From Melioribacteraceae bacterium (lineage in GTDB: Bacteria; Bacteroidota; Ignavibacteria; Ignavibacteriales; Melioribacteraceae): a DNA stretch of 64,000 bases. The DNA lies in NCBI GenBank assembly GCA_030584085.1, contig CP129490.1, positions 3,381,511 through 3,445,510 on the forward strand, written 5' to 3'. Of the stretch, positions 1-64,000 are shown one piece after another. Position 1 is the first letter of the stretch, and each line of letters begins with the position of its first letter. The notes below the pieces were generated by a model that searched no databases, was not told the origin of the DNA, and saw only the letters and a list, made by a program, of their open reading frames with translations. The translations under genes and the position numbers were made by a program.

Positions 1-449
1 TGACCAGTGTGGATTAGCGGAATACCAAAAAATTTAGTCAGTTCTGTGCAAACATATCCAGCATCGGCATAATGACTGTGAATAATATCAGGAAGTTCTT
101 CTTTGCTTTTAATGTATTTTATTGATTTATCAACAAATTCTTCAAGATGCGGCCAGAGTAATTCTTTTCGGATGTATTTTAATCCACCGCAACGAATTCG
201 AACTATGGTTAATTTTTCATTTACAGTTTCTTCATGGACGGAATAATCTTTCGAGACTTCCTTGTCATCAATTCTTCTTGTTACAATCTCAACTTTTCTA
301 ATATCATCTCTTTCACTTAAAGATTTTGCCAACTCAAGAACATATTTTGTCTGTCCCCCGGTATCAGCATCAACTCCAAGTTCCAAATTGTGTCCTCTTA
401 TTAATCCATGAATATTATAGAGTTGGATGAACAATCCTTTTTTGCTCAT
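1..449 (-). CDS. sucrose-phosphate-synthase-like glycosyltransferase, N-terminal part (3' end outside window)
   Basis: Only the first 149 codons are inside the window. Residues 14-20 read HGLIRGH and residues 27-37 read DADTGGQTKYV, a pair of blocks I recognise from the N-terminal Rossmann half of sucrose-phosphate synthase and sucrose synthase glycosyltransferases (GT4 fold), where the Gly-rich loop lies at the sugar-nucleotide/acceptor site. IIHSHYADAG near residue 130 is the usual following block. These enzymes join UDP- or ADP-glucose to fructose-6-phosphate in the cytoplasm. The ATG overlaps the TGA of the upstream fructokinase gene (ATGA), so the two are translationally coupled, which supports a sucrose or fructosyl-sugar role. 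Whether a C-terminal phosphatase domain is attached cannot be seen. Confidence 0.82.
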   Translation of the reverse strand, partial: MSKKGLFIQLYNIHGLIRGHNLELGVDADTGGQTKYVLELAKSLSERDDIRKVEIVTRRIDDKEVSKDYSVHEETVNEKLTIVRIRCGGLKYIRKELLWPHLEEFVDKSIKYIKSKEELPDIIHSHYADAGYVCTELTKFFGIPLIHTG

Positions 450-1351
450 TTTATTTTCTCTTTATATAGTTGATACAAATCATCGTTTTCAGGAATAGCA
501 CCATGAATTTTGCAAATCTCGCCAGCGAACTCCGAAGCAAACATGTTTATCCTATCCAGATCCCAATCCCTTAAATATCCAAGACACATCATTGCCGAAT
601 ATGCATCACCGGCACCAACTGTATCAGCTATTTTATTAATTTCCACTTTATAGTAGCTTTCTGAATCTTCACGAAACAGATATGCGCCTTTATGGCCAAG
701 AGTAACACAAAGCAAATCCAAATCGAAATGATTCCGAATTCTTTTTGAAGAAGCCATAATTTCATCTTTTACATTAAATAATAGATATGTCACCAACTCT
801 AATTCGGCTTCATTTAATTTGACAACATTACTTCTATTAAGTGTCTTTTCAATTACTTGTTTTGAATAGAAATTTTGCCGAATGTTTAAATCACAAAAGA
901 CTTTCCGCTTCATTTCAAGTGTTTTTTTTATTGTTTCGCGCGAAACTGTGTTTCGTTGAGCAAGAGTTCCGACATATAATAGATTTGAGTTTTGAATCAG
1001 ATTCACAATAGTGTCGTTCAGTTGAATATTATCATATGCTCGATTGTTAAGAATTTCAAACGATGGGATTTTATTATCATCTAAAAGTACTTTCACAATT
1101 CCGGATTCAAACTTCTCATCTATTTGAATAAAATCTGTATTAATATTTTTCTCTTCCAAATAATTTAGAATTTCCTTACCGTCTGAATCATTACCAATTC
1201 TTGAAATGATTCTTCCATTGCCAACTAGTTTTTCGATGTGATAAATGAAATTAAAGGGTGCACCACCAAGTTTTTTATGAGTTGGATAAACATCAAAGAG
1301 AATTTCCCCAACCGCTGTTATATATTTTTCATTTGAACTTAGCTGTTGCAT
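446..1351 (-). CDS. PfkB-family carbohydrate kinase, probable fructokinase
   Basis: 301 residues, normal for ribokinase/PfkB sugar kinases. The N-terminal substrate-side block is GGAPFNFIYH (about residues 29-38), then a SRIGNDSDG block typical of fructokinases, and near residue 245 the second PfkB signature DTVGAGDAYSA, which holds the anion hole and the catalytic Asp of GAGD. The family phosphorylates a free sugar with ATP. Fructokinase is favoured because the stop codon overlaps the start of a sucrose-phosphate-synthase-like gene, a pairing that recycles fructose around sucrose. The start is the ATG at 1351, divergent from the GSCFA gene, so promoters for both should lie in 1352-1438. The exact sugar (fructose versus another hexose) is inference. 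Confidence 0.85.
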   Translation of the reverse strand: MQQLSSNEKYITAVGEILFDVYPTHKKLGGAPFNFIYHIEKLVGNGRIISRIGNDSDGKEILNYLEEKNINTDFIQIDEKFESGIVKVLLDDNKIPSFEILNNRAYDNIQLNDTIVNLIQNSNLLYVGTLAQRNTVSRETIKKTLEMKRKVFCDLNIRQNFYSKQVIEKTLNRSNVVKLNEAELELVTYLLFNVKDEIMASSKRIRNHFDLDLLCVTLGHKGAYLFREDSESYYKVEINKIADTVGAGDAYSAMMCLGYLRDWDLDRINMFASEFAGEICKIHGAIPENDDLYQLYKEKIK

Positions 1352-1438
1352 AGTTTTTCATTATACAAAAAAATATGGAATTCATCAAAAAATGGAGTTG
1401 TAGTAAGTTATTATCCAATTTTATTAATAATTTTTAGA

Positions 1439-2431
1439 ATGAAATTCAGAACAGAAATCCAGATTGAACCAAGCAAAAGAAAAATTGAACACAATGACTC
1501 AATCTTTACCATTGGTTCATGTTTTGCTGAAAATGTAGGTGAGTTTTTCCAAAAGTATAAATTCAAGTCTATGATTAATCCCTTTGGTGTTTTGTACAAT
1601 ACCGCTTCTATTAAGAACGCCATTGAGTTTACAAAAAATGAAAAGGTTTTCACTATTGATGACCTGGTATTTCATCAAAGTGAATGGCATAGTTTTTATC
1701 ATCATAGTGATTTTTCTCATCACGAAAGTGAAATAATTTTGCAAAGGATTAATAATAAATTTAAGGTAGTTCGTTCGTTTTTAGAAAATGTTAACTGGTT
1801 TATAATTTCATTAGGAACTTCCTTTGTTTATCGTCATATAGAAAAAGATATTTTAGTTTCTAATTGTCATAAAATACCGCAAGGAAATTTTCAAAAAGAA
1901 TTTTTGTCTGTTCAAGAAAATGTATCATATTTATCTGAGTTAATAACCTTGATCAGAGAAGTAAATTCAAATGTAAGTTTTGTGCTTACTGTTTCTCCGG
2001 TTAGGCATTGGCGTGATGGCATTCATGAAAATCAACTCAGTAAATCAAGTTTACACTTAGCTGTTAATGAAGCTGTTAATAATTTTGACAATGTTTATTA
2101 TTTCCCGTCCTATGAAATTTTGATTGATGAATTAAGAGATTACCGATTTTATGCAAAAGATATGTTTCACCCAAGTGAAGAAACGATAAAGTATATCTGG
2201 GAAAAGTTTAATGAAAATTATTTTAGTGAAGATTGTCAAACTTTAGTCGGTAAGATTGACAAAATTATTCAAGCATCTAATCATAAAATCAGAAATCCGA
2301 AATCTGATTTAACTAGAAATTTTGCTAAGGAAAATATTAATCACATAAGAGAACTGGAAAAAATTTATCCACACATAAATTTTGCCGATGAGTTGAATAA
2401 ATTTTCTTCATTGATAAATGAAAACGAATAA
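1439..2431 (+). CDS. GSCFA domain protein
   Basis: 330 residues from the ATG at 1439. The frame stays open upstream to 1346, but that stretch overlaps the divergent kinase start and does not look like family sequence. Residues 26-34 read GSCFAENVG, the motif that names the GSCFA family (PF08885), and the N-terminal RTEIQIEP is also typical. The family is thought to be SGNH/GDSL-hydrolase-like, with the Ser of GSC in the nucleophile position and a C-terminal HPS motif (here DMFHPSEE, about residue 245) in the Asp/His position. Substrate and cellular role are not established. It lies 17 bp before pyrE in the same direction and may be co-transcribed with it. Confidence 0.85.
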   Translation: MKFRTEIQIEPSKRKIEHNDSIFTIGSCFAENVGEFFQKYKFKSMINPFGVLYNTASIKNAIEFTKNEKVFTIDDLVFHQSEWHSFYHHSDFSHHESEIILQRINNKFKVVRSFLENVNWFIISLGTSFVYRHIEKDILVSNCHKIPQGNFQKEFLSVQENVSYLSELITLIREVNSNVSFVLTVSPVRHWRDGIHENQLSKSSLHLAVNEAVNNFDNVYYFPSYEILIDELRDYRFYAKDMFHPSEETIKYIWEKFNENYFSEDCQTLVGKIDKIIQASNHKIRNPKSDLTRNFAKENINHIRELEKIYPHINFADELNKFSSLINENE

Positions 2432-2448
2432 TAAATAGTGAGTGTATC

Positions 2449-2979
2449 ATGACAAAAGATGAATTGGCGATTGAGATTTATAATGTTTCACACATAACTG
2501 GAGAATTTTTGCTTCGCTCCGGTCAAATTTCAAATGAATATTTTGATAAGTATAAGTTTGAATCCATTCCCGGACTATTAGTTCCAATTGCAAGAGAGCT
2601 TAAAAATCTCATCCCTGCCAGCACAGAAATATTGGGCGGGTTAGAGATGGGAGGGATTCCTCTTTCTACAGCACTTTCTATTGAAACAAATATTCCCACT
2701 GTCTTTGTTAGAAAAAAAGCAAAAGATTACGGAACAAGAAAACTTGCTGAAGGAATGAACTTTGACGGTAAACAAATGTGTGTAATTGAAGATGTTGTTA
2801 CAACGGGCGGACAAATTTTATTAAGTGTGAAAGAGTTAAGAGAGTTAGGAGCCAATATTGATACTGTTCTCTGTGTCATTGTACGTGATCCGAAAGCTTT
2901 TGATATACTTGCAGCGGAAGGTCTTACTTTAAAGCCTCTATTTACGATGGAAGAAATAAAAAAGATGGTAGAATTATAA
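2449..2979 (+). CDS. pyrE: orotate phosphoribosyltransferase
   Basis: 176 residues. OPRT converts orotate plus PRPP to OMP in de novo pyrimidine synthesis. The PRPP-binding loop is visible as IEDVVTTGG (about residues 113-121), and the flexible catalytic loop region as VRKKAKDYG (87-95) followed by GTRKLAEG. GGLEMGGIPLS (63-73) matches the pyrophosphate-side loop of the family. The protein is slightly shorter than the 200-210 residues of enterobacterial PyrE but normal for the archaeal/Bacteroidota-like short form. It is followed by a strong hairpin terminator (2995-3026), making it the last gene of its transcript. Confidence 0.9.
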   Translation: MTKDELAIEIYNVSHITGEFLLRSGQISNEYFDKYKFESIPGLLVPIARELKNLIPASTEILGGLEMGGIPLSTALSIETNIPTVFVRKKAKDYGTRKLAEGMNFDGKQMCVIEDVVTTGGQILLSVKELRELGANIDTVLCVIVRDPKAFDILAAEGLTLKPLFTMEEIKKMVEL

Positions 2980-2994
2980 AACTTGTTTAAAAAC

Positions 2995-3026
2995 AAAAAA
3001 GGCGACTTATTCAGTCGCCTTTTTTT
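2995..3026. terminator. bidirectional rho-independent terminator
   Basis: A perfect 7-bp stem GGCGACT / AGTCGCC (3001-3007 with 3013-3019) with a 5-nt loop is flanked by A6 on the left and T7 on the right. It can therefore stop transcription from pyrE on the plus strand and from the outer-membrane protein gene on the minus strand, which converge here. Confidence 0.85.
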
Positions 3027-3042
3027 AACAAATCAAATTCTC

Positions 3043-3621
3043 TTATTTAAGAGGGAATTTTAATCCAGCTCTAATACCAATATAGTTGAAATCTGAAGCT
3101 GCAAAAGTATATTTAGCTGACAAATCTAATGCCATTGAACCAAGCGGTAATTCGTAACCGGCACCGAACGCAAAACCAAATTTACTTTCTGAAGATGATG
3201 CATCTCCAAAACCAGCACCTGCACCAGTCGTCTCAACATCAAATGTAAATGCATGGATACCAGCTTGAGCCATACCGTATAAACCTTTTGCAAAGAAATA
3301 CTTAACACCACCCATAACAACTATTGCTGACCAATCCCATTTCATTGTTGTAGTAGATCCAAAGAAACTATAAGTAACTTCATCTCCAGGCCACATTAAA
3401 TAACCAGCATCAACGAAACCAACTAAGTTATTTGAAAAACCATATTCAAATCTAGCTGTACCGCCAAATCCGGTTCCGATTTCAGAGGCATCAGCTGCAT
3501 CGCCCGAAGGAAGTGCTACTTCACCACCAATACCAATGGCAATTTTACCTTTTTCGGTTTGTCCATAAATAAATGATGCAGACAACAATAAAACAAGAAC
3601 AGTAAATAATACTTTTTTCAT
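3043..3621 (-). CDS. small outer-membrane beta-barrel protein
   Basis: 192 residues with a clear Sec signal peptide (MKKVLFTVLVLLLSASFIYG, cleaved before Gln). The mature part alternates hydrophobic and glycine-rich strands (GYLMWPGDEVTY, GVKYFFAKGLYGMAQ, FGFAFGAGYELPLG) and ends in a hydrophobic C-terminal strand GIRAGLKFPLK. This is the look of the OmpX/OmpW-like 'outer membrane protein beta-barrel' families. Function unknown; probably structural or adhesive. A good Shine-Dalgarno sequence (AAAAGGAGGA, complement of 3622-3631) precedes the ATG, unusual for this genome and suggesting high expression. Its leader also holds an inverted repeat at 3665-3686. Confidence 0.8.
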   Translation of the reverse strand: MKKVLFTVLVLLLSASFIYGQTEKGKIAIGIGGEVALPSGDAADASEIGTGFGGTARFEYGFSNNLVGFVDAGYLMWPGDEVTYSFFGSTTTMKWDWSAIVVMGGVKYFFAKGLYGMAQAGIHAFTFDVETTGAGAGFGDASSSESKFGFAFGAGYELPLGSMALDLSAKYTFAASDFNYIGIRAGLKFPLK

Positions 3622-3664
3622 AAATCCTCCTTTTGTGGAATTGTGTTATGTAGCTATCAAAATT

Positions 3665-3686
3665 TTTTCGGTAAGCCCTCCGAAAA
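3665..3686 (-). promoter_or_regulatory. inverted repeat in the leader of the outer-membrane protein gene
   Basis: TTTTCGG (3665-3671) is the exact reverse complement of CCGAAAA (3680-3686), with an 8-nt spacer. It lies about 45-65 nt upstream of the start codon at 3621, between the upstream terminator at 3735-3759 and the Shine-Dalgarno sequence. It may be a 5'-UTR stabilising hairpin or an operator; the sequence does not decide between them. Confidence 0.4.
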
Positions 3687-3734
3687 TTTATGTAAACATA
3701 ACAAGAACGTTTGAAACTATCAATTATTTCTGAA

Positions 3735-3759
3735 CAAAAAACCCGTCTTTCGATGGGTT
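3735..3759 (-). terminator. rho-independent terminator after rlpA
   Basis: Read on the minus strand, an 8-bp stem with one mismatch (AACCCATC / GACGGGTT) closes a GAAA tetraloop and is followed by a run of six T. It lies about 20 nt past the stop codon of the RlpA-like gene. Confidence 0.75.
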
Positions 3760-3780
3760 ATTTTAAATTTTTGATATAAA

Positions 3781-4254
3781 TCAAAGTGAAGCGTACTGCG
3801 GAATTAACTTTTCAACTTCTACTCGGATCACTCCTTTTTCTACCATTCCTAGTGCAATTGCTGCGCCTTTAGAAAGATCTATATCGCGACCGTCAATATA
3901 TGGTCCACGATCATTTATTCTTACAATAACCTGTTTTCCATTTCTTGGATTCTTAACTCTCAGCATTGTACCGAAGGGAAGAGTTTTGTGTGCAGCAGTA
4001 TATGCTAACTCGTTAAAAATTTCAGTGTTTGCAGTTTGTTTGCCATGAAATTTTGGTCCGTACCATGATGCAACCATTGTTCCGCTTTTTACGAAATCTA
4101 TTTTAATTGTTTCATTTACTTCAGAATTATTATTCTCAAGATACTCATTCATTAAATCAAAATGATTTTCGTCTGCCGTGGAGACCTTAACTCCCATAAA
4201 AGTGACTGACGATAAAATTATAATTATTAACACTATTTTTTTGATCTTACTCAA
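3781..4254 (-). CDS. rlpA: RlpA-like protein with double-psi beta-barrel domain (septal ring lytic transglycosylase family)
   Basis: 157 residues. A hydrophobic N-terminus (residues 6-23) acts as signal or anchor. The DPBB domain covers about residues 58-152 with the family blocks ASWYGPKFHGKQTANTE, LPFGTMLRVKNP, VIVRINDRGPYIDGRDIDLSKGAA. RlpA proteins cleave glycan strands lacking stem peptides in the periplasm; the aspartate in NDRGPY/DIDLS is the part conserved in active enzymes. No SPOR domain is present, so septal targeting through denuded glycans is not expected here. The only plausible start is a TTG at 4254, just after an in-frame TAA and a GAGG sequence. A small exported protein gene lies upstream. 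Confidence 0.82.
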   Translation of the reverse strand: MSKIKKIVLIIIILSSVTFMGVKVSTADENHFDLMNEYLENNNSEVNETIKIDFVKSGTMVASWYGPKFHGKQTANTEIFNELAYTAAHKTLPFGTMLRVKNPRNGKQVIVRINDRGPYIDGRDIDLSKGAAIALGMVEKGVIRVEVEKLIPQYASL

Positions 4255-4314
4255 ATATTACCTCTGTTTGTTCTAAATTAAGATTGTCTGAATAAATCCC
4301 GCTTGTAAATAAGT

Positions 4315-4617
4315 TTATACTTGTAAGCTACTGGTGAACCGAGTAATGTAATTCTTATCTCTCGGATCAACGGGAATGACCGCATAGGATTGCGGTATAT
4401 TTGTAAAGAAAAGTTTACTGTAAAATTGTGTAAAGAAAATTTTTGATATGCTATTAACTATGAATGGATTTTCATCTGCTATTGTGATTTGCTGAAAACT
4501 TTCGATTGTAACTAAATTTTCAGCATTAACTATAGTATTATCTGAGCTTTCCCCAAAACTGACTAAGGAAAAGAAGATTACTAATACTAAATAATATTTA
4601 TACTTTGTTTCTTTCAT
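4315..4617 (-). CDS. small exported protein of unknown function
   Basis: 100 residues with an N-terminal hydrophobic segment (residues 8-22, YYLVLVIFFSLVSFG) that fits a signal peptide. The rest has no motif I recognise; it contains TIADENPF, and the neighbouring RlpA protein has a similar short TADENHF. Same strand as rlpA and 60 bp upstream of it, so the pair may be co-transcribed and share an envelope role. The ATG at 4617 is clear. The real coding nature rests on the signal peptide and position only. Confidence 0.5.
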   Translation of the reverse strand: MKETKYKYYLVLVIFFSLVSFGESSDNTIVNAENLVTIESFQQITIADENPFIVNSISKIFFTQFYSKLFFTNIPQSYAVIPVDPRDKNYITRFTSSLQV

Positions 4618-4964
4618 TGTTGCTTTAGACTTAGCGACTGTAAAAAAGTTTGAACAATTTTCATCTATTTTACAGTCTCTTTATAAATCTAAGTTACAAG
4701 ATGGTTTCAAAAAATTAACTGGTTTGTGATTAAGATCACAACTTTTTATTTTTATTGTATTAAGAGCCATTTTTGCATAAAATATTTTTTAGCTAAATTA
4801 GTTGTTTATGTCTTTCACACAAAATTTTTCTCTCTCAGTGTTTTTTTGATCACATCATTTTTCATTTTCAACAATTATTCATTCCAAATAATTCAACAAA
4901 TAACTGTTTTGTATGATTTAGTTTTATTATTTAGTTTACATTGTAAAAAATAATCCGACTGGGT
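4618..4964. other. AT-rich gap between divergent genes
   Basis: About 350 bp separating the minus-strand rlpA-side transcript from the plus-strand glycosyltransferase. It is very AT-rich with long T and A tracts, presumably carrying the promoters of both. A 75-codon open frame (4726-4953) is Phe/Tyr-rich, lacks a ribosome site and looks like chance. No hairpin terminator or RNA gene is seen. Confidence 0.6.
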
Positions 4965-6422
4965 ATGCCTAAATTAGATATTTGTCTATTCTCAAATTGC
5001 TTAGTTAACTCACCGAAACTATTTGACTTGTTGTCAAACTCTAACGAGATTAACCAAGTTTTAATACTTGGTGACAGAAATTCTCATGAAAATTTACCTA
5101 AGAATTTTATTATCAATGAGGATATAAGCAGCTTTTATAATTCCGCCGATTTGAATAGAATCATAAATAAATGTAAAAGCGAATTTGTGCTTTTCGTTTT
5201 ATCAGAGTCAAAAATAGATCTCTCTGAAAATTCTTTAAAAAGACTTCTGAGAATTGCAGAATCTTCAAATTCGGTTTTTTTGTACAGCGATTACATTGAA
5301 AAGAAAGGTGAACAATTTTCAGTTCATAAACTTATTGATTATCAAGTTGGAAGCATTCGAGATGATTTTGATTTTGGCAAAGTAATTCTATTTAAAAAAA
5401 ATGAGTTGAAGAACAATATCGTCGTAAATAATTACAGGTACGCTGCATTTTATGATCTTAGATTACGCATCGCTGAACAATATTCTTTAACTAGAATTCC
5501 TGAAGCACTTTACACACATGAAGAAACTGATTTAAGAAAATCTGGTGAAAAGCAATTCGATTATGTGGATCCAAAAAACAGAGATGTCCAACTTGAGATG
5601 GAAAAAGCAGCAACCGAACATCTACAGAGAATTGATGCCTTAATTAGTCCGGGCAAAGAAATTAGTGTTTTCTCAGATGAATTCCCGGTAACCGCGTCAG
5701 TAATTATCCCCGTTAAAAATCGTGTTAAAACAATAAGTAATGCTATTGATTCAGCACTTTCTCAAAAGACAAGATTTCAATTCAATATTATTGTTGTTGA
5801 TAATCACTCAACCGACGGAACAAGAGAAATTTTGGAAAATTATCAATCTCAAAATGATAAAGTAATACTTGTTGTACCAGGCTCTAAAAACCTTAATATC
5901 GGCGGATGTTGGAACCTTGCGATTGATCATAGAGCTTGCGGAAAATTTGCAGTGCAGTTGGATAGCGATGATATGTATTCAAGTAACGATACTTTAGCGC
6001 AAATTGTTGATACCTTTGAGAAGGAGAAATGTGCTATGGTTATTGGAAGTTACACTATGACAGATTTCAACTTGGAAGTATTACCTCCCGGATTGATTGA
6101 CCACAAAGAATGGACACCGGAAAACGGTATGAACAATGCACTTAGAATAAACGGATTGGGTGCCCCGCGGTCATTTTATACACCGATAATAAGATCAATC
6201 GGATTTCCGAATACAAGTTATGGTGAGGATTATGCAGTAGCTTTGGCAATCTCACGAGAATACAAAGTTGGTCGAATTTATAATTCCATTTATAATTGCA
6301 GAAGATGGGAAGGAAATACCGATTCTGATTTATCGATAGAGAAAGTGAATGAGAATAATTTCTATAAAGATAAAATCAGAACGTTTGAAATTCTTGCACG
6401 ACAAAAAATGAATAAAAAATGA
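4965..6422 (+). CDS. family 2 glycosyltransferase with an extra N-terminal half
   Basis: 485 residues. The C-terminal half (about 240-480) is a standard GT-A fold GT2 domain: [11 protein letters not shown] (244-254), [12 protein letters not shown] (275-286) and the metal/nucleotide-sugar DxD-like motif QLDSDD (331-336), then a GEDYA acceptor-side motif near residue 425. Residues 1-200 also have a GT-like secondary pattern ([17 protein letters not shown]) but no DxD; they may be a degenerate second GT-A domain. GT2 enzymes transfer sugars from NDP-sugars; the substrate is unknown. The TGA overlaps the ATG of the DUF4922 gene, so the two are translationally coupled and likely act on the same sugar. 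Confidence 0.82.
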
Positions 6423-7423
6423 AAAACCATCTCTTATCGGAAGTTGAATTAATAGAATACGCAAAAGGCGAATCACTTATTGATCGACTACGTGGATTAT
6501 TCGATCATCAAATAGATAATTGGGATTTGGCGAAACAAAATTATGCTGATTTGAAATCTGTAATTGTTCACGAAAAATTAATTAATAACATCTCGATTAA
6601 ATTACAATTTAATCCGAAGCGTGTTAAATCTACTACCGCCGATCTGAGTTTAAAACAAGATCAAGATGAATGTATTTTATGTGAAACTAATTTGCCGGAT
6701 GAACAAAAGTTTATTAAGTATTATAAAGAATATAATTTTCTTGTAAATCCTTACCCTATCTTTAAAGAACATTTTACTATTGCAAAATGTAAACATGTGC
6801 CACAATCGATCTCTTCATATTTGAACGATTTATTATTGTTAAGCAGAGATGTAGGTGAACGGTATGCAATATTTTATAACGGTCCGCAATGTGGTGCATC
6901 TATACCACAGCATCTTCATTTCCAGATGGGAAATAAAGAATCATTCCCAATATTTGAACAACTAAAGAATATAAGTAAAGATAATTCTTGCCTTTCAATC
7001 GAGCGAAAAAAACTTTCTTTTCATTCAATTGAATTAACAAAGAGATTTATTTTTTTGATAGAGTCGAACGATTCCATTGAGATTATGAATAGCTTTTCTA
7101 TCTTAATAAGTTTTATACGATCCGTTGTACCGGGAAATTCCGAACCAATGTTAAATATTGTTTCACTTTTCGAAGATAAAAAATGGCGGTTAATAATATT
7201 CTTGAGAAAAAAACATCGCCCATCTTTTTATTATTTAGAAAACAACAAAAAGATTGTTGTGAGTCCGGCAGCAGTAGATATGAGTGGATTAATGATATTG
7301 CCAAGAGAAGAGGATTTAGATAAATTTAATAAAGAGACTATTGAACATATATATCGAGAGGTAAGTATAACGAAAGAATTGAATGAATACCTAATCACAA
7401 AACTAAAAGCATTTTATTTATAA
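6419..7423 (+). CDS. DUF4922 / HIT-like nucleotidyl transferase or hydrolase
   Basis: 334 residues. Residues 163-170 read PQHLHFQM, containing the HxHxQ core of the HIT/GalT superfamily (ATP adenylyltransferase, GDP-L-galactose phosphorylase types), and CILC at 85-88 could bind a metal. The middle block [20 protein letters not shown] is typical of the DUF4922 family and of GDP-sugar phosphorylases. Such enzymes split or form a nucleotide-sugar phosphoanhydride through a His-nucleotide intermediate. Its ATG overlaps the stop of the preceding glycosyltransferase, which suggests it makes or recycles the nucleotide sugar used by that enzyme. Function is inferred; family placement is fairly firm. 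It converges with the next gene with only 3 bp between stops. Confidence 0.7.
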
Positions 7424-7426
7424 AAA

Positions 7427-8560
7427 CTAAATACCGCGAATACAAATCAGACTTACATCATCTTCGTATTTCCCGGTTGTAAATTCATTAAATTCATATT
7501 TGATTTTTTCTATTGCATTTTCGGTAGATTTAGTACGTTTTATGACGTCCATAAATCTTTCCTTTCCGTATTGTTCTCCGGTACTCGGATTTCTTGATTC
7601 AATGATACCATCGGATATGAGATAAATTGAATCCCCTTCTTTTAAATCAAATGAGATATCTTGGTAATCACCAAACTCATTAAATCCCAACAGTAATCCG
7701 TTTGATTTAACCATTTCCACATTATTATACTTCGAAACAAAAATCGGAAGATCTCCGGCACCACTATAGTGGGCAGTTTTCTCTTTCTTATTTAACAAAA
7801 TGATGGAGAGTGTGATAAATACTTCAGAGAGTCTCTCATCTTTAAATATAGATCTATTTACACTTTGTACAATCTCATCTGCTTTTAATTGTTTTGTAGA
7901 TTCAACAGCAAACCGAATTGCACTTCTTACATAACCGGCATAAGCAACGGCAAAATACCAAGCGCCCCACTTTTTGCCCATAACATCACCAAGAACAACA
8001 ACCAAGTAGTCATCATCAACATTTACATAATCAATAAAATCACCGCCGGGCGTTCCTTCAAAGGGAACATGCCAATGTGTAATCTCATATCCCTCAAATT
8101 TTGGAAAATCTGATGGAACTACTTTTGCACCAAGCGAACCGGCCGCCTTCTGTACTTCTTCAACTGTTTTAGCTCGTTCTTTCTTTTTGCTTTGGAGTAT
8201 AGCTCTTACTTTTGCAATTACGACTTTGGGAGTGGAGGTCTTTATGATGTAATCTTCTATTTCTAATTCATATCCTTCAAGAATATCGTCATCTTCGCCT
8301 TTTGCAGTTAAGAAAACAAACGGGATTTTTTTTAATTCAGGATTGTCCAGCAAACGTCTTCTAAATTCGAATCCATTCATGACAGGCATCATAATATCGC
8401 TGATAATTATGTCAGGATTGATTTCCTTTGCTTTAGCCAATCCATCTTCCCCGTTAATAGCAACCTCGCACTTGAAGCCGGCTTTTTGAAGATTATAAGA
8501 AAAAAGTTTTGCAACATTTGCTTCGTCTTCAACTAATAATATTTGGTAATCTTCTGCCAT
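7427..8560 (-). CDS. response regulator with PP2C/SpoIIE serine phosphatase output (RsbU-like)
   Basis: 377 residues. An N-terminal receiver domain (about 5-120) has the acidic pair ED at 11-12, phospho-acceptor Asp55 in IISDIMMPVMNG and the conserved Lys around 109. A linker leads to a SpoIIE-type PP2C domain (about 175-377) with the metal-site motifs GGDFIDYV and VLGDVMGKKWGAWYFA and the C-terminal SDGIIE...KYEDDVSLICI. This class dephosphorylates STAS antagonist proteins in partner-switching cascades. The next gene downstream (one base away) is exactly such a STAS protein, its likely substrate. It is the last gene of a four-gene signalling operon starting with the histidine kinase at 12215. 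Confidence 0.9.
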   Translation of the reverse strand: MAEDYQILLVEDEANVAKLFSYNLQKAGFKCEVAINGEDGLAKAKEINPDIIISDIMMPVMNGFEFRRRLLDNPELKKIPFVFLTAKGEDDDILEGYELEIEDYIIKTSTPKVVIAKVRAILQSKKKERAKTVEEVQKAAGSLGAKVVPSDFPKFEGYEITHWHVPFEGTPGGDFIDYVNVDDDYLVVVLGDVMGKKWGAWYFAVAYAGYVRSAIRFAVESTKQLKADEIVQSVNRSIFKDERLSEVFITLSIILLNKKEKTAHYSGAGDLPIFVSKYNNVEMVKSNGLLLGFNEFGDYQDISFDLKEGDSIYLISDGIIESRNPSTGEQYGKERFMDVIKRTKSTENAIEKIKYEFNEFTTGKYEDDVSLICIRGI

Positions 8561-8561
8561 T

Positions 8562-8909
8562 TTATTTTTGTATATGTGAATAGCTTTTTACTGCTTCTTG
8601 TAAGCTGCTGAATGATTCAAAGACTCTAAATAATCTTGTAAGTTCAAACATTGATCTAACCGCCGGTCTAAATCCCACTAATTTTAAATCGCCTTCAAGC
8701 TTAACAACTTTTTTAAGCGAGTTAACAAGAACTCCAAGAAAAGAAGAATCGACAAAATCACATTCCGATAAATCAATAATTATTTTTTTATAACCATCGC
8801 TCATTGCCTCGCTGAGTTTATCCTTAAGTTCGTTTGCTTCAAGAATAGAAGCCCGTTCAACATTGATAATCTCTACAATTACATCACCAATTCTTTCTTC
8901 TAGAATCAT
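8562..8909 (-). CDS. STAS-domain anti-sigma factor antagonist
   Basis: 115 residues, one STAS domain (SpoIIAA/RsbV type). The phosphorylatable site is visible as LSECDFVDSSFLGVLV, with Ser55 or Ser56 in the usual position. The unphosphorylated form would bind and sequester an anti-sigma kinase. It sits between the NtrC-type regulator gene and the PP2C response regulator, 12 bp and 1 bp away, so phosphatase and substrate are co-translated. No RsbW-like kinase is present in this window, so the binding partner must be elsewhere or be a non-sigma target. Confidence 0.9.
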   Translation of the reverse strand: MILEERIGDVIVEIINVERASILEANELKDKLSEAMSDGYKKIIIDLSECDFVDSSFLGVLVNSLKKVVKLEGDLKLVGFRPAVRSMFELTRLFRVFESFSSLQEAVKSYSHIQK

Positions 8910-8921
8910 TTATTCACCGTT

Positions 8922-10307
8922 TTAATTTTCTCTACTGGCTTCAATGCCATACTTATCCATTAATCGATAAAGTGTGGCACGACCTATATTTAATTTCTTA
9001 GCAGCTTCAACTATATTACCGCTTGTCACTTTTACGGCATGTTTGATCGCTTCTTCCTTTAACTTTTCAAATGGAATTACCGGAGAGTTATCGCCAAACA
9101 ATTCTCCGTTGCTCATACTTAAGGATGAAGATGAGTGTCCCGAAATTTGAGGAGGAAGAATAGAAATATCAATTTCATTTTGATCCGTTAAAATTATACA
9201 TCTTTCTATGAGGTTTTCCAATTCTCTAATGTTTCCCGGCCAGTCATAATCATACAAAACCTTTAATGCACTTTTCGAAAAGCCTTTTACATTCTTACTC
9301 AGCTTATCATTGAATTTATTAACGAAGTAATCAATTAGAATAATTATATCGCCTCTTCTTTCGCGTAATGGAGGGATAAAGATTGGGAATGAACTGAGTC
9401 TATAATATAAATCTTCTCTAAACTCTTTATTGTCAACTGCTTCTTTAAGGTCTCTATTTGTAGCCGAAAGAATTCTTACATCTGTTTTAATTACTTCCGT
9501 GCCGCCGACACGTTCAAATTCTTTTTGTTGAATAACTCTAAGAATTTTTGCTTGTAATGACATTTCCATTTCACCAATTTCATCAAGGAAAATGGTACCG
9601 CCATTACCGAGTTCAAATTTGCCAATTTTACGTTGATGTGCACCGGTAAAAGCACCTTTCTCATGCCCGAACAATTCACTTTCCAATAATTCTCTTGGAA
9701 TTGAAGCACAATTAACAACGATAAAGGGTTTCTCTTTTCTTGATCCGTTATAATGTATTGCTCTCGCAATTAGTTCTTTCCCAGTTCCGGATTCGCCTTG
9801 AATTAATACGGTAATATCATTATCCAATACTTTAGAAACTAATCTAAAGACTTTTTGCATGCTATTATCTGTGGATATAATATTATCAAAACTATATTCC
9901 TTTTGAAGATTTTCTTCAAGCTCATTAATCCTTTTTACTAATTCATAATTTGTAAGTGCATTTTTTATAGCCGGTTCAAGTCTGTTTTGATCGATTGGTT
10001 TAGGGAAATAATCGTACGCGCCGAGTCGAATTGATTCAATAGCAACCTCAACACTTCCTTGTGCCGAAAGCATAATGACAGGCAAGTTTTGGTTGGTGGT
10101 TTTAATTCGCTTAAGCACCTCATTCCCATTTATATCAGGCAACATAATGTCTAATAGAATAAGACTCGGATTTTCTGATAATGCGTTTAACGCATCAGTT
10201 CCGTTTGTAAATGTTCTAACGTTATATCCCCACTTGCTTTTAACCCAGTGAGTTAGCAATTTTAATATTGATTCTTCATCATCAACAATGAATACAGTGT
10301 TTTCCAA
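8922..10307 (-). CDS. NtrC-family sigma-54 response regulator
   Basis: 461 residues in three parts. The receiver domain (1-120) has Asp53 in LLDIMLPDINGNE. The AAA+ sigma-54 interaction domain (about 140-380) has Walker A GESGTGKE (171-178), the sigma-54-contacting GAFTGA loop (218-223) and Walker B GGTIFLDEIGEM. The C-terminal Fis-type helix-turn-helix (about 415-458) contains AAKKLNIGRATLYRLMDKYG. It activates sigma-54 promoters after phosphorylation, presumably by the kinase encoded 3 bp upstream. The only in-frame start at the right place is TTG at 10307, preceded by GGAGG at good spacing; the nearby ATG is out of frame. Confidence 0.92.
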   Translation of the reverse strand: MENTVFIVDDEESILKLLTHWVKSKWGYNVRTFTNGTDALNALSENPSLILLDIMLPDINGNEVLKRIKTTNQNLPVIMLSAQGSVEVAIESIRLGAYDYFPKPIDQNRLEPAIKNALTNYELVKRINELEENLQKEYSFDNIISTDNSMQKVFRLVSKVLDNDITVLIQGESGTGKELIARAIHYNGSRKEKPFIVVNCASIPRELLESELFGHEKGAFTGAHQRKIGKFELGNGGTIFLDEIGEMEMSLQAKILRVIQQKEFERVGGTEVIKTDVRILSATNRDLKEAVDNKEFREDLYYRLSSFPIFIPPLRERRGDIIILIDYFVNKFNDKLSKNVKGFSKSALKVLYDYDWPGNIRELENLIERCIILTDQNEIDISILPPQISGHSSSSLSMSNGELFGDNSPVIPFEKLKEEAIKHAVKVTSGNIVEAAKKLNIGRATLYRLMDKYGIEASREN

Positions 10308-10310
10308 GCA

Positions 10311-12215
10311 TTACCTCCTACTACGTTTGGGAAGCTTAATAATAAAAGTTGATCCTTTATTAAGTTCACTCGTTGCTTTTACAAGACCTTCGTGCAAATC
10401 GATAATTTGTTTAACGGCAGCAAGTCCAAAACCAGCTCCGGGAATTTGCATTCCTGTTCTGCCAACTTTACTAAACTTCTGGAATAATTTCGGAATATCT
10501 TCTTTTTTAATACCAACTCCGGTATCACTGATAATTATTTCTACCTCTTTCAAGAAATCCCTCGCCATTAAAGTTACTCTTCCGCCCTTATTTGTAAATT
10601 TAACTGCATTTGAGAGTAAATTTGTGATCGCTTTATTTATTCTTTCTTTATCGGCGTTAATAATTATCTGTGCATCCGGAATTTCAGTAGAAAAGGTTAT
10701 TCCTTCCTCTTCAGCAGTTTTAGACCACTTTTCTTTAAGTTCATTAAGCACTAATATAATATCGAAATCGGATTTTTCAAGAACATCACTTTCAGTTTCT
10801 AACTTAGAGAAATCAAGTATATCATTTATCAATCTTGCCAGTCTTTTACCTTCCGATAAGATTACATTACTAAATTCTTCAACCATTTCTCTAGGAAGAT
10901 CTTCGTCTGAAACTATTGTTTCAGCGAATCCGACAATGGATGCAAGAGGTGTTCTTAATTCGTGAGATACATTCGATACAAATTCATTTTTTAATCTATT
11001 GAGTTCTTCCAAAACTGTAATCTGTTGTTTGGCTCTATCTTGCTCGATAGAAATCATTCTGTTGGCTTCAATTAACTTTGAGTTCAGATCCTTAAGTTTA
11101 TTTTCGTTCTTAATTCGATCTGTAACATCTCTTCCTATTCCTATTAATCCTTTAATTTCATCATCAGATTTGATGTTGCGTGCATTTATATCGAATGTTA
11201 ATATATTTTCAAACTTGTCAACTAAACGAACTTCAAACGAAGTCAACTCCTCTTGGTTTAATATATGCTGAAATGAAATTGCTATATCGGCTTTATTGGT
11301 CTCATCAACAAATTCAAGAAAATGTTTGCCAACAATTTCATCCGGAGTATAGCCTAAAGTTCTTGCTCCCCGCGAATTAACAGTAACGAAATAACCATAA
11401 CTATTAAGGGTGAAAATCAAGTCTTCCGCTGTTTCTATTAAAAGACGAAATCTTTCTTCTGATTTTTCGAGCTTATTTCTATATTCGAATTCATCCGTTA
11501 CGTTTGTAATAGTTCCTACAATTCGGACAATCTCATTATTCTCTTTAATTGGGAAACCCGTGTGCCGCACAAACATTGGCTTATCATTTTTATCATGCAT
11601 CTTATATTCGATAATTGCGTCTTCGCCATTTCTTAATTTTTTTATGAATTCTTTAAATCGACTAATGTAATCAGGGTCTATTTTTCTAATAAGATTAATC
11701 CGGTTAGAAACGATATCCTCACTAGTATAACCGAACATTCTATAAGCGACATCCGAGATAAAATTATATTTTTTACCGTCGGCATCAGATGAATATAGTA
11801 CTGAGCCAATATTATGCGTAGTTTCTGTAAACCAATCTTCAATCTGTTTTGTTTGTGTAATATCCCAAAACGAAGTAAGAACAAACTCCGGTTGCTTATC
11901 AATGGCACTGATATAGAGAGAATTTGCATTGAACCATCTAACAGTACCATTTAAATCACTATGCTTTAGTTTATAATTTGAAACTGAGCTTTTATTCTTG
12001 ATTGCAGTGATAAATGGCAATTGTTCTTGGTCAATTTCTACATTACCCTCACGATAAAATTTTATGGACTTATGAAAAGGTTTTGAGCTTTTTCCCAACT
12101 TCAAACTAAATAACTCAAGTGCGTAATCATTTGCAAAAATAAGTTTGACGTCCTTGTCCGTTGCAATTAGCGGAATATCTACTTCACTAAGGATATTTAG
12201 AAATTCATTCGCCAC
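10311..12215 (-). CDS. multi-PAS sensor histidine kinase
   Basis: 634 residues, no predicted membrane segment, so cytoplasmic. Three PAS-like domains in order (about 5-125, 130-245 with a PAC-like tail, 253-370), then a short coiled coil, HisKA with the phospho-accepting His418 in SNVSHELRTPL, and a HATPase domain with NKAITNLLSNAVKFT (N box), DTGVGI (G1), a short F-box-like LFQKFSK and GAGFGLAAV (G2). It is the first gene of the operon kinase / NtrC regulator / STAS / REC-PP2C and probably phosphorylates both receivers. The start is a GTG at 12215 (sequence MANEFLNILSEVDIP); no ATG lies nearby. Confidence 0.9.
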   Translation of the reverse strand: MANEFLNILSEVDIPLIATDKDVKLIFANDYALELFSLKLGKSSKPFHKSIKFYREGNVEIDQEQLPFITAIKNKSSVSNYKLKHSDLNGTVRWFNANSLYISAIDKQPEFVLTSFWDITQTKQIEDWFTETTHNIGSVLYSSDADGKKYNFISDVAYRMFGYTSEDIVSNRINLIRKIDPDYISRFKEFIKKLRNGEDAIIEYKMHDKNDKPMFVRHTGFPIKENNEIVRIVGTITNVTDEFEYRNKLEKSEERFRLLIETAEDLIFTLNSYGYFVTVNSRGARTLGYTPDEIVGKHFLEFVDETNKADIAISFQHILNQEELTSFEVRLVDKFENILTFDINARNIKSDDEIKGLIGIGRDVTDRIKNENKLKDLNSKLIEANRMISIEQDRAKQQITVLEELNRLKNEFVSNVSHELRTPLASIVGFAETIVSDEDLPREMVEEFSNVILSEGKRLARLINDILDFSKLETESDVLEKSDFDIILVLNELKEKWSKTAEEEGITFSTEIPDAQIIINADKERINKAITNLLSNAVKFTNKGGRVTLMARDFLKEVEIIISDTGVGIKKEDIPKLFQKFSKVGRTGMQIPGAGFGLAAVKQIIDLHEGLVKATSELNKGSTFIIKLPKRSRR

Positions 12216-12328
12216 TGTAATCTTTACGAGCCCTTATAAATTATTCAATAAAGATAATAAAATCTTTACACACAATTTTCTAAACTTACATCCGGATAGA
12301 TTACAATATAATTTATTTGGTATATCCT

Positions 12329-12336
12329 TATCTTTG
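12329..12336 (+). promoter_or_regulatory. Bacteroidota-like -7 box (TAnnTTTG) before the U32 gene
   Basis: TATCTTTG matches the TAnnTTTG -7 element used by the primary sigma factor of Bacteroidota-type bacteria. It ends only 3 nt before the ATG at 12340, so if functional the mRNA would be leaderless or nearly so. No clear -33 TTG element at the right spacing; could be chance. Confidence 0.3.
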
Positions 12337-12339
12337 TAA

Positions 12340-13560
12340 ATGAATAAAAAAGTCATATGTAAAAAACCAGAATTGTTAGCTCCTGCAGCAAATCATGAGA
12401 CCTTAATGGCGGCAATTAACGCCGGATGTAATGCAGTCTATTTAGGTGTTGAAGCACTTAATATGAGAGCAAAGGCGAAGAACTTCTCTTCCGATGAACT
12501 TGCCGATATAGTTATGTTTTGTCATCAAAGAAATGTTGATGTTCACCTGACTGTAAATACAATCGTTTACGAAAATGAATTGAATATCCTTGATGAGATT
12601 TTAGATAATGCGAAAGAATCCAAAGTTGATTTGGTAATTTGTTGGGATACTGCGGTAATTCAAAAATGTATTGAAAAGAAAATACCGTTTTGTATTTCAA
12701 CACAAGCATCAGTATCAAACTCATCTGCAGCAAACTTCTATAAAAATCTGGGTGCTAAAAGAATTGTCCTTGCCAGAGAATGTACAATTGAGATGATTGA
12801 TGAAATCAAGCAGAATACCGACATACAAATTGAGGCTTTTATTCACGGGGCAATGTGTTTAGCTGTCAGTGGCAGGTGTTTACTTAGTCATTATAGTTTC
12901 GGAGCAAGTGCAAATAGAGGTGAATGTATCCAACCATGCAGAAGAGAGTTTGAAATAAAAGATAAAGACGGTGAAGCTGAGTTTATAGTCGATGAGGATT
13001 ATGTTCTTTCACCCAAGGATTTATGCACAATTGATTTCATTGATAAACTTATTGAATTGGGAATAGATTCCTTCAAAATAGAAGGAAGAAAAAGAAGTCC
13101 GGAATATATCTCAAAAGTAGTCTCGGTTTACCGGAAAGCAATTGATCTCTATTTTGAGAATAAGTTGACAGCCGAAATTAAGTCCAATCTAAAAAATGAA
13201 TTATCAAAAGTTTATAACCGTGGATTTTCAAACGGTTTTTATTTTGGCAGACCCGGTCATGAAGACTACGCGGAAAAATATGGAAGTATTGCTACGACAA
13301 AAAAAGTTTATATCGGCAAAGTACTTAATTACTTTAAGGAGCCTTCTGTTGCTCATGTAAAACTTGAGGCGGGAGATTTAGTTAAAGACGATATGATATA
13401 TATCATCGGTTCCAACACCGGAGTAGTAGAAATGAAAATCGGACAATTAATAAAAGATGAAATCGAAATAAATGAGGGTAAGAAAGGTGATGAAATAACT
13501 TTTAAAACAACGGAATTAATTCGTCCCAGAGATAAAGTTTATAAAATAGTTCCTGCTTAA
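12340..13560 (+). CDS. U32 peptidase-family protein (YegQ/TrhP-like tRNA hydroxylation type)
   Basis: 406 residues. ELLAPAANHETLMAAINAGCNAVYLG at the N-terminus and the U32 signature EAFIHGAMCLAVSGRCLLSHY (about 165-185) are diagnostic. Cys173, Cys180, Cys196 and Cys200 are in the four-cysteine arrangement that binds iron-sulfur in YegQ/RlhA-type members. Members once called collagenase-like peptidases are now known to hydroxylate RNA: TrhP (YegQ) makes 5-hydroxyuridine at the tRNA wobble position and RlhA modifies 23S rRNA. The C-terminal beta-barrel extension (about 310-405) fits the tRNA type. Function within the family is inferred. It converges with a STAS gene, 2 bp between stops. Confidence 0.85.
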   Translation: MNKKVICKKPELLAPAANHETLMAAINAGCNAVYLGVEALNMRAKAKNFSSDELADIVMFCHQRNVDVHLTVNTIVYENELNILDEILDNAKESKVDLVICWDTAVIQKCIEKKIPFCISTQASVSNSSAANFYKNLGAKRIVLARECTIEMIDEIKQNTDIQIEAFIHGAMCLAVSGRCLLSHYSFGASANRGECIQPCRREFEIKDKDGEAEFIVDEDYVLSPKDLCTIDFIDKLIELGIDSFKIEGRKRSPEYISKVVSVYRKAIDLYFENKLTAEIKSNLKNELSKVYNRGFSNGFYFGRPGHEDYAEKYGSIATTKKVYIGKVLNYFKEPSVAHVKLEAGDLVKDDMIYIIGSNTGVVEMKIGQLIKDEIEINEGKKGDEITFKTTELIRPRDKVYKIVPA

Positions 13561-13562
13561 AA

Positions 13563-13943
13563 CTACTGCCAACTAAGACCAGCACTGCCTTCCTGATCAT
13601 CTTTGAAATTAAAACTGGAAATTGCTTCGTCAAGATCTTTGTGTACGTCAAAGACTTTATTCATACTAGTCATTTCAAAAATTAATGATGATAATTCATT
13701 ACTGTAAACCAATTTAAGATCACCGCCTGATGCAACAGTTTTCTTCAAACTACTAACGAGCGAGCCAAGGAAAGTTGAATCTAAATATTCACACATACTT
13801 AGATCAACCACGAGAAATTTATTTTCTTCATTAAGTTGCCTAAGTACAAACTCCTTAAAACTAACAGCGTACTGTAAAGTAGCTCTTGTTAAATAAACAG
13901 TAATAACCGTAACCTTGCCGTAATCTTTACTTTTGAAATCCAT
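13563..13943 (-). CDS. second STAS-domain protein
   Basis: 126 residues, one STAS domain with the phosphorylation-loop motif LSMCEYLDSTFLGSLVSSLKKTV around residues 48-70; the Ser/Thr of DST is in the position of the SpoIIAA phosphoserine. It is clearly related to the STAS protein at 8562-8909 (shared D.STFLG/D.SSFLG, SLKK.V, GGDLKLV blocks), so one probably arose from the other or both answer to the same phosphatase. The last 15 residues (DDQEGSAGLSWQ region) are an acidic/Ser tail not seen in the first copy. Transcribed alone, from a promoter between 13944 and about 14060. Confidence 0.88.
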   Translation of the reverse strand: MDFKSKDYGKVTVITVYLTRATLQYAVSFKEFVLRQLNEENKFLVVDLSMCEYLDSTFLGSLVSSLKKTVASGGDLKLVYSNELSSLIFEMTSMNKVFDVHKDLDEAISSFNFKDDQEGSAGLSWQ

Positions 13944-14062
13944 TAAAATTCCGTATTACTTGAAAATGAATGCTAGAGAATTAATAATCTTTAAACATAT
14001 CTTAATTACAGAAATAAATCAATTAATCCTTGTGTGTTACGTTAAGCAGTTTTCTTTCTGAT

Positions 14063-14113
14063 AAAAAAAAGGAAGCGTAAAATCCATACCCCCGTATAGA
14101 ACTCTACGCTTCC
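14063..14113 (-). terminator. hairpin followed by T8 (minus strand)
   Basis: GGAAGCGTA (14071-14079) pairs with TACGCTTCC (14105-14113), with a 25-nt loop that contains its own short stem (ATAC/GTAT). On the minus strand the stem is followed at once by TTTTTTTT (complement of 14063-14070), a good rho-independent terminator form although the loop is long. Confidence 0.65.
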
Positions 14114-14155
14114 CCATCGTTGGGAGGAATTATTTTCATTAAAATATCTTGATAT

Positions 14156-14192
14156 AAAAAAGGGGAGAACTTAACCAGAATAAGTTCTCCCC
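14156..14192 (-). terminator. perfect 11-bp hairpin terminator (minus strand)
   Basis: GGGGAGAACTT (14162-14172) and AAGTTCTCCCC (14182-14192) are exact reverse complements with a 9-nt loop. On the minus strand the stem is followed by TTTTTAT. It would end a transcript coming from 14200-14654 or from the operon whose last gene stops at 14655. Confidence 0.8.
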
Positions 14193-14654
14193 AAACCGGA
14201 GTTGAGAAATGATTTTACCGTAAAATCATCCTCAACAAATTTTGAAGAGTTAAACGCAGCAAGTAAAAGTAAATACCGGATGCAGCTACGTTGCCAAAAA
14301 GAATTCATTATAAATCTAGGCAACTCGGTACTCACCTGCAGGTAAAAGTATACCAGTAATTCTTTTACCTGCTGCCCCCTAGAGTATAAATAATAAACTA
14401 TCAGGATTATTATTTGAGCGAATTTAACTGGAATAATTTCCATGTTAAATTTAATCGAACCTCTTAGGTTTATTCAGTATTTTAAGAACACTGAGACTAA
14501 TTAATCCGTTAAATTTCTGTAGGATAAAATTCTCGTCTCATTCGCCACTCGATTTTATTAGCCAATTTTGATGCCAGGCTTATTTTTACGCTAATTCAAG
14601 ATATTAAATTCAAATGATGCGAAATTATTTCGTAGTAAACGCAATTTATGCGCA
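14193..14654 (-). ncRNA. candidate structured non-coding RNA or long structured 3' UTR
   Basis: On the minus strand, in order: a hairpin at 14457-14419 (8-bp stem AATTTAAC/GTTAAATT plus 5-bp TGGAA/TTCCA), one at 14414-14389 (8 bp), an 11-bp stem GCAGGTAAAAG/CTTTTACCTGC at 14372-14338, GTTGCC/GGCAAC at 14324-14290, a 15-bp two-part hairpin at 14236-14201 (CTCAAC and ATGATTTTA arms), and then the terminator. The 14362-14375 arm can also pair with 14256-14269 (13 of 14 positions plus one G-U), so two folds compete. I could not match it to tmRNA, RNase P RNA, SRP RNA, 6S RNA or a known riboswitch. The length and 5' end are guesses. Confidence 0.45.
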
Positions 14655-15458
14655 CTAATTCAGGGGAAAAGAAAATCCAATACTTATCTCTTGCGAGGTA
14701 ATCTCAGGTGAAGATACTGCTTGATGGGGTTTTGTAGTTATATCGGTAAAGAATAATAAATCGACTTGACTAGCTGCCCAAACCAATGCTGCGGCAACTA
14801 TAAATAAATTTCTTACTTTATAAGACGAATTGTAGTCATCATATTTTGTATTTATCAACAATTTATCTGTTTCATTTAAGTATGCGTTCTTTGCGTCATT
14901 TGTTTTGATTATATAATATATTGCCGTTGCTGTTGAACCAAGACCAAGTGCGGAGTATATAATTCCTCCAGTAGTTTTATCCATTGCAAAATGCCCCCAA
15001 CCAGGCACTAATAAGTTTTTTACAACCGCTATTTTATAATTATTCTGAGCCGTGATTAGTTCTTGTTTAACTAATCTCAGAGAATCAAGAATTGGTCTTT
15101 CTTGTTCTAAATTATTTATAAAGGCTACTTTAATTTCATTAAAAAAATTTACAATTTTTGGGGAAATCCTAGTTGGATCCATTGAATGGTTCGAATTTAA
15201 TCGCAACAGATTTTCGAAAACCGTTTTGGAAATTGTTTCCTCCCCTAAAGAATAATGAGCCATTCCTTTTAACTCGAGTATTTGTACCAATTGAATAGAA
15301 TTATAATTCCCGGAATCGATCATTTTATCTGCCAACTCGATAACCTCTTTATACTCAAAAGAAATATATTTTTGAGTCAGAATATCTAAAGGTTGTTCTT
15401 GAGCTGTTGCTAAAGAAAATAGAAACAATATGTAGATTAACTTTGCTAGGCGCGGCAT
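14655..15458 (-). CDS. exported/membrane protein with TPR-like N-terminus and DUF5683-like C-terminal membrane region
   Basis: 267 residues. Signal peptide (residues 1-19, ending ATAQ). Residues 25-110 form helix pairs like a short TPR block (LTQKYISFEYKEVIELADKMID..., LKGMAHYSLGEETISKTVFENLL). The C-terminal part has LVPGWGHFAMDKTTGGIIYSALG (about 152-174), the 'PGxGH/Q' plus GIIY pattern of DUF5683-type small membrane domains, and a second hydrophobic segment FIVAAALVWAASQVDLLFF. Function unknown. It starts directly at the stop of the kelch-protein gene (no gap) and is the last gene of the seven-gene operon. Confidence 0.65.
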   Translation of the reverse strand: MPRLAKLIYILFLFSLATAQEQPLDILTQKYISFEYKEVIELADKMIDSGNYNSIQLVQILELKGMAHYSLGEETISKTVFENLLRLNSNHSMDPTRISPKIVNFFNEIKVAFINNLEQERPILDSLRLVKQELITAQNNYKIAVVKNLLVPGWGHFAMDKTTGGIIYSALGLGSTATAIYYIIKTNDAKNAYLNETDKLLINTKYDDYNSSYKVRNLFIVAAALVWAASQVDLLFFTDITTKPHQAVSSPEITSQEISIGFSFPLN

Positions 15459-16736
15459 TTATCTCAACAACAACATTTTTTTTGTTATAAAATTATGATC
15501 TGCGATTAAGCTATAAAGATAAACTCCGGTTGGAACAGCTTTTCCTTCTTGATTTGATCCATTCCATTTAATACTATGATTCCCGGCGAGAAATGATCCA
15601 TCAACCAGAGTTATAATTTTCTCTCCGAGTGTATTATATATCTCGACCTGTATTTCCATACTTTTTTGAAGCGTAAAGGAAATGTTTGTTTCCGGATTAA
15701 ATGGATTTGGATAATTTTGGGAAAGGCTAAAGTTTTTAATTAATTCACTTTCTTCTACTACGCTTACAGGACCCGCATAAATTTCCTCGATAAAATCAAT
15801 AACTTTACCTGATGCATTCTCTCCGCCAAATACATATATTTTTTCATTTAAGACAACCGCAGCATGATTCCTTCTAGCATAGTTTAGTTGAGAACCGGCT
15901 GAAACAAGCGGGTAAGTATCATAATTTGAAATAACTTCGAGTGAAGCTACCGCAGGAGTTGTTTCATTGTACCCACCAATAAGATAAATCAAATCAGAAT
16001 AGGAAGAATATACAGCAACACCAGCCGCTCTGGGGGTAATGATTCTTGATCCAACCGAATAACGTGATAAATTTTCGAGTTGTATAATATCATAGTTTTG
16101 TAAAACACCATTAAAGGATCCACCAAACAAGAACAGATTATCATTTACTGCTACTGACATTTGTTGCACGGGCAATGCGTTGCTTGTAAAAGAAGTATCG
16201 TCGACAGAAGATATTTCCATGGAATGAAAGTCAAAATTTGCTATATAAGGTAAGTTAGCATTAGATCCACGTGAAGCTGCATAACCCCCAATCATTAATA
16301 AATTATCTTTATACACAGTGCCGGTAGAAAATACTCTATCAAATAGTTCATTTTCGTTATGAACTACCGTGTTTGGACTTCCGAAATCCCACTCTTCGAG
16401 ATTAAACGAATTTGGATTTACTTCATTAATTCCACCATAGATGTACAACTTATCGTCATGTATTCCGGCAAAAAATCCGTATCTCTTTTCAATCATATTC
16501 GCGACAATAGACCATTCACCACTTACGGGATTAAACTGTTGTATCCATCTAACATTCGCCTGGAGTGAATCAGAATATCCACCTATTACATAGACTAAAG
16601 AATCCCTGACAACTGATTGCGCTCCCGAAACAGGATATTTCATTTTCCCTGTAACTTGCCATGTGGGTTCATCTGCCGTTAGGTAACCACATAATAGATG
16701 AAAAGAAAATAATATGTATAAAATTTGATTCTTCAT
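15459..16736 (-). CDS. kelch-repeat protein with type IX secretion sorting domain
   Basis: 425 residues. Signal peptide 1-21. Five to six kelch repeats follow (VYVIGGYSDS, LYIYGGINEV, LLMIGGYAAS, LFLFGGSFNG, LIYLIGGYNET, IYVFGGENAS), which would form one beta-propeller. The C-terminal about 85 residues begin SLSQNYPNPFNPETNISF and end with VYLYSLIADHNFITKKMLLLR, the Por-type sorting domain recognised by the type IX secretion system. The mature protein is therefore expected on the cell surface or released. Its operon partners are a Ser/Thr kinase and a sigma-54 activator; a sensing or surface-binding role is possible but unproven. Confidence 0.88.
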   Translation of the reverse strand: MKNQILYILFSFHLLCGYLTADEPTWQVTGKMKYPVSGAQSVVRDSLVYVIGGYSDSLQANVRWIQQFNPVSGEWSIVANMIEKRYGFFAGIHDDKLYIYGGINEVNPNSFNLEEWDFGSPNTVVHNENELFDRVFSTGTVYKDNLLMIGGYAASRGSNANLPYIANFDFHSMEISSVDDTSFTSNALPVQQMSVAVNDNLFLFGGSFNGVLQNYDIIQLENLSRYSVGSRIITPRAAGVAVYSSYSDLIYLIGGYNETTPAVASLEVISNYDTYPLVSAGSQLNYARRNHAAVVLNEKIYVFGGENASGKVIDFIEEIYAGPVSVVEESELIKNFSLSQNYPNPFNPETNISFTLQKSMEIQVEIYNTLGEKIITLVDGSFLAGNHSIKWNGSNQEGKAVPTGVYLYSLIADHNFITKKMLLLR

Positions 16737-16771
16737 TAGAGTTTTAATATGTACAACAACTATACCACTAT

Positions 16772-18385
16772 CTAGTTGTTCGCACCAAATTTGTTATTTA
16801 AGGTCTCAGTTAAATTAACATGTACAACCAACGTGTCGCTTTTAATAATATTAATCCTTTCAACGACATCCGGATACTCAGGATGTTTGACAGTTAAAAC
16901 ATGTGAACCGGGGATTAGTTTAACAACATTGCCAAAAGGTGTTTGCCCCAAAAATTTATCATTTAGGTAAACATCTCCCCACGGGAAAACATTGCAGGCT
17001 AAGTATCCATAAAGTGTGTCTAAATTCACTGTAATTCTCGAAGTTTCATCCGGTTTTATTTCTATAGTCTGCAAATAATCCGGATACTCAGGATGAACCA
17101 ATTTTATATTATAAATTCCAGCCCTTAAATCTATTGGTTCTGAAATCGGGGTTGTATCTAAACGTCGATCATCTAAATAGATGTGCGCCCAAGGAATACA
17201 TTCTACATACAAATTACCAAAAGCAATAGATGCAATCTTTTCAGTATTATTATCATTAATGATTTCGGGTTCGGAGTCTTCAACTCGAGTTTCGGGAATT
17301 TCGCTTGGAACTGTTTCTACTTTTGGATTCAAATTATCAATCGATAATTCCGATCCTTTGTTACCATCTTGCTCATCAATACTTATATCCATTTTAACAG
17401 AATTTTCACCCGAAAAATTTTCAGATAGTGATGGATCATCATTTATTTGATCACCCTGTCTAACAAATACAAAAATTAGTGCAATTATTAAAACAAGAAC
17501 CAAGCTTGCTACGCTGTATAATATTTTCCTGTTTTTTAAAAAATAAAAAGGAGTTCTTCTGATTTCACTAAGCGGAATTTCAAGATCTTGCAAGACTTCT
17601 TTTGCGGATTTATATCGTCGCTCAGTTTTCTTTGAAAGTAACTTTCTAAGAATTTGTTGAAGTTCTTCAGGGAGATTTATGAGATAAGCTTCTATAATTT
17701 CTACATTATAGTTTATCAGATTACTGATTGTTTGATTAACATCCTCACCTAAAAATGGATTTTTCTCGGTAAAAAGTTCTAATGCCAAAATTCCGGCAGA
17801 AAAAAGATCGCTTTGTGAAGTTAATTTTCCACCTTGTACTTGCTCAGGAGACATATAACACGGAGTACCAACTATCGTATATTGACTTGTTACAAAATTG
17901 TCATTCAAAGCTAAAGCCAAACCAAAGTCGCCGATTTTCAACTCGGATTTTTCGTTTACTAATATATTCTCTGGTTTTATATCGCGGTGAATAATCTGAT
18001 TTTGGTGAGCATAATTTAATCCCTTAAATAACTGTACAACAAGATTTTTTTTCTGTTCAAGCGAAAGTGATTTGTCTTTAATATATGCTCTTAGATTTTT
18101 GCTTTCGAAATATTCAAAAGAGATATAGAAGAATTCATTGAAGGTTCCGAAATCGAGAACTTTTATAATATTCGGGTCTTCCAACTTTGCCATAATTTTG
18201 GCTTCTCTTTTAAAGCGTTCAATCTTAGCTTCATCAAAAATTGTTTTTGTGTTAAGCACTTTTAAAATAATTTTTTTGCCGAGATAAATATGGTTGGCAA
18301 GATAAACACTTGCATGCTCGTCTTTTTTGAAGCATTCAATTATTTCAAATTTTTCAAACAATATTTCTGATGTAACTTGATTCAA
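16772..18385 (-). CDS. Ser/Thr protein kinase with two C-terminal PEGA domains
   Basis: 537 residues. Hanks-type kinase domain (about 13-275): Lys42 in the VAIK-like position, HRDIKPEN (133-140), DFG (153-155) and the SPE of GTPCYMSPE, so it should be active. One membrane helix around residues 286-310, a low-complexity acidic linker, then two PEGA repeats (about 392-455 and 458-525) sharing PWAHIYLDD / PWGDVYLND and LVHPEYPD / VKHPEYPD, outside the cytoplasm. PEGA domains are thought to bind surface or wall components. The TTG start lies one base after the stop of the sigma-54 activator gene. The pairing suggests the kinase transmits an envelope signal to that activator. Confidence 0.9.
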   Translation of the reverse strand: MNQVTSEILFEKFEIIECFKKDEHASVYLANHIYLGKKIILKVLNTKTIFDEAKIERFKREAKIMAKLEDPNIIKVLDFGTFNEFFYISFEYFESKNLRAYIKDKSLSLEQKKNLVVQLFKGLNYAHQNQIIHRDIKPENILVNEKSELKIGDFGLALALNDNFVTSQYTIVGTPCYMSPEQVQGGKLTSQSDLFSAGILALELFTEKNPFLGEDVNQTISNLINYNVEIIEAYLINLPEELQQILRKLLSKKTERRYKSAKEVLQDLEIPLSEIRRTPFYFLKNRKILYSVASLVLVLIIALIFVFVRQGDQINDDPSLSENFSGENSVKMDISIDEQDGNKGSELSIDNLNPKVETVPSEIPETRVEDSEPEIINDNNTEKIASIAFGNLYVECIPWAHIYLDDRRLDTTPISEPIDLRAGIYNIKLVHPEYPDYLQTIEIKPDETSRITVNLDTLYGYLACNVFPWGDVYLNDKFLGQTPFGNVVKLIPGSHVLTVKHPEYPDVVERINIIKSDTLVVHVNLTETLNNKFGANN

Positions 18386-18386
18386 G

Positions 18387-19877
18387 TTATTGTAAACCCA
18401 TTTCTTTCAATTTTAGCTGTATCCATCGAACCGATACTCCAAGAGATTCGGCTGTTAAAGTTCTATTACCATCAAATTGTTTTAAACGATCTTGCAAAAG
18501 TTTTATTTCAAAATCTTTCAGTGTTCCGTTAAAACTATTAAGAACTTCTTCCTCCTCAAAAATTAGATGATCTTCTGTTATTTTAGAATTATCACAAAGT
18601 ATTAAAGCGCGCTGCATCACATTAATTAACTGCCTTACATTGCCGGGCCAATTATATGCTTCTAACTTTTTAATTGAGCTTTTATCTAAGTGAAGATTTT
18701 TGTTCTCGGCAAATTTTAATATAAAGTCTTTAGCAAGTAACGGGATATCTGATCTTCTGTCTCTTAATGGTGGCACTTTAACGGGGAATACATTTAGTCT
18801 GTAAAATAAATCCTCCCTAAATTTTCCTTCTCTTACCAGTTGTTGTAAATCTTTATTTGTTGCAGTGATAATTCTAACGTCAATCTTTTTTATTTGAGTA
18901 TCACCAAGTCTTATAATTTCCTTATTTTCCAAAACCCGTAAAAGTTTTGCTTGTAACGCCATAGAAATATCGGCGATTTCATCTAAGAAAAAAGTTCCGT
19001 TATTGGCAACTTCCAACAGGCCTTTCTTGTCTGTATTCGCACCTGTAAAAGCTCCTTTCTTATAACCAAACAATTCGCTTTCTAAAAGTGTATCGGGAAT
19101 TGATCCACAGAATTGAGCTAAATAAGGTTGATCTTTTCTACTGCTTAGTTTATGAATTGCTTTTGCTACCAAATCTTTTCCTGTACCGCTTTCACCAAGT
19201 ATCAACACTGTTGCATCTGTTTTTGCCACTTTTTTTATTAACGATGCAAGTTCATTCATAGCTTTGCTTTGACCAACCATGTTGGGAATTTTTTCGGTGG
19301 CCTCAAGTTTATTTAGGAGAATTTCTCTTTCGTCTTTTAACTTTTCCAGATTTTCAATTCGATCCAGTGCCAAGGATACTAAATTCGAAAAGATATTTAG
19401 GAAAACTAAATTTTCATTTGTAAAATCTTTCCTGTTGATTTGACTATCTGCAACAAATACTCCCCAGACGTTTTCATTTCTTACAATGGGAACACCAATA
19501 ACTGACTTAATTCTTCTTATTTGGATACTCTCAAATTGAGATAATTGTGGGTCGCCTTGTACATCGTGATGAAGTATTGAGTGTTTTTTGTTAATAATTT
19601 CATTCAAAATACTGGATGAAAATTCAGAGAGGTCAACAATATTCTCTCCTCTAGTATTCCGGGCTGTAATAATTTTGAAAATATTCTCATCACTATTGTA
19701 TTTAGCGAACACACCTCTTTCAGCATTAATTACTTTTATTACCCAGTCAAGTGCGTCTTCAATAAGCGAGCCTTGGTACTCGGTAGAATTAAGAATGTGA
19801 CTTATTCTATAGAGTGCTTCAAAGTGTTCTTTTGAAACTTCCCTCATCTGTTCTAATTCAAGCCGTTCAATATTCAT
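18387..19877 (-). CDS. GAF-domain sigma-54 transcription activator
   Basis: 496 residues. N-terminal GAF domain (about 20-175), AAA+ sigma-54 domain (about 198-430) with Walker A GESGTGKD (228-235) and intact GAFTGA (275-280), and a Fis-type helix-turn-helix at the C-terminus (ESLGVSVRWIQLKLKEMG). It has no receiver domain, so it is not a standard two-component regulator; activity would be set by a ligand of the GAF domain or by phosphorylation from the Ser/Thr kinase encoded one base downstream. Such kinase/activator pairs occur in myxobacteria and other bacteria. No -24/-12 promoter was recognised by eye upstream of this operon, so target genes are unknown. Confidence 0.9.
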   Translation of the reverse strand: MNIERLELEQMREVSKEHFEALYRISHILNSTEYQGSLIEDALDWVIKVINAERGVFAKYNSDENIFKIITARNTRGENIVDLSEFSSSILNEIINKKHSILHHDVQGDPQLSQFESIQIRRIKSVIGVPIVRNENVWGVFVADSQINRKDFTNENLVFLNIFSNLVSLALDRIENLEKLKDEREILLNKLEATEKIPNMVGQSKAMNELASLIKKVAKTDATVLILGESGTGKDLVAKAIHKLSSRKDQPYLAQFCGSIPDTLLESELFGYKKGAFTGANTDKKGLLEVANNGTFFLDEIADISMALQAKLLRVLENKEIIRLGDTQIKKIDVRIITATNKDLQQLVREGKFREDLFYRLNVFPVKVPPLRDRRSDIPLLAKDFILKFAENKNLHLDKSSIKKLEAYNWPGNVRQLINVMQRALILCDNSKITEDHLIFEEEEVLNSFNGTLKDFEIKLLQDRLKQFDGNRTLTAESLGVSVRWIQLKLKEMGLQ

Positions 19878-19878
19878 A

Positions 19879-20841
19879 TTATTCTTGTATTATAAATGAT
19901 GCTGGTCTAGATCTTGCTTTATTCCCAAATTCGTCGATTACCCATACAACCCAGAAGTACTCCCCGGGTGTTAAAATTTTCGGTACCACAAATAATATTT
20001 CATTAGAAGATATATTATTTACTTCCCAAACTAACTCGGGATCAACTGTATTTGTGAATATACTAAGGCTATAAGTAAAAGAATACCCCGGTGTAAATCT
20101 TCGCCAATTAAGCGTAAGTGAATCAGACACTATTTCATTATTAGCGGGAGTTATAGTTTCAACCGATTCTTTTATTATTCTTTTTACCGTTAAATTAGCT
20201 ATGCTAAAGGTTTTTCCATTAGCGTCTTTAGCAATAATATCAAATACTTTTCCAATAACATCATCTACCGAAATTATATTCATTTGGGCCGGAGTAAAAG
20301 TGTTATGAAAAACTGTTACTGACACATTACTTAAATTACCAATAAATCCGAGGTCATCATTTTTAATAAATACTGAGTCTATATCATTTTCGTCATCTAT
20401 AATTTGAGCATCTACAATTAAACGGTAAACTTGTACTGCAGGGAACCTGTTTTCCACACTACTGGTAATATTTCCATTTATCAACTTAGGAGTTGAATTA
20501 AGCTGCTGTAATACTGTGACACTCTTTCTTGAAGCCCAATTTATAAAGATAGAATCCCTGCTGTAACCTTCTTTTTCAAAATATAAGAATCCATCTAGTG
20601 GTCGAAGATCTTCAATTGAAAAATTCCCGCTTGAATTTGTTTCGACAACTATATTAGCGTTTGGCCAGTAAACGGTTACAGCGTTAATAGGTTGATTCGG
20701 AACCTTTACTGTTCTCACTGTGCCAGTTATACTTGTGAATGAGTTATTGGGATTTTCAGGGTCCAATGGATTTTCTCTGGGTGCCTCGCATCCGAATACA
20801 AACAACAATATCGCAGCTATATTTATATATTTAATCATCAT
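19879..20841 (-). CDS. lipoprotein with carboxypeptidase-regulatory-like and Ig-like domains
   Basis: About 320 residues. A lipobox FVFGC lies about 20 residues from the start, followed by EAPRENPLDPENP, a proline/Asp-rich start typical of outer-membrane lipoproteins in this phylum. Residues 37-110 look like a carboxypeptidase-regulatory (CarboxypepD_reg) fold: SITGTVRTVKVP, NSSGNFSIEDLRPLDGFLYFEKEGY. The C-terminal 100 residues resemble a fibronectin III/Ig-like domain (SDSLTLNWRRFTPGYSFTYSLSIF ... EYFWVVWVIDEFGNKARS). The frame is also open from a TTG at 20850 that overlaps the PhzF stop, but two ATGs at 20841 and 20838 are better. Function unknown; perhaps a surface binding partner in this operon. 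Confidence 0.7.
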   Translation of the reverse strand: MMIKYINIAAILLFVFGCEAPRENPLDPENPNNSFTSITGTVRTVKVPNQPINAVTVYWPNANIVVETNSSGNFSIEDLRPLDGFLYFEKEGYSRDSIFINWASRKSVTVLQQLNSTPKLINGNITSSVENRFPAVQVYRLIVDAQIIDDENDIDSVFIKNDDLGFIGNLSNVSVTVFHNTFTPAQMNIISVDDVIGKVFDIIAKDANGKTFSIANLTVKRIIKESVETITPANNEIVSDSLTLNWRRFTPGYSFTYSLSIFTNTVDPELVWEVNNISSNEILFVVPKILTPGEYFWVVWVIDEFGNKARSRPASFIIQE

Positions 20842-20846
20842 ATCGC

Positions 20847-21629
20847 TCAAGCCAAATCTATTTCTCCGATTGAATAAAGTACAGCCTTTCCGGAAATATT
20901 TATCCTGTCACCTAAATCTTCACAAAATAATTCTCCACCACGTTTTGAAAGTTGCTTTGCTTGAAGCTTCCTCTTGTTCAATTTTTTTGACCAATATGGT
21001 GTCAAAGCTGTATGTGCTGAACCTGTAACTGGGTCTTCGGGAATACCGGCATGAGGAGCAAAGTACCTTGAAACAAAATCACAATTTTCTCCTTTTGCTG
21101 TAATGATCAATCCGTCGGAATCTAATTTTTTAATCTCGTCAAAGTTGGGTACTGCATTAAGTACTTCATTCTCACTATTTAACAGAAACAGTGTTTTGCT
21201 GCTCAATAAAACTTCTTTTGGTTCAACATCCAAGCATTTAAGATGTAGATCACTTGTAAAAATTTTTTTAGGGGGTCTTGCTGGGAAATTTAATGTAATA
21301 AATTCATCCTCTCTGAAGACCGTTAAATTTCCGCTTAATGATTCAAAGACTATTTGATTGATTTCTTTCTCGATAAAATTAAATATAACATATGCTGATG
21401 CTAATGTAGCGTGACCGCATAGATCAACTTCAATCGTCGGTGTAAACCATCTAATATGATATTGATTGTCTTTCTTAACAAAAAAAGCTGTTTCCGATAA
21501 ATTATTCTCTGCTGCAATGTTTTTTAGTATTTTATCGTCCAACCAATTATTTAAAGGACAAACAGCTGCCGGATTTCCCTTAAACAAAATATTAGTAAAT
21601 GCATCAACTTGATAAAGATCTAATCTCAT
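20847..21629 (-). CDS. PhzF-family isomerase/epimerase-like protein
   Basis: 260 residues from the ATG at 21629 (MRLDLYQVDAFT is the canonical family start; a TTG two codons earlier is unlikely). PhzF/DapF-fold blocks are clear: FKGNPAAVCPL (about 17-27), NNLSETAFF with the catalytic Glu around residue 44, FTPTIEVDLCGHATLASAYV, and GIPEDPVTGSAHTALTPYW in the second half. PhzF itself isomerises dihydro-hydroxyanthranilate in phenazine synthesis, but most homologues have unknown substrates and no phenazine genes are here, so only the family is assigned. Its reading frame closely abuts the esterase gene upstream and the lipoprotein gene downstream. Confidence 0.88.
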   Translation of the reverse strand: MRLDLYQVDAFTNILFKGNPAAVCPLNNWLDDKILKNIAAENNLSETAFFVKKDNQYHIRWFTPTIEVDLCGHATLASAYVIFNFIEKEINQIVFESLSGNLTVFREDEFITLNFPARPPKKIFTSDLHLKCLDVEPKEVLLSSKTLFLLNSENEVLNAVPNFDEIKKLDSDGLIITAKGENCDFVSRYFAPHAGIPEDPVTGSAHTALTPYWSKKLNKRKLQAKQLSKRGGELFCEDLGDRINISGKAVLYSIGEIDLA

Positions 21630-21631
21630 TT

Positions 21632-22780
21632 TCAATTACCCTTAGCAAAAAATAATTCTAAAAATCGCCAGCTTCGCTTTGCCCATGCGTTTTCATTATG
21701 CTTCGCATCATAATCTTTGAACCAAATATAATCCTTGTTTTCTATAAACCCTTTTTGCCTAAGATTTAAAAGCATTTCATCAATACCGGTTTGAAGACTA
21801 TCTTCCAAACCTACGCTGCCATTATCTACATATAAAAGCAAATTTTTCTTCTCACCTTTATATTCAAAAACATTATCAACATAATCATAATTGCGTATCT
21901 TAAATGCCGGTGAAAGACAAGCAGCTTTAGAAAACACATCCGGTCTTTCCCATGCAATCATAAAAGAAATTAACCCCCCCATTGATGACCCAGCAACCGC
22001 TGTATTCTGTCGATCACTTTTAGTCCTATATTTATGATCAATCAACGGCTTAACATCATCAATCAAAAAGTTAATGTATGCATATCCTGTATCGTTTTCG
22101 CTGTATTCTTTCCTCCTATTGGAAGTATTATATAAACCCACTATAATAATTGGTTCTATAATTCCTCGTCGGATTAAACTATCCGCAGTTTCATCGATCT
22201 GCCAATCGATACCAAGAAATGAAGTTGACGGATCAATAATGTTTTGTCCGTCATGCATATAGAGAACCGGATATCGTTTCTCAACATTTTCATAATAGTC
22301 CGGTGGAAGCCAAATAATTATATCCCGCGGAAGAAGTTCATCTTTAGTTTTGATGTTAGTGATATATTCAACAGTTCCGGTTATTTGCCCAAAAGAAATG
22401 TCTTCTTCCGGCTTTCTCCATCTATTAATGATATAAGTAACAGATGTATCGTTACTTACATACAGCTTTTTATTTGCAGGAACTAATCCATTTTCAGCTA
22501 CTTCTTCTGTTGACCAACTTCCTTTTGTGAATTTAAATTCTATTTCTTCATGCACAGGGAAAAAAATTGTTTTAGAAAATTTGTTTTCCTCAACTTTATC
22601 CAATTGAATTGCATCTGGTTGCCAATTTCCTAATTCAGATGAGTTTCCGACTATAAAAACATTTTCTTCATAATTTAAATTCTTCGTCATCACAACAAAT
22701 TCAACTGCAACCTTATTTGTCTGTGCGAATAATATAAAAGTCAGAATCAAAAATATGAGAAGCACAACTAAGTTTTTCAC
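21632..22780 (-). CDS. secreted esterase with starch-binding-like (CBM20) N-terminal domain
   Basis: 382 residues. Signal peptide 1-19. Residues 22-118 resemble a CBM20 starch-binding domain (VFIVGNSSELGNWQPDAIQL). The rest is an alpha/beta hydrolase of the enterochelin-esterase-like family (DUF/Esterase D type): LPPDYYENVEKRYPVLYMHDGQN and the nucleophile elbow GSSMGG (264-269, Ser266), with a C-terminal His in AKHNENAWAKR. Likely hydrolyses an ester in the periplasm or outside; substrate unknown. The start is GTG at 22780: an in-frame stop lies just upstream and no ATG would keep the signal peptide. First gene of the seven-gene minus-strand operon ending at 14655. Confidence 0.82.
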   Translation of the reverse strand: MKNLVVLLIFLILTFILFAQTNKVAVEFVVMTKNLNYEENVFIVGNSSELGNWQPDAIQLDKVEENKFSKTIFFPVHEEIEFKFTKGSWSTEEVAENGLVPANKKLYVSNDTSVTYIINRWRKPEEDISFGQITGTVEYITNIKTKDELLPRDIIIWLPPDYYENVEKRYPVLYMHDGQNIIDPSTSFLGIDWQIDETADSLIRRGIIEPIIIVGLYNTSNRRKEYSENDTGYAYINFLIDDVKPLIDHKYRTKSDRQNTAVAGSSMGGLISFMIAWERPDVFSKAACLSPAFKIRNYDYVDNVFEYKGEKKNLLLYVDNGSVGLEDSLQTGIDEMLLNLRQKGFIENKDYIWFKDYDAKHNENAWAKRSWRFLELFFAKGN

Positions 22781-22931
22781 TGGCTATTTCCTTTAAACAA
22801 AGAATACAAAATATAATTAAATTTGTGTTGTTAATAAATTTATTGATTTGTGAATTTCATCAAATTCTCAATATTTGGGTATATTATAACAATCATTTAT
22901 TCTATATTTACAATCTTATAAGAACATTAAA

Positions 22932-24578
22932 ATGAACTCTCTAATGACACGAAAACAGCTGACTTTACTATTATTCTTATCTGCTTTAACTGTCTGTTAT
23001 GCGCAGCGCAACGATGAGAAAACATTATTACAAAATGGCTTTATAGAAAGCCGAAGTTTTGATGCTAATACAATTTTACTGGATAAAATTACCAATAGAG
23101 GTGATTTTAACTCTGCATCATGGAGTTCTCTGAACTACGGAACTTTACCGGCTAAACGCGTGCTGTTCGATGCCGGATTTTGGGTAAGTGGATTTTACAA
23201 AGGTGAAATTCGTTCGGCTGTTAAATATTATTCGGCTAACTACTCTCCTGGCCCAATTATTAATGGTAGGCCTGCTATGGATGAGTCTCCAAGTGATTCA
23301 TTAAGATATAGAGTTTATAAGGTATTTAAAGGAAACGATCCGCAAAATCCGGATTTACTAGAGTGGCCATCTGATTTGGGAGCTCCAACCAATGAACAGG
23401 GAGCACCTCTTATCTTCGGGGATCAAATACTTTGGTCAGTTTATAATATGTTCGATTCTAATTCTGTCAATCCTAATTTTGTTACGACTAAGCAAAAAGG
23501 AATACTACCAATAGAAGTGCAGCAGAAAATTTATGGGAGAGAGGGTAACAAAAAGGATTTTGAAAATATTTTCCATAATTTATTTTTTATTGAATGGACT
23601 ATAATCAATAAAGGCTCATCTTCAATAGATTCTGCTTTTATTGGATTATGGGCTGACATTGATTTTTATGATATTAACTCTAACATCCCGGCAGTAGATG
23701 TGAATCGGCAAACTGGTTATTTGTGGAGTGGTATAGATTTTACACCTTCCTTAGGTGGGGTTCCACCTTCGGTTGGTCTCACACTTTTATATGGCCCAGT
23801 TAAATCACACCCTGATTCAACAGCAATTTTTAAGGGGAGGGAAATTTCGGGGAAATATAATCTCGGTTTAAGTTCTTTTAAAGGAATTGGTGACGATACA
23901 AATCTCGATCCGCTCTACGGTCCTCCAAGAAATGAAAATCAAGTTTATTCTTCCGCTAATGGTTTTTCAAACGGCGGCGGTATAATCATTGACCCAACAA
24001 CAACAAGATCAACAAAATTTCCATTTAGCGGTGATCCCATTAATGAGACGGGATGGTTATTTCCCTCTGACAAAGTAGGAAATGGATCGGGGATTATTTT
24101 GTTCACCGGATCTTTTAATTTAGCGCCAAGTGATACTCAATGGGTTATGGCCGCTTTTGTTCCAGGCTTGGGAGTTGACAAAAAAGAAAGTATAATTAAA
24201 ATGCGTGAAAAGATTGATATACTGCATTCTCAACCTTATGATTCTTTGGCTTTTGGTGATACACCAATTATAATAACTTCTTTAGATGAAAATTTAGAAG
24301 AAATATCTAAAACATTTACCCTTAGCCAAAATTATCCAAATCCGTTTAATCCCAGTACTACTATAGAATTTAATGTTCCGTTAAATACAACAAGAAATGT
24401 GAAGCTATCCATATATAACATTCTTGGACAAGAAATAAAAACTTTGCTCAATAAACCAATGAGCCCAGGTCATCATTCGATTACATTTGATGCGTCGGAT
24501 TTATCAACCGGAGTTTATGTTTATAAATTATCTTCCGGATCAACAATAATTTCCAAGAAGATGATTTTGATAAAATAA
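22932..24578 (+). CDS. exported protein with type IX secretion sorting domain
   Basis: 548 residues. Signal peptide 1-24 (ending VCYA). The bulk (25-460) has no domain I recognise; it includes FNGxxxS-like beta-rich stretches, and blocks such as HNLFFIEWTIINKGSSSIDSAF and GLWADIDFYDINSN resemble large uncharacterised surface proteins found in Ignavibacteria. The final 85 residues start TLSQNYPNPFNPSTTIEF and end with SKKMILIK, a classical type IX sorting domain. Expected to be exported through the outer membrane. Divergent from the esterase operon; the 150-bp gap between them should carry both promoters. A terminator was not obvious downstream. Confidence 0.8.
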   Translation: MNSLMTRKQLTLLLFLSALTVCYAQRNDEKTLLQNGFIESRSFDANTILLDKITNRGDFNSASWSSLNYGTLPAKRVLFDAGFWVSGFYKGEIRSAVKYYSANYSPGPIINGRPAMDESPSDSLRYRVYKVFKGNDPQNPDLLEWPSDLGAPTNEQGAPLIFGDQILWSVYNMFDSNSVNPNFVTTKQKGILPIEVQQKIYGREGNKKDFENIFHNLFFIEWTIINKGSSSIDSAFIGLWADIDFYDINSNIPAVDVNRQTGYLWSGIDFTPSLGGVPPSVGLTLLYGPVKSHPDSTAIFKGREISGKYNLGLSSFKGIGDDTNLDPLYGPPRNENQVYSSANGFSNGGGIIIDPTTTRSTKFPFSGDPINETGWLFPSDKVGNGSGIILFTGSFNLAPSDTQWVMAAFVPGLGVDKKESIIKMREKIDILHSQPYDSLAFGDTPIIITSLDENLEEISKTFTLSQNYPNPFNPSTTIEFNVPLNTTRNVKLSIYNILGQEIKTLLNKPMSPGHHSITFDASDLSTGVYVYKLSSGSTIISKKMILIK

Positions 24579-24690
24579 TTTGTCAACATGTTTCATTCTA
24601 AATAATCATTACAAAACTAAATTTTAATTTTTCAGTAACCGCTTTTTTTAGTGCGTTTGATTATTCTATAGTCCCCTCAAAGGAGCAATA

Positions 24691-25581
24691 ATGATTTTTT
24701 CGAGAAGATCTTTTATAAAAAACACCTCAATTTTAACTGCGGGAATTTTGCTGCCAACAAATAGGTTATTAAATGCTCTTCAAAATGAACCCGGGAATAT
24801 GAAAATATTACGCGGAAATGTTGGATTATATACTGAAAGAGGAGGAACTATTGGATGGCAAATTTCAGACGATGCTATTGTTGTTGTTGATTCACAATTC
24901 CCTGATACAGCAAGAAATTTTATGTCAATGGTAATTGACAAAACCAAAAGGAAGATTGATTTTGTGATTAATACTCATCATCATGCGGATCACACATCAG
25001 GTAATTACATGCTTAATAAAATCACAGATAAAATTATTGCACATGAAAATGCGGTTAAGCTGCAAAAACAATTTTACGGAAAAGGTGATACAAAAGAATC
25101 GCAGGTGTACGCTAATATAACATTTAGTAAAGAATGGTCTACAACTATTGGAAATCAAACCATAACAGCATCATATTTTAAACCTGCTCATACGAGCGGT
25201 GATATTTATGTGTTTTTTGAAAACGAAAATATCGTTCATCTTGGAGATTTAGTTTTCAATCGGGTTTACCCCTATATAGACAGACCCGGCGGCAGCAACA
25301 TCTCTGGGTGGATTGAATATTTAGATAAAATTTCTCAACAATTTGATGGCGATACGATTTTCATTTTTGGTCATGGTTCTTCTGTAACCGGTAAAGTTGA
25401 TGACATAATTTATATGAGAAATTATTTGACAGCACTATTAGATACTGTAAAGAAAGAGATTCTTTTGGGCAAAAGCCAAGAAGAGATTGAAAGTTTAAAG
25501 GTAATTCCGGGATTTGAGAATCATGATGGTACACGAATTAAAAACAACTTAACTGCTGCATATGAAGAATTGACTATCTAA
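24691..25581 (+). CDS. periplasmic MBL-fold metallo-hydrolase
   Basis: 296 residues. N-terminal SRRSFIKNTSILTAGILL is a twin-arginine-type signal. The metal motif THHHADHTSG (His96, His98, Asp100, His101) plus a later His in GDIYVFFENENIVHLGDLVFN and GHGSSVTG completes a binuclear zinc site of the metallo-beta-lactamase fold. Related exported proteins include subclass B3-like and quinoprotein-relay hydrolases; the substrate cannot be told. A good Shine-Dalgarno sequence AAAGGAG (24680-24686) precedes the ATG. Its stop lies directly against the stop of the convergent SIR2 gene. Confidence 0.85.
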   Translation: MIFSRRSFIKNTSILTAGILLPTNRLLNALQNEPGNMKILRGNVGLYTERGGTIGWQISDDAIVVVDSQFPDTARNFMSMVIDKTKRKIDFVINTHHHADHTSGNYMLNKITDKIIAHENAVKLQKQFYGKGDTKESQVYANITFSKEWSTTIGNQTITASYFKPAHTSGDIYVFFENENIVHLGDLVFNRVYPYIDRPGGSNISGWIEYLDKISQQFDGDTIFIFGHGSSVTGKVDDIIYMRNYLTALLDTVKKEILLGKSQEEIESLKVIPGFENHDGTRIKNNLTAAYEELTI

Positions 25582-26712
25582 TCAATTTTCTTTCATAAAT
25601 AATTGAGACAAAATTTCCTCATTTTGAACAACTTGCTCAAATGGACTTTCGATAAATTCAACATTCGGATGAAGTGAACGAAATCTTAATTTCATTTTCT
25701 TTGTTGATCGTGAATTCACAACATATATCTTAACGTCATCTTCCAAGTTTTTTTGGAATAATGCTTTAATATGAACATCCGCATCGGAAAGTGAATAACC
25801 GAAGAACACTATTTTTTTTGTCGAACGAATTTCTCTTGCCGCTTCACTTAGCAATTGTGAAATAACCGGGTGATTAAGTGTTTTTATATTTGACGGAGGC
25901 ATTATAAGAGTTTGGAAATCAGTGCCGTCAAGTGGACAATTATACTCGTACTCCCTTCTTTCCGGATATGTATAACCAAGAAATTTTCCTTGCTGCAAAT
26001 CAATTTTCTTATCCCATGGCGTTAGTAATGTTTGATTACAGCAATTACAGTATTTCCAATTAAGACTTCCGTGAATTTTAAGAATTTTGGTCGGAACTGG
26101 ATTCAAGTCTTTGTCAATCGATATTGGTTCGCGAGGATTAACCCATTGAGTAAATTTAGTTTTACTACTACTGTATTCATTATAATTCATAAGATGAATT
26201 GAGTAATCGATATAACCAAATTTTTCAAACAAGAATCTGTAACCCTGTTCAAGCAGTGTATCATAATTCAAAGTAATGATTGAAATATTGGAGTTATATT
26301 TTTCCACTGCTTCCCAAAATAAATGATAATATGTGCTTGATTTATCTGACTTAAAATCTACGACATAATGAATTAATTTAATTAATGCCTCTTTGACTGC
26401 TATTAAGGTAGAATAAGGATACTCTGAACTTAAGCTTTCATTTTGCTGAATGAAGTAATCCAAAAATCCAAAGACAGCTTCAAGTCTCGGATATTGATCT
26501 TTTTCCTTACCGTATTTGTAGTTATGATTGATAAAATCTGCGACAAGTTTTCCGAGGTAAGAATTTTTTACTTCGGCAATTTCTCCCGAAAGAATTAATG
26601 GTAAGATATCTCTTTGAAGCGGAACACCATCCGGATGAGAAGCCCCGGCTCCCAATACAAAAACAACATCGCGTGTGTTCGAATAGCGTAAATAAATTTC
26701 TTTCTTGCCCAT
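25582..26712 (-). CDS. SIR2-like (SIR2_2) NAD-binding-fold protein
   Basis: 376 residues from the ATG at 26712 (a TTG three codons earlier is possible). The nucleotide-binding start VVFVLGAGASHPDGVP (about 13-28), NYDTLLEQGY in the middle, IHGSLNWKYCNCCNQ (His and a CxxC, with another Cys later: a possible zinc site) and the C-terminal FFGYSLSDADVHIKALF are the hallmarks of SIR2_2 proteins. Some family members deplete NAD in anti-phage systems; others have unknown roles. It stands alone between an MBL hydrolase and a YkgJ-like protein, with no helicase, Argonaute or HerA partner, so a defence role is only a possibility. Confidence 0.75.
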   Translation of the reverse strand: MGKKEIYLRYSNTRDVVFVLGAGASHPDGVPLQRDILPLILSGEIAEVKNSYLGKLVADFINHNYKYGKEKDQYPRLEAVFGFLDYFIQQNESLSSEYPYSTLIAVKEALIKLIHYVVDFKSDKSSTYYHLFWEAVEKYNSNISIITLNYDTLLEQGYRFLFEKFGYIDYSIHLMNYNEYSSSKTKFTQWVNPREPISIDKDLNPVPTKILKIHGSLNWKYCNCCNQTLLTPWDKKIDLQQGKFLGYTYPERREYEYNCPLDGTDFQTLIMPPSNIKTLNHPVISQLLSEAAREIRSTKKIVFFGYSLSDADVHIKALFQKNLEDDVKIYVVNSRSTKKMKLRFRSLHPNVEFIESPFEQVVQNEEILSQLFMKEN

Positions 26713-26775
26713 AGCAACCAATAAATAACTGAAACGAATAATTTAATATAAATTGTGATAACTGCAAGAAATCTT

Positions 26776-27138
26776 TTACGCCGCTCTGTTACCTTTGTCA
26801 TCAAATGGTTTTAAAGGTTGGAGTCCATGAGCCAATCTAGCTTGATCACATCTTTCGTTTGGAATTCCATCTTGATAAGAAAAAGGGAATTCTCTGCAGA
26901 CGGTCGACCTTACTTCATATATTGAACAACTTACGCAGTTTCCTATTTCACCTTGCAGCGCGATGCAACGAGGATTATTCGAGTTGGTTCCTTTCATAAC
27001 ACGCCTGTGTGAATTCAGATTTTCTGTAAGTTCTACGGGAACTTGTCCATATCCATCTGAGCATTCACTCCAATGGAACGAAGCTCTAAAATAAGCACAA
27101 CATGCACCGCAGGTTATACATGGATTATAATCGAACAT
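26776..27138 (-). CDS. YkgJ-family cysteine cluster protein
   Basis: 120 residues from the ATG at 27138; the frame is open to a TTG at 27174 but family members start close to the first Cys pair. NPCITCGACCAYF (about 5-17), CIALQGEIGNCVSC (about 56-70) and YEVRSTVCREFPFS (about 72-86) give the eight-cysteine pattern of the YkgJ/CxxCxxCC family, presumed to bind zinc or an iron-sulfur cluster. Biochemical role unknown. Same strand as the SIR2-like gene, 63 bp upstream of it. Confidence 0.82.
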   Translation of the reverse strand: MFDYNPCITCGACCAYFRASFHWSECSDGYGQVPVELTENLNSHRRVMKGTNSNNPRCIALQGEIGNCVSCSIYEVRSTVCREFPFSYQDGIPNERCDQARLAHGLQPLKPFDDKGNRAA

Positions 27139-27276
27139 AAACTTTTCTTTCCTTAACCGTAAATGAATTGTCAAGTATTTTAGAATTTAGCGCGCTATTT
27201 ATACGATTTTTTTTTCATATGTGGAAATAAAATCGGATGAGATTAAGCAGAATATATAAGTCATAAGTGGGAAAAT

Positions 27277-27305
27277 TTGACATTTTGTCCAAGATGTTTT
27301 ATTAT
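27277..27305 (+). promoter_or_regulatory. near-consensus sigma-70-type promoter
   Basis: TTGACA (27277-27282), a 17-bp spacer and TATTAT (27300-27305): exact -35 and 5 of 6 at -10, with ideal spacing. The transcript would start about 27312 and reach the Shine-Dalgarno sequence of the lipoprotein gene within 20 nt. Confidence 0.65.
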
Positions 27306-27342
27306 CTCAAAACGATCACGTTAATCAACAAGGAGGAGTACA

Positions 27343-28089
27343 ATGAGAATAAGTAGTAAATTATTAAAGCGATTGGTCATCGTGTTAATTTTTGCTTTAT
27401 TTTGGGGATGTTCTAGTGATGACGATTCCGGACCAACAGAACCCGAAGACGACAATGATAATCCGCCAACAATAGAATTTGACCCAATTCAAATACCACA
27501 AACAATGCAAAACGCCGCAAATTCAGGAGATCCCGGAGCTGCGCAAGCTGTTGCATATATCCAAATGGCAAATATGCTTCCTTATTACACACAACTATTA
27601 ACACCGCCTGATAATGCAAGTAAAAGTTCTACTACATCGGCATTAAATAACGAATGGACATGGACTCACGAGGGAGCAACATTTACATTGACTTCGGAAG
27701 AAACCGAAACAACTTATGAAATGACCCTCACCGTTGATGGTACGATTGAAGGTCATACTTACAATAATCAAGTATTTCTAACGGCTTCCGCTTCAAAATT
27801 GAATGACAGCGGTGAACTAACTTTCTATGATCCTGATTCGGGTTCACCATTGTTAAATTTTGAGTGGGATATTGCACAAGACGGAACTACTCATATGCTG
27901 CTCACAACTCATCAAGCTTCACCGTCTATTACCGTAGAACTCTATTACTATGCTGATGGTTCCGGATCACTTGATGTAAATGCACCGGGTGAAGGAAGAT
28001 GGAGTATTTCCTGGAATGCTGATGGTTCAGGGAGTTGGACACAATACGATGATGGCGGAGGTGTAATTGACCAAGGTAGTTGGGGTTAA
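27343..28089 (+). CDS. acidic lipoprotein of unknown function
   Basis: 248 residues. Lipoprotein signal MRISSKLLKRLVIVLIFALFWGC, then a long acidic low-complexity linker (SDDDSGPTEPEDDNDNPP). Residues 60-248 are probably a beta-sandwich or small barrel; near the C-terminus the block ADGSGS occurs twice (about 207 and 229), each followed by a Trp-containing strand. No family recognised. The gene has an unusually complete expression signal for this genome: TTGACA-N17-TATTAT, then AAGGAGGAG 8 nt before the ATG, and a strong terminator right after the stop. It is therefore a single-gene, probably highly expressed surface or periplasmic lipoprotein. Confidence 0.72.
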   Translation: MRISSKLLKRLVIVLIFALFWGCSSDDDSGPTEPEDDNDNPPTIEFDPIQIPQTMQNAANSGDPGAAQAVAYIQMANMLPYYTQLLTPPDNASKSSTTSALNNEWTWTHEGATFTLTSEETETTYEMTLTVDGTIEGHTYNNQVFLTASASKLNDSGELTFYDPDSGSPLLNFEWDIAQDGTTHMLLTTHQASPSITVELYYYADGSGSLDVNAPGEGRWSISWNADGSGSWTQYDDGGGVIDQGSWG

Positions 28090-28114
28090 TTGTAACATTT
28101 TCATATTTAAAACA

Positions 28115-28147
28115 AAAAACCCCGGAAACAATTTCCGGGGTTTTTTT
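28115..28147. terminator. strong rho-independent terminator
   Basis: CCCCGGAAA (28120-28128) and TTTCCGGGG (28132-28140) are exact complements with a 3-nt loop, with A-run on the left and T7 on the right, so it can act on both strands: for the lipoprotein (plus) and for the coiled-coil protein gene (minus). Confidence 0.9.
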
Positions 28148-28158
28148 ATACTGTTATT

Positions 28159-28449
28159 TTAGTTTTTCATTATCTTTTTTGATTCTTCAAATGCTTCCTT
28201 TATGTTTTCATAACTTTTTTTTATTTCGTTATTCAATAAATCCCAGGCGTCTTTACCGCTGGATTGTAATTCCTCTAATTTATTCCGAAACTCATCTTTC
28301 TTTTGTTTTAGTTCATCCAGCTTTTGTTTTAGATCTGATTTTAACTCGGTATTCGCTTCAACAGTTCTATTTTCAAGCACGACAAGATCATCATCCCATT
28401 TTTTCATTTGGGCAGCCACTTCATCAATAAATTCTTTTCTATCAGTCAT
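28159..28449 (-). CDS. small coiled-coil protein
   Basis: 96 residues from the ATG at 28449 (MTDRKEFIDEVAAQMKKWDDDL). The frame remains open about 70 codons upstream but that sequence is not protein-like. Almost entirely helical with heptads and alternating Lys/Glu (LKSDLKQKLDELKQKKDEFRNKLEEL); no signal peptide or membrane segment. Similar short coiled-coil proteins are common next to stress or envelope genes, with unknown roles. Last gene of a possible minus-strand group starting at 30877. Confidence 0.65.
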   Translation of the reverse strand: MTDRKEFIDEVAAQMKKWDDDLVVLENRTVEANTELKSDLKQKLDELKQKKDEFRNKLEELQSSGKDAWDLLNNEIKKSYENIKEAFEESKKIMKN

Positions 28450-28549
28450 AACAAACCTCGTTTTATTAAACATGATATAATAACTATACAAGTCCGATAC
28501 GGTTTTGTTCCTTTGATGTTTAATAAAGAATCGATGTAATAAGAAGTTT

Positions 28550-28909
28550 TTAATCTCTATGAACTGTGTCCGGTGAAAAGGCGGGTAAGCAAACTGCAAT
28601 ATATTCTGTTTCTTTGTTCGGCGTGCTGTATTGAATCCATTCACTTTTTTTCGTAAGGATAGCTTCACCGGCTTTAACTATTATTACTTTTTCGTCTTCT
28701 GTTTTTACATGCAGTTCACCGGTTAATACAAGTGTGTATTCATCAAACTCCGGGCGTTGACCAGGCTCAATCCAACCGGCTGGACTTTTCATTCTTGCAA
28801 TACTTACATCACTTGTGTTAGAATTAACTCTTCCAAAATATTCTTTTATAATTTTTGGTTTGTTGCCGGCGGCTTCTATTATAGTCGGCTCATTAATTTT
28901 TATTGGCAT
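28550..28909 (-). CDS. small cupin-domain protein
   Basis: 119 residues, a single cupin barrel. EPGQRPEFDEYTLVLTGELHVKTEDEKVIIVKAGEAILTKKSEW covers the two cupin motifs; the first-motif His residues are replaced (RPEFDEYT), so metal binding may be reduced to Glu/Asp or lost. Such EutQ-like or ectoine-synthase-like small cupins bind sugars or amines or act as isomerases; the actual ligand is unknown. It overlaps the end of the lipoprotein gene upstream by 17 bp, indicating co-transcription. Confidence 0.75.
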   Translation of the reverse strand: MPIKINEPTIIEAAGNKPKIIKEYFGRVNSNTSDVSIARMKSPAGWIEPGQRPEFDEYTLVLTGELHVKTEDEKVIIVKAGEAILTKKSEWIQYSTPNKETEYIAVCLPAFSPDTVHRD

Positions 28910-29405
28910 TTTCTACTTTTTCCATGACAATGTTTGAAACAATATCACCGCTTATGCGAGCACCGATTACTTTATTTAAAAGTGTATCAACTACGAAGGT
29001 GTACATGCTACTATTAATTTCAAATATTATTTTGGCATCGGATCTTATTGCAACAGTCCGTGAGATCATATCAGCATCAATATTTTTTTGAGGATTCGCT
29101 CCCCAAGCATATATAAATGAAACTTCGTTCGAGCTAATCTTTGTAATTATTAATCTACTTGGTTGAACTTCATTCCACTTACCAACCCAAACACCCGAAA
29201 ATAATTTTAGATTATTCGGCAAATTCTCTTTTGGTTTTTCAATTTTATAATCGATTGACACAATAGTTTTTTCAAGAATTTGATTTCGTTTTTGTTCGGC
29301 TTCTTTAGCAGGATCAATTTCTTCGTTGCAACCGGTTAACAATCCAAACAAGAATAGAAAACAATAAAAGTAATATTTACTTCTAAACAAACTTATCTCC
29401 GCCAC
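28893..29405 (-). CDS. lipoprotein of unknown function
   Basis: 170 residues. A lipoprotein signal (FYCFLFLFGLLTGC, Cys around residue 26) is followed by a charged stretch and a beta-rich domain (LKLFSGVWVGKWNEVQPSRLIITKISSNEVSFIYAWG), which resembles small lipocalin-like or periplasmic binding folds but is not assigned. The start appears to be GTG at 29405, 13 bp inside the end of the CPBP protease gene; no ATG precedes the lipobox, and a TTG five codons later is an alternative. Overlaps its neighbours on both sides, so it is part of an operon with the CPBP and cupin genes. Confidence 0.7.
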   Translation of the reverse strand: MAEISLFRSKYYFYCFLFLFGLLTGCNEEIDPAKEAEQKRNQILEKTIVSIDYKIEKPKENLPNNLKLFSGVWVGKWNEVQPSRLIITKISSNEVSFIYAWGANPQKNIDADMISRTVAIRSDAKIIFEINSSMYTFVVDTLLNKVIGARISGDIVSNIVMEKVENANKN

Positions 29406-30298
29406 TTTGGTTTCATGAATTGATTATTGCTATATGCAATTTTAACAAAATATATGCCTAGTGTAAAAAGAATAATTACGGAAATAATCGATAACTCCGC
29501 CCCCCAATCTCCTCCGGTAATCCAAACCGGACCTTCGATAACGGGTGTTATTAAACTTGGTTGTGTATGACCTGAATTTTGAATTCCGTAAATACCGGCT
29601 TGAAAAAAATTCCAACTCCAATGGAATCCCATAACAAACCAAATTCTTCTTGTAATCATGTAAGCCGTTCCGAAAAAAATACTGAAAGAAAGAATTAAAG
29701 CCATAGTCGTATAAATGGTTGCATTAGGATTTCCCGCGTGGGCAAAACCAAAAAGAATTCCTTGAACTGCAATTGCCGTCCAACTTCCGAACAGTTCTTC
29801 ACTTAACTTAAATATGATTACTCTAAAAAGAAGCTCTTCAATAAAACCGACTTTCAACTGATCAAAAAACATGAAGAGCACATTGCCGAATGAATTGAAT
29901 TCTTCTACTGAATAGTAGCCCGGAATAGATATCAACAACACGAAAAATGTCATAATCAAAAAAGCAATTAATGCACCGAATCCGATCTCGGGCAAGAATT
30001 TAAAAAATGAAATTTCATGTGCTTTCCGGTTTTCTGTAGCGGAAGTATAAATTCTATATGTAATCATCATTGCGGCAATAAGAAGAACATCGAAAAAATA
30101 TCCCGAATAAACTGCCGTGGTGAAATCTACTGATTTAATTACAACACCGCGGACGGTTTCAATAATTAAGAAACTTGGCGCTAATAGAATAAGAATGATC
30201 ACCATACGTGTAATCGGAAACTGAAAAAATTTTTCTATACGTGATTGCGGATCAACATTTGATAAGAGATCGGAATATTTATTGAAGTAATAATTCAT
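29393..30298 (-). CDS. CPBP-family intramembrane glutamic protease (CAAX protease-like)
   Basis: 301 residues with about seven or eight membrane segments. The family motifs are present: EELLFR (about 152-157, catalytic Glu pair and Arg), FGFAH (about 182-186) and a later HWSWN (His/Asn). Bacterial CPBP proteases (ABI/Rce1 family) cleave or process membrane-associated peptides; some give bacteriocin self-immunity. Target unknown. It lies in a row of minus-strand genes (histidine phosphatase upstream by 9 bp, lipoprotein overlapping downstream). Confidence 0.85.
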   Translation of the reverse strand: MNYYFNKYSDLLSNVDPQSRIEKFFQFPITRMVIILILLAPSFLIIETVRGVVIKSVDFTTAVYSGYFFDVLLIAAMMITYRIYTSATENRKAHEISFFKFLPEIGFGALIAFLIMTFFVLLISIPGYYSVEEFNSFGNVLFMFFDQLKVGFIEELLFRVIIFKLSEELFGSWTAIAVQGILFGFAHAGNPNATIYTTMALILSFSIFFGTAYMITRRIWFVMGFHWSWNFFQAGIYGIQNSGHTQPSLITPVIEGPVWITGGDWGAELSIISVIILFTLGIYFVKIAYSNNQFMKPKWRR

Positions 30299-30307
30299 AA
30301 ATGATAG

Positions 30308-30877
30308 TTAGCGAGTATCAATTATAATCCATTTGCCGTTTTCATATTTGCCGCGACCGGCTCTCGGTAAAAATAATTCAAAGACACTTTCATTATACTT
30401 AATTGTTTCGGCAATCATGCATGCAAAGAAAGTAGCATGCGCAACCAGCAATGTGTTTGTCTGATCAAAATAATATTCAGCAACATGATCAATTCTTGCT
30501 TTCACATCATAATAGCTTTCACCGTTAGGAAATCTTTTTGATTTATCTCCCTTAAACCAGTTTGCTAAAATAGATTCAAACAGACTTATATTTTCCTTAT
30601 CATCTTGCGGAAGTCCTTCAAGATCACCCATTATAACTTCATGCAATTTATTATCGATAGATATTGATAATCCAATATGATTTGAAATTATCTCTGCGGT
30701 TTGAATTGCTCTTGTTGATGGACTTGAAATTATTTTATCAATTTCTAATTGCGAATAGTAATCAAGATAAGATTCAATCTGTTTTCTACCATCTGCGGTT
30801 AATTGAGGATCTACTTTCAAACATGAATAAATTCTCTGTGCATTAGCTTCGCTTTCACCATGGCGTTGGATGTACAT
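30308..30877 (-). CDS. histidine phosphatase family protein
   Basis: 189 residues. The phosphohistidine motif RHGESEANA begins at residue 4 (His5 is the nucleophile), with SSPSTRAIQTAEII at about 54-67 and a second catalytic His in LLVAHATFFACMI around residue 145. This is the phosphoglycerate-mutase-like/SixA-type branch 1 fold; likely a small-molecule or sugar-phosphate phosphatase. No substrate-defining feature. It begins the minus-strand run that ends at 28159; the divergent DUF6064 gene starts about 215 bp away. Confidence 0.85.
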   Translation of the reverse strand: MYIQRHGESEANAQRIYSCLKVDPQLTADGRKQIESYLDYYSQLEIDKIISSPSTRAIQTAEIISNHIGLSISIDNKLHEVIMGDLEGLPQDDKENISLFESILANWFKGDKSKRFPNGESYYDVKARIDHVAEYYFDQTNTLLVAHATFFACMIAETIKYNESVFELFLPRAGRGKYENGKWIIIDTR

Positions 30878-31093
30878 CTATTCTCTCAATCTATTACAAA
30901 AAATAATTTTCGAATGTACTATATAAAAATGGGTTCCGCAAATTTTGATATTTGCCTTGGTTAAATGATTCTCCTCGATTGAGATTTCATCCGTAAATTG
31001 CTAACTTATTTTTTACAACAAAGGCATATATATAAGCAGATAGATTGTTTTACCGTAATAAAAATCAGAATCCTTAATTACTTAGGAGGGAAA

Positions 31094-31741
31094 ATGCCTT
31101 TCACGATTGAACAATTTCTCGATACGATGGAACTGTACAACAAGTCCATTTGGCCTCTACAAATTGCATTTAATACACTCGCGCTTATAATGATTTTTTT
31201 TCTATTTAAGAATTCAACAACCGGTAATAAGTTTATTAGCGCAAGTTTGGGATTCTTCTGGCTTTGGATGGGAATTGTCTATCACTTAGTATTTTTTACT
31301 CAGATTAATAACGCTGCTTATGGCTTTGGAATAATTTTCATTATTCAGGGTTTACTGTTCTTGTACTTTGGTCTTATTAAAGTAGATCTTCAATTTTCTT
31401 TAAGGAAAGATTGGCTCGGTATACTAAGTGGAATTTTTATTTTATACGCACTTTTAATTTATCCCATTCTGGGTCATTATTTCGGACACACATTTCCGCG
31501 CAATCCAACTTTCGGTCTGCCTTGTCCTACTACAATTTTCACATTCGGATTATTGCTCTTTACAATTAAAAGAGTTCCGTGGTATTTAATTATCATTCCG
31601 TTTATTTGGTCGTTAATTGGAACGAGTGCCGCGATTAATTTAACTATTTACGAAGATTTTGGTTTGGGGATAATTGGCGTTATTGGATTCGTTGTGCTAT
31701 TGTTAACAAATAAAACACGGGAAGCGATCGAGATTAAATAA
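31094..31741 (+). CDS. DUF6064-like multispan membrane protein
   Basis: 215 residues from the ATG at 31094, chosen because AGGAGG (31085-31090) precedes it; the frame is open further upstream without a ribosome site. About seven membrane segments and the opening MPFTIEQFLDTMELYNKSIWPLQI, which I recognise from DUF6064 family proteins. The signature NPTFGLPCPTTIFTFG lies around residues 137-152. Function unknown. It is a single gene, followed by a non-coding stretch with a degenerate repeat. Confidence 0.72.
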   Translation: MPFTIEQFLDTMELYNKSIWPLQIAFNTLALIMIFFLFKNSTTGNKFISASLGFFWLWMGIVYHLVFFTQINNAAYGFGIIFIIQGLLFLYFGLIKVDLQFSLRKDWLGILSGIFILYALLIYPILGHYFGHTFPRNPTFGLPCPTTIFTFGLLLFTIKRVPWYLIIIPFIWSLIGTSAAINLTIYEDFGLGIIGVIGFVVLLLTNKTREAIEIK

Positions 31742-31916
31742 CTCATTCACAAAGGGGGATGAAGAATAAAGAGTATAAAAAATGGAACGCGGACGACGAA
31801 GAAAACACCGATAAACACTGATTTTTATCTGCGGGTATTCATAGTTTCGGCGCAATCTGTGTTCTATTAATGCTTAAGTTGACAGAACTGGCCGAAAGGG
31901 AACGATATAATAATCC
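31742..31916. repeat. degenerate copy of a dispersed intergenic repeat
   Basis: The segment about 31784-31875 contains pieces such as GAACGCGGACGACG, ACACCGATAAACACTGATTTTTATCTGCG and CGCAATCTGTGTTC, which resemble the imperfect inverted repeats ('...gatnngcgnggattn...') scattered between genes in many Bacteroidota and Ignavibacteria genomes. Its two ends are loosely inverted (GAACGCGG... versus ...TCTGTGTTC). No open frame. Recognition is from memory and the copy is decayed. Confidence 0.4.
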
Positions 31917-34133
31917 TTACTCCCCAACTCCCTCCATAATTGTGTCGGGTACTTCAAGGTTTGTCATCTCATCGGTGACTTCAAATTCGAAATCGGGATA
32001 TTCATAAATCGGCATGCGTGGTTCTGTTTCCCCGATTGAATAACCGAACAATCCGGAATATTCCGTGACATCTTCACCGATTTCTTCAAGCTGTTTCAAA
32101 TATTCGCTTATCGATTTACATTCTATTACAACAATCTCTTCCATCTTTTCAAGAATCGGACTGTGTGTTCTTGTTGCATCATGATCGAATGAAAGTATTC
32201 TTCTTCCGTAACGTGTTATTCCGATTGTGCGATAAGTTAAACTCTTGCCAACACCGGGTAAGTTCAACACATTTCTATCGGTTGCAAGAAACGGAATATT
32301 TGCATCACGTTTTACTGCTTTAATATTTTCAACCATTTGCTCCGGATTCTCGGGAAGAGTTTTTATCTCATCAAGATTATCCTGTGGTATTTCACCGATA
32401 ACTTTTTCCTCGCAGCTTTCCTGTACCGCGCGAGAGTTAGGTGCGAAGTTGTAATAATTTTCCATGTAACCTTTTACCGAAAAAGTATAATACGGAAGAA
32501 CGCCCACTTCATTAAGAACTTGTCGAAGTTTTAAATTATGTCCGCGCCGTGAAGCAGCCGCAGTATATACATGTTGATTAGTTACAATCCATCCCGATTC
32601 TATAAACTTTCGAATTGCTTCTTTTGCTTCGGGAGTTACTTCCATCGGTGCTTCAAAATGTGTTTGAATAACAAATTGCTTAACCCCAATTTCACTCGCA
32701 TTATCTTTGAATTCTTTTAGAATTGCGGCAAGATTATCGGTAACACGCATCGGTAAATAAACAGGCAGACGCGTTCCTAATCTTACTCTAACTAGTTCGG
32801 CAAATTTTTCATTATCGGGACGAGCTTCGTTTGCTTCTTTTTTATTTTTCGCCATTTCATAAACCGCATTTAAAATTTGCTTAAGCGATTTATCACTGCT
32901 CATTAATGCATCACCGCCTGTGATTAAAATATCTCTAAGCTGTGAATCTTCTTCAAAATATTTCATCAGTCGTTGAAGTTTTTCGGGCCAAGTTTCTTCG
33001 GGTTTTAGTTTGTTGAGATTAAAATTTAGATAACCATTTTGGAAGTCATACATTCTTTGACATGATGCACAAAGTCCACCGCAAGCCCTTCCCATTGTAT
33101 CGGGAATTAATATAGCAACTTCGGGATAACGGCGATGAACATTATGATGTGAAGGTAAAATCCATCCGGCAACATTCGGTTTGCCCGGTTCAACTTTATC
33201 TTCTTTTTCCCATGCATTTATATAGCCGAATTCATCAACGAGCTGTTTGCTGTAAACAACATAATGTCGAATTGCTAGATCAGCACCGATTGCAAAGTAA
33301 GGTACTCGAACATGAAGAAGTGACAAGTAATATGGATTAACAAAGAAAGGAATTCCTTGTTTCTCCGCATCGTATAAAATTTTCATTGTGTCGGGATCGA
33401 GAGAGAAGCCAAGCATCTCGTTTAACAAGTCGGCACTTCTTACCGCAAATCTTAAATGAAACGTACTTTCTTTCCACCATTCCAAAACTATGTTGAATTT
33501 CTCTGCGCGTGTTTGATTGTTCTCGAATTTATATTTTGAATCGTTGATTTCACCTTCGTCAATTTTATCGATGATAATATTTATTATTCTATCGCGGTTT
33601 TCTTTACGAAGTTCAACAATACGCGGATCGAGACCGGAAGGATATCTGTCCATCCATTCAAACAATTCTTCTTTTGAAATTTGTCTTCGTTCATCTTTAC
33701 CGGTTAATTGCCTGAATAGATGAAGCATATCCTCAAAGAAATCGGGTTTGGCGCCCCCGGTACCTTTATTAACTCCAAGCCAAATTAATTTAATCGGATT
33801 ACTTACCGCAAGCTGTCCGCGCAAGTTTAAATCGATAAATTTTCTTCCGGCATTATCGATGTAATCCAAAATTCTGATTGCGGCGATACTGCTCCATTTC
33901 AAGTCCTTAAATGAATAACCGCTTGACGGACCTTTTTCATAATACTCAAGTGCTTTGGGATGATCTCTTAAATAAGTTATTACCCATTCCTTAATTCCGA
34001 TTAATGCTTCGGTCTCGTTCTTTGCAGCGAACATTATTTCTTCAAGTTTGGGATTTTCTTTTAGAAGTTTTTTTAACAACCTGTGTGACTTAACAGAAAT
34101 AGCAATTTTGTCGAGGTCTTCGTGGTAAGGCAT
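31917..34133 (-). CDS. large KamA-family radical SAM protein (lysine 2,3-aminomutase-like)
   Basis: 738 residues, about 320 longer than bacterial lysine 2,3-aminomutase. The radical-SAM cluster motif is CGGLCASC (Cys351, Cys355, Cys358), followed by a KamA-like barrel (DILITGGDALMSS, RLGTRLPVYLPMRV). A PLP-type lysine is likely in NLPGVGKS (about residue 640), matching the PGGGGK region of aminomutases. Residues 1-320 are a helical extension with no other name known to me. KamA moves the alpha-amino group of lysine to the beta position; long versions occur in Bacteroidota/Ignavibacteria and their substrates are not established. Transcribed alone. Confidence 0.8.
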   Translation of the reverse strand: MPYHEDLDKIAISVKSHRLLKKLLKENPKLEEIMFAAKNETEALIGIKEWVITYLRDHPKALEYYEKGPSSGYSFKDLKWSSIAAIRILDYIDNAGRKFIDLNLRGQLAVSNPIKLIWLGVNKGTGGAKPDFFEDMLHLFRQLTGKDERRQISKEELFEWMDRYPSGLDPRIVELRKENRDRIINIIIDKIDEGEINDSKYKFENNQTRAEKFNIVLEWWKESTFHLRFAVRSADLLNEMLGFSLDPDTMKILYDAEKQGIPFFVNPYYLSLLHVRVPYFAIGADLAIRHYVVYSKQLVDEFGYINAWEKEDKVEPGKPNVAGWILPSHHNVHRRYPEVAILIPDTMGRACGGLCASCQRMYDFQNGYLNFNLNKLKPEETWPEKLQRLMKYFEEDSQLRDILITGGDALMSSDKSLKQILNAVYEMAKNKKEANEARPDNEKFAELVRVRLGTRLPVYLPMRVTDNLAAILKEFKDNASEIGVKQFVIQTHFEAPMEVTPEAKEAIRKFIESGWIVTNQHVYTAAASRRGHNLKLRQVLNEVGVLPYYTFSVKGYMENYYNFAPNSRAVQESCEEKVIGEIPQDNLDEIKTLPENPEQMVENIKAVKRDANIPFLATDRNVLNLPGVGKSLTYRTIGITRYGRRILSFDHDATRTHSPILEKMEEIVVIECKSISEYLKQLEEIGEDVTEYSGLFGYSIGETEPRMPIYEYPDFEFEVTDEMTNLEVPDTIMEGVGE

Positions 34134-34269
34134 GATTTCCTCTTGTATTTATTTTACAAATGATTTTTGGTGAGCGTTTTTTCAATATACGAAAATTTGA
34201 GTGGAGATGATAAAAAGTGTGTTTTATAAATAACCTAATCTTTGCCGAGTAATAATTTCTTGTAAATAA

Positions 34270-34485
34270 TTAAATTGCACTTTCAAATAATTTTATAATA
34301 CCGACAATAATAAAAAATACTCCGCCGATAATTAAACGTGTTGTAGTTATAAATCTTGGGAAAGCTGAGCCGTCTCGTTCGGCTATTTTTTCGTAACTCT
34401 CTGTAATAAGTTTATTAAATAGTATTAAAACTACGCCAAGTATAATTGGTATGTATGAGGTAAGTATTAAACTCGATTGGTTCAT
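34270..34485 (-). CDS. small two-helix membrane protein
   Basis: 71 residues with two membrane segments (about 8-24 and 48-66) joined by a charged loop (KLITESYEKIAERDGSAFPRF). Clean ATG at 34485. No family recognised. The hydrophobic pattern and compact size support a real gene; function unknown. Confidence 0.5.
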   Translation of the reverse strand: MNQSSLILTSYIPIILGVVLILFNKLITESYEKIAERDGSAFPRFITTTRLIIGGVFFIIVGIIKLFESAI

Positions 34486-34765
34486 TAAAATTTGATTATC
34501 GTTAATAGTCAGAAATCAAAATATTTCTATTTCTCATTACAATCAAGTTTAAAGGAAACAACAGCTTAATAATCTAATTTCATCGTTAAATTGGATGTCG
34601 AATCGATAAATAGAAAAGTATATAAAATTAATCACTTGTATCATTAAAATATTTTTACTTTTTTGATAGACACATTTTAAAAAAGAAAACAGCTTTCTTC
34701 TTTACGAAATTCATCGCTTCGAAAAGTTAATCCTTTCGACTTCGTAATTTTAGCTGCCGGAGAAT

Positions 34766-35893
34766 ATGAGTATATCAATAAAAGAAGTAACAACGGATAA
34801 AGATTTAAAACGCTTTGTAGATTTTCAATACAAGTTATATAAGAACGATAAGTATTGGGTGCCGCCACTTAAGAAGGAAGAGCTTTTTTCTCTACGATTT
34901 GATAAAAATCCCGCCTTTGATTTTTGCGAAACAAAATATTGGCTTGCGTACAAAAACGACGAACTTGTAGGAAGAATTGCCGGAATCATTAATCACAAGT
35001 TCAATGAAAAGTTCAACAAAAAAATTATGCGTTTCGGGTGGATTGATTTTATCGACGATGAAGAAGTTTGTTCTTCACTTTTAACCGCTATTGAAAATTG
35101 GGCTAAAGAAAAAGGAATGCATGAAGTCCATGGTCCGCTTGGCTTTACGGATATGGACGGCGAAGGAACACTAATTGAAGGTTTCGAAGAAGTAAGTACA
35201 CTCGGTGCGATTTATAATTATCCATATTATCCCAAGTTGATAGAAAGAAAAGGTTATACAAAAGATATTGATTGGATTGAATACCAAGTTAAAATGACTT
35301 CCGAACCTGTACCGGAAAAGATCAGTCGAATCAGCGACATTGCATTAAAAAGAAACAAACTCCGCGTGCTTCGTGTGAACAAGCCAAAAGAACTTTTGCC
35401 TTACGCTAGAGAAATGTTTTATTTGATTAATTCTTCTTACAAAGATCTTTACGGTTTTGTTGAACTTTCCGACAAGCAAATTGACATGTATGTAAAACAG
35501 TATTTCGGTTTTATTAAACCGGAATACTTGCCTGTAGTTCTGAATGAAAAAAATGAAATGGTTGCATTCGGAATTACGATGCCATCACTTTCAAAAGCAT
35601 TTCAAAAAGCAAAGGGAAAACTCTTTCCATTTGGTTTTATTTATATTCTTAAAGCGATGAAAAACAATCCGGGGTTGGATTTGTACTTAACCGCTGTTCG
35701 TCCCGATATGCAGGATAAAGGTGTGAACGCAATTTTAATGAATGAAATAAACAAGCTGATCATTAAAAATAATATTCGAATTGTAGAAACAAATAGAGAA
35801 CTTGAAGACAACTCCAAAGTTCAAGCACAATGGAGATTCTTCGAACATCGTCAGCATAAAAGAAGACGATGTTATAAAAAGAATATCTTATGA
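34766..35893 (+). CDS. GNAT-like acyltransferase family protein
   Basis: 375 residues. Two lobes, each reminiscent of a GNAT fold: N-terminal FVDFQYKLYKNDKYWVPPL, YWLAYKNDELVGRIAGIINHKFNE and FGWIDFIDDEEVCSSLLTAIENWAKEKGMHEVHGPLGFTDMDGEG (residues 1-140); C-terminal VRPDMQDKGVNAILMNEINKLIIKNNIRIVETNRELEDNSKVQAQWRFFEHRQHKRRRCYKK. This is a widespread but uncharacterised bacterial family usually annotated as GNAT N-acetyltransferase. Substrate unknown. It converges with the cytosine deaminase gene, with a small hairpin between them (35894-35914). Confidence 0.7.
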   Translation: MSISIKEVTTDKDLKRFVDFQYKLYKNDKYWVPPLKKEELFSLRFDKNPAFDFCETKYWLAYKNDELVGRIAGIINHKFNEKFNKKIMRFGWIDFIDDEEVCSSLLTAIENWAKEKGMHEVHGPLGFTDMDGEGTLIEGFEEVSTLGAIYNYPYYPKLIERKGYTKDIDWIEYQVKMTSEPVPEKISRISDIALKRNKLRVLRVNKPKELLPYAREMFYLINSSYKDLYGFVELSDKQIDMYVKQYFGFIKPEYLPVVLNEKNEMVAFGITMPSLSKAFQKAKGKLFPFGFIYILKAMKNNPGLDLYLTAVRPDMQDKGVNAILMNEINKLIIKNNIRIVETNRELEDNSKVQAQWRFFEHRQHKRRRCYKKNIL

Positions 35894-35926
35894 TTTGATT
35901 AATTGATCATCAAAAACAAATCTGTT

Positions 35927-36367
35927 TCACTCGCCAATATCTTCATTCCACAATTCAGGATTTTCCTTTATGAATTTTTCCATTAAGGAAATACAATCAG
36001 GATCGTTTACAACTTCAACGTCAACACCGCATGAACGGACATAGTCTTCCGGTCCTTTAAAAGTTTTATTCTCACCAACCACTATCTTTGGAATTTTGTA
36101 TAACAATGCTGTGCCGCTGCACATATCGCATGGTGATAATGTTGAATATAAAACGGCTCTTTGATAATCTTTTGCTTTTAATCTTCCGGCGTTTTCAAAA
36201 CAATCCATTTCCGCATGAAGGATTGCACTTCCCTTTTGAACTCTTTGATTGTGTCCCCTACCGACTATTTTTCCATCAATTACCAAAACCGAACCGATCG
36301 GAATACCGCCTTCTTCATAACCTTTCTTTGCCTCATTTAGAGCTTCTTGCAAAAATTTGTCCTTCAT
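35927..36367 (-). CDS. cytosine deaminase of the yeast FCY1 type
   Basis: 146 residues. Cytidine-deaminase-fold zinc site: HAE (His51, Glu53) and PCDMC (Cys80, Cys83). Beyond the motif, GGIPIGS, GRGHNQRVQKGSAILHAE, TLSPCDMCSG, VVGENKTFKGPEDY and the C-terminus ELWNEDIGE run closely parallel to Saccharomyces cytosine deaminase Fcy1 (GHNMRFQKGSATLHGE, TLSPCDMCTG, WFEDIGE), which is unlike the amidohydrolase-type bacterial CodA. It should convert cytosine to uracil for pyrimidine salvage; related nucleoside deaminases remain possible. Single gene between convergent and divergent neighbours. Confidence 0.82.
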   Translation of the reverse strand: MKDKFLQEALNEAKKGYEEGGIPIGSVLVIDGKIVGRGHNQRVQKGSAILHAEMDCFENAGRLKAKDYQRAVLYSTLSPCDMCSGTALLYKIPKIVVGENKTFKGPEDYVRSCGVDVEVVNDPDCISLMEKFIKENPELWNEDIGE

Positions 36368-36539
36368 CTTTTACCTCAGAATTGTTTCGAATAATTATAA
36401 AATTTCCTTTTCTGAAATTACACAACAGAAAACCCATTTTCTTTCTCAAAAATAACATTTAGAATCAAATCAGTTTCCCTTTCTAAAGAGAAACTTAATT
36501 TTTATATTGATTGCAATTAACAATAACTTATTTGGAAAT

Positions 36540-37136
36540 GTGAAAACACTTATCCCAAAATCCGAAGCAAGGAAACTTGTAGTACAAAGACGAACTGAAT
36601 TAACTTCGGTTGATATCTCACAAAAAACAGAAAGAATAATTCAGCGTCTTTCTACATTAGATGAATTCGTTCATGCTCAAACAGTTCATTGCTATATTGC
36701 CAGCAGACCGGGCGAAGTTGATACAAAAAAATTAATCAACTACATGGAAGGCTGGGGTAAAGTTATTGTTATCCCTAAACTCAACAAGAGAACCAAGACA
36801 TTCAACCGGTTTAATTTTATGGGTTGGGAATATTTGGTAAAGAACAACGAAGGTTATCTTGAACCTCACGTCGGAATTGATGAAGATATGAGTGATATCG
36901 ATTTAGTAATTGTTCCTGCACTTGCAATTTCGGTTTCGGGTCAACGTGTTGGTTACGGAGGCGGTTATTATGATAAACTTCTCAAGAAAACATTTGCACC
37001 AAAAATTGTTCTCGCATATGAATTTCAAATATTCGATTATATTGAATCTCATTTTCATGATGCTCGTGTGGATAAAATTGTAACTGAAATCAGAACAATC
37101 AACACTAGAGAAAGTTCTAGAAAATTTGATTCTTAA
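36540..37136 (+). CDS. 5-formyltetrahydrofolate cyclo-ligase
   Basis: 198 residues from GTG at 36540; the frame extends to TTG at 36507 but MKTLIPKSEARKLVVQRR matches where the family begins. The C-terminal signature GQRVGYGGGYYDKLL (ATP-binding, about residues 145-160) is diagnostic, with CYIASRPGEVDT and VIVPALAIS upstream. The enzyme uses ATP to turn 5-formyl-THF into 5,10-methenyl-THF, recovering a folate form that inhibits other enzymes. No ATG is available in frame. Followed after 18 bp by the PspC gene. Confidence 0.88.
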   Translation: MKTLIPKSEARKLVVQRRTELTSVDISQKTERIIQRLSTLDEFVHAQTVHCYIASRPGEVDTKKLINYMEGWGKVIVIPKLNKRTKTFNRFNFMGWEYLVKNNEGYLEPHVGIDEDMSDIDLVIVPALAISVSGQRVGYGGGYYDKLLKKTFAPKIVLAYEFQIFDYIESHFHDARVDKIVTEIRTINTRESSRKFDS

Positions 37137-37154
37137 TTCTCATCTTATTCTTTA

Positions 37155-37844
37155 ATGAATGAACAAGAAAAGAAAATAGAAAACGAAGAAAATGATAATC
37201 AATATTCCGATCAACAATTAATCCCTTCACAAAAAAGACTTTATCGCTCACCATATAACTTTGTGCTTCTCGGTATCTCCGGTGGTATCGCTGAGTATAT
37301 GAACATCCATCCTCTTTTAGTGAGATTCATTTTTATTTTAACCGCCATTCTTGGTGGTTGGGGAATTATTGCTTATATCATTTGTGCATTTTTAATTCCC
37401 AAACATCCAACACAAAAAGGTAAGAGTAGTTTTCAGAATGTAAGTTCAACAAAATTACTTGGATTTATCTTTATAGGTATCGGCGTTTATTTCTGGCTTC
37501 CGGCAATCGGAATTTTTCGTTTAATTGAATCAATAGATTTAAAACAGAATATTCTCGTTGCTTTGATTTTGGTTTTTCTAGGAATATTCGTCTTGGTAAA
37601 GGGAAAACACATTCCTAAAAAAGAACCAGAACAAAAAGAAAAAAATTTTGTCAGATCAATTAATAAAAGAAGATTGTTGGGTGTGTGTTCAGGTTTGGCA
37701 AGTTATCTAAAAGTCGATGTAACATTGATCAGAATAATTTGCATGTTGCTAACATTTTTTACATTAGGATTAGTTTTATTGTTCTATTTATTTATTGGTT
37801 ATTTTATCCCAAGAGAAGAAACCGAGGTATTAGCTAATGAATAA
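37155..37844 (+). CDS. tandem PspC-domain membrane protein
   Basis: 229 residues with two PspC domains: about 27-90 (KRLYRSPYNFVLLGISGGIAEYMNIHPLLVRFIFIL) and about 170-225 (KRRLLGVCSGLASYLKVDVTLIRIICML), separated by two extra membrane segments and a charged loop. PspC proteins sit in the inner membrane and take part in phage-shock/envelope-stress signalling in enterobacteria; single-gene versions elsewhere are less understood. The next gene overlaps by 8 bp and also encodes a membrane protein, so both may be an envelope-stress pair. Confidence 0.88.
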   Translation: MNEQEKKIENEENDNQYSDQQLIPSQKRLYRSPYNFVLLGISGGIAEYMNIHPLLVRFIFILTAILGGWGIIAYIICAFLIPKHPTQKGKSSFQNVSSTKLLGFIFIGIGVYFWLPAIGIFRLIESIDLKQNILVALILVFLGIFVLVKGKHIPKKEPEQKEKNFVRSINKRRLLGVCSGLASYLKVDVTLIRIICMLLTFFTLGLVLLFYLFIGYFIPREETEVLANE

Positions 37845-38382
37845 TTATTTAGCAATTGGTTCAACTTTATTTTTTGCGGGAATTTTTATCTTCTTGAACT
37901 TTGTCGGTTTGACAAACACATCTTTCTTAAAAGGTTTTGCATTCCTATTTATGTTTTATGGGTTAATAACAATAATCACTTTATTTAAATCCGGTAATAG
38001 AGGCAAACTGTTTTTTGCTACTGTGTTTTTAAATATTGGAATAATATTGTATGTAATAGAAAATTATGAGATTCTGAATTACTACAATATAATTTTACCG
38101 AGTATATTATTTGTAATAGGTGCCGGTTTATTTGTAGTGTATTTAGAAAATCTATCTGAATTCCCGATTCTTGTTTCTGCGTTATTTTTTATGGTACTTT
38201 CATTGATAGCAATACTAATGTTTGACAACAGAATTGTTCAATTCGCCCATCGAGTTACACTTATCATATTCGATTACTGGCCTCTGTTTATGATTTTGTT
38301 TGGATTGGTTTTAATTCTTTACAAACCAAAAAACTCAACGTCTAGCGGGAGTAGTGGCAGAAGCATTAACACTTCCGAATAA
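37837..38382 (+). CDS. small multispan membrane protein (LiaF/DUF5668-like)
   Basis: 181 residues with five to six membrane segments. The repeated pattern of short helices ending in FDYWPLFMILFGLVLILYK near the C-terminus resembles the DUF5668/LiaF-type membrane domain that often accompanies PspC proteins. Overlaps the PspC gene by 8 bp (translational coupling) and runs 48 bp into the 3' end of the convergent anti-sigma gene. Function unknown; envelope stress is inferred from the neighbour. Confidence 0.7.
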   Translation: MNNYLAIGSTLFFAGIFIFLNFVGLTNTSFLKGFAFLFMFYGLITIITLFKSGNRGKLFFATVFLNIGIILYVIENYEILNYYNIILPSILFVIGAGLFVVYLENLSEFPILVSALFFMVLSLIAILMFDNRIVQFAHRVTLIIFDYWPLFMILFGLVLILYKPKNSTSSGSSGRSINTSE

Positions 38383-39420
38383 TACTGCAGGACCTTGCGG
38401 TAATTCCGATCCGGTCAAAGGTTCTATAGTAACTCTTACAAGTTCAACTTGATTTTTCGGTAAATACGGAATGTCTTTAATAGGGATATATTTCTGCGCC
38501 CGGCTTGGCACATAACTTCCGACTGAGTATGATCTTCCGTCGCTGATTAACCAAATTTGAAATGCTTGATCTGTGCCCAATGTCGGCATTTCTGATAATT
38601 CAAGTAAACCTTCGCGATGAGTAAAAGAAAGCATCAATTTACCGTAGCCGCTTGTGTTGTTATCCACGGGAGATAATTGAATAATTTGAATGTCTTTATA
38701 ATTCATAAATTCAATCAATTCGTCAAATCTGTTAACAAGATCTCTTGTTGATTGAACTTCTTGTTGAAGTGAGTTTATTCTGCTTTCAAGAGCTGCAAAT
38801 TGTGAATCATAATCTTTTGAAGAAAATTGAAATATGATTATAGTTCCAAGCAAAATTAAGAAACTTAGACCAAGTGCAATCCATAATGCTTTAATTTTAC
38901 CGGAAGAATTATCGGTTTCAATATCTTTAAGAGATCTTGGTGGTAATTCATAAACTGATGTAGGAGGAGGTGGATTAACTCTTTTTGCACTCTCATAAAA
39001 TTCCGTACCTCTTGTCGGCGGTGATAACGGTTGTGGAGGCGGTACTTCATCAAAGCTGGTTTGTCTAGTTTCATCATTGGTGGTTGATAAATTAAGTTCA
39101 TCTTCATCTTCAGGCTCTAAACTTCTAACAACAGTTTTTGCACTTGTCTTTGTACTTTGTTTTGTAACACGAATCTTTTCTTTTATCTCATCTTGAAGAC
39201 TTATTAACTTTTTAGCAACCTTGTCTTTAATAGCGGGATTAGGTTTTTCTAATTCTAAAATCACCGGCAGTAATGAAATTACATTTTGGAGTTCACCTAG
39301 TTCACCTACCGGAAGCTCACCGCCTTCGTACATATATTCTCGGAAGGTTTTAAAATTCTTCTTATCCATACACCCGGCGGCATACGCACTAATCATTTCA
39401 TGTATTGCGTTAGCTGCCAT
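38335..39420 (-). CDS. anti-sigma factor, RskA-like
   Basis: 361 residues. An N-terminal helical part (about 1-75: IHEMISAYAAGCMDKKNFKTFREYM) stands where anti-sigma domains lie, a disordered Pro/Glu-rich linker, one membrane helix (about 182-202, KALWIALGLSFLILLGTIIIF) and a periplasmic RskA-type domain (about 245-355: MLSFTHREGLLELSEMPTLGTDQAFQIWLISDGRSYSVGSY ... VRVTIEPLTGSELPQGPAVLFG). It should hold the adjacent ECF sigma factor at the membrane until proteolysis. The ATG overlaps the sigma stop codon (TAATG), and its 3' end overlaps the convergent membrane gene by 48 bp. Confidence 0.85.
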   Translation of the reverse strand: MAANAIHEMISAYAAGCMDKKNFKTFREYMYEGGELPVGELGELQNVISLLPVILELEKPNPAIKDKVAKKLISLQDEIKEKIRVTKQSTKTSAKTVVRSLEPEDEDELNLSTTNDETRQTSFDEVPPPQPLSPPTRGTEFYESAKRVNPPPPTSVYELPPRSLKDIETDNSSGKIKALWIALGLSFLILLGTIIIFQFSSKDYDSQFAALESRINSLQQEVQSTRDLVNRFDELIEFMNYKDIQIIQLSPVDNNTSGYGKLMLSFTHREGLLELSEMPTLGTDQAFQIWLISDGRSYSVGSYVPSRAQKYIPIKDIPYLPKNQVELVRVTIEPLTGSELPQGPAVLFGSVNASATTPARR

Positions 39421-40004
39421 TATGTCTGTCCCTGTAATAAATTATCGCGCAAACTGTGCATGGCTGTTAGAATTTTTGTTCGAACCGTTTCTACCGGTAT
39501 ATTTAGTTTATCCGCAATTTCATCCAAAGTATAACCATCATAATAAGCAAGATGAATAACATACTTTTGAGCGTCGGTTAACCTAGCCAAAGCTTTTTCA
39601 ACTTTATCTTTTACTTTAAAAGCTGTTTTTGCGTCGAGCGTATCTATATCGCGAGCTAAGTAAGGAATAATATAAAGACTTTCGAATTCGTCATCGTAAA
39701 AATCTAATGTTGAAGATGAATCACGGCTTCGTCTTAAAGATTCCACTGCACGGTTTCTAGCTAGAGAAACAATCCATGTGTAAACATTGCCGGTTTCAAA
39801 ATCGAATTTTTCAATGTTCTTCCATATGATTGCAAAAATTTCAACTAGAATGGTTTCGGCGGTAAGTTCGTCGGGAGCAATTTTTTTTATCAGCGTATAA
39901 AGCAAATCGCAATAACGTTCGTATAATTCTTCTAAAGCGCGAGAATCATACTTGGCAATTCTCTGCATTAACTCTAAATCTGTCAGCTCTGCGTATTTAG
40001 TCAA
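39420..40004 (-). CDS. ECF sigma factor (SigK/RpoE-like)
   Basis: 194 residues. Sigma region 2 (about 25-95: ALEELYERYCDLLYTLI ... ENGNVYTWIVSLARNRAVESLRR-like) and region 4 (about 125-185: ALARLTDAQKYVIHLAYYDGYTLDEIADKLNIPVETVRTKILTAMHSLRDNL) are clear. It directs RNA polymerase to a stress regulon and is controlled by the RskA-like protein whose gene overlaps its stop codon. The only upstream start is TTG at 40004; an internal Met at codon 13 is too late for region 2. The regulon cannot be read from this window. Confidence 0.88.
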   Translation of the reverse strand: MTKYAELTDLELMQRIAKYDSRALEELYERYCDLLYTLIKKIAPDELTAETILVEIFAIIWKNIEKFDFETGNVYTWIVSLARNRAVESLRRSRDSSSTLDFYDDEFESLYIIPYLARDIDTLDAKTAFKVKDKVEKALARLTDAQKYVIHLAYYDGYTLDEIADKLNIPVETVRTKILTAMHSLRDNLLQGQT

Positions 40005-40351
40005 AGATGCGCCGTTAATTGATTGGAGAACAGTTCAAAAGTAAGACTAAGTCATTAAAAAAGCAATAGTTACATCAGTTATTAAAAGTAATGTCTAAAA
40101 GGATGTATATTAACTCAATAATAGAGTTAGCTGGTCTATTATTCCAATTTGTTGTTTTTTTTTATTTTCCATGATGTTAAACATTATAAAAAAAAATGAA
40201 TTTGTTGAACAAAAAAAATTATTCAACGTATTTATTTATTGTATATCTAAAAGTATTTACTCACATGTGAATAATGCAGGTATTTACAAATATTCGTCTT
40301 ATGAACCTTTTTCTTATATTTGACCTCTCAATAAAAACAGGATTTACTTGA
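40005..40351. other. AT-rich gap between divergent sigma and alaS genes
   Basis: About 350 bp without a coding frame of note. It contains long A and T tracts and the alaS-side promoter-like box at 40315-40322. Divergent promoters for the sigma/anti-sigma pair and alaS are expected here. No terminator or RNA structure stands out. Confidence 0.6.
40315..40322 (+). promoter_or_regulatory. Bacteroidota-like -7 box before alaS
   Basis: TATATTTG fits TAnnTTTG, 29 nt before the ATG, a suitable distance for a short leader. A matching -33 TTG at the expected spacing is not evident. The same octamer recurs before glyS. Confidence 0.4.
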
Positions 40352-42934
40352 ATGACTTCGAAGGAAATTAGACAATCATTTTTAGATTTCTTCAAAGAAA
40401 AAGAACATAGAATTGTTGACAGCGCACCCGTAGTTCCGCATGGCGACCCGACTTTATTATTTACAAATGCCGGAATGAATCAATTTAAAGATGTGTTTCT
40501 TGGAACCGGTTCTCGAGAATATAAACGTGCGGCCGATACTCAAAAGTGTATTCGAGTAAGCGGTAAACATAATGATTTAGAAGAGGTAGGTTACGATACT
40601 TATCATCATACATTTTTTGAAATGTTGGGAAATTGGTCGTTTGGCGATTACTACAAAGAAGAAGCAATCATTTGGGCTTGGGAGTTATTGACCGATGTTT
40701 GGAAACTTCCAAAAGAAAGATTATGGGCAACCGTTTACAGAACCGATGACGAAGCTGATAAAATTTGGAAGACTAAAACTGATATTAATCCAGATCATGT
40801 TTTACGGTTTGATGAAAAAGATAATTTCTGGGAGATGGGAGATACAGGTCCTTGCGGTCCATGTTCCGAAATTCATATAAATGTTAGTGATGACTATGAT
40901 AATCCCAAATGGGTAAATGCCGGTGATCCGAAATGTATTGAAATTTGGAATCTCGTTTTTATTCAAAACAATCGTGACGAAAACGGAAAACTTCATGATC
41001 TTCCCGCTAAGCATGTTGATACCGGAATGGGATTTGAACGCGTTTGCGCGGTTCTTCAAAAGAAATCCTCAAATTATGATACCGATGTTTTTACGCCAAT
41101 AATTGATGCCATCGCAAAACTTTCAAAAGTAGAGTACAAAAACGAAAAAGATCAAATCGCAATGCGTGTAATCGCTGACCATGTCCGCACATTAACATTT
41201 GCGATCGCCGATGGCGCAACTCCCGGTAACGAAGGAAGAGGTTATGTGCTTCGCAGAATTTTAAGACGCGCTGCACGTTACGGAAGAAATATAAATCTGA
41301 AAGAACCATTTATTTATAAACTTGTTGATACTGTCGTTAATAACATGGGTTACTATTTCACAGAACTCAAAGATCAAAAAGCAAATGTGAAAAAGATAAT
41401 TAAGGCAGAAGAAGAAAGTTTTAACAAGACTCTAGATAGAGGAATTGAACTTTTTGATGAGATCAGTAAAAAGACAAACGTCAATAGTGAAAAGTTAATT
41501 AGCGGTGATGATGCATTTAAACTTTATGATACATTCGGCTTCCCACTTGATCTTACAATGGTAATGGCACGTGAAAAAGGATTTAGTGTTGATGAAAAAC
41601 GATTTAACGAATTAATGAACCAACAAAAAGATCGAGCAAGAAAATCAACAAAAGATAAGCAGGGCACACACAAAGTTGAAATCAATGATTTAAACCAATT
41701 CGAATTAACCGAAAACAAACCCACACAATTTACCGGTTATGACGAATTGATCTCGGAAGCAGAAATTCTTGGAATAAATAATCAAAATGGTGATACGCTT
41801 GTTATTCTTGATAAATCACCGTTTTATGTTGAAGCGGGCGGACAAATAGACGACGAAGGATATTTGGAAATAGACGATAAAAAATTGCCCGTTGTTGGTT
41901 TATCAAAACTCGAGGGAAAAATTATTCATGTAATAGAAAAAGAAAATAATGTTGAACTTAAACCCGGACAAAAAGTTAAAGCAGTGGTTGACTCTTCGCG
42001 CCGTTGGGATATCATGCGTAATCACTCAGCGACTCACTTTTTACACCGAGCCCTTCGTGAAGTATTAGGTAATCATGTTCAACAATCCGGTTCATATGTT
42101 GGTCCGGATCGATTACGATTTGACTTCACTCATTTTGAAAAAGTAAACCTGGAAGAATTGGAAAGGATTGAGAACATTGTTAACGAAAAACTTCTTCAAA
42201 ATATTCCGATGACACATCACAAAGACACTCCCTTCGAACAAGCAAAAAAAATGGGAGCCTTAATGTTCTTTGGTGATAAATACGGAGATAAAGTTAACGT
42301 TGTTCAATTCGGTGATTACACGATGGAATTCTGCGGAGGAACTCACGTTAAAAATTCATCACAAATTGGTTTATTTAAAATCGTTAGTGAATCTTCAATT
42401 GCTAGTGGTGTAAGAAGGATTGAAGCGGTTACGGGTCACGGCGTTGAAGAATTTATTAAAAAGCAAGAAGACAGAATACAGAAGTCAGAAGTCAGAATAA
42501 ATGAATTGATTGAAGAAAAAAAGAAACTTGAGAAAGAAATTGCAAAACTTCAACTTGAAGAAAAACTTGGCGGTATAGACGATATCATTTCTAATCCAGA
42601 AGATATAAACGGTATAAAACTCTTCAAAGGAAAGGTAGAAGTAACCGGAATCGATGAACTAAAATCGATGGGCGATGAATTACGAAATAAAATGAAATCC
42701 GGCGTTGGATTTTTAATTTCACAAGTTGAAGATAAAGTACAAATGGTTTGTGTTGTTACTGATGATTTAGTAAAAGACAAAAAAATTGCAGCGGGAAAAA
42801 TTGTCGGAGAAACCGCAAAAGTTGTCGGAGGTGGTGGAGGCGGAAGGCCACATATGGCAACAGCCGGCGGTAAAGATATTGATAAAATTGATGATGCTCT
42901 TGCTAAATTAAATGAAATTGTAGCTAGTCTATAA
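40352..42934 (+). CDS. alaS: alanyl-tRNA synthetase
   Basis: 860 residues, normal length. Class II catalytic core at the N-terminus (SAPVVPHGDPTLLFTNAGMNQFKDVFLG, GNWSFGDYYKEEAI, GDTGPCGPCSEIHI), the editing domain with HSATHFLHRALREVLGNHVQQSGS (zinc HxxxH) and FCGGTHVKNSSQIG, and the C-Ala dimerisation tail with coiled coil and GGGGGGRPHMATAGG. Charges tRNA-Ala with alanine and clears mischarged Ser/Gly through the editing site. The 130-bp gap to glyS contains a hairpin (42943-42986). Confidence 0.95.
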   Translation: MTSKEIRQSFLDFFKEKEHRIVDSAPVVPHGDPTLLFTNAGMNQFKDVFLGTGSREYKRAADTQKCIRVSGKHNDLEEVGYDTYHHTFFEMLGNWSFGDYYKEEAIIWAWELLTDVWKLPKERLWATVYRTDDEADKIWKTKTDINPDHVLRFDEKDNFWEMGDTGPCGPCSEIHINVSDDYDNPKWVNAGDPKCIEIWNLVFIQNNRDENGKLHDLPAKHVDTGMGFERVCAVLQKKSSNYDTDVFTPIIDAIAKLSKVEYKNEKDQIAMRVIADHVRTLTFAIADGATPGNEGRGYVLRRILRRAARYGRNINLKEPFIYKLVDTVVNNMGYYFTELKDQKANVKKIIKAEEESFNKTLDRGIELFDEISKKTNVNSEKLISGDDAFKLYDTFGFPLDLTMVMAREKGFSVDEKRFNELMNQQKDRARKSTKDKQGTHKVEINDLNQFELTENKPTQFTGYDELISEAEILGINNQNGDTLVILDKSPFYVEAGGQIDDEGYLEIDDKKLPVVGLSKLEGKIIHVIEKENNVELKPGQKVKAVVDSSRRWDIMRNHSATHFLHRALREVLGNHVQQSGSYVGPDRLRFDFTHFEKVNLEELERIENIVNEKLLQNIPMTHHKDTPFEQAKKMGALMFFGDKYGDKVNVVQFGDYTMEFCGGTHVKNSSQIGLFKIVSESSIASGVRRIEAVTGHGVEEFIKKQEDRIQKSEVRINELIEEKKKLEKEIAKLQLEEKLGGIDDIISNPEDINGIKLFKGKVEVTGIDELKSMGDELRNKMKSGVGFLISQVEDKVQMVCVVTDDLVKDKKIAAGKIVGETAKVVGGGGGGRPHMATAGGKDIDKIDDALAKLNEIVASL

Positions 42935-42942
42935 TGTTAATA

Positions 42943-42986
42943 GTGGGATGCTCTCTTCGAAAAGAGGGCATCTTCATCTATCCCAC
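42943..42986 (+). terminator. hairpin between alaS and glyS, weak terminator
   Basis: GATGCTCTC (42947-42955) pairs with GAGGGCATC (42964-42972) over nine positions including one G-U, and the outer GTGGG/CCCAC (42943-42947, 42982-42986) can extend or compete with it. There is no following T-run, so it is at best an attenuator or processing signal. Confidence 0.3.
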
Positions 42987-43021
42987 AAAATCCCCCGTTT
43001 CAGTATTGCGTATCAAAATTG

Positions 43022-43029
43022 TATATTTG
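43022..43029 (+). promoter_or_regulatory. Bacteroidota-like -7 box before glyS
   Basis: TATATTTG, identical to the box before alaS, 34 nt before the glyS ATG. A -33 element is not clear. Confidence 0.4.
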
Positions 43030-43063
43030 CCTTTCATTTTAATAGAATTAGGAAGATTTACTG

Positions 43064-44539
43064 ATGGCTAAAGAACAAAGTGTATTAGAAAAAGTAGTTT
43101 CTCTCGCAAAACGAAAAGGATTTGTTTTTCAATCAAGTGAAATTTATGGCGGATTGAATGGCTGCTGGGATTACGGTCCTCTCGGTGTTGAACTTCTTAA
43201 AAATATCAAAGAAGAATGGTGGAAAGCGATGACTTACCGTGAAGATATTGAAGGTCTCGACGCTTCAATTCTTATGCATCCAAAAGTTTGGGAAGCTTCA
43301 GGACACGTTGAGAACTTTACCGATCCTATGATAGATTGCAAACAATGTAAAGCCCGCTTTAGGTTGGATACTTTAGCCGAACAAATTTCAGATAAGAAAA
43401 TTGAAAAAATCCTCAAAGAGTTTTCTGAAAATGTTTCCGACGATATAGCTCAATCATTTAATGAAATTTATACTTCTGATGAATCAGCAACAGGAAAATT
43501 CGAATCACTTCTTGAAGACAGTGATATAAATAAACTACTTCTTGCGATGACAAACTGTCCCAATTGCGGAACCAAAGGTGAATTCACAGAACCTCGCAGT
43601 TTTAATCTTATGTTCAAAACATTTCTCGGTCCGGTTGAAAAAACAGAAAATGCAATTTACCTTAGACCCGAAACTGCTCAGGGCATCTATGTTAATTTTT
43701 TAAATGTGCAAGGTGCAAGTCGACAAAAACTTCCATTTGGTATTGCGCAAATCGGTAAAGCATTTCGTAATGAAATCAATACAAAGAATTTCTTGTTTAG
43801 AACTCGTGAATTCGAGCAGATGGAAATGCAGTACTTTGTAAAACCCGAAGAAGATGAAAAATATTTTGAATACTGGAAAGAGCGAAGAATTGAATGGTAC
43901 AAGCAGATGGGAATGAATTCAAGTAAATTGAGATTTCATGATCATCCTCATGATAAATTAGCACACTATGCGAAAGCCGCAACCGATATTGAATATGAAT
44001 TCCCGTTTGGATGGGGCGAAATTGAAGGCATTCATAACAGAACAAATTTTGATTTATCCCGACACGAAGAATTCTCCGGAAAATCACAAAAATATTTTGA
44101 CGAAGAAGCCAAAGAGAAATACATTCCGTTTATTATTGAAACTTCCGGCGGTGTAAGCCGCGGGTTCATGGCATTTTTAGTTGATGCTTACAATGAAGAA
44201 GAAGTAAACGGTGAAACTAGAGTCGTTCTTAAATTCAATCCGAAACTTGCACCAATTAAAGCCGCGATCTTCCCCCTCGTAAATAAAGACGGGATGCCGG
44301 AAATTGCCAGAGATATTGAAGCAGATCTTCGTCCCTTCTTAAGAGTTTTCTTTGATGATAAAGGTGCGGTGGGAAGAAGATACCGTAGACAAGATGAAAA
44401 CGGAACTCCATTCTGCATTACAGTCGATACACAAACTTTAGAAGATAAAACTGTTACCGTTCGCGAAAGAGATTCCATGGAACAAGTTCGTGTACATAAA
44501 GACGAATTGTTAAACTATCTTCTTAATAAGCTTCGGTAA
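43064..44539 (+). CDS. glyS: glycyl-tRNA synthetase (dimeric class II type)
   Basis: 491 residues. The alpha2-type GlyRS found in archaea, eukaryotes and several bacterial phyla, not the alpha/beta tetramer. Motif 1 region KRKGFVFQSSEIYGGLNGCWDYGPLGVELL, motif 2 in GKAFRNEINTKNFLFRTREFEQMEMQYFV, motif 3 near SGGVSRGFMAFLVDAY, and a C-terminal anticodon-binding domain (APIKAAIFPLVNKDG ... VTVRERDSMEQVRV). An inserted zinc-type segment has two CxxC pairs (CKQC, CPNC). Weak Shine-Dalgarno AGGAAG before the ATG. A strong terminator follows. Confidence 0.95.
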   Translation: MAKEQSVLEKVVSLAKRKGFVFQSSEIYGGLNGCWDYGPLGVELLKNIKEEWWKAMTYREDIEGLDASILMHPKVWEASGHVENFTDPMIDCKQCKARFRLDTLAEQISDKKIEKILKEFSENVSDDIAQSFNEIYTSDESATGKFESLLEDSDINKLLLAMTNCPNCGTKGEFTEPRSFNLMFKTFLGPVEKTENAIYLRPETAQGIYVNFLNVQGASRQKLPFGIAQIGKAFRNEINTKNFLFRTREFEQMEMQYFVKPEEDEKYFEYWKERRIEWYKQMGMNSSKLRFHDHPHDKLAHYAKAATDIEYEFPFGWGEIEGIHNRTNFDLSRHEEFSGKSQKYFDEEAKEKYIPFIIETSGGVSRGFMAFLVDAYNEEEVNGETRVVLKFNPKLAPIKAAIFPLVNKDGMPEIARDIEADLRPFLRVFFDDKGAVGRRYRRQDENGTPFCITVDTQTLEDKTVTVRERDSMEQVRVHKDELLNYLLNKLR

Positions 44540-44576
44540 ACTTTAACTCAAGTTATCTTTGTTACTTTTTTAAAAG

Positions 44577-44613
44577 AATGGAATTAATTTTAGTGATTAA
44601 TTCCATTTTTTTT
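44577..44613 (+). terminator. rho-independent terminator after glyS
   Basis: A 12-bp perfect stem (AATGGAATTAAT at 44577-44588 with ATTAATTCCATT at 44596-44607), a 7-nt loop, and T8 immediately on the 3' side (44606-44613). Confidence 0.85.
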
Positions 44614-44653
44614 AGTCGATAATCTCTCCCCTGATATTTTTTTTATTTTATTG

Positions 44654-44682
44654 TTGACACGATATCTTTTTATCCTTATATT
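44654..44682 (+). promoter_or_regulatory. sigma-70-type promoter of the nitrite/NO cluster
   Basis: TTGACA (44654-44659), 17-bp spacer, TATATT (44677-44682). The predicted start point (about 44689) falls inside the ATCAGA-N8-TCTGTT palindrome at 44686-44705, the right geometry for a repressor. Confidence 0.65.
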
Positions 44683-44685
44683 GAA

Positions 44686-44705
44686 ATCAGATAAAATATT
44701 CTGTT
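44686..44705. promoter_or_regulatory. predicted Rrf2-family operator, site 1 (upstream of the DUF6448 gene)
   Basis: ATCAGA-N8-TCTGTT, N8 = TAAAATAT. The 20 bp are identical to site 2 before nirK and share both half sites (one base different) with site 3 before the rrf2 gene at 53143-53162. It begins 3 nt after the -10 box. Confidence 0.6.
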
Positions 44706-44806
44706 TATATGCTGCCCAGGAAAAGCAGCATTTTTTAGCAGACTAAATAAGACAAGAGATTCCATTTATGACATTAAATATTCAGAAATATGAAGCGAGG
44801 TACCAA

Positions 44807-45418
44807 ATGAGACGAAAGAGTTTTCCTTTATTAATATTACCGCTTTTGCTCTTTATAACAAACCCGGTTCCGGCACACTGTGATGGTGTCGATGGACCGG
44901 TTGTATTAGCTGCCAAAAAAGCTATTGAAACACAAAACCTTGACCATGCATTGATATGGATTCAAGCTGAACACGAAGATGAAGTCAAAACAGCATTTGA
45001 AAAAACGCTTAAGGTTAGAACCCAGAGTCAAGAAGTTCAAGAAATGGCAGATATGTACTTTTTTGAAACTTTCGTTCGTTTACATCGTTTGGGCGAAGGA
45101 GCTTCTTACACCGGCTTAAAAGAAGCAGGAAGAGATCTGGGTCTCGCAATTCCGGCTGCTGATATATCAATCGAAAATGAATCACTAACGGAATTGTATA
45201 AATTGTTAAGCGATAAGCTGCACAATAGTCTTCATTATTATTTTGAAAAGGTAATTGATGCAAAAAATTTTGATACAAACAACGTTGAAGCCGGACGTGA
45301 ATATGTAGAAAACTACGTTAAGTTTATGCACTTTGTTGAAGCAATTTATGAATCCTCCGAGCTTTCTGATCATGCCGGTCATGGTCAAGAGGCAAAGGGA
45401 AGTTCACACAGTCATTAA
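44807..45418 (+). CDS. DUF6448 exported protein
   Basis: 203 residues from the ATG at 44807, chosen because it gives a proper signal peptide (MRRKSFPLLILPLLLFITNPVPAHC); an earlier ATG at 44768 adds 13 unrelated residues. The mature part is helical, CDGVDGPVVLAAKKAIETQNLDHALIWIQAEHEDEVKTAF, the pattern of DUF6448 family proteins, often found near nitrite or heme-copper genes. Last residues are His-rich (AGHGQEAKGSSHSH). Function unknown. It is the first gene after the promoter/operator at 44654-44705 and lies 57 bp before nirK, which suggests the same regulon. Confidence 0.75.
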   Translation: MRRKSFPLLILPLLLFITNPVPAHCDGVDGPVVLAAKKAIETQNLDHALIWIQAEHEDEVKTAFEKTLKVRTQSQEVQEMADMYFFETFVRLHRLGEGASYTGLKEAGRDLGLAIPAADISIENESLTELYKLLSDKLHNSLHYYFEKVIDAKNFDTNNVEAGREYVENYVKFMHFVEAIYESSELSDHAGHGQEAKGSSHSH

Positions 45419-45435
45419 AAATTTTTTACGAAAAA

Positions 45436-45455
45436 ATCAGATAAAATATTCTGTT
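45436..45455. promoter_or_regulatory. predicted Rrf2-family operator, site 2 (upstream of nirK)
   Basis: An exact second copy of the 20-bp palindrome of site 1, placed 20 nt before the nirK ATG and 5 nt before its Shine-Dalgarno sequence. No clear -35/-10 pair is seen in front of it, though TAAAAT inside the palindrome resembles a -10 box. Confidence 0.6.
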
Positions 45456-45475
45456 TTTATAAAGGAGAGGAAACA

Positions 45476-47026
45476 ATGAAAAAAATAAAATATATAACTG
45501 CTTTTTTAATACTGACAATAGCAGCATTTATATTATCGTCGTGTGATGAAAGCAAATCACAAGAAGTTCAAGAAGTAATTACTGCAAAATTAACGCAAGC
45601 GCCACATGTTCCCCCGCCGATAACTCGTGATTATCCGGCAAAAGTAAAAATTGAATTGGAAGTTCTGGAACTTGTCGGTAAACTTTCCGATGGAGTCGAA
45701 TATACATTTTGGACATTCGGCGGCGAAGTACCAGGAAGTTTTATTAGAGTTCGCGAAGGTGATGAAGTTGAATTTCACTTACACAATCATCCTTCAAGTA
45801 AACTTCCACATAATATTGATCTTCACGCTGTTACCGGCCCTGGTGGCGGTGCAGAGGCATCCTTCACTACTCCGGGACATACTTCAGTATTCAATTTCAA
45901 AGTTCTTAATCCCGGACTTTATGTTTATCACTGTGCAACCGCTCCTGTTGGTTTACATATTGCAAATGGTATGTATGGATTAATCCTAGTAGAACCAAAA
46001 GAGGGATTACCTCCGGTTGATAGAGAATACTATGTGATGCAAAGTGAATTTTATACCGAAGGCAAATACGGTGAAGAAGGTTATCAACCATTCAGTATGG
46101 AAAAAGCATTAGAAGAGAATCCCGACTATGTTGTTTTCAACGGTTCGGTTGGCTCAATGGTTGGTGATAAAGCTTTAAGAGCTAAAGTTGGTGAGAAAGT
46201 AAGATTATTTGTTGGAAATGGCGGTCCAAATTTAGTCTCATCCTTCCATGTTATTGGTGAAATATTTGACGTTGTTTATCAAGAAGGCGGCACTACAAGA
46301 AATCAAAAAAATGTGCAGACAACCCTAGTGCCGGCAGGCGGCTCCGCAATTGTTGAGTTTCAAGTTGATGTTCCTGGTGAATTCATTCTTGTGGACCATT
46401 CAATTTTCAGAGCATTCAATAAAGGAGCAATTGGTAAAATTGCCGTAACCGGTCCTGAGGATGAAATAATTTTTTCACACAAAACTGCAGACGAACTTTA
46501 CAGCGGAAATAAAAAAGATTTCGGCTCAATCGACCCTACAACGGGGACTTACAGAGATAATAATACTAAAGAAAATTATGTTCCCCAATTTGCAAACGAA
46601 GCATCTGAACAAGATTATTCAAGTTTAACTCCACCAGCTAATAACGAATCGAAGAGTGAAAATTCATCTTCCACAAATGATGATCTCGCAAAAATGGGAA
46701 AACAATTATATCAATCAACATGCTCGGCTTGCCATATGATGGACGGATCCGGAATGGCAAATGTATTCCCACCGATTAAAGATTCCGACTGGATTAAGAA
46801 AAACGGTAAAGCCGGAATGATTGCCGCAGTTGCAAATGGTATGAACGGTGAAATTACTGTAAACGGTAAAAAGTATAACAACGTTATGCCCCCGCAGCAA
46901 CTAACAGATACACAAATGGCAGCCGTACTTACTTATGTATATAAAGAAATCAATAAATCAAATGAAACGGTTACTGTTGAAGATGTAAAGAAATATAAAA
47001 ATAGCAATGCCTTAACAAGAAAGTAA
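45476..47026 (+). CDS. nirK: copper-containing nitrite reductase fused to cytochrome c
   Basis: 516 residues. Lipoprotein signal (Cys23 in LSSC). Two cupredoxin domains (about 55-175 and 180-335) carry the expected ligands: type 1 copper His112, Cys153, His161, Met166; type 2 copper His117, His152, His308; catalytic Asp115 (in HNIDLH) and His258 (SSFHVI). After a Ser/Asn-rich linker (about 375-400) a cytochrome c domain has CSACH (416-420) and an axial Met at 471 (NNVMPPQ). NirK reduces nitrite to nitric oxide in the periplasm; the heme tail should deliver the electron. AAAGGAGAGG gives a strong ribosome site. Confidence 0.95.
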
Positions 47027-47028
47027 AT

Positions 47029-47820
47029 ATGAAAAAGTTAATTAAAATATCGATCGCAATAATATTTTTTGCTCAACTGCTTGTTGCAAACAAACCGGGA
47101 TTCCAAAATCAAGAAATGTCAATTATTCCGGCAGGAATCTATACACCGCTTTATGTTGATGATACAACCGATCAAAGTGTAAAAGTAGAATCATTCTTGA
47201 TCGATAAATACCCGGTAACAAATGAACAGTTTTTAGAATTCGTTAAGAAAAATCCAAAATGGAAAAGATCAAATGTTACAAAGCTCTTTGCAGATCAAAA
47301 TTATTTAATGCATTGGGAAAGTGACGAAAAACTTGGTCAGCAAGTAAATCCCAAATCCCCGGTGATAAATATAAGTTGGTTTGCTGCAAAAGCTTATGCG
47401 GAATTTCATGGCAAACGTTTGCCAACAGTTGCCGAATGGGAGTTAGCTGCAATGGCTGATGAAAATCATGCCGACGGTTATAAGAATGACAAATACATAT
47501 CAAGAATTATTAGTTGGTATTCAAAACCAAATTCAGAATCTCTTCCACCGGTTGGCTCGGTGTTTAAAAATTATTACGGTGTTCATGATATGCATGGATT
47601 GGTTTGGGAATGGACCAGAGATTTTTTCAATGCATTAGTAACCGGTGAATCACGTGCAAGCAATGGTATTAACAGAAACTTGTTCTGCGGAAACGGATCG
47701 GTTGGTACGACAGATTTTACAAACTATCCTGCCTTTATGCGTTTCGCATTCAGAAGCAGCTTAAAAGCAAATTACACAACCCGTAATCTAGGGTTTAGAT
47801 GTGCAATGGATTTAAAATAA
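47029..47820 (+). CDS. nirV: NirV-like SUMF1/FGE-fold protein
   Basis: 263 residues. Signal peptide 1-20, so exported. FGE-sulfatase (SUMF1) fold: FLIDKYPVTNEQFLEFVKKN, PVINISWFAAKAYAEFHGKRLPTVAEWELAA, HDMHGLVWEWTRDFF and the C-terminal NLGFRCA. The two catalytic Cys of formylglycine-generating enzyme are not in place: the segment reads NLFCGNGSVGTTDF, with a single Cys and no CHRSYC-like pair, so it is a non-catalytic or different-activity member like NirV of Rhodobacter, which is encoded next to nirK. Presumably helps mature or assist the reductase. It starts 2 bp after the nirK stop. Confidence 0.82.
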   Translation: MKKLIKISIAIIFFAQLLVANKPGFQNQEMSIIPAGIYTPLYVDDTTDQSVKVESFLIDKYPVTNEQFLEFVKKNPKWKRSNVTKLFADQNYLMHWESDEKLGQQVNPKSPVINISWFAAKAYAEFHGKRLPTVAEWELAAMADENHADGYKNDKYISRIISWYSKPNSESLPPVGSVFKNYYGVHDMHGLVWEWTRDFFNALVTGESRASNGINRNLFCGNGSVGTTDFTNYPAFMRFAFRSSLKANYTTRNLGFRCAMDLK

Positions 47821-47832
47821 GAGAGGAATAAA

Positions 47833-48507
47833 ATGAAAAAATTAGTCATTAGTCTAGTAATCTTTTTAGCAGCCGCAGTATCGGTTACTTTAATTGCATT
47901 CTCGGGTACTTCCGAAAATTTAGCTGAAGCAAAACTTCAACAGGAAAAACCAAAGGCTGAATCATGTTGTGCAACAGACATGGATGAAACTGCATCGACA
48001 AACTTTTCTGAAAACTCCGTTTATCAAGTAAACTCAAATTGGAAAAATCAATTTGGCAATGATGTTCACATTGGCGACTTGAAAGGTAAAACGCAAATTT
48101 TCACAATGATATTTGCAAATTGTACTTATGCATGCCCGATTCTTGCAAACGATATGAGAAGAATTGAAGATGCACTAACGAAAGATGAATTAAGAAATGT
48201 TCAGTTCACTCTAATTTCAATTGATCCCGATAGAGATACACCCGAAAGACTAAAAGAATTTGCTGATAACCAAAATTTAAATCTTGCTAGATTTCAATTA
48301 CTAACCGGTAAGCGAAGTGATATTGACGACTTAGCAGCGTTAACCGGATTTAGATACAAAGAAGAAAATGACGGTTCATTTTCTCATTCTAATATTATAA
48401 CAATACTTAACAAAGAAGGTGAAATAATTCATCAACAAGTAGGACTTAATCAAGATATTCAAAAAACATTAGAAGTAATTAAGAATCAAACTAAACTAGG
48501 AGTATAA
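47833..48507 (+). CDS. SCO1/SenC-family copper protein
   Basis: 224 residues. One N-terminal membrane anchor (about 4-24), then the thioredoxin-like SCO fold with the copper ligands Cys97 and Cys101 in FANCTYAC and His185 in GSFSHSN; DPDRDTPERL and the FTLISIDP strand are canonical. An additional CC pair lies at 45-46. SCO proteins insert copper or reduce thiols at cytochrome oxidase CuA sites or nitrite reductase; next to nirK, copper delivery to NirK is the natural reading. 12 bp after nirV with GAGAGGAA as ribosome site. Confidence 0.88.
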   Translation: MKKLVISLVIFLAAAVSVTLIAFSGTSENLAEAKLQQEKPKAESCCATDMDETASTNFSENSVYQVNSNWKNQFGNDVHIGDLKGKTQIFTMIFANCTYACPILANDMRRIEDALTKDELRNVQFTLISIDPDRDTPERLKEFADNQNLNLARFQLLTGKRSDIDDLAALTGFRYKEENDGSFSHSNIITILNKEGEIIHQQVGLNQDIQKTLEVIKNQTKLGV

Positions 48508-48508
48508 A

Positions 48509-49255
48509 ATGTTTACCGACACATTTCAAATAGATCCAAACCAAATAATTGTTAAAGATATTCTCACATCTAACATCAAAGCAGCTCATGTTTTCGAAAA
48601 ACACGGAATTGATTTTTGTTGTAAAGGAAATCGTCCGCTTAAAGAAGCATGCGACGAAAAAAATGTAAGTGTTCAAACAATACTATCCGAATTGGATTCC
48701 GTTTTATCATCTGGAGTTCAAGAAGAGAAACGCTATGAGAATTGGGATCTAAAATTTCTAACAGAATATATTGTCAATAATCATCACTCGTATGTAAGAA
48801 ATGCAATACCTCAAATGATTCCTCATTTAGAAAAAGTCGCATTTAAACACGGAAATAAATATCCTGAATTAATTGAAATAAAATCACTTTTCGAGGATGT
48901 TGCTGAAGAGATGTATTCTCACATGCATAAAGAAGAAACGATACTTTTTCATATAATACGCTACTTGGTTGATTGCAAAAAGTTTAATGAGAAACCTAGA
49001 GTCGGTGGTTTCAAGACAGTAAAAAATCCAATCGAATCAATGGAAGCTGAACACTCAAATGCCGGCAGTGCATTGGAAAGAATAAGAACATTGACTAACA
49101 ATTTTACTCCGCCTGCAGATGCATGTAACACATTTCAATTAACTTATCAAGAATTGCATGATTTTGAAAAAGATTTGCATATACATGTTCATTTAGAAAA
49201 TAATATATTGTTTCCAAAATCAATTGAATTAGAGAAAGAATTATTAGCGTTATGA
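48509..49255 (+). CDS. ric: iron-sulfur cluster repair di-iron protein (Ric/ScdA/YtfE)
   Basis: 248 residues. The N-terminal ScdA_N domain (about 12-65) has FEKHGIDFCCKGNRPLKEAC with its conserved Cys pair, followed by a hemerythrin-like domain (about 75-240) with the His/Glu iron ligands NHHSYVR, MHKEETILF, EAEHSNAG and HVHLENNILFP. Ric proteins repair iron-sulfur clusters damaged by nitric oxide or oxidants and are usually NsrR or Rrf2 targets. Sits directly after the SCO gene (1 bp) in the nirK operon and overlaps the next hemerythrin gene by 4 bp (ATGA). Confidence 0.92.
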   Translation: MFTDTFQIDPNQIIVKDILTSNIKAAHVFEKHGIDFCCKGNRPLKEACDEKNVSVQTILSELDSVLSSGVQEEKRYENWDLKFLTEYIVNNHHSYVRNAIPQMIPHLEKVAFKHGNKYPELIEIKSLFEDVAEEMYSHMHKEETILFHIIRYLVDCKKFNEKPRVGGFKTVKNPIESMEAEHSNAGSALERIRTLTNNFTPPADACNTFQLTYQELHDFEKDLHIHVHLENNILFPKSIELEKELLAL

Positions 49256-49698
49256 AAAGACACAAAAAATTAATCGGTTTATCCCATGATCATCATCACG
49301 GTTTAAAATTAGCACAGTTAATAAAAAAGGATTCCCCGGTTTATAAGGATTTACCTAATGATATTGACGACAAATCCAATTATGTTATAAATGCCTGGGA
49401 GAACGAATTAAAATTTCATTTCAAAAACGAAGAAGAAATTCTTTTCCCGGCTGTCGGAAACAAAGATGAAAAAATTGATGAACTTATCGATGAGCTTTTA
49501 ATCGAACATGAAGAAATAGAATTCAAAATCGGTCAGTTAAAAAATTCCAATGAAAAAGAGGAAATATTAAATGATCTTGGATTTATACTCGAGCAGCATA
49601 TCAGAAAAGAAGAGCGTGAATTGTTTGATCGGATTCAAACTGTTTTCAGTGAAGATGAGATCGATCAACTAGTTGAGGAAATTGATCCCGTAAAATAA
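49252..49698 (+). CDS. hemerythrin-domain protein
   Basis: 148 residues, one hemerythrin HHE domain: LSHDHHHGLKLAQLIKK (about 9-25), HFKNEEEILFPAVG (about 60-73), LLIEHEEIEFKI (about 89-100) and LEQHIRKEERELFDR (about 116-130) give five to seven His/Glu di-iron ligands. Binds oxygen or nitric oxide, or acts as a sensor. Its position after ric suggests an NO-stress function. The start overlaps the ric stop (ATGA) and its stop overlaps the methyltransferase start. Confidence 0.88.
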   Translation: MKRHKKLIGLSHDHHHGLKLAQLIKKDSPVYKDLPNDIDDKSNYVINAWENELKFHFKNEEEILFPAVGNKDEKIDELIDELLIEHEEIEFKIGQLKNSNEKEEILNDLGFILEQHIRKEERELFDRIQTVFSEDEIDQLVEEIDPVK

Positions 49699-50438
49699 TG
49701 ACAAATACGAAGTTTTATAACGATATAGCCGAGCAATATGATGAAATGATTCCGCTCGAGAAACAGATTCAAAATAAAATTGATTTCATTCGCACCCTCT
49801 CATTAGAATCAGGTAAAACCGCTGCCGACATTGGTGCCGGCAGCGGTGCCGATTCAATTGCTTTAGCTAAATCCGGATTGAACGTAACCGCATTCGAACC
49901 TTCCTCTCAAATGCTGGAGCAAGCTAAGGAAAATTTTAAGAAACACAATGTTAAGGTCGAGATCTACAATAGAAAAGTAGTAGAAATTGATAAATCGTTT
50001 TTTAATTCATTCGATTATATTTTCTCACTTGGAAATACATTTGCGAATATTTCTCAAGACGAAATAGAAGAATCAATTAATCAGATTTTAAAATTGTTGA
50101 AGCCAAATGGCAAAGCAGTTCTTCAAATATTGAACTACACATCTGTCCTAGAGCAAAAAGAAAGAATAGTTAACATCACTGAATCAGACAATAAACAGTT
50201 TATTAGATTTTACGATTTCTGCAATGAAAAAGTATTTTTTAATGTACTATCGTTTGATAAGAAAAATTCTTCCGATAAGAAACTATTTACAACCGAGATC
50301 TTCCCTTACACAAAAGATTTTCTTGATGATTTTTTGACAGAAATCGGAATTACAAAAACTAAATATTACGGAAATGTGAACCTTGATAAATTTGATTATG
50401 ACAAATCCCCAAACTTAATTATTGTAATTTCCAAATAG
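49698..50438 (+). CDS. class I SAM-dependent methyltransferase
   Basis: 246 residues. Rossmann methyltransferase with motif I ADIGAGSGADSIALA (about 39-53) and motif II acid in VTAFEPSSQML, plus FDYIFSLGNTFANI for motif IV. Substrate unknown; the family includes small-molecule and quinone-like methylases. Its ATG overlaps the stop of the hemerythrin gene (TAATG), so it belongs to the NO-response operon, perhaps only by co-transcription. Followed by a convergent gene 25 bp away. Confidence 0.85.
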   Translation: MTNTKFYNDIAEQYDEMIPLEKQIQNKIDFIRTLSLESGKTAADIGAGSGADSIALAKSGLNVTAFEPSSQMLEQAKENFKKHNVKVEIYNRKVVEIDKSFFNSFDYIFSLGNTFANISQDEIEESINQILKLLKPNGKAVLQILNYTSVLEQKERIVNITESDNKQFIRFYDFCNEKVFFNVLSFDKKNSSDKKLFTTEIFPYTKDFLDDFLTEIGITKTKYYGNVNLDKFDYDKSPNLIIVISK

Positions 50439-50462
50439 CTCAACTTGCTTTACAACAATTTT

Positions 50463-50789
50463 TTATCTAACCTCTTCATTGGTGCTTTCATAACCCGCTA
50501 CAAAATAATTCTTAATTCTGTATCTAATTTGGAGATATCTGTATAGCCCAACGAATAAGAGTACTACACTTAAACCAAGCGTTACATAACTCACCCAAAT
50601 TATCTCTTTAAAATCTTCCATTTGCAGAAAGGCTATTCCTCCAAGTATCATATAAAGAGAAGTTCTAAGGTATGCCATAAAAGTTCTCTCATTTGCTAGT
50701 TTAGTTCTTTCCAGAGCTAAATAATCTCTTAGGATTATTCGTTCTTTATTACTGAAAATATCTTTGAACAAGTTTAATCGTCTTAACAT
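50463..50789 (-). CDS. DUF202 small membrane protein
   Basis: 108 residues from the ATG at 50789 (a GTG three codons upstream also fits). RDYLALERTKLANERTFMAYLRTSLYMILGGIAFL is the diagnostic DUF202 (YidH-like) block, with two to three membrane helices (about 49-68, 73-95). Function is not established; related proteins occur with respiratory or stress genes. 27 bp downstream of the SLC13 permease gene. Confidence 0.82.
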   Translation of the reverse strand: MLRRLNLFKDIFSNKERIILRDYLALERTKLANERTFMAYLRTSLYMILGGIAFLQMEDFKEIIWVSYVTLGLSVVLLFVGLYRYLQIRYRIKNYFVAGYESTNEEVR

Positions 50790-50816
50790 AATTAACACCT
50801 TGAAAAAATTTATAAA

Positions 50817-52586
50817 TTATACAGGCCAGAAAAATAATATTAACGGGATTGCTATAATAACTATCAAAATGCTCAACGGTAATCCCATTCTGAAATAATC
50901 TCCGAATCTATACCCGCCCGGACCCATAATAAGAGTATTGGATTGATGACCGATTGGAGTTAAAAATGAAGCAGATGCCCCAACCGCAATTGCCATTAAA
51001 AATGGATCGATTGATAAATTCAAACTGTTTGCAATTCCAATACCTATCGGAGACATTAATACTACCGTTGCAGCATTGTTAATTACTGCCGACAGCAGCA
51101 TCGTAACAACCAGGACCAAGCCTAATGTAGTCCAAATAGGAAGATCTTTAGCAAAACTTAAAATTTGTGCTGTTATTTGGTCGGTTCCGCCTGTCGTCTG
51201 AACCGCTTCACCGATGGGGATCATTGCCCCTAACAAAACTATGACAGGCCAATCAATTCCGCTGTATATCTCTTTAAGTGGAAGCACTCCTGCTAAGACT
51301 ATAACGATGGCCGCAATTGAAAAAGCAATATGAACCTGAAGCAAATTAAAGACTACCAACATAATTGCGATAATAAATACAGAAAGAGTAACTGCTATTC
51401 GTTTCTCAAAGCCGATTCTTAAATTACGCCGAGCTAACGGCAAGCAACCCATTGATTTAATGGATTCATCTATAGTCTGCGCTCTCCCTTGCAACATTAA
51501 CACATCGCCTTTACGGAAAATTACATGATCAAGTCTATTGTGAATCTTTTTTTCTTTACGGGAGACCGCCAATAAATTAACACCATATCTGCTTCTCATC
51601 CTCAGATTTGATGTTGTATTTCCGATTAATGGTGAATCTGCCATAACAACTGCTTCTGTAATTGTTATATCCTTTGAACCCGTTGCATCTTTACGAAAAC
51701 TTTTATCCCCGATAAGTTTAAGTTCTGTATCGTCGATAAACACTTTTAACTCTTCTGTGTCACTTTCTAAAATAATTACATCATCGCCTAGTAGGACTTC
51801 ATCATTACTAGGAGCATGAATTCGTTTATTGTTTCTTATTAAACCTAATATTTGTATATCAGCTTTTGAGAGTTTACCAAGTTCCTCAATGTTTAACCCG
51901 ATCACTTTGGAATTTTTACCCACTTTTACTTCTGTTATGTAGTCATCAATTACAAATGATTCTTCCTGAGATTTTTTTGCCGTATATTTAGGCAACAATC
52001 TCCAACCAATTGTTGAAATAAATAATATTCCGATTAGTAAAATACCTGCGCCCACAAATGTGAAATCAAACATTCCATATGCTTCGCCGATTTCTTCGGC
52101 TCTGAAATTAGCTATAATAATATTCGGCGGAGTTCCGATTAATGTTAACATACCGCCCAGCAAGGAAGCAAAGGCTAATGGCATTAGTAAATACGAAGGT
52201 GGGTAATTATTTTTTTTTGCAATTTGAATTGTTACCGGCATTAGTATTGCAAGTGCTCCGACATTATTCATAAAAGCTGAGGAAAATGCAATTAGTAATG
52301 ATAGGGTTACTATTTGTATTGAAATATTTGATCCGACTTTAGTTATCCACTTACCCAGCACATCTATTAATCCTGAATTCTCTAAAGCTTTACCAATTAT
52401 CAAAATAACGGCAACAGTAATTACGGCGGGATGACCAAATCCAAGAAATGCTTTATCGGCGGGAATAATACCGAGGATTACTAGAGTTAATAATCCAAAC
52501 AACGATACTAAATCATATCTAATTCTATCCCATACAAATAAAACTAGTATCATAACGAGAATAATAAAAACAAAAATATAATCCAT
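50817..52586 (-). CDS. SLC13-family permease with RCK_C (TrkA-C) domains
   Basis: 589 residues. About 10-12 membrane helices interrupted by a cytoplasmic insert (about 200-380) containing two TrkA-C/RCK_C modules (VKVGKNSKVIGLNIEELG ... GDDVIILES and VVMADSPLIGNTTSNLRMRSRYGVNLLAVSRKEKKI ... GDVLMLQG). The flanking halves have the DASS/SLC13 motifs GTPPNIIIA (NxT-like) and TPIGHQSNTLIMGPGG. Homologues transport sulfate, dicarboxylates or other anions with sodium; which one cannot be read. It lies on the opposite strand from the nir operon, next to the Rrf2 gene. Confidence 0.85.
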   Translation of the reverse strand: MDYIFVFIILVMILVLFVWDRIRYDLVSLFGLLTLVILGIIPADKAFLGFGHPAVITVAVILIIGKALENSGLIDVLGKWITKVGSNISIQIVTLSLLIAFSSAFMNNVGALAILMPVTIQIAKKNNYPPSYLLMPLAFASLLGGMLTLIGTPPNIIIANFRAEEIGEAYGMFDFTFVGAGILLIGILFISTIGWRLLPKYTAKKSQEESFVIDDYITEVKVGKNSKVIGLNIEELGKLSKADIQILGLIRNNKRIHAPSNDEVLLGDDVIILESDTEELKVFIDDTELKLIGDKSFRKDATGSKDITITEAVVMADSPLIGNTTSNLRMRSRYGVNLLAVSRKEKKIHNRLDHVIFRKGDVLMLQGRAQTIDESIKSMGCLPLARRNLRIGFEKRIAVTLSVFIIAIMLVVFNLLQVHIAFSIAAIVIVLAGVLPLKEIYSGIDWPVIVLLGAMIPIGEAVQTTGGTDQITAQILSFAKDLPIWTTLGLVLVVTMLLSAVINNAATVVLMSPIGIGIANSLNLSIDPFLMAIAVGASASFLTPIGHQSNTLIMGPGGYRFGDYFRMGLPLSILIVIIAIPLILFFWPV

Positions 52587-52708
52587 TGGTTATTTTAGTT
52601 GTTCTTAATCGTTAGAAAAAATTACATAATATTTTGATTACATTGAATCGAAAAAGAGGAGCTTCTTTAATGAAGAATTGTTAAGAGAAATGTTACAAAA
52701 TTACCGAA

Positions 52709-53140
52709 CTATAAACTAACCAATTTATGAAGTGTTTTTTCTTTAAGTTGTTCGAGAGTTTCTGTGGAAAGCATTTTGTAGGCATCGTCACGTAGTTTTC
52801 CCCATTTATCATGAACCGGACAAGGATGATCCGAAGAGCAGCCGGGAAAACCCAGCACACAATTACTAAAGAGTTCCAAACCATCAATCGCTTGCACAAT
52901 ATCGATTAGTTTTATATTGCTTGGACTTTTAGCGAGATAAAATCCGCCGTTCTTCCCTTTTTTAGAACCGATGATTCCGCTTTCGGTTAGAATCTGCATT
53001 ACCTTAGAAACGTATTCCTTTGGCACTTTTAATTCTTTTGAAACTTCAGAAGCTGTAAAAATTCTTTTTTCTTTTTTTATTGATAAAAAGAGAACAGCTT
53101 GAAGCCCTAATTCGCATGTTTTAGAGAAAATTACCGTCAT
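52709..53140 (-). CDS. Rrf2-family transcriptional regulator with [2Fe-2S] ligand pattern
   Basis: 143 residues. Winged helix N-terminus (KTCELGLQAVLFLSI, RIFTASEVSKELKVPKEYVSKVMQILTESGIIGSKKGKNGGFYLAKSPSNIKLIDIVQAIDG) as in NsrR/IscR/RsrR. The cluster loop has Cys-x6-Cys-x5-Cys-x2-His (CVLGFPGC...DHPCPVH), close to the IscR three-Cys-one-His arrangement, so it likely senses NO, oxygen or cluster state. Its own promoter carries the palindrome at 53143-53162, also found twice in the nirK region, indicating autoregulation and control of the nitrite/NO operon. This binding assignment is inference. Confidence 0.9.
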   Translation of the reverse strand: MTVIFSKTCELGLQAVLFLSIKKEKRIFTASEVSKELKVPKEYVSKVMQILTESGIIGSKKGKNGGFYLAKSPSNIKLIDIVQAIDGLELFSNCVLGFPGCSSDHPCPVHDKWGKLRDDAYKMLSTETLEQLKEKTLHKLVSL

Positions 53141-53142
53141 AA

Positions 53143-53162
53143 ATCAGAGTTTTTATTCTGAT
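53143..53162. promoter_or_regulatory. predicted Rrf2-family operator, site 3 (own promoter of the rrf2 gene)
   Basis: ATCAGA-N8-TCTGAT, a perfect 6+6 palindrome, N8 = GTTTTTAT. It ends 2 bp before the rrf2 ATG and starts 2 nt after its -10 box. The half sites equal those of sites 1 and 2 apart from the last-but-one base, while the spacers differ, which argues for selection on the arms. Confidence 0.65.
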
Positions 53163-53164
53163 AA

Positions 53165-53193
53165 AAAATATTACTATTTCTTCTCTATTGCAA
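53165..53193 (-). promoter_or_regulatory. promoter of the rrf2 gene
   Basis: On the minus strand TTGCAA (53193-53188), 17-bp spacer, TATTTT (53170-53165). Weak consensus, but the arrangement -35/17/-10/operator is the same as in the promoter at 44654-44705. Confidence 0.45.
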
Positions 53194-53212
53194 GTAAAAT
53201 TATTTTGGGAAA

Positions 53213-53431
53213 TCAGTACTTCTTAAGTGACGGTTTAGTTTCTTTACGCCACTTATCAAATTCTTCAACACGAGACAGGCGTTTTTCAACAATTTTGTAC
53301 TCATGTATATCGAAGAATTTTTTTAAGGCTGGATCATGTTCTTCAACATTTTTAAAAGCTAAAACCGCATCTATCAGTTCGCCTGTTTTACGGTTCTTGA
53401 ACTTATAGTAAACAAAAGCATCTTCGGCCAT
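53213..53431 (-). CDS. small conserved-looking cytoplasmic protein
   Basis: 72 residues from the ATG at 53431 (MAEDAFVYYKFKNRKTGELIDAVLAF); the frame continues upstream without a better start. Charged, no membrane segment, with the pattern of a small alpha/beta protein ending in KPSLKKY. I think I have seen related short proteins in this phylum, but no function is known to me. Transcribed in the same direction as the rrf2 gene, just upstream of its promoter. Confidence 0.55.
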   Translation of the reverse strand: MAEDAFVYYKFKNRKTGELIDAVLAFKNVEEHDPALKKFFDIHEYKIVEKRLSRVEEFDKWRKETKPSLKKY

Positions 53432-53582
53432 GCATTCCTCAAAAAAATGCGACATCAAAATTAAATGAGGGAAATTCAATTAGCAAAGGAATTTTTTAAC
53501 AATATTTTTGTTTACCGATAATAACTTCTTTCTTTTTGAATAAATTTTAATTAAATATCTCTCCGCTGTTTCTGAATATAAA

Positions 53583-54284
53583 ATGATACCTATCAAAATA
53601 ATGCCTCAACCCGATGATGTAACTTGCGGACCGACAAGTCTTCATGCTGTATACCATTACTTTAATGATAAAATTTCACTACAAAAAGTTATTTCGGAAA
53701 TTTCCTATTTAGAAGAAGGCGGAACCTTAGCAGTAATGCTCGCACTTCATGCACTTAGAAGAGGTTATGAAGCAAAAATTTATACTTATAACCTTTCGAT
53801 GTTCGATCCAACTTGGTTCAATGAAAAAGTTGATATAGCAGCAAAGCTTGCTGAGCAACGTAAACATAAAAAAAGTAAAAAACTCCATAATGCAAGCGAC
53901 GCTTACATTAAATTTCTTAATCTTGGTGGTACCCTTGAGTTTACAAATTTAACACCATCTCTGTTTAAAAAAGTTTTTGAAAAAAAACTTCCTATCCTAA
54001 CCGGATTAAGTGCAACTTATTTATACAATTGCGCGCGAGAAGGTTGGGTTAATAATAAAGCAGTTTATGATGATGTTAGGGGTTATCCAACCGGTCATTT
54101 CGTAATTCTATCGGGTTATGATGAGGAAACCCGAAAGGTTGTTGTTGCTGATCCAAACAGAGAAAACCCGGTATCACATAACAATTACTACACAGTAAAG
54201 GTCAGCCGGTTGATAAATTCTATAATGTTAGGTATTCTAACATTTGACGCTAACTTATTAATAATAAATCCTAAAGGCAGATAA
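53583..54284 (+). CDS. C39-like cysteine peptidase/transpeptidase
   Basis: 233 residues, no signal peptide, so cytoplasmic. Papain-fold C39 catalytic residues are visible: Cys15 in QPDDVTCGPTSLHAVYHYF, His172 in TGHFVILSGYD, Asp190 in VVVADPNRENP. C39 peptidases cleave leader peptides (double-glycine type) or act as toxin peptidases; related papain-like enzymes such as phytochelatin synthase transfer glutamyl-cysteine units. It is the first gene of a four-gene cassette with two ligase-type enzymes and an amidohydrolase (gaps 3 bp, overlap, overlap), so a processing or transfer step on the product is likely. Confidence 0.82.
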   Translation: MIPIKIMPQPDDVTCGPTSLHAVYHYFNDKISLQKVISEISYLEEGGTLAVMLALHALRRGYEAKIYTYNLSMFDPTWFNEKVDIAAKLAEQRKHKKSKKLHNASDAYIKFLNLGGTLEFTNLTPSLFKKVFEKKLPILTGLSATYLYNCAREGWVNNKAVYDDVRGYPTGHFVILSGYDEETRKVVVADPNRENPVSHNNYYTVKVSRLINSIMLGILTFDANLLIINPKGR

Positions 54285-54287
54285 ATT

Positions 54288-55760
54288 ATGCGAAGTTTTG
54301 TCATCGTAAATAATCCGAAAGATTGGAATTTCAACATAGATAATGTGGAAGTAGTATCGGCAAAATCGTATTTAACCGAAACTGCATTTGCAGAGATAAA
54401 AAATGCACGTGTTTTTAATTTATGCAGATCTTATCGATATCAAGCAACAGGCTATTATGTTTCACTACTTGCTGAAGCTAGAGGACATCGTGCATTTCCG
54501 AACGTATCTACGATTCAAGATATTAAATCACAAACTATTGTTAGAATTATTTCAGACGACTTAGATGATCTAATTCAGAAAAGTTTAGGTAAAATTAAAT
54601 CCGATGAGTTTGTATTGAGCATTTACTTCGGGCAGAATATGGCTCATCAGTATGAAAAGTTAACTTCACAATTATACAATTTATTCCAAGCGCCTCTAAT
54701 TCGAGCAACATTTTCTTTTAATAAAAAATGGATACTACAGAGCATCTCCCCTATTCCGGTAAATGAAGTTCCGGAAAAACACAGACCGTTTTTAGAAGAA
54801 TGTGCCGAAACATATTTTTCTAAGAAAAGAATTTATTCGGCAAAAATTAGTCGTGCTAAATACGACATGGCAATTTTAGTAAATCCAAACGATGAGGAAC
54901 CGCCTTCGGATAAAAAGGCAATTAATAAATTTATTGATGCCGGTGATGAGGTTGGAATCCGCTGTGAGATAATTACTAAAGAGGATTTCAGTAGAATCCC
55001 GGAATTTGATGCCTTGTTTATTCGTGAAACTACCTCCGTAAATCATCATACATATAGATTTTCAAGAAGAGCATTTACCGAAGGATTAGTTGTCATTGAT
55101 GATCCGCATTCAATTTTACAATGCACGAATAAAGTTTACCTAGCTGAAATTTTAACAAAGGCAAAAGTGCCCGCACCAAAAACAATAATTGTTCATAAAG
55201 ATAATCGAGAAATTTTAGAAAATGCACTCGGCTTTCCAATTGTATTGAAACAGCCGGACAGTTCATTTTCACAGGGCGTTGTTAAAGTTGACAACAAAGA
55301 ACAATTGAAAGTAGAAGCCAATCGATTACTTGATATTTCCGATTTAATTATCGCACAAGAATTTACTTACTCTGACTTTGATTGGAGAATCGGAATTTTA
55401 GATAAGCAACCTTTATTCGCATGCAAATATTTTATGGCAAAAGATCATTGGCAAATCTATAACTGGAAGAAGAAAGATGATGATCAATACGGTAATTATA
55501 AAACCGTTCCAATTTACGAAGTGCCTGACAAGGTACTAAAAACTGCTCTCAAAGCTGCAAATCAAATCGGAGACGGACTATACGGTGTTGATATAAAACA
55601 AATTGGCAATGAAGTCTTTGTAATTGAAGTAAATGATAATCCGAGTATTGATGCAGGTATTGAAGATGCAATTATGAAAGATCATCTTTATTTAACAATT
55701 ATGAAATCCTTTAAAGACAGACTCGAAAATATTCGTCAAGTTAAGGAGCTTCATTTATGA
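54288..55760 (+). CDS. RimK-family ATP-grasp ligase with RLAN-like N-terminal domain
   Basis: 490 residues. The N-terminal half (about 1-190: RSFVIVNNPKDWNFNIDNVEVVSAKSYLT ... LCRSYRYQATGYYVSLLAEARGHRAFPNVSTIQDIKSQTI) matches the RimK-like ATP-grasp N-terminal (RLAN) domain. The C-terminal half is an ATP-grasp domain with GFPIVLKQPDSSFSQGVVKV, YGVDIKQIG and EVNDNPSIDAG (metal/ATP residues E..N..N). It should join a carboxylate to an amine by an acyl phosphate. Stop overlaps the GCS2 start (ATGA). Substrates unknown; S6-glutamate ligation as in RimK is possible but not required. Confidence 0.85.
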   Translation: MRSFVIVNNPKDWNFNIDNVEVVSAKSYLTETAFAEIKNARVFNLCRSYRYQATGYYVSLLAEARGHRAFPNVSTIQDIKSQTIVRIISDDLDDLIQKSLGKIKSDEFVLSIYFGQNMAHQYEKLTSQLYNLFQAPLIRATFSFNKKWILQSISPIPVNEVPEKHRPFLEECAETYFSKKRIYSAKISRAKYDMAILVNPNDEEPPSDKKAINKFIDAGDEVGIRCEIITKEDFSRIPEFDALFIRETTSVNHHTYRFSRRAFTEGLVVIDDPHSILQCTNKVYLAEILTKAKVPAPKTIIVHKDNREILENALGFPIVLKQPDSSFSQGVVKVDNKEQLKVEANRLLDISDLIIAQEFTYSDFDWRIGILDKQPLFACKYFMAKDHWQIYNWKKKDDDQYGNYKTVPIYEVPDKVLKTALKAANQIGDGLYGVDIKQIGNEVFVIEVNDNPSIDAGIEDAIMKDHLYLTIMKSFKDRLENIRQVKELHL

Positions 55761-56995
55761 TTAAATCTCTCGGACTTTTCCAGGGTTTTGGCGTTGAACT
55801 TGAATACATGATAGTTGATAATGATACACTGAGGGTAAATCCAATCACAGATGAAGTTATAAAAGAAGTTACCGGTGAATATATTTCCGATTATGAAGAC
55901 GAAGAAATTGGCTGGTCGAACGAAATTGTTCTGCATGTAATAGAATTAAAAACTAACGGTCCGGCAAAATCGCTTAATATGCTAAGTGATAAATTTTCAC
56001 AAAATGTAAAAAGAATAAATAAAATTCTTGAAAAATATAATTCTGTTTTACTTCCTTCAGGTGCTCACCCATTCTATCATCCAGATACCGAAACAAAACT
56101 TTGGCCGCATGATAATAACACAGTTTACGAAGCTTATAATAAAATATTTGATTGTCGGGGACATGGCTGGTCAAACTTGCAAAGCACACATATTAATTTA
56201 CCGTTTGCAGACGACAATGAATTTGGAAAGCTTCACGCAGCAATAAGATTATTGCTTCCGATAATTCCCGCGATTGCTGCCAGTACTCCAATTTTAGATA
56301 GTAAGAATACCGGATTTCTTGATGCACGATTAGAAGTCTACAGAAATAATCAGATTAGAATTCCTTCAATAACAGGCAAAGTAATTCCCGAACAAGTATT
56401 TACTAGAGAAGATTATGAAGAAAAGATTTTCAATAGAATATATCAGGATATAGCTGCTTATGATGAAAATGGAATTTTACAAAATGAGTGGCTGAACTCT
56501 CGAGGTGCTATTGCAAGATTTGATAGAAATACAATCGAAATAAGAGTTGTTGATATTCAGGAATGCCCCAAAACAGATTTAGCTTTGGTCGGTTTATTTT
56601 CTTTTGTTTTGAAAGAGTTGATAGGAGAAAATAATATCTCTTATAATGAACAAAAATCTTTTCATGAAAATGAATTAAGTGAAATATTATTATCAACAAT
56701 TAAAACCGGCGAGAATTCAATTATAACTAACAGAAAATATCTTAGTGCATTTGGAATAAATAAAAATAAATGTTCAGCAAAAGAATTATGGCAGCATATT
56801 TTTTCGAACATAGTTTTTGATGATTCTATTTTAAGCAAGAATCAATTTCGACCGATTGAAACTATACTTAATCACGGGTCGCTAGCTACACGAATTTTAA
56901 ACTCGATTAAAAATGATTTTTCACACGATAACATCGTTCATGTTTACAAACAATTACGCAATTCATTAAATACAAACGAGATGTTTGTTCCGTGA
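55757..56995 (+). CDS. GCS2-family carboxylate-amine ligase (glutamate-cysteine-ligase-like)
   Basis: 412 residues. Glutamate-cysteine ligase 2 family start LGLFQGFGVELEYMIVDNDTLRVNPITDEVIKEV, then the metal/ATP-site blocks NGPAKSLN, GAHPFYHP, STHINLPFADD and ARFDRNTIEIRVVDIQECPKTD. GCS2 proteins form gamma-glutamyl or similar amide bonds and include many orphan members. Slightly longer than the YbdK/EgtA types (about 370). ATG overlaps the stop of the RimK gene; its own TGA overlaps the GTG of the amidohydrolase (GTGA). Second ligase of the cassette. Confidence 0.85.
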   Translation: MIKSLGLFQGFGVELEYMIVDNDTLRVNPITDEVIKEVTGEYISDYEDEEIGWSNEIVLHVIELKTNGPAKSLNMLSDKFSQNVKRINKILEKYNSVLLPSGAHPFYHPDTETKLWPHDNNTVYEAYNKIFDCRGHGWSNLQSTHINLPFADDNEFGKLHAAIRLLLPIIPAIAASTPILDSKNTGFLDARLEVYRNNQIRIPSITGKVIPEQVFTREDYEEKIFNRIYQDIAAYDENGILQNEWLNSRGAIARFDRNTIEIRVVDIQECPKTDLALVGLFSFVLKELIGENNISYNEQKSFHENELSEILLSTIKTGENSIITNRKYLSAFGINKNKCSAKELWQHIFSNIVFDDSILSKNQFRPIETILNHGSLATRILNSIKNDFSHDNIVHVYKQLRNSLNTNEMFVP

Positions 56996-57681
56996 CAAAA
57001 TATATTTTTACCTGTGAACACGGCGGCAATGAAATTCCGAATGAATATAAATATTTATTTAAAGCTCATCGCCCGCTCCTCAAAACACATCGCGCTTACG
57101 ACATTGGTATTTTAGAAATCTTCAAAGAATTTGTAAAACATTTTAACGGTGAAAGTTTTTATTCGGAAACATCACGATTATTAATTGAGTTGAACCGTTC
57201 CCTTCATCATCAAAATCTCTTTTCTGAAATCACAAGAATATTAAATAACGAAGCAAAACAAAGAATTATAAATAATTACTATAAGCCTTATCGTGACAAA
57301 GTTGAGAACGGCATTGTTGATTTAATTAACCAAAATAATAAAGTGATTCATATTTCATTTCATTCATTTACGACCGAATTAAATGGAGTAACTCGAAAGA
57401 CTGACATTGGTCTTTTGTACGACTCTAAATCAACATTTGAAAAAGTTTTTTGTAAAAATTGGAAAGCAGAAATAAACAGATTGAGTAATTTGTATAGAGT
57501 TAGATTTAATTATCCTTATCTTGGAGTTGCTGACGGCTTCACATCTTATCTGCGCAATAAGTACGGTTCACAAAGCTATTGTGGAATTGAGCTTGAAATA
57601 AATCAGAAACATCTACAAAATGATTTTAATAAAGAAATTATGCTCGATCTTATAATTAATTCTTTCAAGTCTATATCTTAG
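56992..57681 (+). CDS. N-formylglutamate-amidohydrolase-like protein
   Basis: 229 residues. Family blocks FTCEHGGNEIPNEYKYLF (about 4-20), SRLLIELNRS (about 62-71), VIHISFHSFTTELNG (about 118-132) and the C-terminal GVADGFTSYLRNKYGSQSYCGIELEINQ. The zinc-type His/Glu residues fit an HutG-like (FGase) amidohydrolase; classical HutG frees glutamate from N-formylglutamate in histidine degradation, but no hut genes are nearby. Starts with GTG overlapping the GCS2 stop. Its position suggests it trims or deacylates an N-acyl-glutamyl product of the two ligases. Confidence 0.85.
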   Translation: MTKYIFTCEHGGNEIPNEYKYLFKAHRPLLKTHRAYDIGILEIFKEFVKHFNGESFYSETSRLLIELNRSLHHQNLFSEITRILNNEAKQRIINNYYKPYRDKVENGIVDLINQNNKVIHISFHSFTTELNGVTRKTDIGLLYDSKSTFEKVFCKNWKAEINRLSNLYRVRFNYPYLGVADGFTSYLRNKYGSQSYCGIELEINQKHLQNDFNKEIMLDLIINSFKSIS

Positions 57682-57722
57682 CATCATCAAAAATTTTTTA
57701 TGAACAATTATGGAGTTCGAAG

Positions 57723-58610
57723 ATGAAAATAAAACTTCAACTAGCATTTATAATTTTTCTCTTATCTTCCTTTATATTATCTGCGCAGAATGAATCTTCA
57801 ATATACATCGGCACTCCGGAATTAATTCAATCCGGATTTAGTTTTACAGAAGGTCCGGCGGTTGATAAAAGTGGAAATGTTTATTTCACCGATCAACCTA
57901 ACGATAAAATTTATATGTGGGATTATGAAAATGACGAAATAAAAATCTTTCACAATTCTCCCGAAAGAGCTAATGGAATTTATTTTGACCAAAATGGTAA
58001 TATTATCGCTTGTGCCGATCTTAACGGTAAATTGATTTCAATAAAACCGGATGGGAAATACGATACATTAATTGATAACTTTGAGGGAAAACAATTAAAC
58101 GGACCAAATGATTTATGGATTGCGCCAAACGGCGGAATATATTTTACAGATCCATATTATCAAAGACCATACTGGGAAAGAACCGAGCCCGAAATTGATC
58201 AAGAGCGCGTCTATTATTATTCGCCGGACGGAACATTAACCATCGCGGATGAAAATTTGGTTAAGCCAAATGGTATTATCGGAACACCGAATGGAGAATA
58301 CTTATATGTCGCTGATATCGGTGATAGCAAAACTTATCGATACGAAATACAAACGGATGGTTCACTAAAAAATAGAATGCTTTTTACCGAAGAAGGTTCT
58401 GATGGAATGACAATAGACAATCTTGGAAACATATATTTAACGAATGATTTTGTTTCGGTATTTAATAGAGAAGGAAAAAAGATAGCCAATATATCGGTAC
58501 CTGAACTTCCTTCGAATGTATGTTTTGGTGGAAAAGATAGAGATATATTGTTCATTACTGCCAGAACATCGGTTTATAAAATACTGATGAAAACCAGTGG
58601 TGTTAATTAA
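57723..58610 (+). CDS. SMP-30/gluconolactonase-like exported protein
   Basis: 295 residues. Signal peptide 1-21 (ending LSAQ). A six-bladed SMP-30/gluconolactonase propeller: GFSFTEGPAVDKSGNVYFTDQPNDKIYMW, LNGPNDLWIAPNGGIYFTDPYY (Asn and Asp metal ligands), NGIIGTPNGEYLYVADIGD and DGMTIDNLGNIYLTN. Exported members hydrolyse sugar lactones (gluconolactone) or similar; substrate not determined. 41 bp after the amidohydrolase gene, separate ribosome site GGAG, so it may be independent of the cassette. Its stop overlaps the convergent antiporter gene by 4 bp. Confidence 0.88.
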   Translation: MKIKLQLAFIIFLLSSFILSAQNESSIYIGTPELIQSGFSFTEGPAVDKSGNVYFTDQPNDKIYMWDYENDEIKIFHNSPERANGIYFDQNGNIIACADLNGKLISIKPDGKYDTLIDNFEGKQLNGPNDLWIAPNGGIYFTDPYYQRPYWERTEPEIDQERVYYYSPDGTLTIADENLVKPNGIIGTPNGEYLYVADIGDSKTYRYEIQTDGSLKNRMLFTEEGSDGMTIDNLGNIYLTNDFVSVFNREGKKIANISVPELPSNVCFGGKDRDILFITARTSVYKILMKTSGVN

Positions 58611-59548
58611 GGAATCAAGAAATATATATAAGTTACATAAATACCGATAAGAATTGCTCCTTCAATTCTATTCAGAATAAATCCAGTACGTGAAAGAGGT
58701 AACATTATCAATGCTGTAAGACTGAACATTCCCAAGTCAAGCAGACTAATTGATTCTGAGGTTATCGGATAAATGATTGCCGTTAAACCAAGAATAGAAA
58801 GCAAATTAAAAATATTTGAACCAACAACATTTCCGATCGCTATATCACCCTCTTTTTTAATGGAAGCAACTACTGATGTAATTAACTCGGGTAAACTTGT
58901 TCCAACAGCTACAATAGTTAATCCGATTATAACTTGACTAATATTTAACATAAGTGCGACTTCAATTGCACCATCGACAAATAGTTTTGAACCGATCGCC
59001 AAGAAGATTAGACCAAACACCACCATCAAAATAGATTTAAATAAATTTCCCTTTGCCCGTGGAATTTCTTTCTCAAACTCTAATTCAGTTTCCTTTTTCT
59101 CTTTCTTTGAAAGTTTATAACTTATAACAGTATAAACTATTATACCGATGAATAAAAGAAAGCCCTCAAACCGTAAAAGTGAAAGATCATAAAAGAATAA
59201 TAAGAAGACGATAGTAACTCCAATCATTATTGGAATTTCTCTTTTTATAAGCTGCACATTTACTTTTATAGGATTAATTAGAGCGGTAATTCCAAGTATT
59301 AATGCTATGTTACTTATGTTCGAGCCGATTACATTTCCGATTGCAATATCACTATTCCCTTCAATTGCAGATCCGATACTCACAACTAGCTCAGGGCTGC
59401 TTGTCCCGAAAGCTACGACTGTTAAACCGACTACTAGCGGTGATATTCCGATTCTGAGTGCCAAAGCAGATGCACCACGTACAAGCCCTTCGGCACCGAG
59501 CAGCATAATTAATAATCCACCTGCTAGATATAGAATAATTTCTACCAA
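58607..59548 (-). CDS. calcium/sodium antiporter
   Basis: 313 residues, ten to eleven membrane helices in two homologous halves of the NCX/YrbG fold. The alpha-repeats are visible: VVGLTVVAFGTSSPELVVSIGSAIEGNSDIAIGNVIGSNISNIALILG and VIIGLTIVAVGTSLPELITSVVASIKKEGDIAIGNVVGSNIFNLLSILG, each with the GTSxPE and GNVxGSN ion-site motifs. Exchanges Ca2+ (or another cation) for Na+ across the inner membrane. The only fitting start is TTG at 59548; the first ATG would remove the first helix. Downstream of MscS and CorA genes in one minus-strand operon. Confidence 0.9.
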   Translation of the reverse strand: MVEIILYLAGGLLIMLLGAEGLVRGASALALRIGISPLVVGLTVVAFGTSSPELVVSIGSAIEGNSDIAIGNVIGSNISNIALILGITALINPIKVNVQLIKREIPIMIGVTIVFLLFFYDLSLLRFEGFLLFIGIIVYTVISYKLSKKEKKETELEFEKEIPRAKGNLFKSILMVVFGLIFLAIGSKLFVDGAIEVALMLNISQVIIGLTIVAVGTSLPELITSVVASIKKEGDIAIGNVVGSNIFNLLSILGLTAIIYPITSESISLLDLGMFSLTALIMLPLSRTGFILNRIEGAILIGIYVTYIYFLIP

Positions 59549-59566
59549 CTAATTTTCCTTTACAAT

Positions 59567-60619
59567 TTATGATTTTGATTCACTTTTCATATAAAGTGTT
59601 CGAGTCGGATAAGCAAATTCAATTCCACGTTTTTCAAGTTCTTTATAAATCTTTAAATTAATTTCCTGCTGAATGTCCATGTACTTTATGTAATCATTAG
59701 TTTCAACAAAGAAGACAGTTTCAAAATCTAAACTAAAATCACCGTATCTAAAAAAGTGTGATCTATCAAATGTAGCATTTTCGGCTTCATCAATTATTTG
59801 TTTAATTATTTTTGGAATCTCCTCAAGCTGCTCAGGTTTGGTTTGATAAGTTACTCCAATTGTAAAAACAATTCTTCTTCTAAACATCTGTTTAAAATTG
59901 TGAACTCTGGAGTTTGTTAAATTGGAATTAGACATTACAAGAAGTTCGCCGCTTAATGAACGAATTTTAGTAGATTTAACACCGATTCTTTCAATCACAC
60001 CGGCTTTATCATCAACCCTGATAAAGTCTCCAAGTTCAAACGGTCTATCAAAATAAATAACAAAGTAACTAAAAAGATCACCTAGAATCGCTTGAGCAGC
60101 GAGGGCAATTGCAATACCACCAATGCCTAATCCGGCAATAACCGTAGATATGTGAAATCCAAGATTATCTAGTATAAATAGTATACCGATTATGTAGAAA
60201 GTGAAGTTTAAAAAAGCGAGTAATGGACGAAATTTTCTTACGGTATCTTCTTTTCCCGATTCTTCGGCATACTTATTAATCATAAATTCAATTACAGCTC
60301 TTGCAAATTTTATGATTATCCAAACAATAATTAGTAAGTATATAACTTTAATAACTTTAGTAGCGCTTTCCGGAATTTGTATAAAATCAAAAGCGAGATA
60401 AAGAGCAGCTAGATAAAATAAAGGAATTGCGAAGCGAGATGTAATCTTTATTATAAACTTTGTACCTAGTACACCTTCAGTCCCGGTGCTTTCTATTTTT
60501 TTAAATATATGTTTTTTTATCAGTTGAATGATTATTACGGAAACTATAAGAATTAATAATGCCATTAAATATTCTGAAACCGTATTCCCCCAGAGTTCAT
60601 AGTTTAATATTTCTTTCAT
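59567..60619 (-). CDS. MscS-family mechanosensitive channel
   Basis: 350 residues. Four membrane helices (about 10-30, 53-75, 90-110, 134-160), then the pore helix IAGLGIGGIAIALAAQAILGDLFSYFVIYFDRPFELGDFIRVDDKAGVIERIGVKSTKIRS of the MscS beta domain (about 165-225) and a C-terminal alpha/beta cap. Opens under membrane tension to release solutes during osmotic downshock. Its stop and the CorA-side start have no gap (60619/60620), so both are co-translated; 18 bp before the antiporter gene. Confidence 0.9.
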   Translation of the reverse strand: MKEILNYELWGNTVSEYLMALLILIVSVIIIQLIKKHIFKKIESTGTEGVLGTKFIIKITSRFAIPLFYLAALYLAFDFIQIPESATKVIKVIYLLIIVWIIIKFARAVIEFMINKYAEESGKEDTVRKFRPLLAFLNFTFYIIGILFILDNLGFHISTVIAGLGIGGIAIALAAQAILGDLFSYFVIYFDRPFELGDFIRVDDKAGVIERIGVKSTKIRSLSGELLVMSNSNLTNSRVHNFKQMFRRRIVFTIGVTYQTKPEQLEEIPKIIKQIIDEAENATFDRSHFFRYGDFSLDFETVFFVETNDYIKYMDIQQEINLKIYKELEKRGIEFAYPTRTLYMKSESKS

Positions 60620-61711
60620 CTATAACCACTTTTTCTTTTTGAAATAAACAATTAATGAAATTCCAAGAACAATCATAATCCCCCATACAATAAAATAAGC
60701 ATACTCAAAATGTAGTTCAGGCATATTTTCAAAGTTCATCCCATATACCCCTGCTATAAACGTCAAAGGAATAAAAATAGTTGCAATTAGCGTAAGCATT
60801 TTCATTACTTCGTTCATTTTATTGCTGACACTGGAAAGATAAATATCTATCAAAGTAGTAATGGATTCCCTCTGTGTCTCCAATGCTTCATGCACTTGAC
60901 TAATGTGGTCCATTGCGTCACGGAAATAAACCATATTTTGTTGTTCAATAAACACGGATTCTTGCCTAACTAAACTTAATAAAGCTTCCCTTAGCGGTCT
61001 TATAGCATGTTTAATTTTATGGGCGTCTTTTTTAAGAAGTTGGATTTTCTTGATGTCGTTTTGAGTGGGGTCATCAAACAATATTTCTTGTTCGGCTTCA
61101 ATTTTTTCGCTCAGTTCTTCAATTAATAAGAAATAACGATCAACTTCAAAATCTATTAAAACATAGAAGAGGTAATCTAATTTTGACTTTCGAAAAACAT
61201 TAACTCCGGTTTCAATTCTGGCCTGAATTGATGTATAATCTTCTTTTGTATCATCTCTGAATGTAAATAATACTTGGGGCGTAATTAAAATTGAAATTTG
61301 ATCGTATGATACATCTTGATTTTCTTCCCATATAATTTTTTTAAGGACAAAAAACATGTCCTTGTCATAATATTCAACTTTTGGTTGCTGATTACTATTT
61401 ACCACATCTTCCAATATCATTGAATGAATCTTAAAAATCTCTCCAAACTTTGTAAGAAAATCGACATCGCTAATTCCGTTAACATCAATCCATTTGATTT
61501 TGTCATCATTTGTTGAAGCAAGCTGTATGAGTTCTTCAACAGATTCTATTTTCTTTGTTTTATATTCTTGTTCGTTGTATTCGGTTAACGTAACAATCGC
61601 TTTTTCTATTTTACTTTCGCCGACATGAATTAAAGTCCCCGGCGGCTTGCCTATTTTATTTTTTAATTGCTGCTTTTTTTTATTCTGCTTATTACTTTTA
61701 TTTTTTGCCAT
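60620..61711 (-). CDS. corA: CorA-family magnesium/cobalt channel
   Basis: 363 residues. A very basic N-terminus, a soluble alpha/beta domain with long helices (to about 290), and two C-terminal membrane helices with the signature GMNFENMPEL (YGMN around 324-327). The GMN motif forms the pore selectivity loop for Mg2+. Ends with a KKKKW tail. Operon neighbours are an MscS channel (no gap) and a Ca/Na antiporter; ALDH lies 15 bp upstream. Substrate ion (Mg, Co, Zn) cannot be told. Confidence 0.92.
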   Translation of the reverse strand: MAKNKSNKQNKKKQQLKNKIGKPPGTLIHVGESKIEKAIVTLTEYNEQEYKTKKIESVEELIQLASTNDDKIKWIDVNGISDVDFLTKFGEIFKIHSMILEDVVNSNQQPKVEYYDKDMFFVLKKIIWEENQDVSYDQISILITPQVLFTFRDDTKEDYTSIQARIETGVNVFRKSKLDYLFYVLIDFEVDRYFLLIEELSEKIEAEQEILFDDPTQNDIKKIQLLKKDAHKIKHAIRPLREALLSLVRQESVFIEQQNMVYFRDAMDHISQVHEALETQRESITTLIDIYLSSVSNKMNEVMKMLTLIATIFIPLTFIAGVYGMNFENMPELHFEYAYFIVWGIMIVLGISLIVYFKKKKWL

Positions 61712-61726
61712 CTCGACCTCAAATTA

Positions 61727-63148
61727 TTAAAAATATTTGATCGTAAGATTAACCAGCTTACTTTTAAAATTATTGTAAGGTGGATAGAGCAATGTCATTG
61801 TTGAATATTTTGGTTGTTTCATAACACCTTTTTCATTCGAGAAAGCCTTGAAACCATGATATCCGTGGGATTTTCCAATTCCGGAATAATTAATTCCACC
61901 GAAAGGTAAATTATAATTTGCAAAGTGAACAACTACATCATTGACCGCAGAACTTCCGGCTGGTATACTTTCAAGCACATTTTTTATAAATGATTTATTC
62001 TTGCTGAAAACATACAACGCAAGTGGATTAGGATTTTGATTTACAATGTACAGGATTTCATTAAAATCTTTGAATGTAATTATAGGTAGTACAGGACCAA
62101 ATATTTCATTCTGCATTATTGCAGAATCGAGTTTAACGTTTTCAATTAAAGTTGGACTAATAAATTTATCCGACTCATCAATTTCACCGCCATGAATAAT
62201 TGTCGCTCCATCATTAACCGCATCATCTATTAATCGTTGAATTGATTGAAAGTGTTTAACATCTATCAATCTGCAATAATTATTTTCTTCTCTTAGAGTA
62301 TTTTTATCGCCATATAAATTTTTTGTTGCTTCAATCATATATCCGACAAACTTTTCCTTTACGTCTTCATGAATTAATAAGTAATCGGGAGCGACACAAG
62401 TTTGCCCGCCATTCATAAATTTACCCCAGGCAATTCTAGTTGCCGAAGTTCGTAAATCAGCATCCTTATTTAATATTACAGGTGATTTCCCTCCTAATTC
62501 TAAAGTAACTTTTGTCAAATTTTTTGCAGCCGCTTCCATAACTAATTTGCCAACCGTAGGACTTCCTGTAAAGAAGATATGATTAAACGGAAGGGATGTC
62601 AACTCTCTAGCAACTTCTTCATCACCGAGAAATGTTTTTACTTCGTCTTCCGGAAATAGTTTATCTATCATTTTTTTTAACAGTGCTGAAGTGTTGGTAC
62701 TTTTTTCTGAAGGTCTCACAATTACAGTATTTCCAGCAGCAATTGCTAATCCCAATGGAGCCATAACCAATTGAAAAGGATAATTCCATGGTGAGATTAT
62801 CAGAGATTGACCGATCGATTCGTACAATACTTTGCTGGATGAACCAAATAAAGATAGTGGGGTTGAAACTCTTTTTGGCTTCATCCATTTTTTTAAGTGC
62901 TTGATGATGTGCTTTAATTCAGAAGTGGTTGCATAAATTTCTGAAAGCCTTGTCTCTTCTCTTGATTTGCGAAAGTCTTTGTAAACTGCTTCACATATTT
63001 GATCTTGCGAAACTAATATTTCATTTAAGAGTTTTTTCAATTTAGCTTTCCGTTCTTCTACCGATGAATTAGCTAATCGCATTCTGTTCGATTTTTGTAA
63101 ATCGAATACTCTTTTAATTTCCTTTTGTAAATTTTCTTCGATGGGCAT
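61727..63148 (-). CDS. aldehyde dehydrogenase family protein (class 3 type)
   Basis: 473 residues. Oxidises aldehydes with NAD(P). Visible: SPWNYPFQLVMAPLGLAIAAGNTVIVRPSE, the Glu of LELGGKSPVI (about 219-228), catalytic Cys in GGQTCVAPDYLL (about 253-264) and the C-terminal LPFGGINYSGIGKSHGYHGFKAFSNEKGVMKQ typical of ALDH3 (coniferyl/fatty aldehyde-like). The hydrophobic end NNFKSKLVNLTIKYF may give membrane association. First gene of the minus-strand ALDH-CorA-MscS-antiporter group; the combination with ion transport is probably coincidental co-transcription. Confidence 0.9.
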   Translation of the reverse strand: MPIEENLQKEIKRVFDLQKSNRMRLANSSVEERKAKLKKLLNEILVSQDQICEAVYKDFRKSREETRLSEIYATTSELKHIIKHLKKWMKPKRVSTPLSLFGSSSKVLYESIGQSLIISPWNYPFQLVMAPLGLAIAAGNTVIVRPSEKSTNTSALLKKMIDKLFPEDEVKTFLGDEEVARELTSLPFNHIFFTGSPTVGKLVMEAAAKNLTKVTLELGGKSPVILNKDADLRTSATRIAWGKFMNGGQTCVAPDYLLIHEDVKEKFVGYMIEATKNLYGDKNTLREENNYCRLIDVKHFQSIQRLIDDAVNDGATIIHGGEIDESDKFISPTLIENVKLDSAIMQNEIFGPVLPIITFKDFNEILYIVNQNPNPLALYVFSKNKSFIKNVLESIPAGSSAVNDVVVHFANYNLPFGGINYSGIGKSHGYHGFKAFSNEKGVMKQPKYSTMTLLYPPYNNFKSKLVNLTIKYF

Positions 63149-63283
63149 ATTTAACTGATATTAATGATTGGTTTATGTAAAGATAATCATTGAGCAGTGA
63201 AGAAAAAAAACGGGCTCTTGATTATGTTGTTAAATTCTCTGTAATCTAAAAGCTGATGAGATTTAGTTAACTTCACAGGTCAA

Positions 63284-64000
63284 TTACTTCTTCAAATCCA
63301 TAAAAGAAAATTCCAGATCTTCGTCATCTAACTTGCTGATAATTTTTTCGAGCTCATCAAGCTGCTGTTTAGTTGGTTTATATGATTTGAAAATTTTTAT
63401 TAAATATTCAACGGATTCGCTTCTAAAATATTTTCTATCCTTTGCAACTTTCGTGAAAAACTTTACTGCATTTGTACCGTCTCGATATTTGTAATAATAA
63501 ACACCATTATAAAATTCATACATTGCTCGCAGATATCCGTCTTTAGGTAAATCCGGTAATTGTGGTATCTCCATTTGTATTCCGAGGTCTAGTCTCCCTA
63601 TCATTGTTGCTAATTCATAAACTTGTTTTGCGGTTTTCAAATTATTTTTTATTTCGTTGTATCTAATCAGCTGATCTTCACTTAATTCTTTTTCAATACC
63701 TGTAATAGGTTTATCAATAAGTAATGATGCGACCGCTTTTAGATATATCGCATTGCCTAATGCCGAACGCCATTTGAAATCTTTTTTTTGAATTAATTCA
63801 TCAATAAGTGAAATGGCTTTTTTGTATTCGCCGTTCTTAATATAAAATGTACTTTCTGTATAACCTCTTACATAACCATTTTGATCTTTTTCTATAAATT
63901 CTTTTGCTTCGTTCAAATTATCCAACTGTAGAAGTATTCGAATATGCCAATCGTAAAAATCTTTGTTATTCGGATATTTTTTTACAAGCAAGTTAAAGTA
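63284..64000 (-). CDS. helical repeat (TPR-like) protein, C-terminal part (5' end outside window)
   Basis: The frame stays open through the window end, so the start is not visible; about 238 codons are seen. The sequence is made of helix pairs with TPR-like spacing (LVKKYPNNKDFYDWHIRILLQLDNLNEAKEFI, YIKNGEYKKAISLIDELIQ, ALGNAIYLKAVASLLI, MYEFYNGVYYYKYRDGTNAVKFFTKVA). Ends LDDEDLEFSFMDLKK. Function unknown; TPR stretches usually bind partner proteins. Confidence 0.7.
   Translation of the reverse strand, partial: YFNLLVKKYPNNKDFYDWHIRILLQLDNLNEAKEFIEKDQNGYVRGYTESTFYIKNGEYKKAISLIDELIQKKDFKWRSALGNAIYLKAVASLLIDKPITGIEKELSEDQLIRYNEIKNNLKTAKQVYELATMIGRLDLGIQMEIPQLPDLPKDGYLRAMYEFYNGVYYYKYRDGTNAVKFFTKVAKDRKYFRSESVEYLIKIFKSYKPTKQQLDELEKIISKLDDEDLEFSFMDLKK

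Follow-up and report, generated by a model that had tools for sequence, protein, structure and literature searches.

The closest described systems are the CrcZ and CrcY RNAs of Pseudomonas, about 400 nt long, and the Qrr sRNAs of Vibrio, which end in an intrinsic terminator and require Hfq for their action. In the Pseudomonas CbrAB system, the sigma-54-dependent CrcZ and CrcY are directly activated by an NtrC-family activator, and the gene order cbrA-cbrB-crcZ is reported as conserved (PMC8871633, PMC6296734, PMC8657755). In Vibrio, LuxO drives sigma-54-dependent small RNAs that adjoin the activator gene and have more than one activator site, and putative Qrr genes point the opposite way to luxO in 20 of 21 taxa (PMC10162802). 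No small RNA was found described for Ignavibacteria or Melioribacteraceae in the open-licence literature, and a term search of a study of sigma-54 regulons across phyla (PMC12316311) gave no mention of sRNA, Ignavibacter or Melioribacter.

Here we analyzed a 64,000-nt stretch of DNA (the window) from a Melioribacteraceae genome that consists of a single 3.74-Mb contig and encodes RpoN. A 711-bp non-coding gap (13944-14654) is flanked by two minus-strand ORFs, and upstream of it run seven co-directional minus-strand ORFs (22780 to 14655) with intergenic gaps of 0, 35, 1, 1, -4 and -4 bp. A PhzF-like protein is a further member of this run, encoded before the sigma-54 activator when reading towards the gap. 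The remaining genes relevant here are:

18387-19877, minus strand: sigma-54 activator (Pfam domains GAF, Sigma54_activat and Fis-type HTH), the proposed activator of the gap promoter
16772-18385, minus strand: Ser/Thr protein kinase with a PEGA domain (Pfam domains)
15459-16736, minus strand: kelch-repeat protein with a C-terminal secretion-sorting domain (Pfam domains)
14655-15458, minus strand: conserved 267-aa protein without a Pfam match, the last gene of the operon
13563-13943, minus strand: STAS-domain gene downstream of the gap, its upstream flank alignable in a genome without the RNA stretch

At its operon-proximal end the gap carries two palindromes, the first directly adjoining the 267-aa gene at its stop codon and the second one 20-bp step further on, followed by a candidate promoter:

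14639-14653, unstranded: activator (enhancer) site 1, GCGCATAAATTGCGT on the minus strand, a full match to RCGMA-N5-TKCGY
14619-14633, unstranded: activator (enhancer) site 2, ACGAAATAATTTCGC on the minus strand, a full match to the same pattern
14561-14576, minus strand: sigma-54 -24/-12 promoter element TGGCATCAAAATTGGC, the top position weight matrix (PWM) score in the gap

Within the 64-kb window there is a single strict tandem operator pair, and none of 20,000 shuffles of the gap contained one; the strict sigma-54 pattern arose in 126 of 20,000. Scored with a PWM trained on 31 sites from relatives (12.9-21.1 bits, median 18.4), the element at 14576-14561 reached 13.8 bits, near the low end of the training range, against 5.1 bits for the runner-up in the gap. 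The sigma-54 motif alone proves little, because of this low-end score, because its -12 reads TTGGC rather than TTGC, and because two places in the window, 3134 (inside an ORF) and 52236, score higher. The sigma-54-like site at 3134, which has a terminator behind it, was set down to chance because it falls inside ORF 3043-3621, and a site at 14296 (TGGCAACGTAGCTGCA), considered as the promoter of a second RNA, was dropped with its score of 3.0 bits, compared with 13.8 at 14576. With 12 nt allowed from the -12, the RNA start would be at ~14550, inside the range of 14460-14650 that an earlier note on this DNA had predicted, and the operators would then be centred ~96 and ~76 bp upstream, which are ordinary distances for activator sites. 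That note had also counted at least six inverted repeats in the gap. Local stems do exist (see below), but the repeats at 14615-14654 fold weakly as RNA (z -1.2, 27 of 200 shuffles as low); because of this weakness and the tandem-site evidence, those at 14653-14619 are better read as DNA operators than as RNA hairpins.

The layout, an RNA with a sigma-54-type promoter beside its activator operon, is that of cbrB-crcZ, and by adjoining the operon of the activator it also resembles the luxO-qrr arrangement. The window RNA has no Rfam match and belongs to another phylum than CrcZ; its promoter carries full palindromes, whereas CbrB reportedly lacks palindromic sites; and the window activator has a GAF domain without a receiver match. 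No Hfq was found over the cut-off in the family, so a Crc/Hfq decoy is unlikely. Unlike Qrr, the window RNA lies downstream of the activator operon and in the same direction, again without an Rfam match. By analogy, the window RNA would work in a CrcZ- or Qrr-like manner while standing outside both families.

The 267-aa gene is present in 51 of 79 family genomes, and DNA downstream of it was collected at 49 loci, comprising 48 of these 51 genomes (G069, G086 and the window's own genome being left out) and L010 from another family of the order. After L003 and L047 were dropped at contig ends, 47 loci with at least 250 nt were analyzed, among them L046 from the window's species. Tandem RCGMA-N5-TKCGY palindromes, 18-21 bp apart and near the stop codon, were found at 37 of the 47 loci (0 of 940 dinucleotide shuffles), a strict TGGCAY-N5-TTG-type sigma-54 element at 34 (2 of 940), and both together at 32 (0 of 940), which leaves the full module at 31 of 46 loci from other species. 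Only one of the two elements was found at seven loci (L009, L050, L060, L073, L082, L084, L085), and neither at eight (L006, L048, L063, L067, L077, L078, L081, L083). Because the latter include G003, which has kept the activator and the 267-aa gene while lacking the operators and the strict sigma-54 element, the link between activator, 267-aa gene and module is not strict. The activator itself was found at 60% identity or more in 9 of 22 genomes (in one of them in two pieces), all nine with the 267-aa gene; a tenth had only a weak 267-aa match. Within the window's genus, G002 lacks the 267-aa gene, the activator ortholog and the RNA stretch; its best activator match (43%) is taken as a paralog. 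The G001 contig breaks off within the 267-aa gene, so that the downstream DNA is missing.

What the promoter faces varies. Among the 32 loci with both elements, 22 have an RNA that we call type A, two have a type B RNA, seven face an ORF and one is the locus of the window's species. Type A is a conserved ~75-nt RNA after the promoter in 23 loci (alignment A1, including L005, L007, L008, L069 and 19 others); in most of them it begins with ACACACACA, after which come CUCCGUCCUUAAG or a variant of it and finally a terminator hairpin. At three of its nine stem pairs both bases have changed while still pairing, each in one or two sequences, and the covariation term is slight (-0.2 kcal/mol). A covariance model, R1, matched 26 of the 79 family genomes at E 4.4e-7 or better, with one such match per genome; 23 of these are training loci, and each of the three independent finds (G018, G076, G086) is preceded by tandem operators and a strict sigma-54 element. 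All 26 have a 267-aa match, as do 51 genomes in total (the match in G086 is truncated); the 28 genomes lacking it yielded no type A. Across the whole order type A was found in 27 of 164 genomes at E 0.001; the extra copy, in a genome of another family (G114, locus L145), is identical to L125 over all 3,077 compared bases and probably reflects a mis-binned contig. Carriers include Melioribacter and Stygiobacter records, one of them named Stygiobacter electus strain 09-Me, and Melioribacter roseus is available in culture. Rfam searches of eight family loci (five type A, two type B, one same-species) gave no match at the gathering score and one weak sroH match far below it, in the same-species locus, and type A is apparently an undescribed RNA family. 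A STAS motif lies within ~1.4 kb downstream of type A at 18 of 23 loci and one locus stops at a contig end; no such motif was found at the other four, so type A is not just a leader of the STAS gene.

The mode of action that we prefer for type A would be base pairing in trans, given a C-rich motif that is conserved and that the consensus structure leaves unpaired. Hfq was over the Pfam cut-off in none of the 79 family genomes, with one below-cut-off match containing stops (G002); the same search was positive in 5 of 14 control genomes, and a very divergent Hfq could escape it. CsrA was detected in 63 of the 79, the window's genome included. A CsrA-decoy reading of the RNA is conceivable but not supported. 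Seven genomes, some of which are incomplete, carry type A without a detected CsrA (G014, G046, G053, G054, G059, G060, G078). Six GGA triplets occur within the 488 nt of the window RNA.

The two other kinds of output are rarer. Type B (L071:1279-1350 and L080:1254-1327) occurs in two genomes of one genus and has a G5 loop in its terminator hairpin. Its two-sequence model, R2, returned only its own two of the 79 genomes (E up to 0.1) and had no match in the window, and an apparent likeness of its GGGGG loop to the second terminator of the window was dropped for that reason. At the seven ORF-facing loci (L004, L010, L051, L058, L066, L076, L079) the first ORF of at least 60 aa begins 9-302 nt past the inferred start; several of the products have, by eye, secreted-type N-termini.

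Behind the window's own promoter, the following features were placed:

14063-14550, minus strand: inferred non-coding transcript, placed by promoter spacing, ~395 nt to terminator 1 or ~490 nt to terminator 2
14256-14375, minus strand: long hairpin with a 14-bp basal stem and a competing local stem at 14338-14372 (inverted repeats and folding)
14202-14235, minus strand: hairpin UUGAGGAUGAUUUUAC/GUAAAAUCAUUUCUCAA (inverted repeats and folding)
14196-14201, minus strand: CUCCGG before terminator 1, a possible remnant of the type A motif ACUCCGUCC (R1 alignment 14218-14153, 16.1 bits)
14157-14192, minus strand: terminator 1, a 12-bp stem (14192-14162) with T6, found as stem plus T run and by terminator scan
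14063-14113, minus strand: terminator 2, a long stem (14113-14071) with one bulge and T8, absent from the consensus terminator scan list

The earlier description of the gap as hairpin-rich was confirmed beyond chance. Folding of the whole stretch gave z -6.2 (0 of 20 shuffles as low), that of the inferred transcript 14550-14156 gave z -8.3 (0 of 60), and the transcript minus its terminators still gave z -5.0 (0 of 60). An inverted-repeat search of the gap returned 57 pairs, 25 of them shown; many are distant and probably due to chance. The local stems are 14256-14269/14362-14375 and 14338-14351/14359-14372 (each 14 nt, 93%), 14162-14173/14181-14192, 14209-14218/14220-14229, and 14388-14396/14407-14415. 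Both of the terminators claimed before are credible, the first by the scan and the second by its folding (-27.6 kcal/mol, z -7.5, 0 of 200 shuffles as low). The scan reported three sites over both strands against 0.5 expected, of which terminator 1 is the sole minus-strand site; the two plus-strand sites overlap each other. The statement that the RNA belongs to no recognized family also held, with no Rfam match at the gathering score in the 64 kb; at E up to 10, eight matches near the gap were all far below their gathering scores, and neither CrcZ nor Qrr was among them.

Relative to type A, the window has the same place, operators and promoter type, but an RNA of ~395 rather than ~75 nt. With 60 candidates scored per genome under stricter filters (E up to 0.1), R1 gave no type A in the same-genus genomes G000, G079, G001 and G002, and comparison of A1 with the sequence of the window's species shows that the window's promoter is followed by neither the ACACACACA start nor the full CUCCGUCCUUAAG motif. 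The best R1 match in the window (14218-14153, 16.1 bits, E 0.072 over 64 kb) coincides with terminator 1 and the preceding ACUCCG; beyond the gap, the highest score is 11.4 bits for the window and, for 192 kb of control loci (10 kb of them surrounding the gap), 11.2 bits. Judged by this alignment, the 3′ part of the window RNA may be a much-changed type A with ~330 nt added in front. The second R1 match in the gap (13962-14039, 13.7 bits) was dropped, as it has four broken stem pairs and lies inside the STAS upstream flank.

Our reading, to which we assign a probability of about 0.72, is that the minus strand from 14654 to 14063 is a sigma-54- and activator-controlled gene for a structured regulatory RNA acting in trans. 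The stand-alone sRNA that the earlier note had listed as one option thereby gains support, from the sigma-54 element and tandem sites at the same place in 31 of 46 other-species loci and from the two terminators. Sequence comparison supports the promoter, the operators, the synteny and the type A family, and we infer the identity of the activator, transcription, the start site, action in trans, the target and the function. A signal would reach the GAF-domain activator, with the kinase and kelch proteins of the operon as its possible relays. The product of 18387-19877 is the most likely controller and would bind both sites and contact sigma-54 polymerase. The RNA would begin near 14550, pass through the long hairpin, the second hairpin and the short CUCCGG stretch, and end at terminator 1 (~14157) or, after read-through, at terminator 2 (~14063). 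It would be untranslated and would most likely act in trans, by pairing with mRNA through its unpaired parts or as a decoy; base pairing and a protein decoy may both be possible. Since 22 of the 31 other-species module loci yield type A, the type A output would have been replaced or enlarged in the window's genus, with the window RNA having taken over from type A or grown around it.

The alternative that survives best, though we consider it unlikely, is that the genus retained the promoter and lost its former product, type A or a protein gene, so that the hairpins are functionless leftover or inserted DNA. The failure to find type A in the four same-genus genomes fits such a relic, as does the distribution of the stretch, which by DNA search matched only its own genome among 39 genomes and had no match among plasmids; the shared arm, too, occurs in near-repeat copies, as would be left by palindrome-making errors. 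Against this, both terminators and the strong folding are intact, the operators are full consensus, and the two best R1 matches of the window both lie in the gap. Within the species, moreover, a genome reached by way of the 267-aa protein (G079), the one further carrier of the stretch that was found, has only 2 differences in 717 bp of the stretch. The two genomes are 99.3% identical over 12,001 positions (81 mismatches, 2 gaps), so ~5 differences would be expected per 717 bp, and 2 against ~5 is not significant evidence of constraint.

We regard it as improbable that the stretch is chiefly a 3′ UTR, transcribed by read-through from the seven-gene operon and then possibly processed to an RNA, with a minor part for the local promoter, a reading that would be compatible with the regulatory-RNA gene. 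From the end of the 267-aa gene to 14576 the scan reports no terminator on the minus strand, and in Pseudomonas basal CrcZ levels are sustained by read-through from the cbrB promoter (PMC8871633). Yet 32 of 47 loci have the promoter and operators in this position, and in G018 the operators, promoter and type A lie on a different contig from the 267-aa gene.

The earlier note had described two competing folds and had named a switching 3′ UTR and a regulator of the STAS gene as its other options. A switch in which alternative stems choose between termination and STAS gene expression now appears very improbable. The arm 14362-14375 does pair two ways, as claimed, but the rivalry is not an equal one: in a folded 131-nt piece the long fold (-43.7 kcal/mol) is favored over the local fold (-40.4 kcal/mol) by 3.3 kcal/mol, with pairing probabilities of 0.995 and 0.003, although the local stem may form first during transcription. 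Neither alternative stem uses the arms of terminator 1 or 2. No compensatory change was seen in the single same-species comparison, which offers just 2 differences in 717 bp. Control of the STAS gene in cis is likewise unlikely. Two strong terminators stand between the stretch and the gene, and the upstream flank of the gene (13947-14055) aligns in G002, which lacks the stretch and in which the PhzF gene directly precedes the STAS gene (aligned window positions 14055-13947). At 4 of 23 relatives' loci, moreover, the promoter-linked RNA is present without a STAS motif within ~1.4 kb.

Hardly credible, finally, is an mRNA for a small protein: the promoter does face an ORF of at least 60 aa in 7 of the 31 other-species module loci, but the sole ORF of at least 20 aa in the transcript (14443-14171, 90 aa) has no Pfam match, crosses hairpins, runs into terminator 1 and has its ATG changed to ACG in G079, a loss within the species that speaks against a protein product.

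Returning to the regulatory-RNA gene, the locus yields an apparently new RNA family (type A), an operator sequence and a probable activator, and it is a case of a conserved promoter with a changing product, in which the evolution of RNA output under constant control becomes testable. We advance, tentatively, a broader idea: the operators and promoter may form a fixed output socket behind which RNA is exchanged wholesale between genera, in bacteria without detected Hfq. Its outputs would be type A, type B, a protein-coding mRNA and the window's ~400-nt multi-hairpin RNA. If so, sensory input would stay constant while the regulatory RNA changes, and the window RNA would count as a new structured regulator that might act as a decoy.

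Outside the family, a 267-aa homolog in a Calditrichota bacterium (L139) is followed by tandem sites that fit a looser pattern, by a sigma-54 element and then by a protein gene, and given this locus the module may be older than the family. Within the window, a cluster at 7427-12215 adjoins the gap locus and encodes in a row a SpoIIE-type phosphatase with a receiver domain, a STAS-like ORF, an NtrC-type regulator and a PAS histidine kinase, a make-up resembling that of partner-switching systems.
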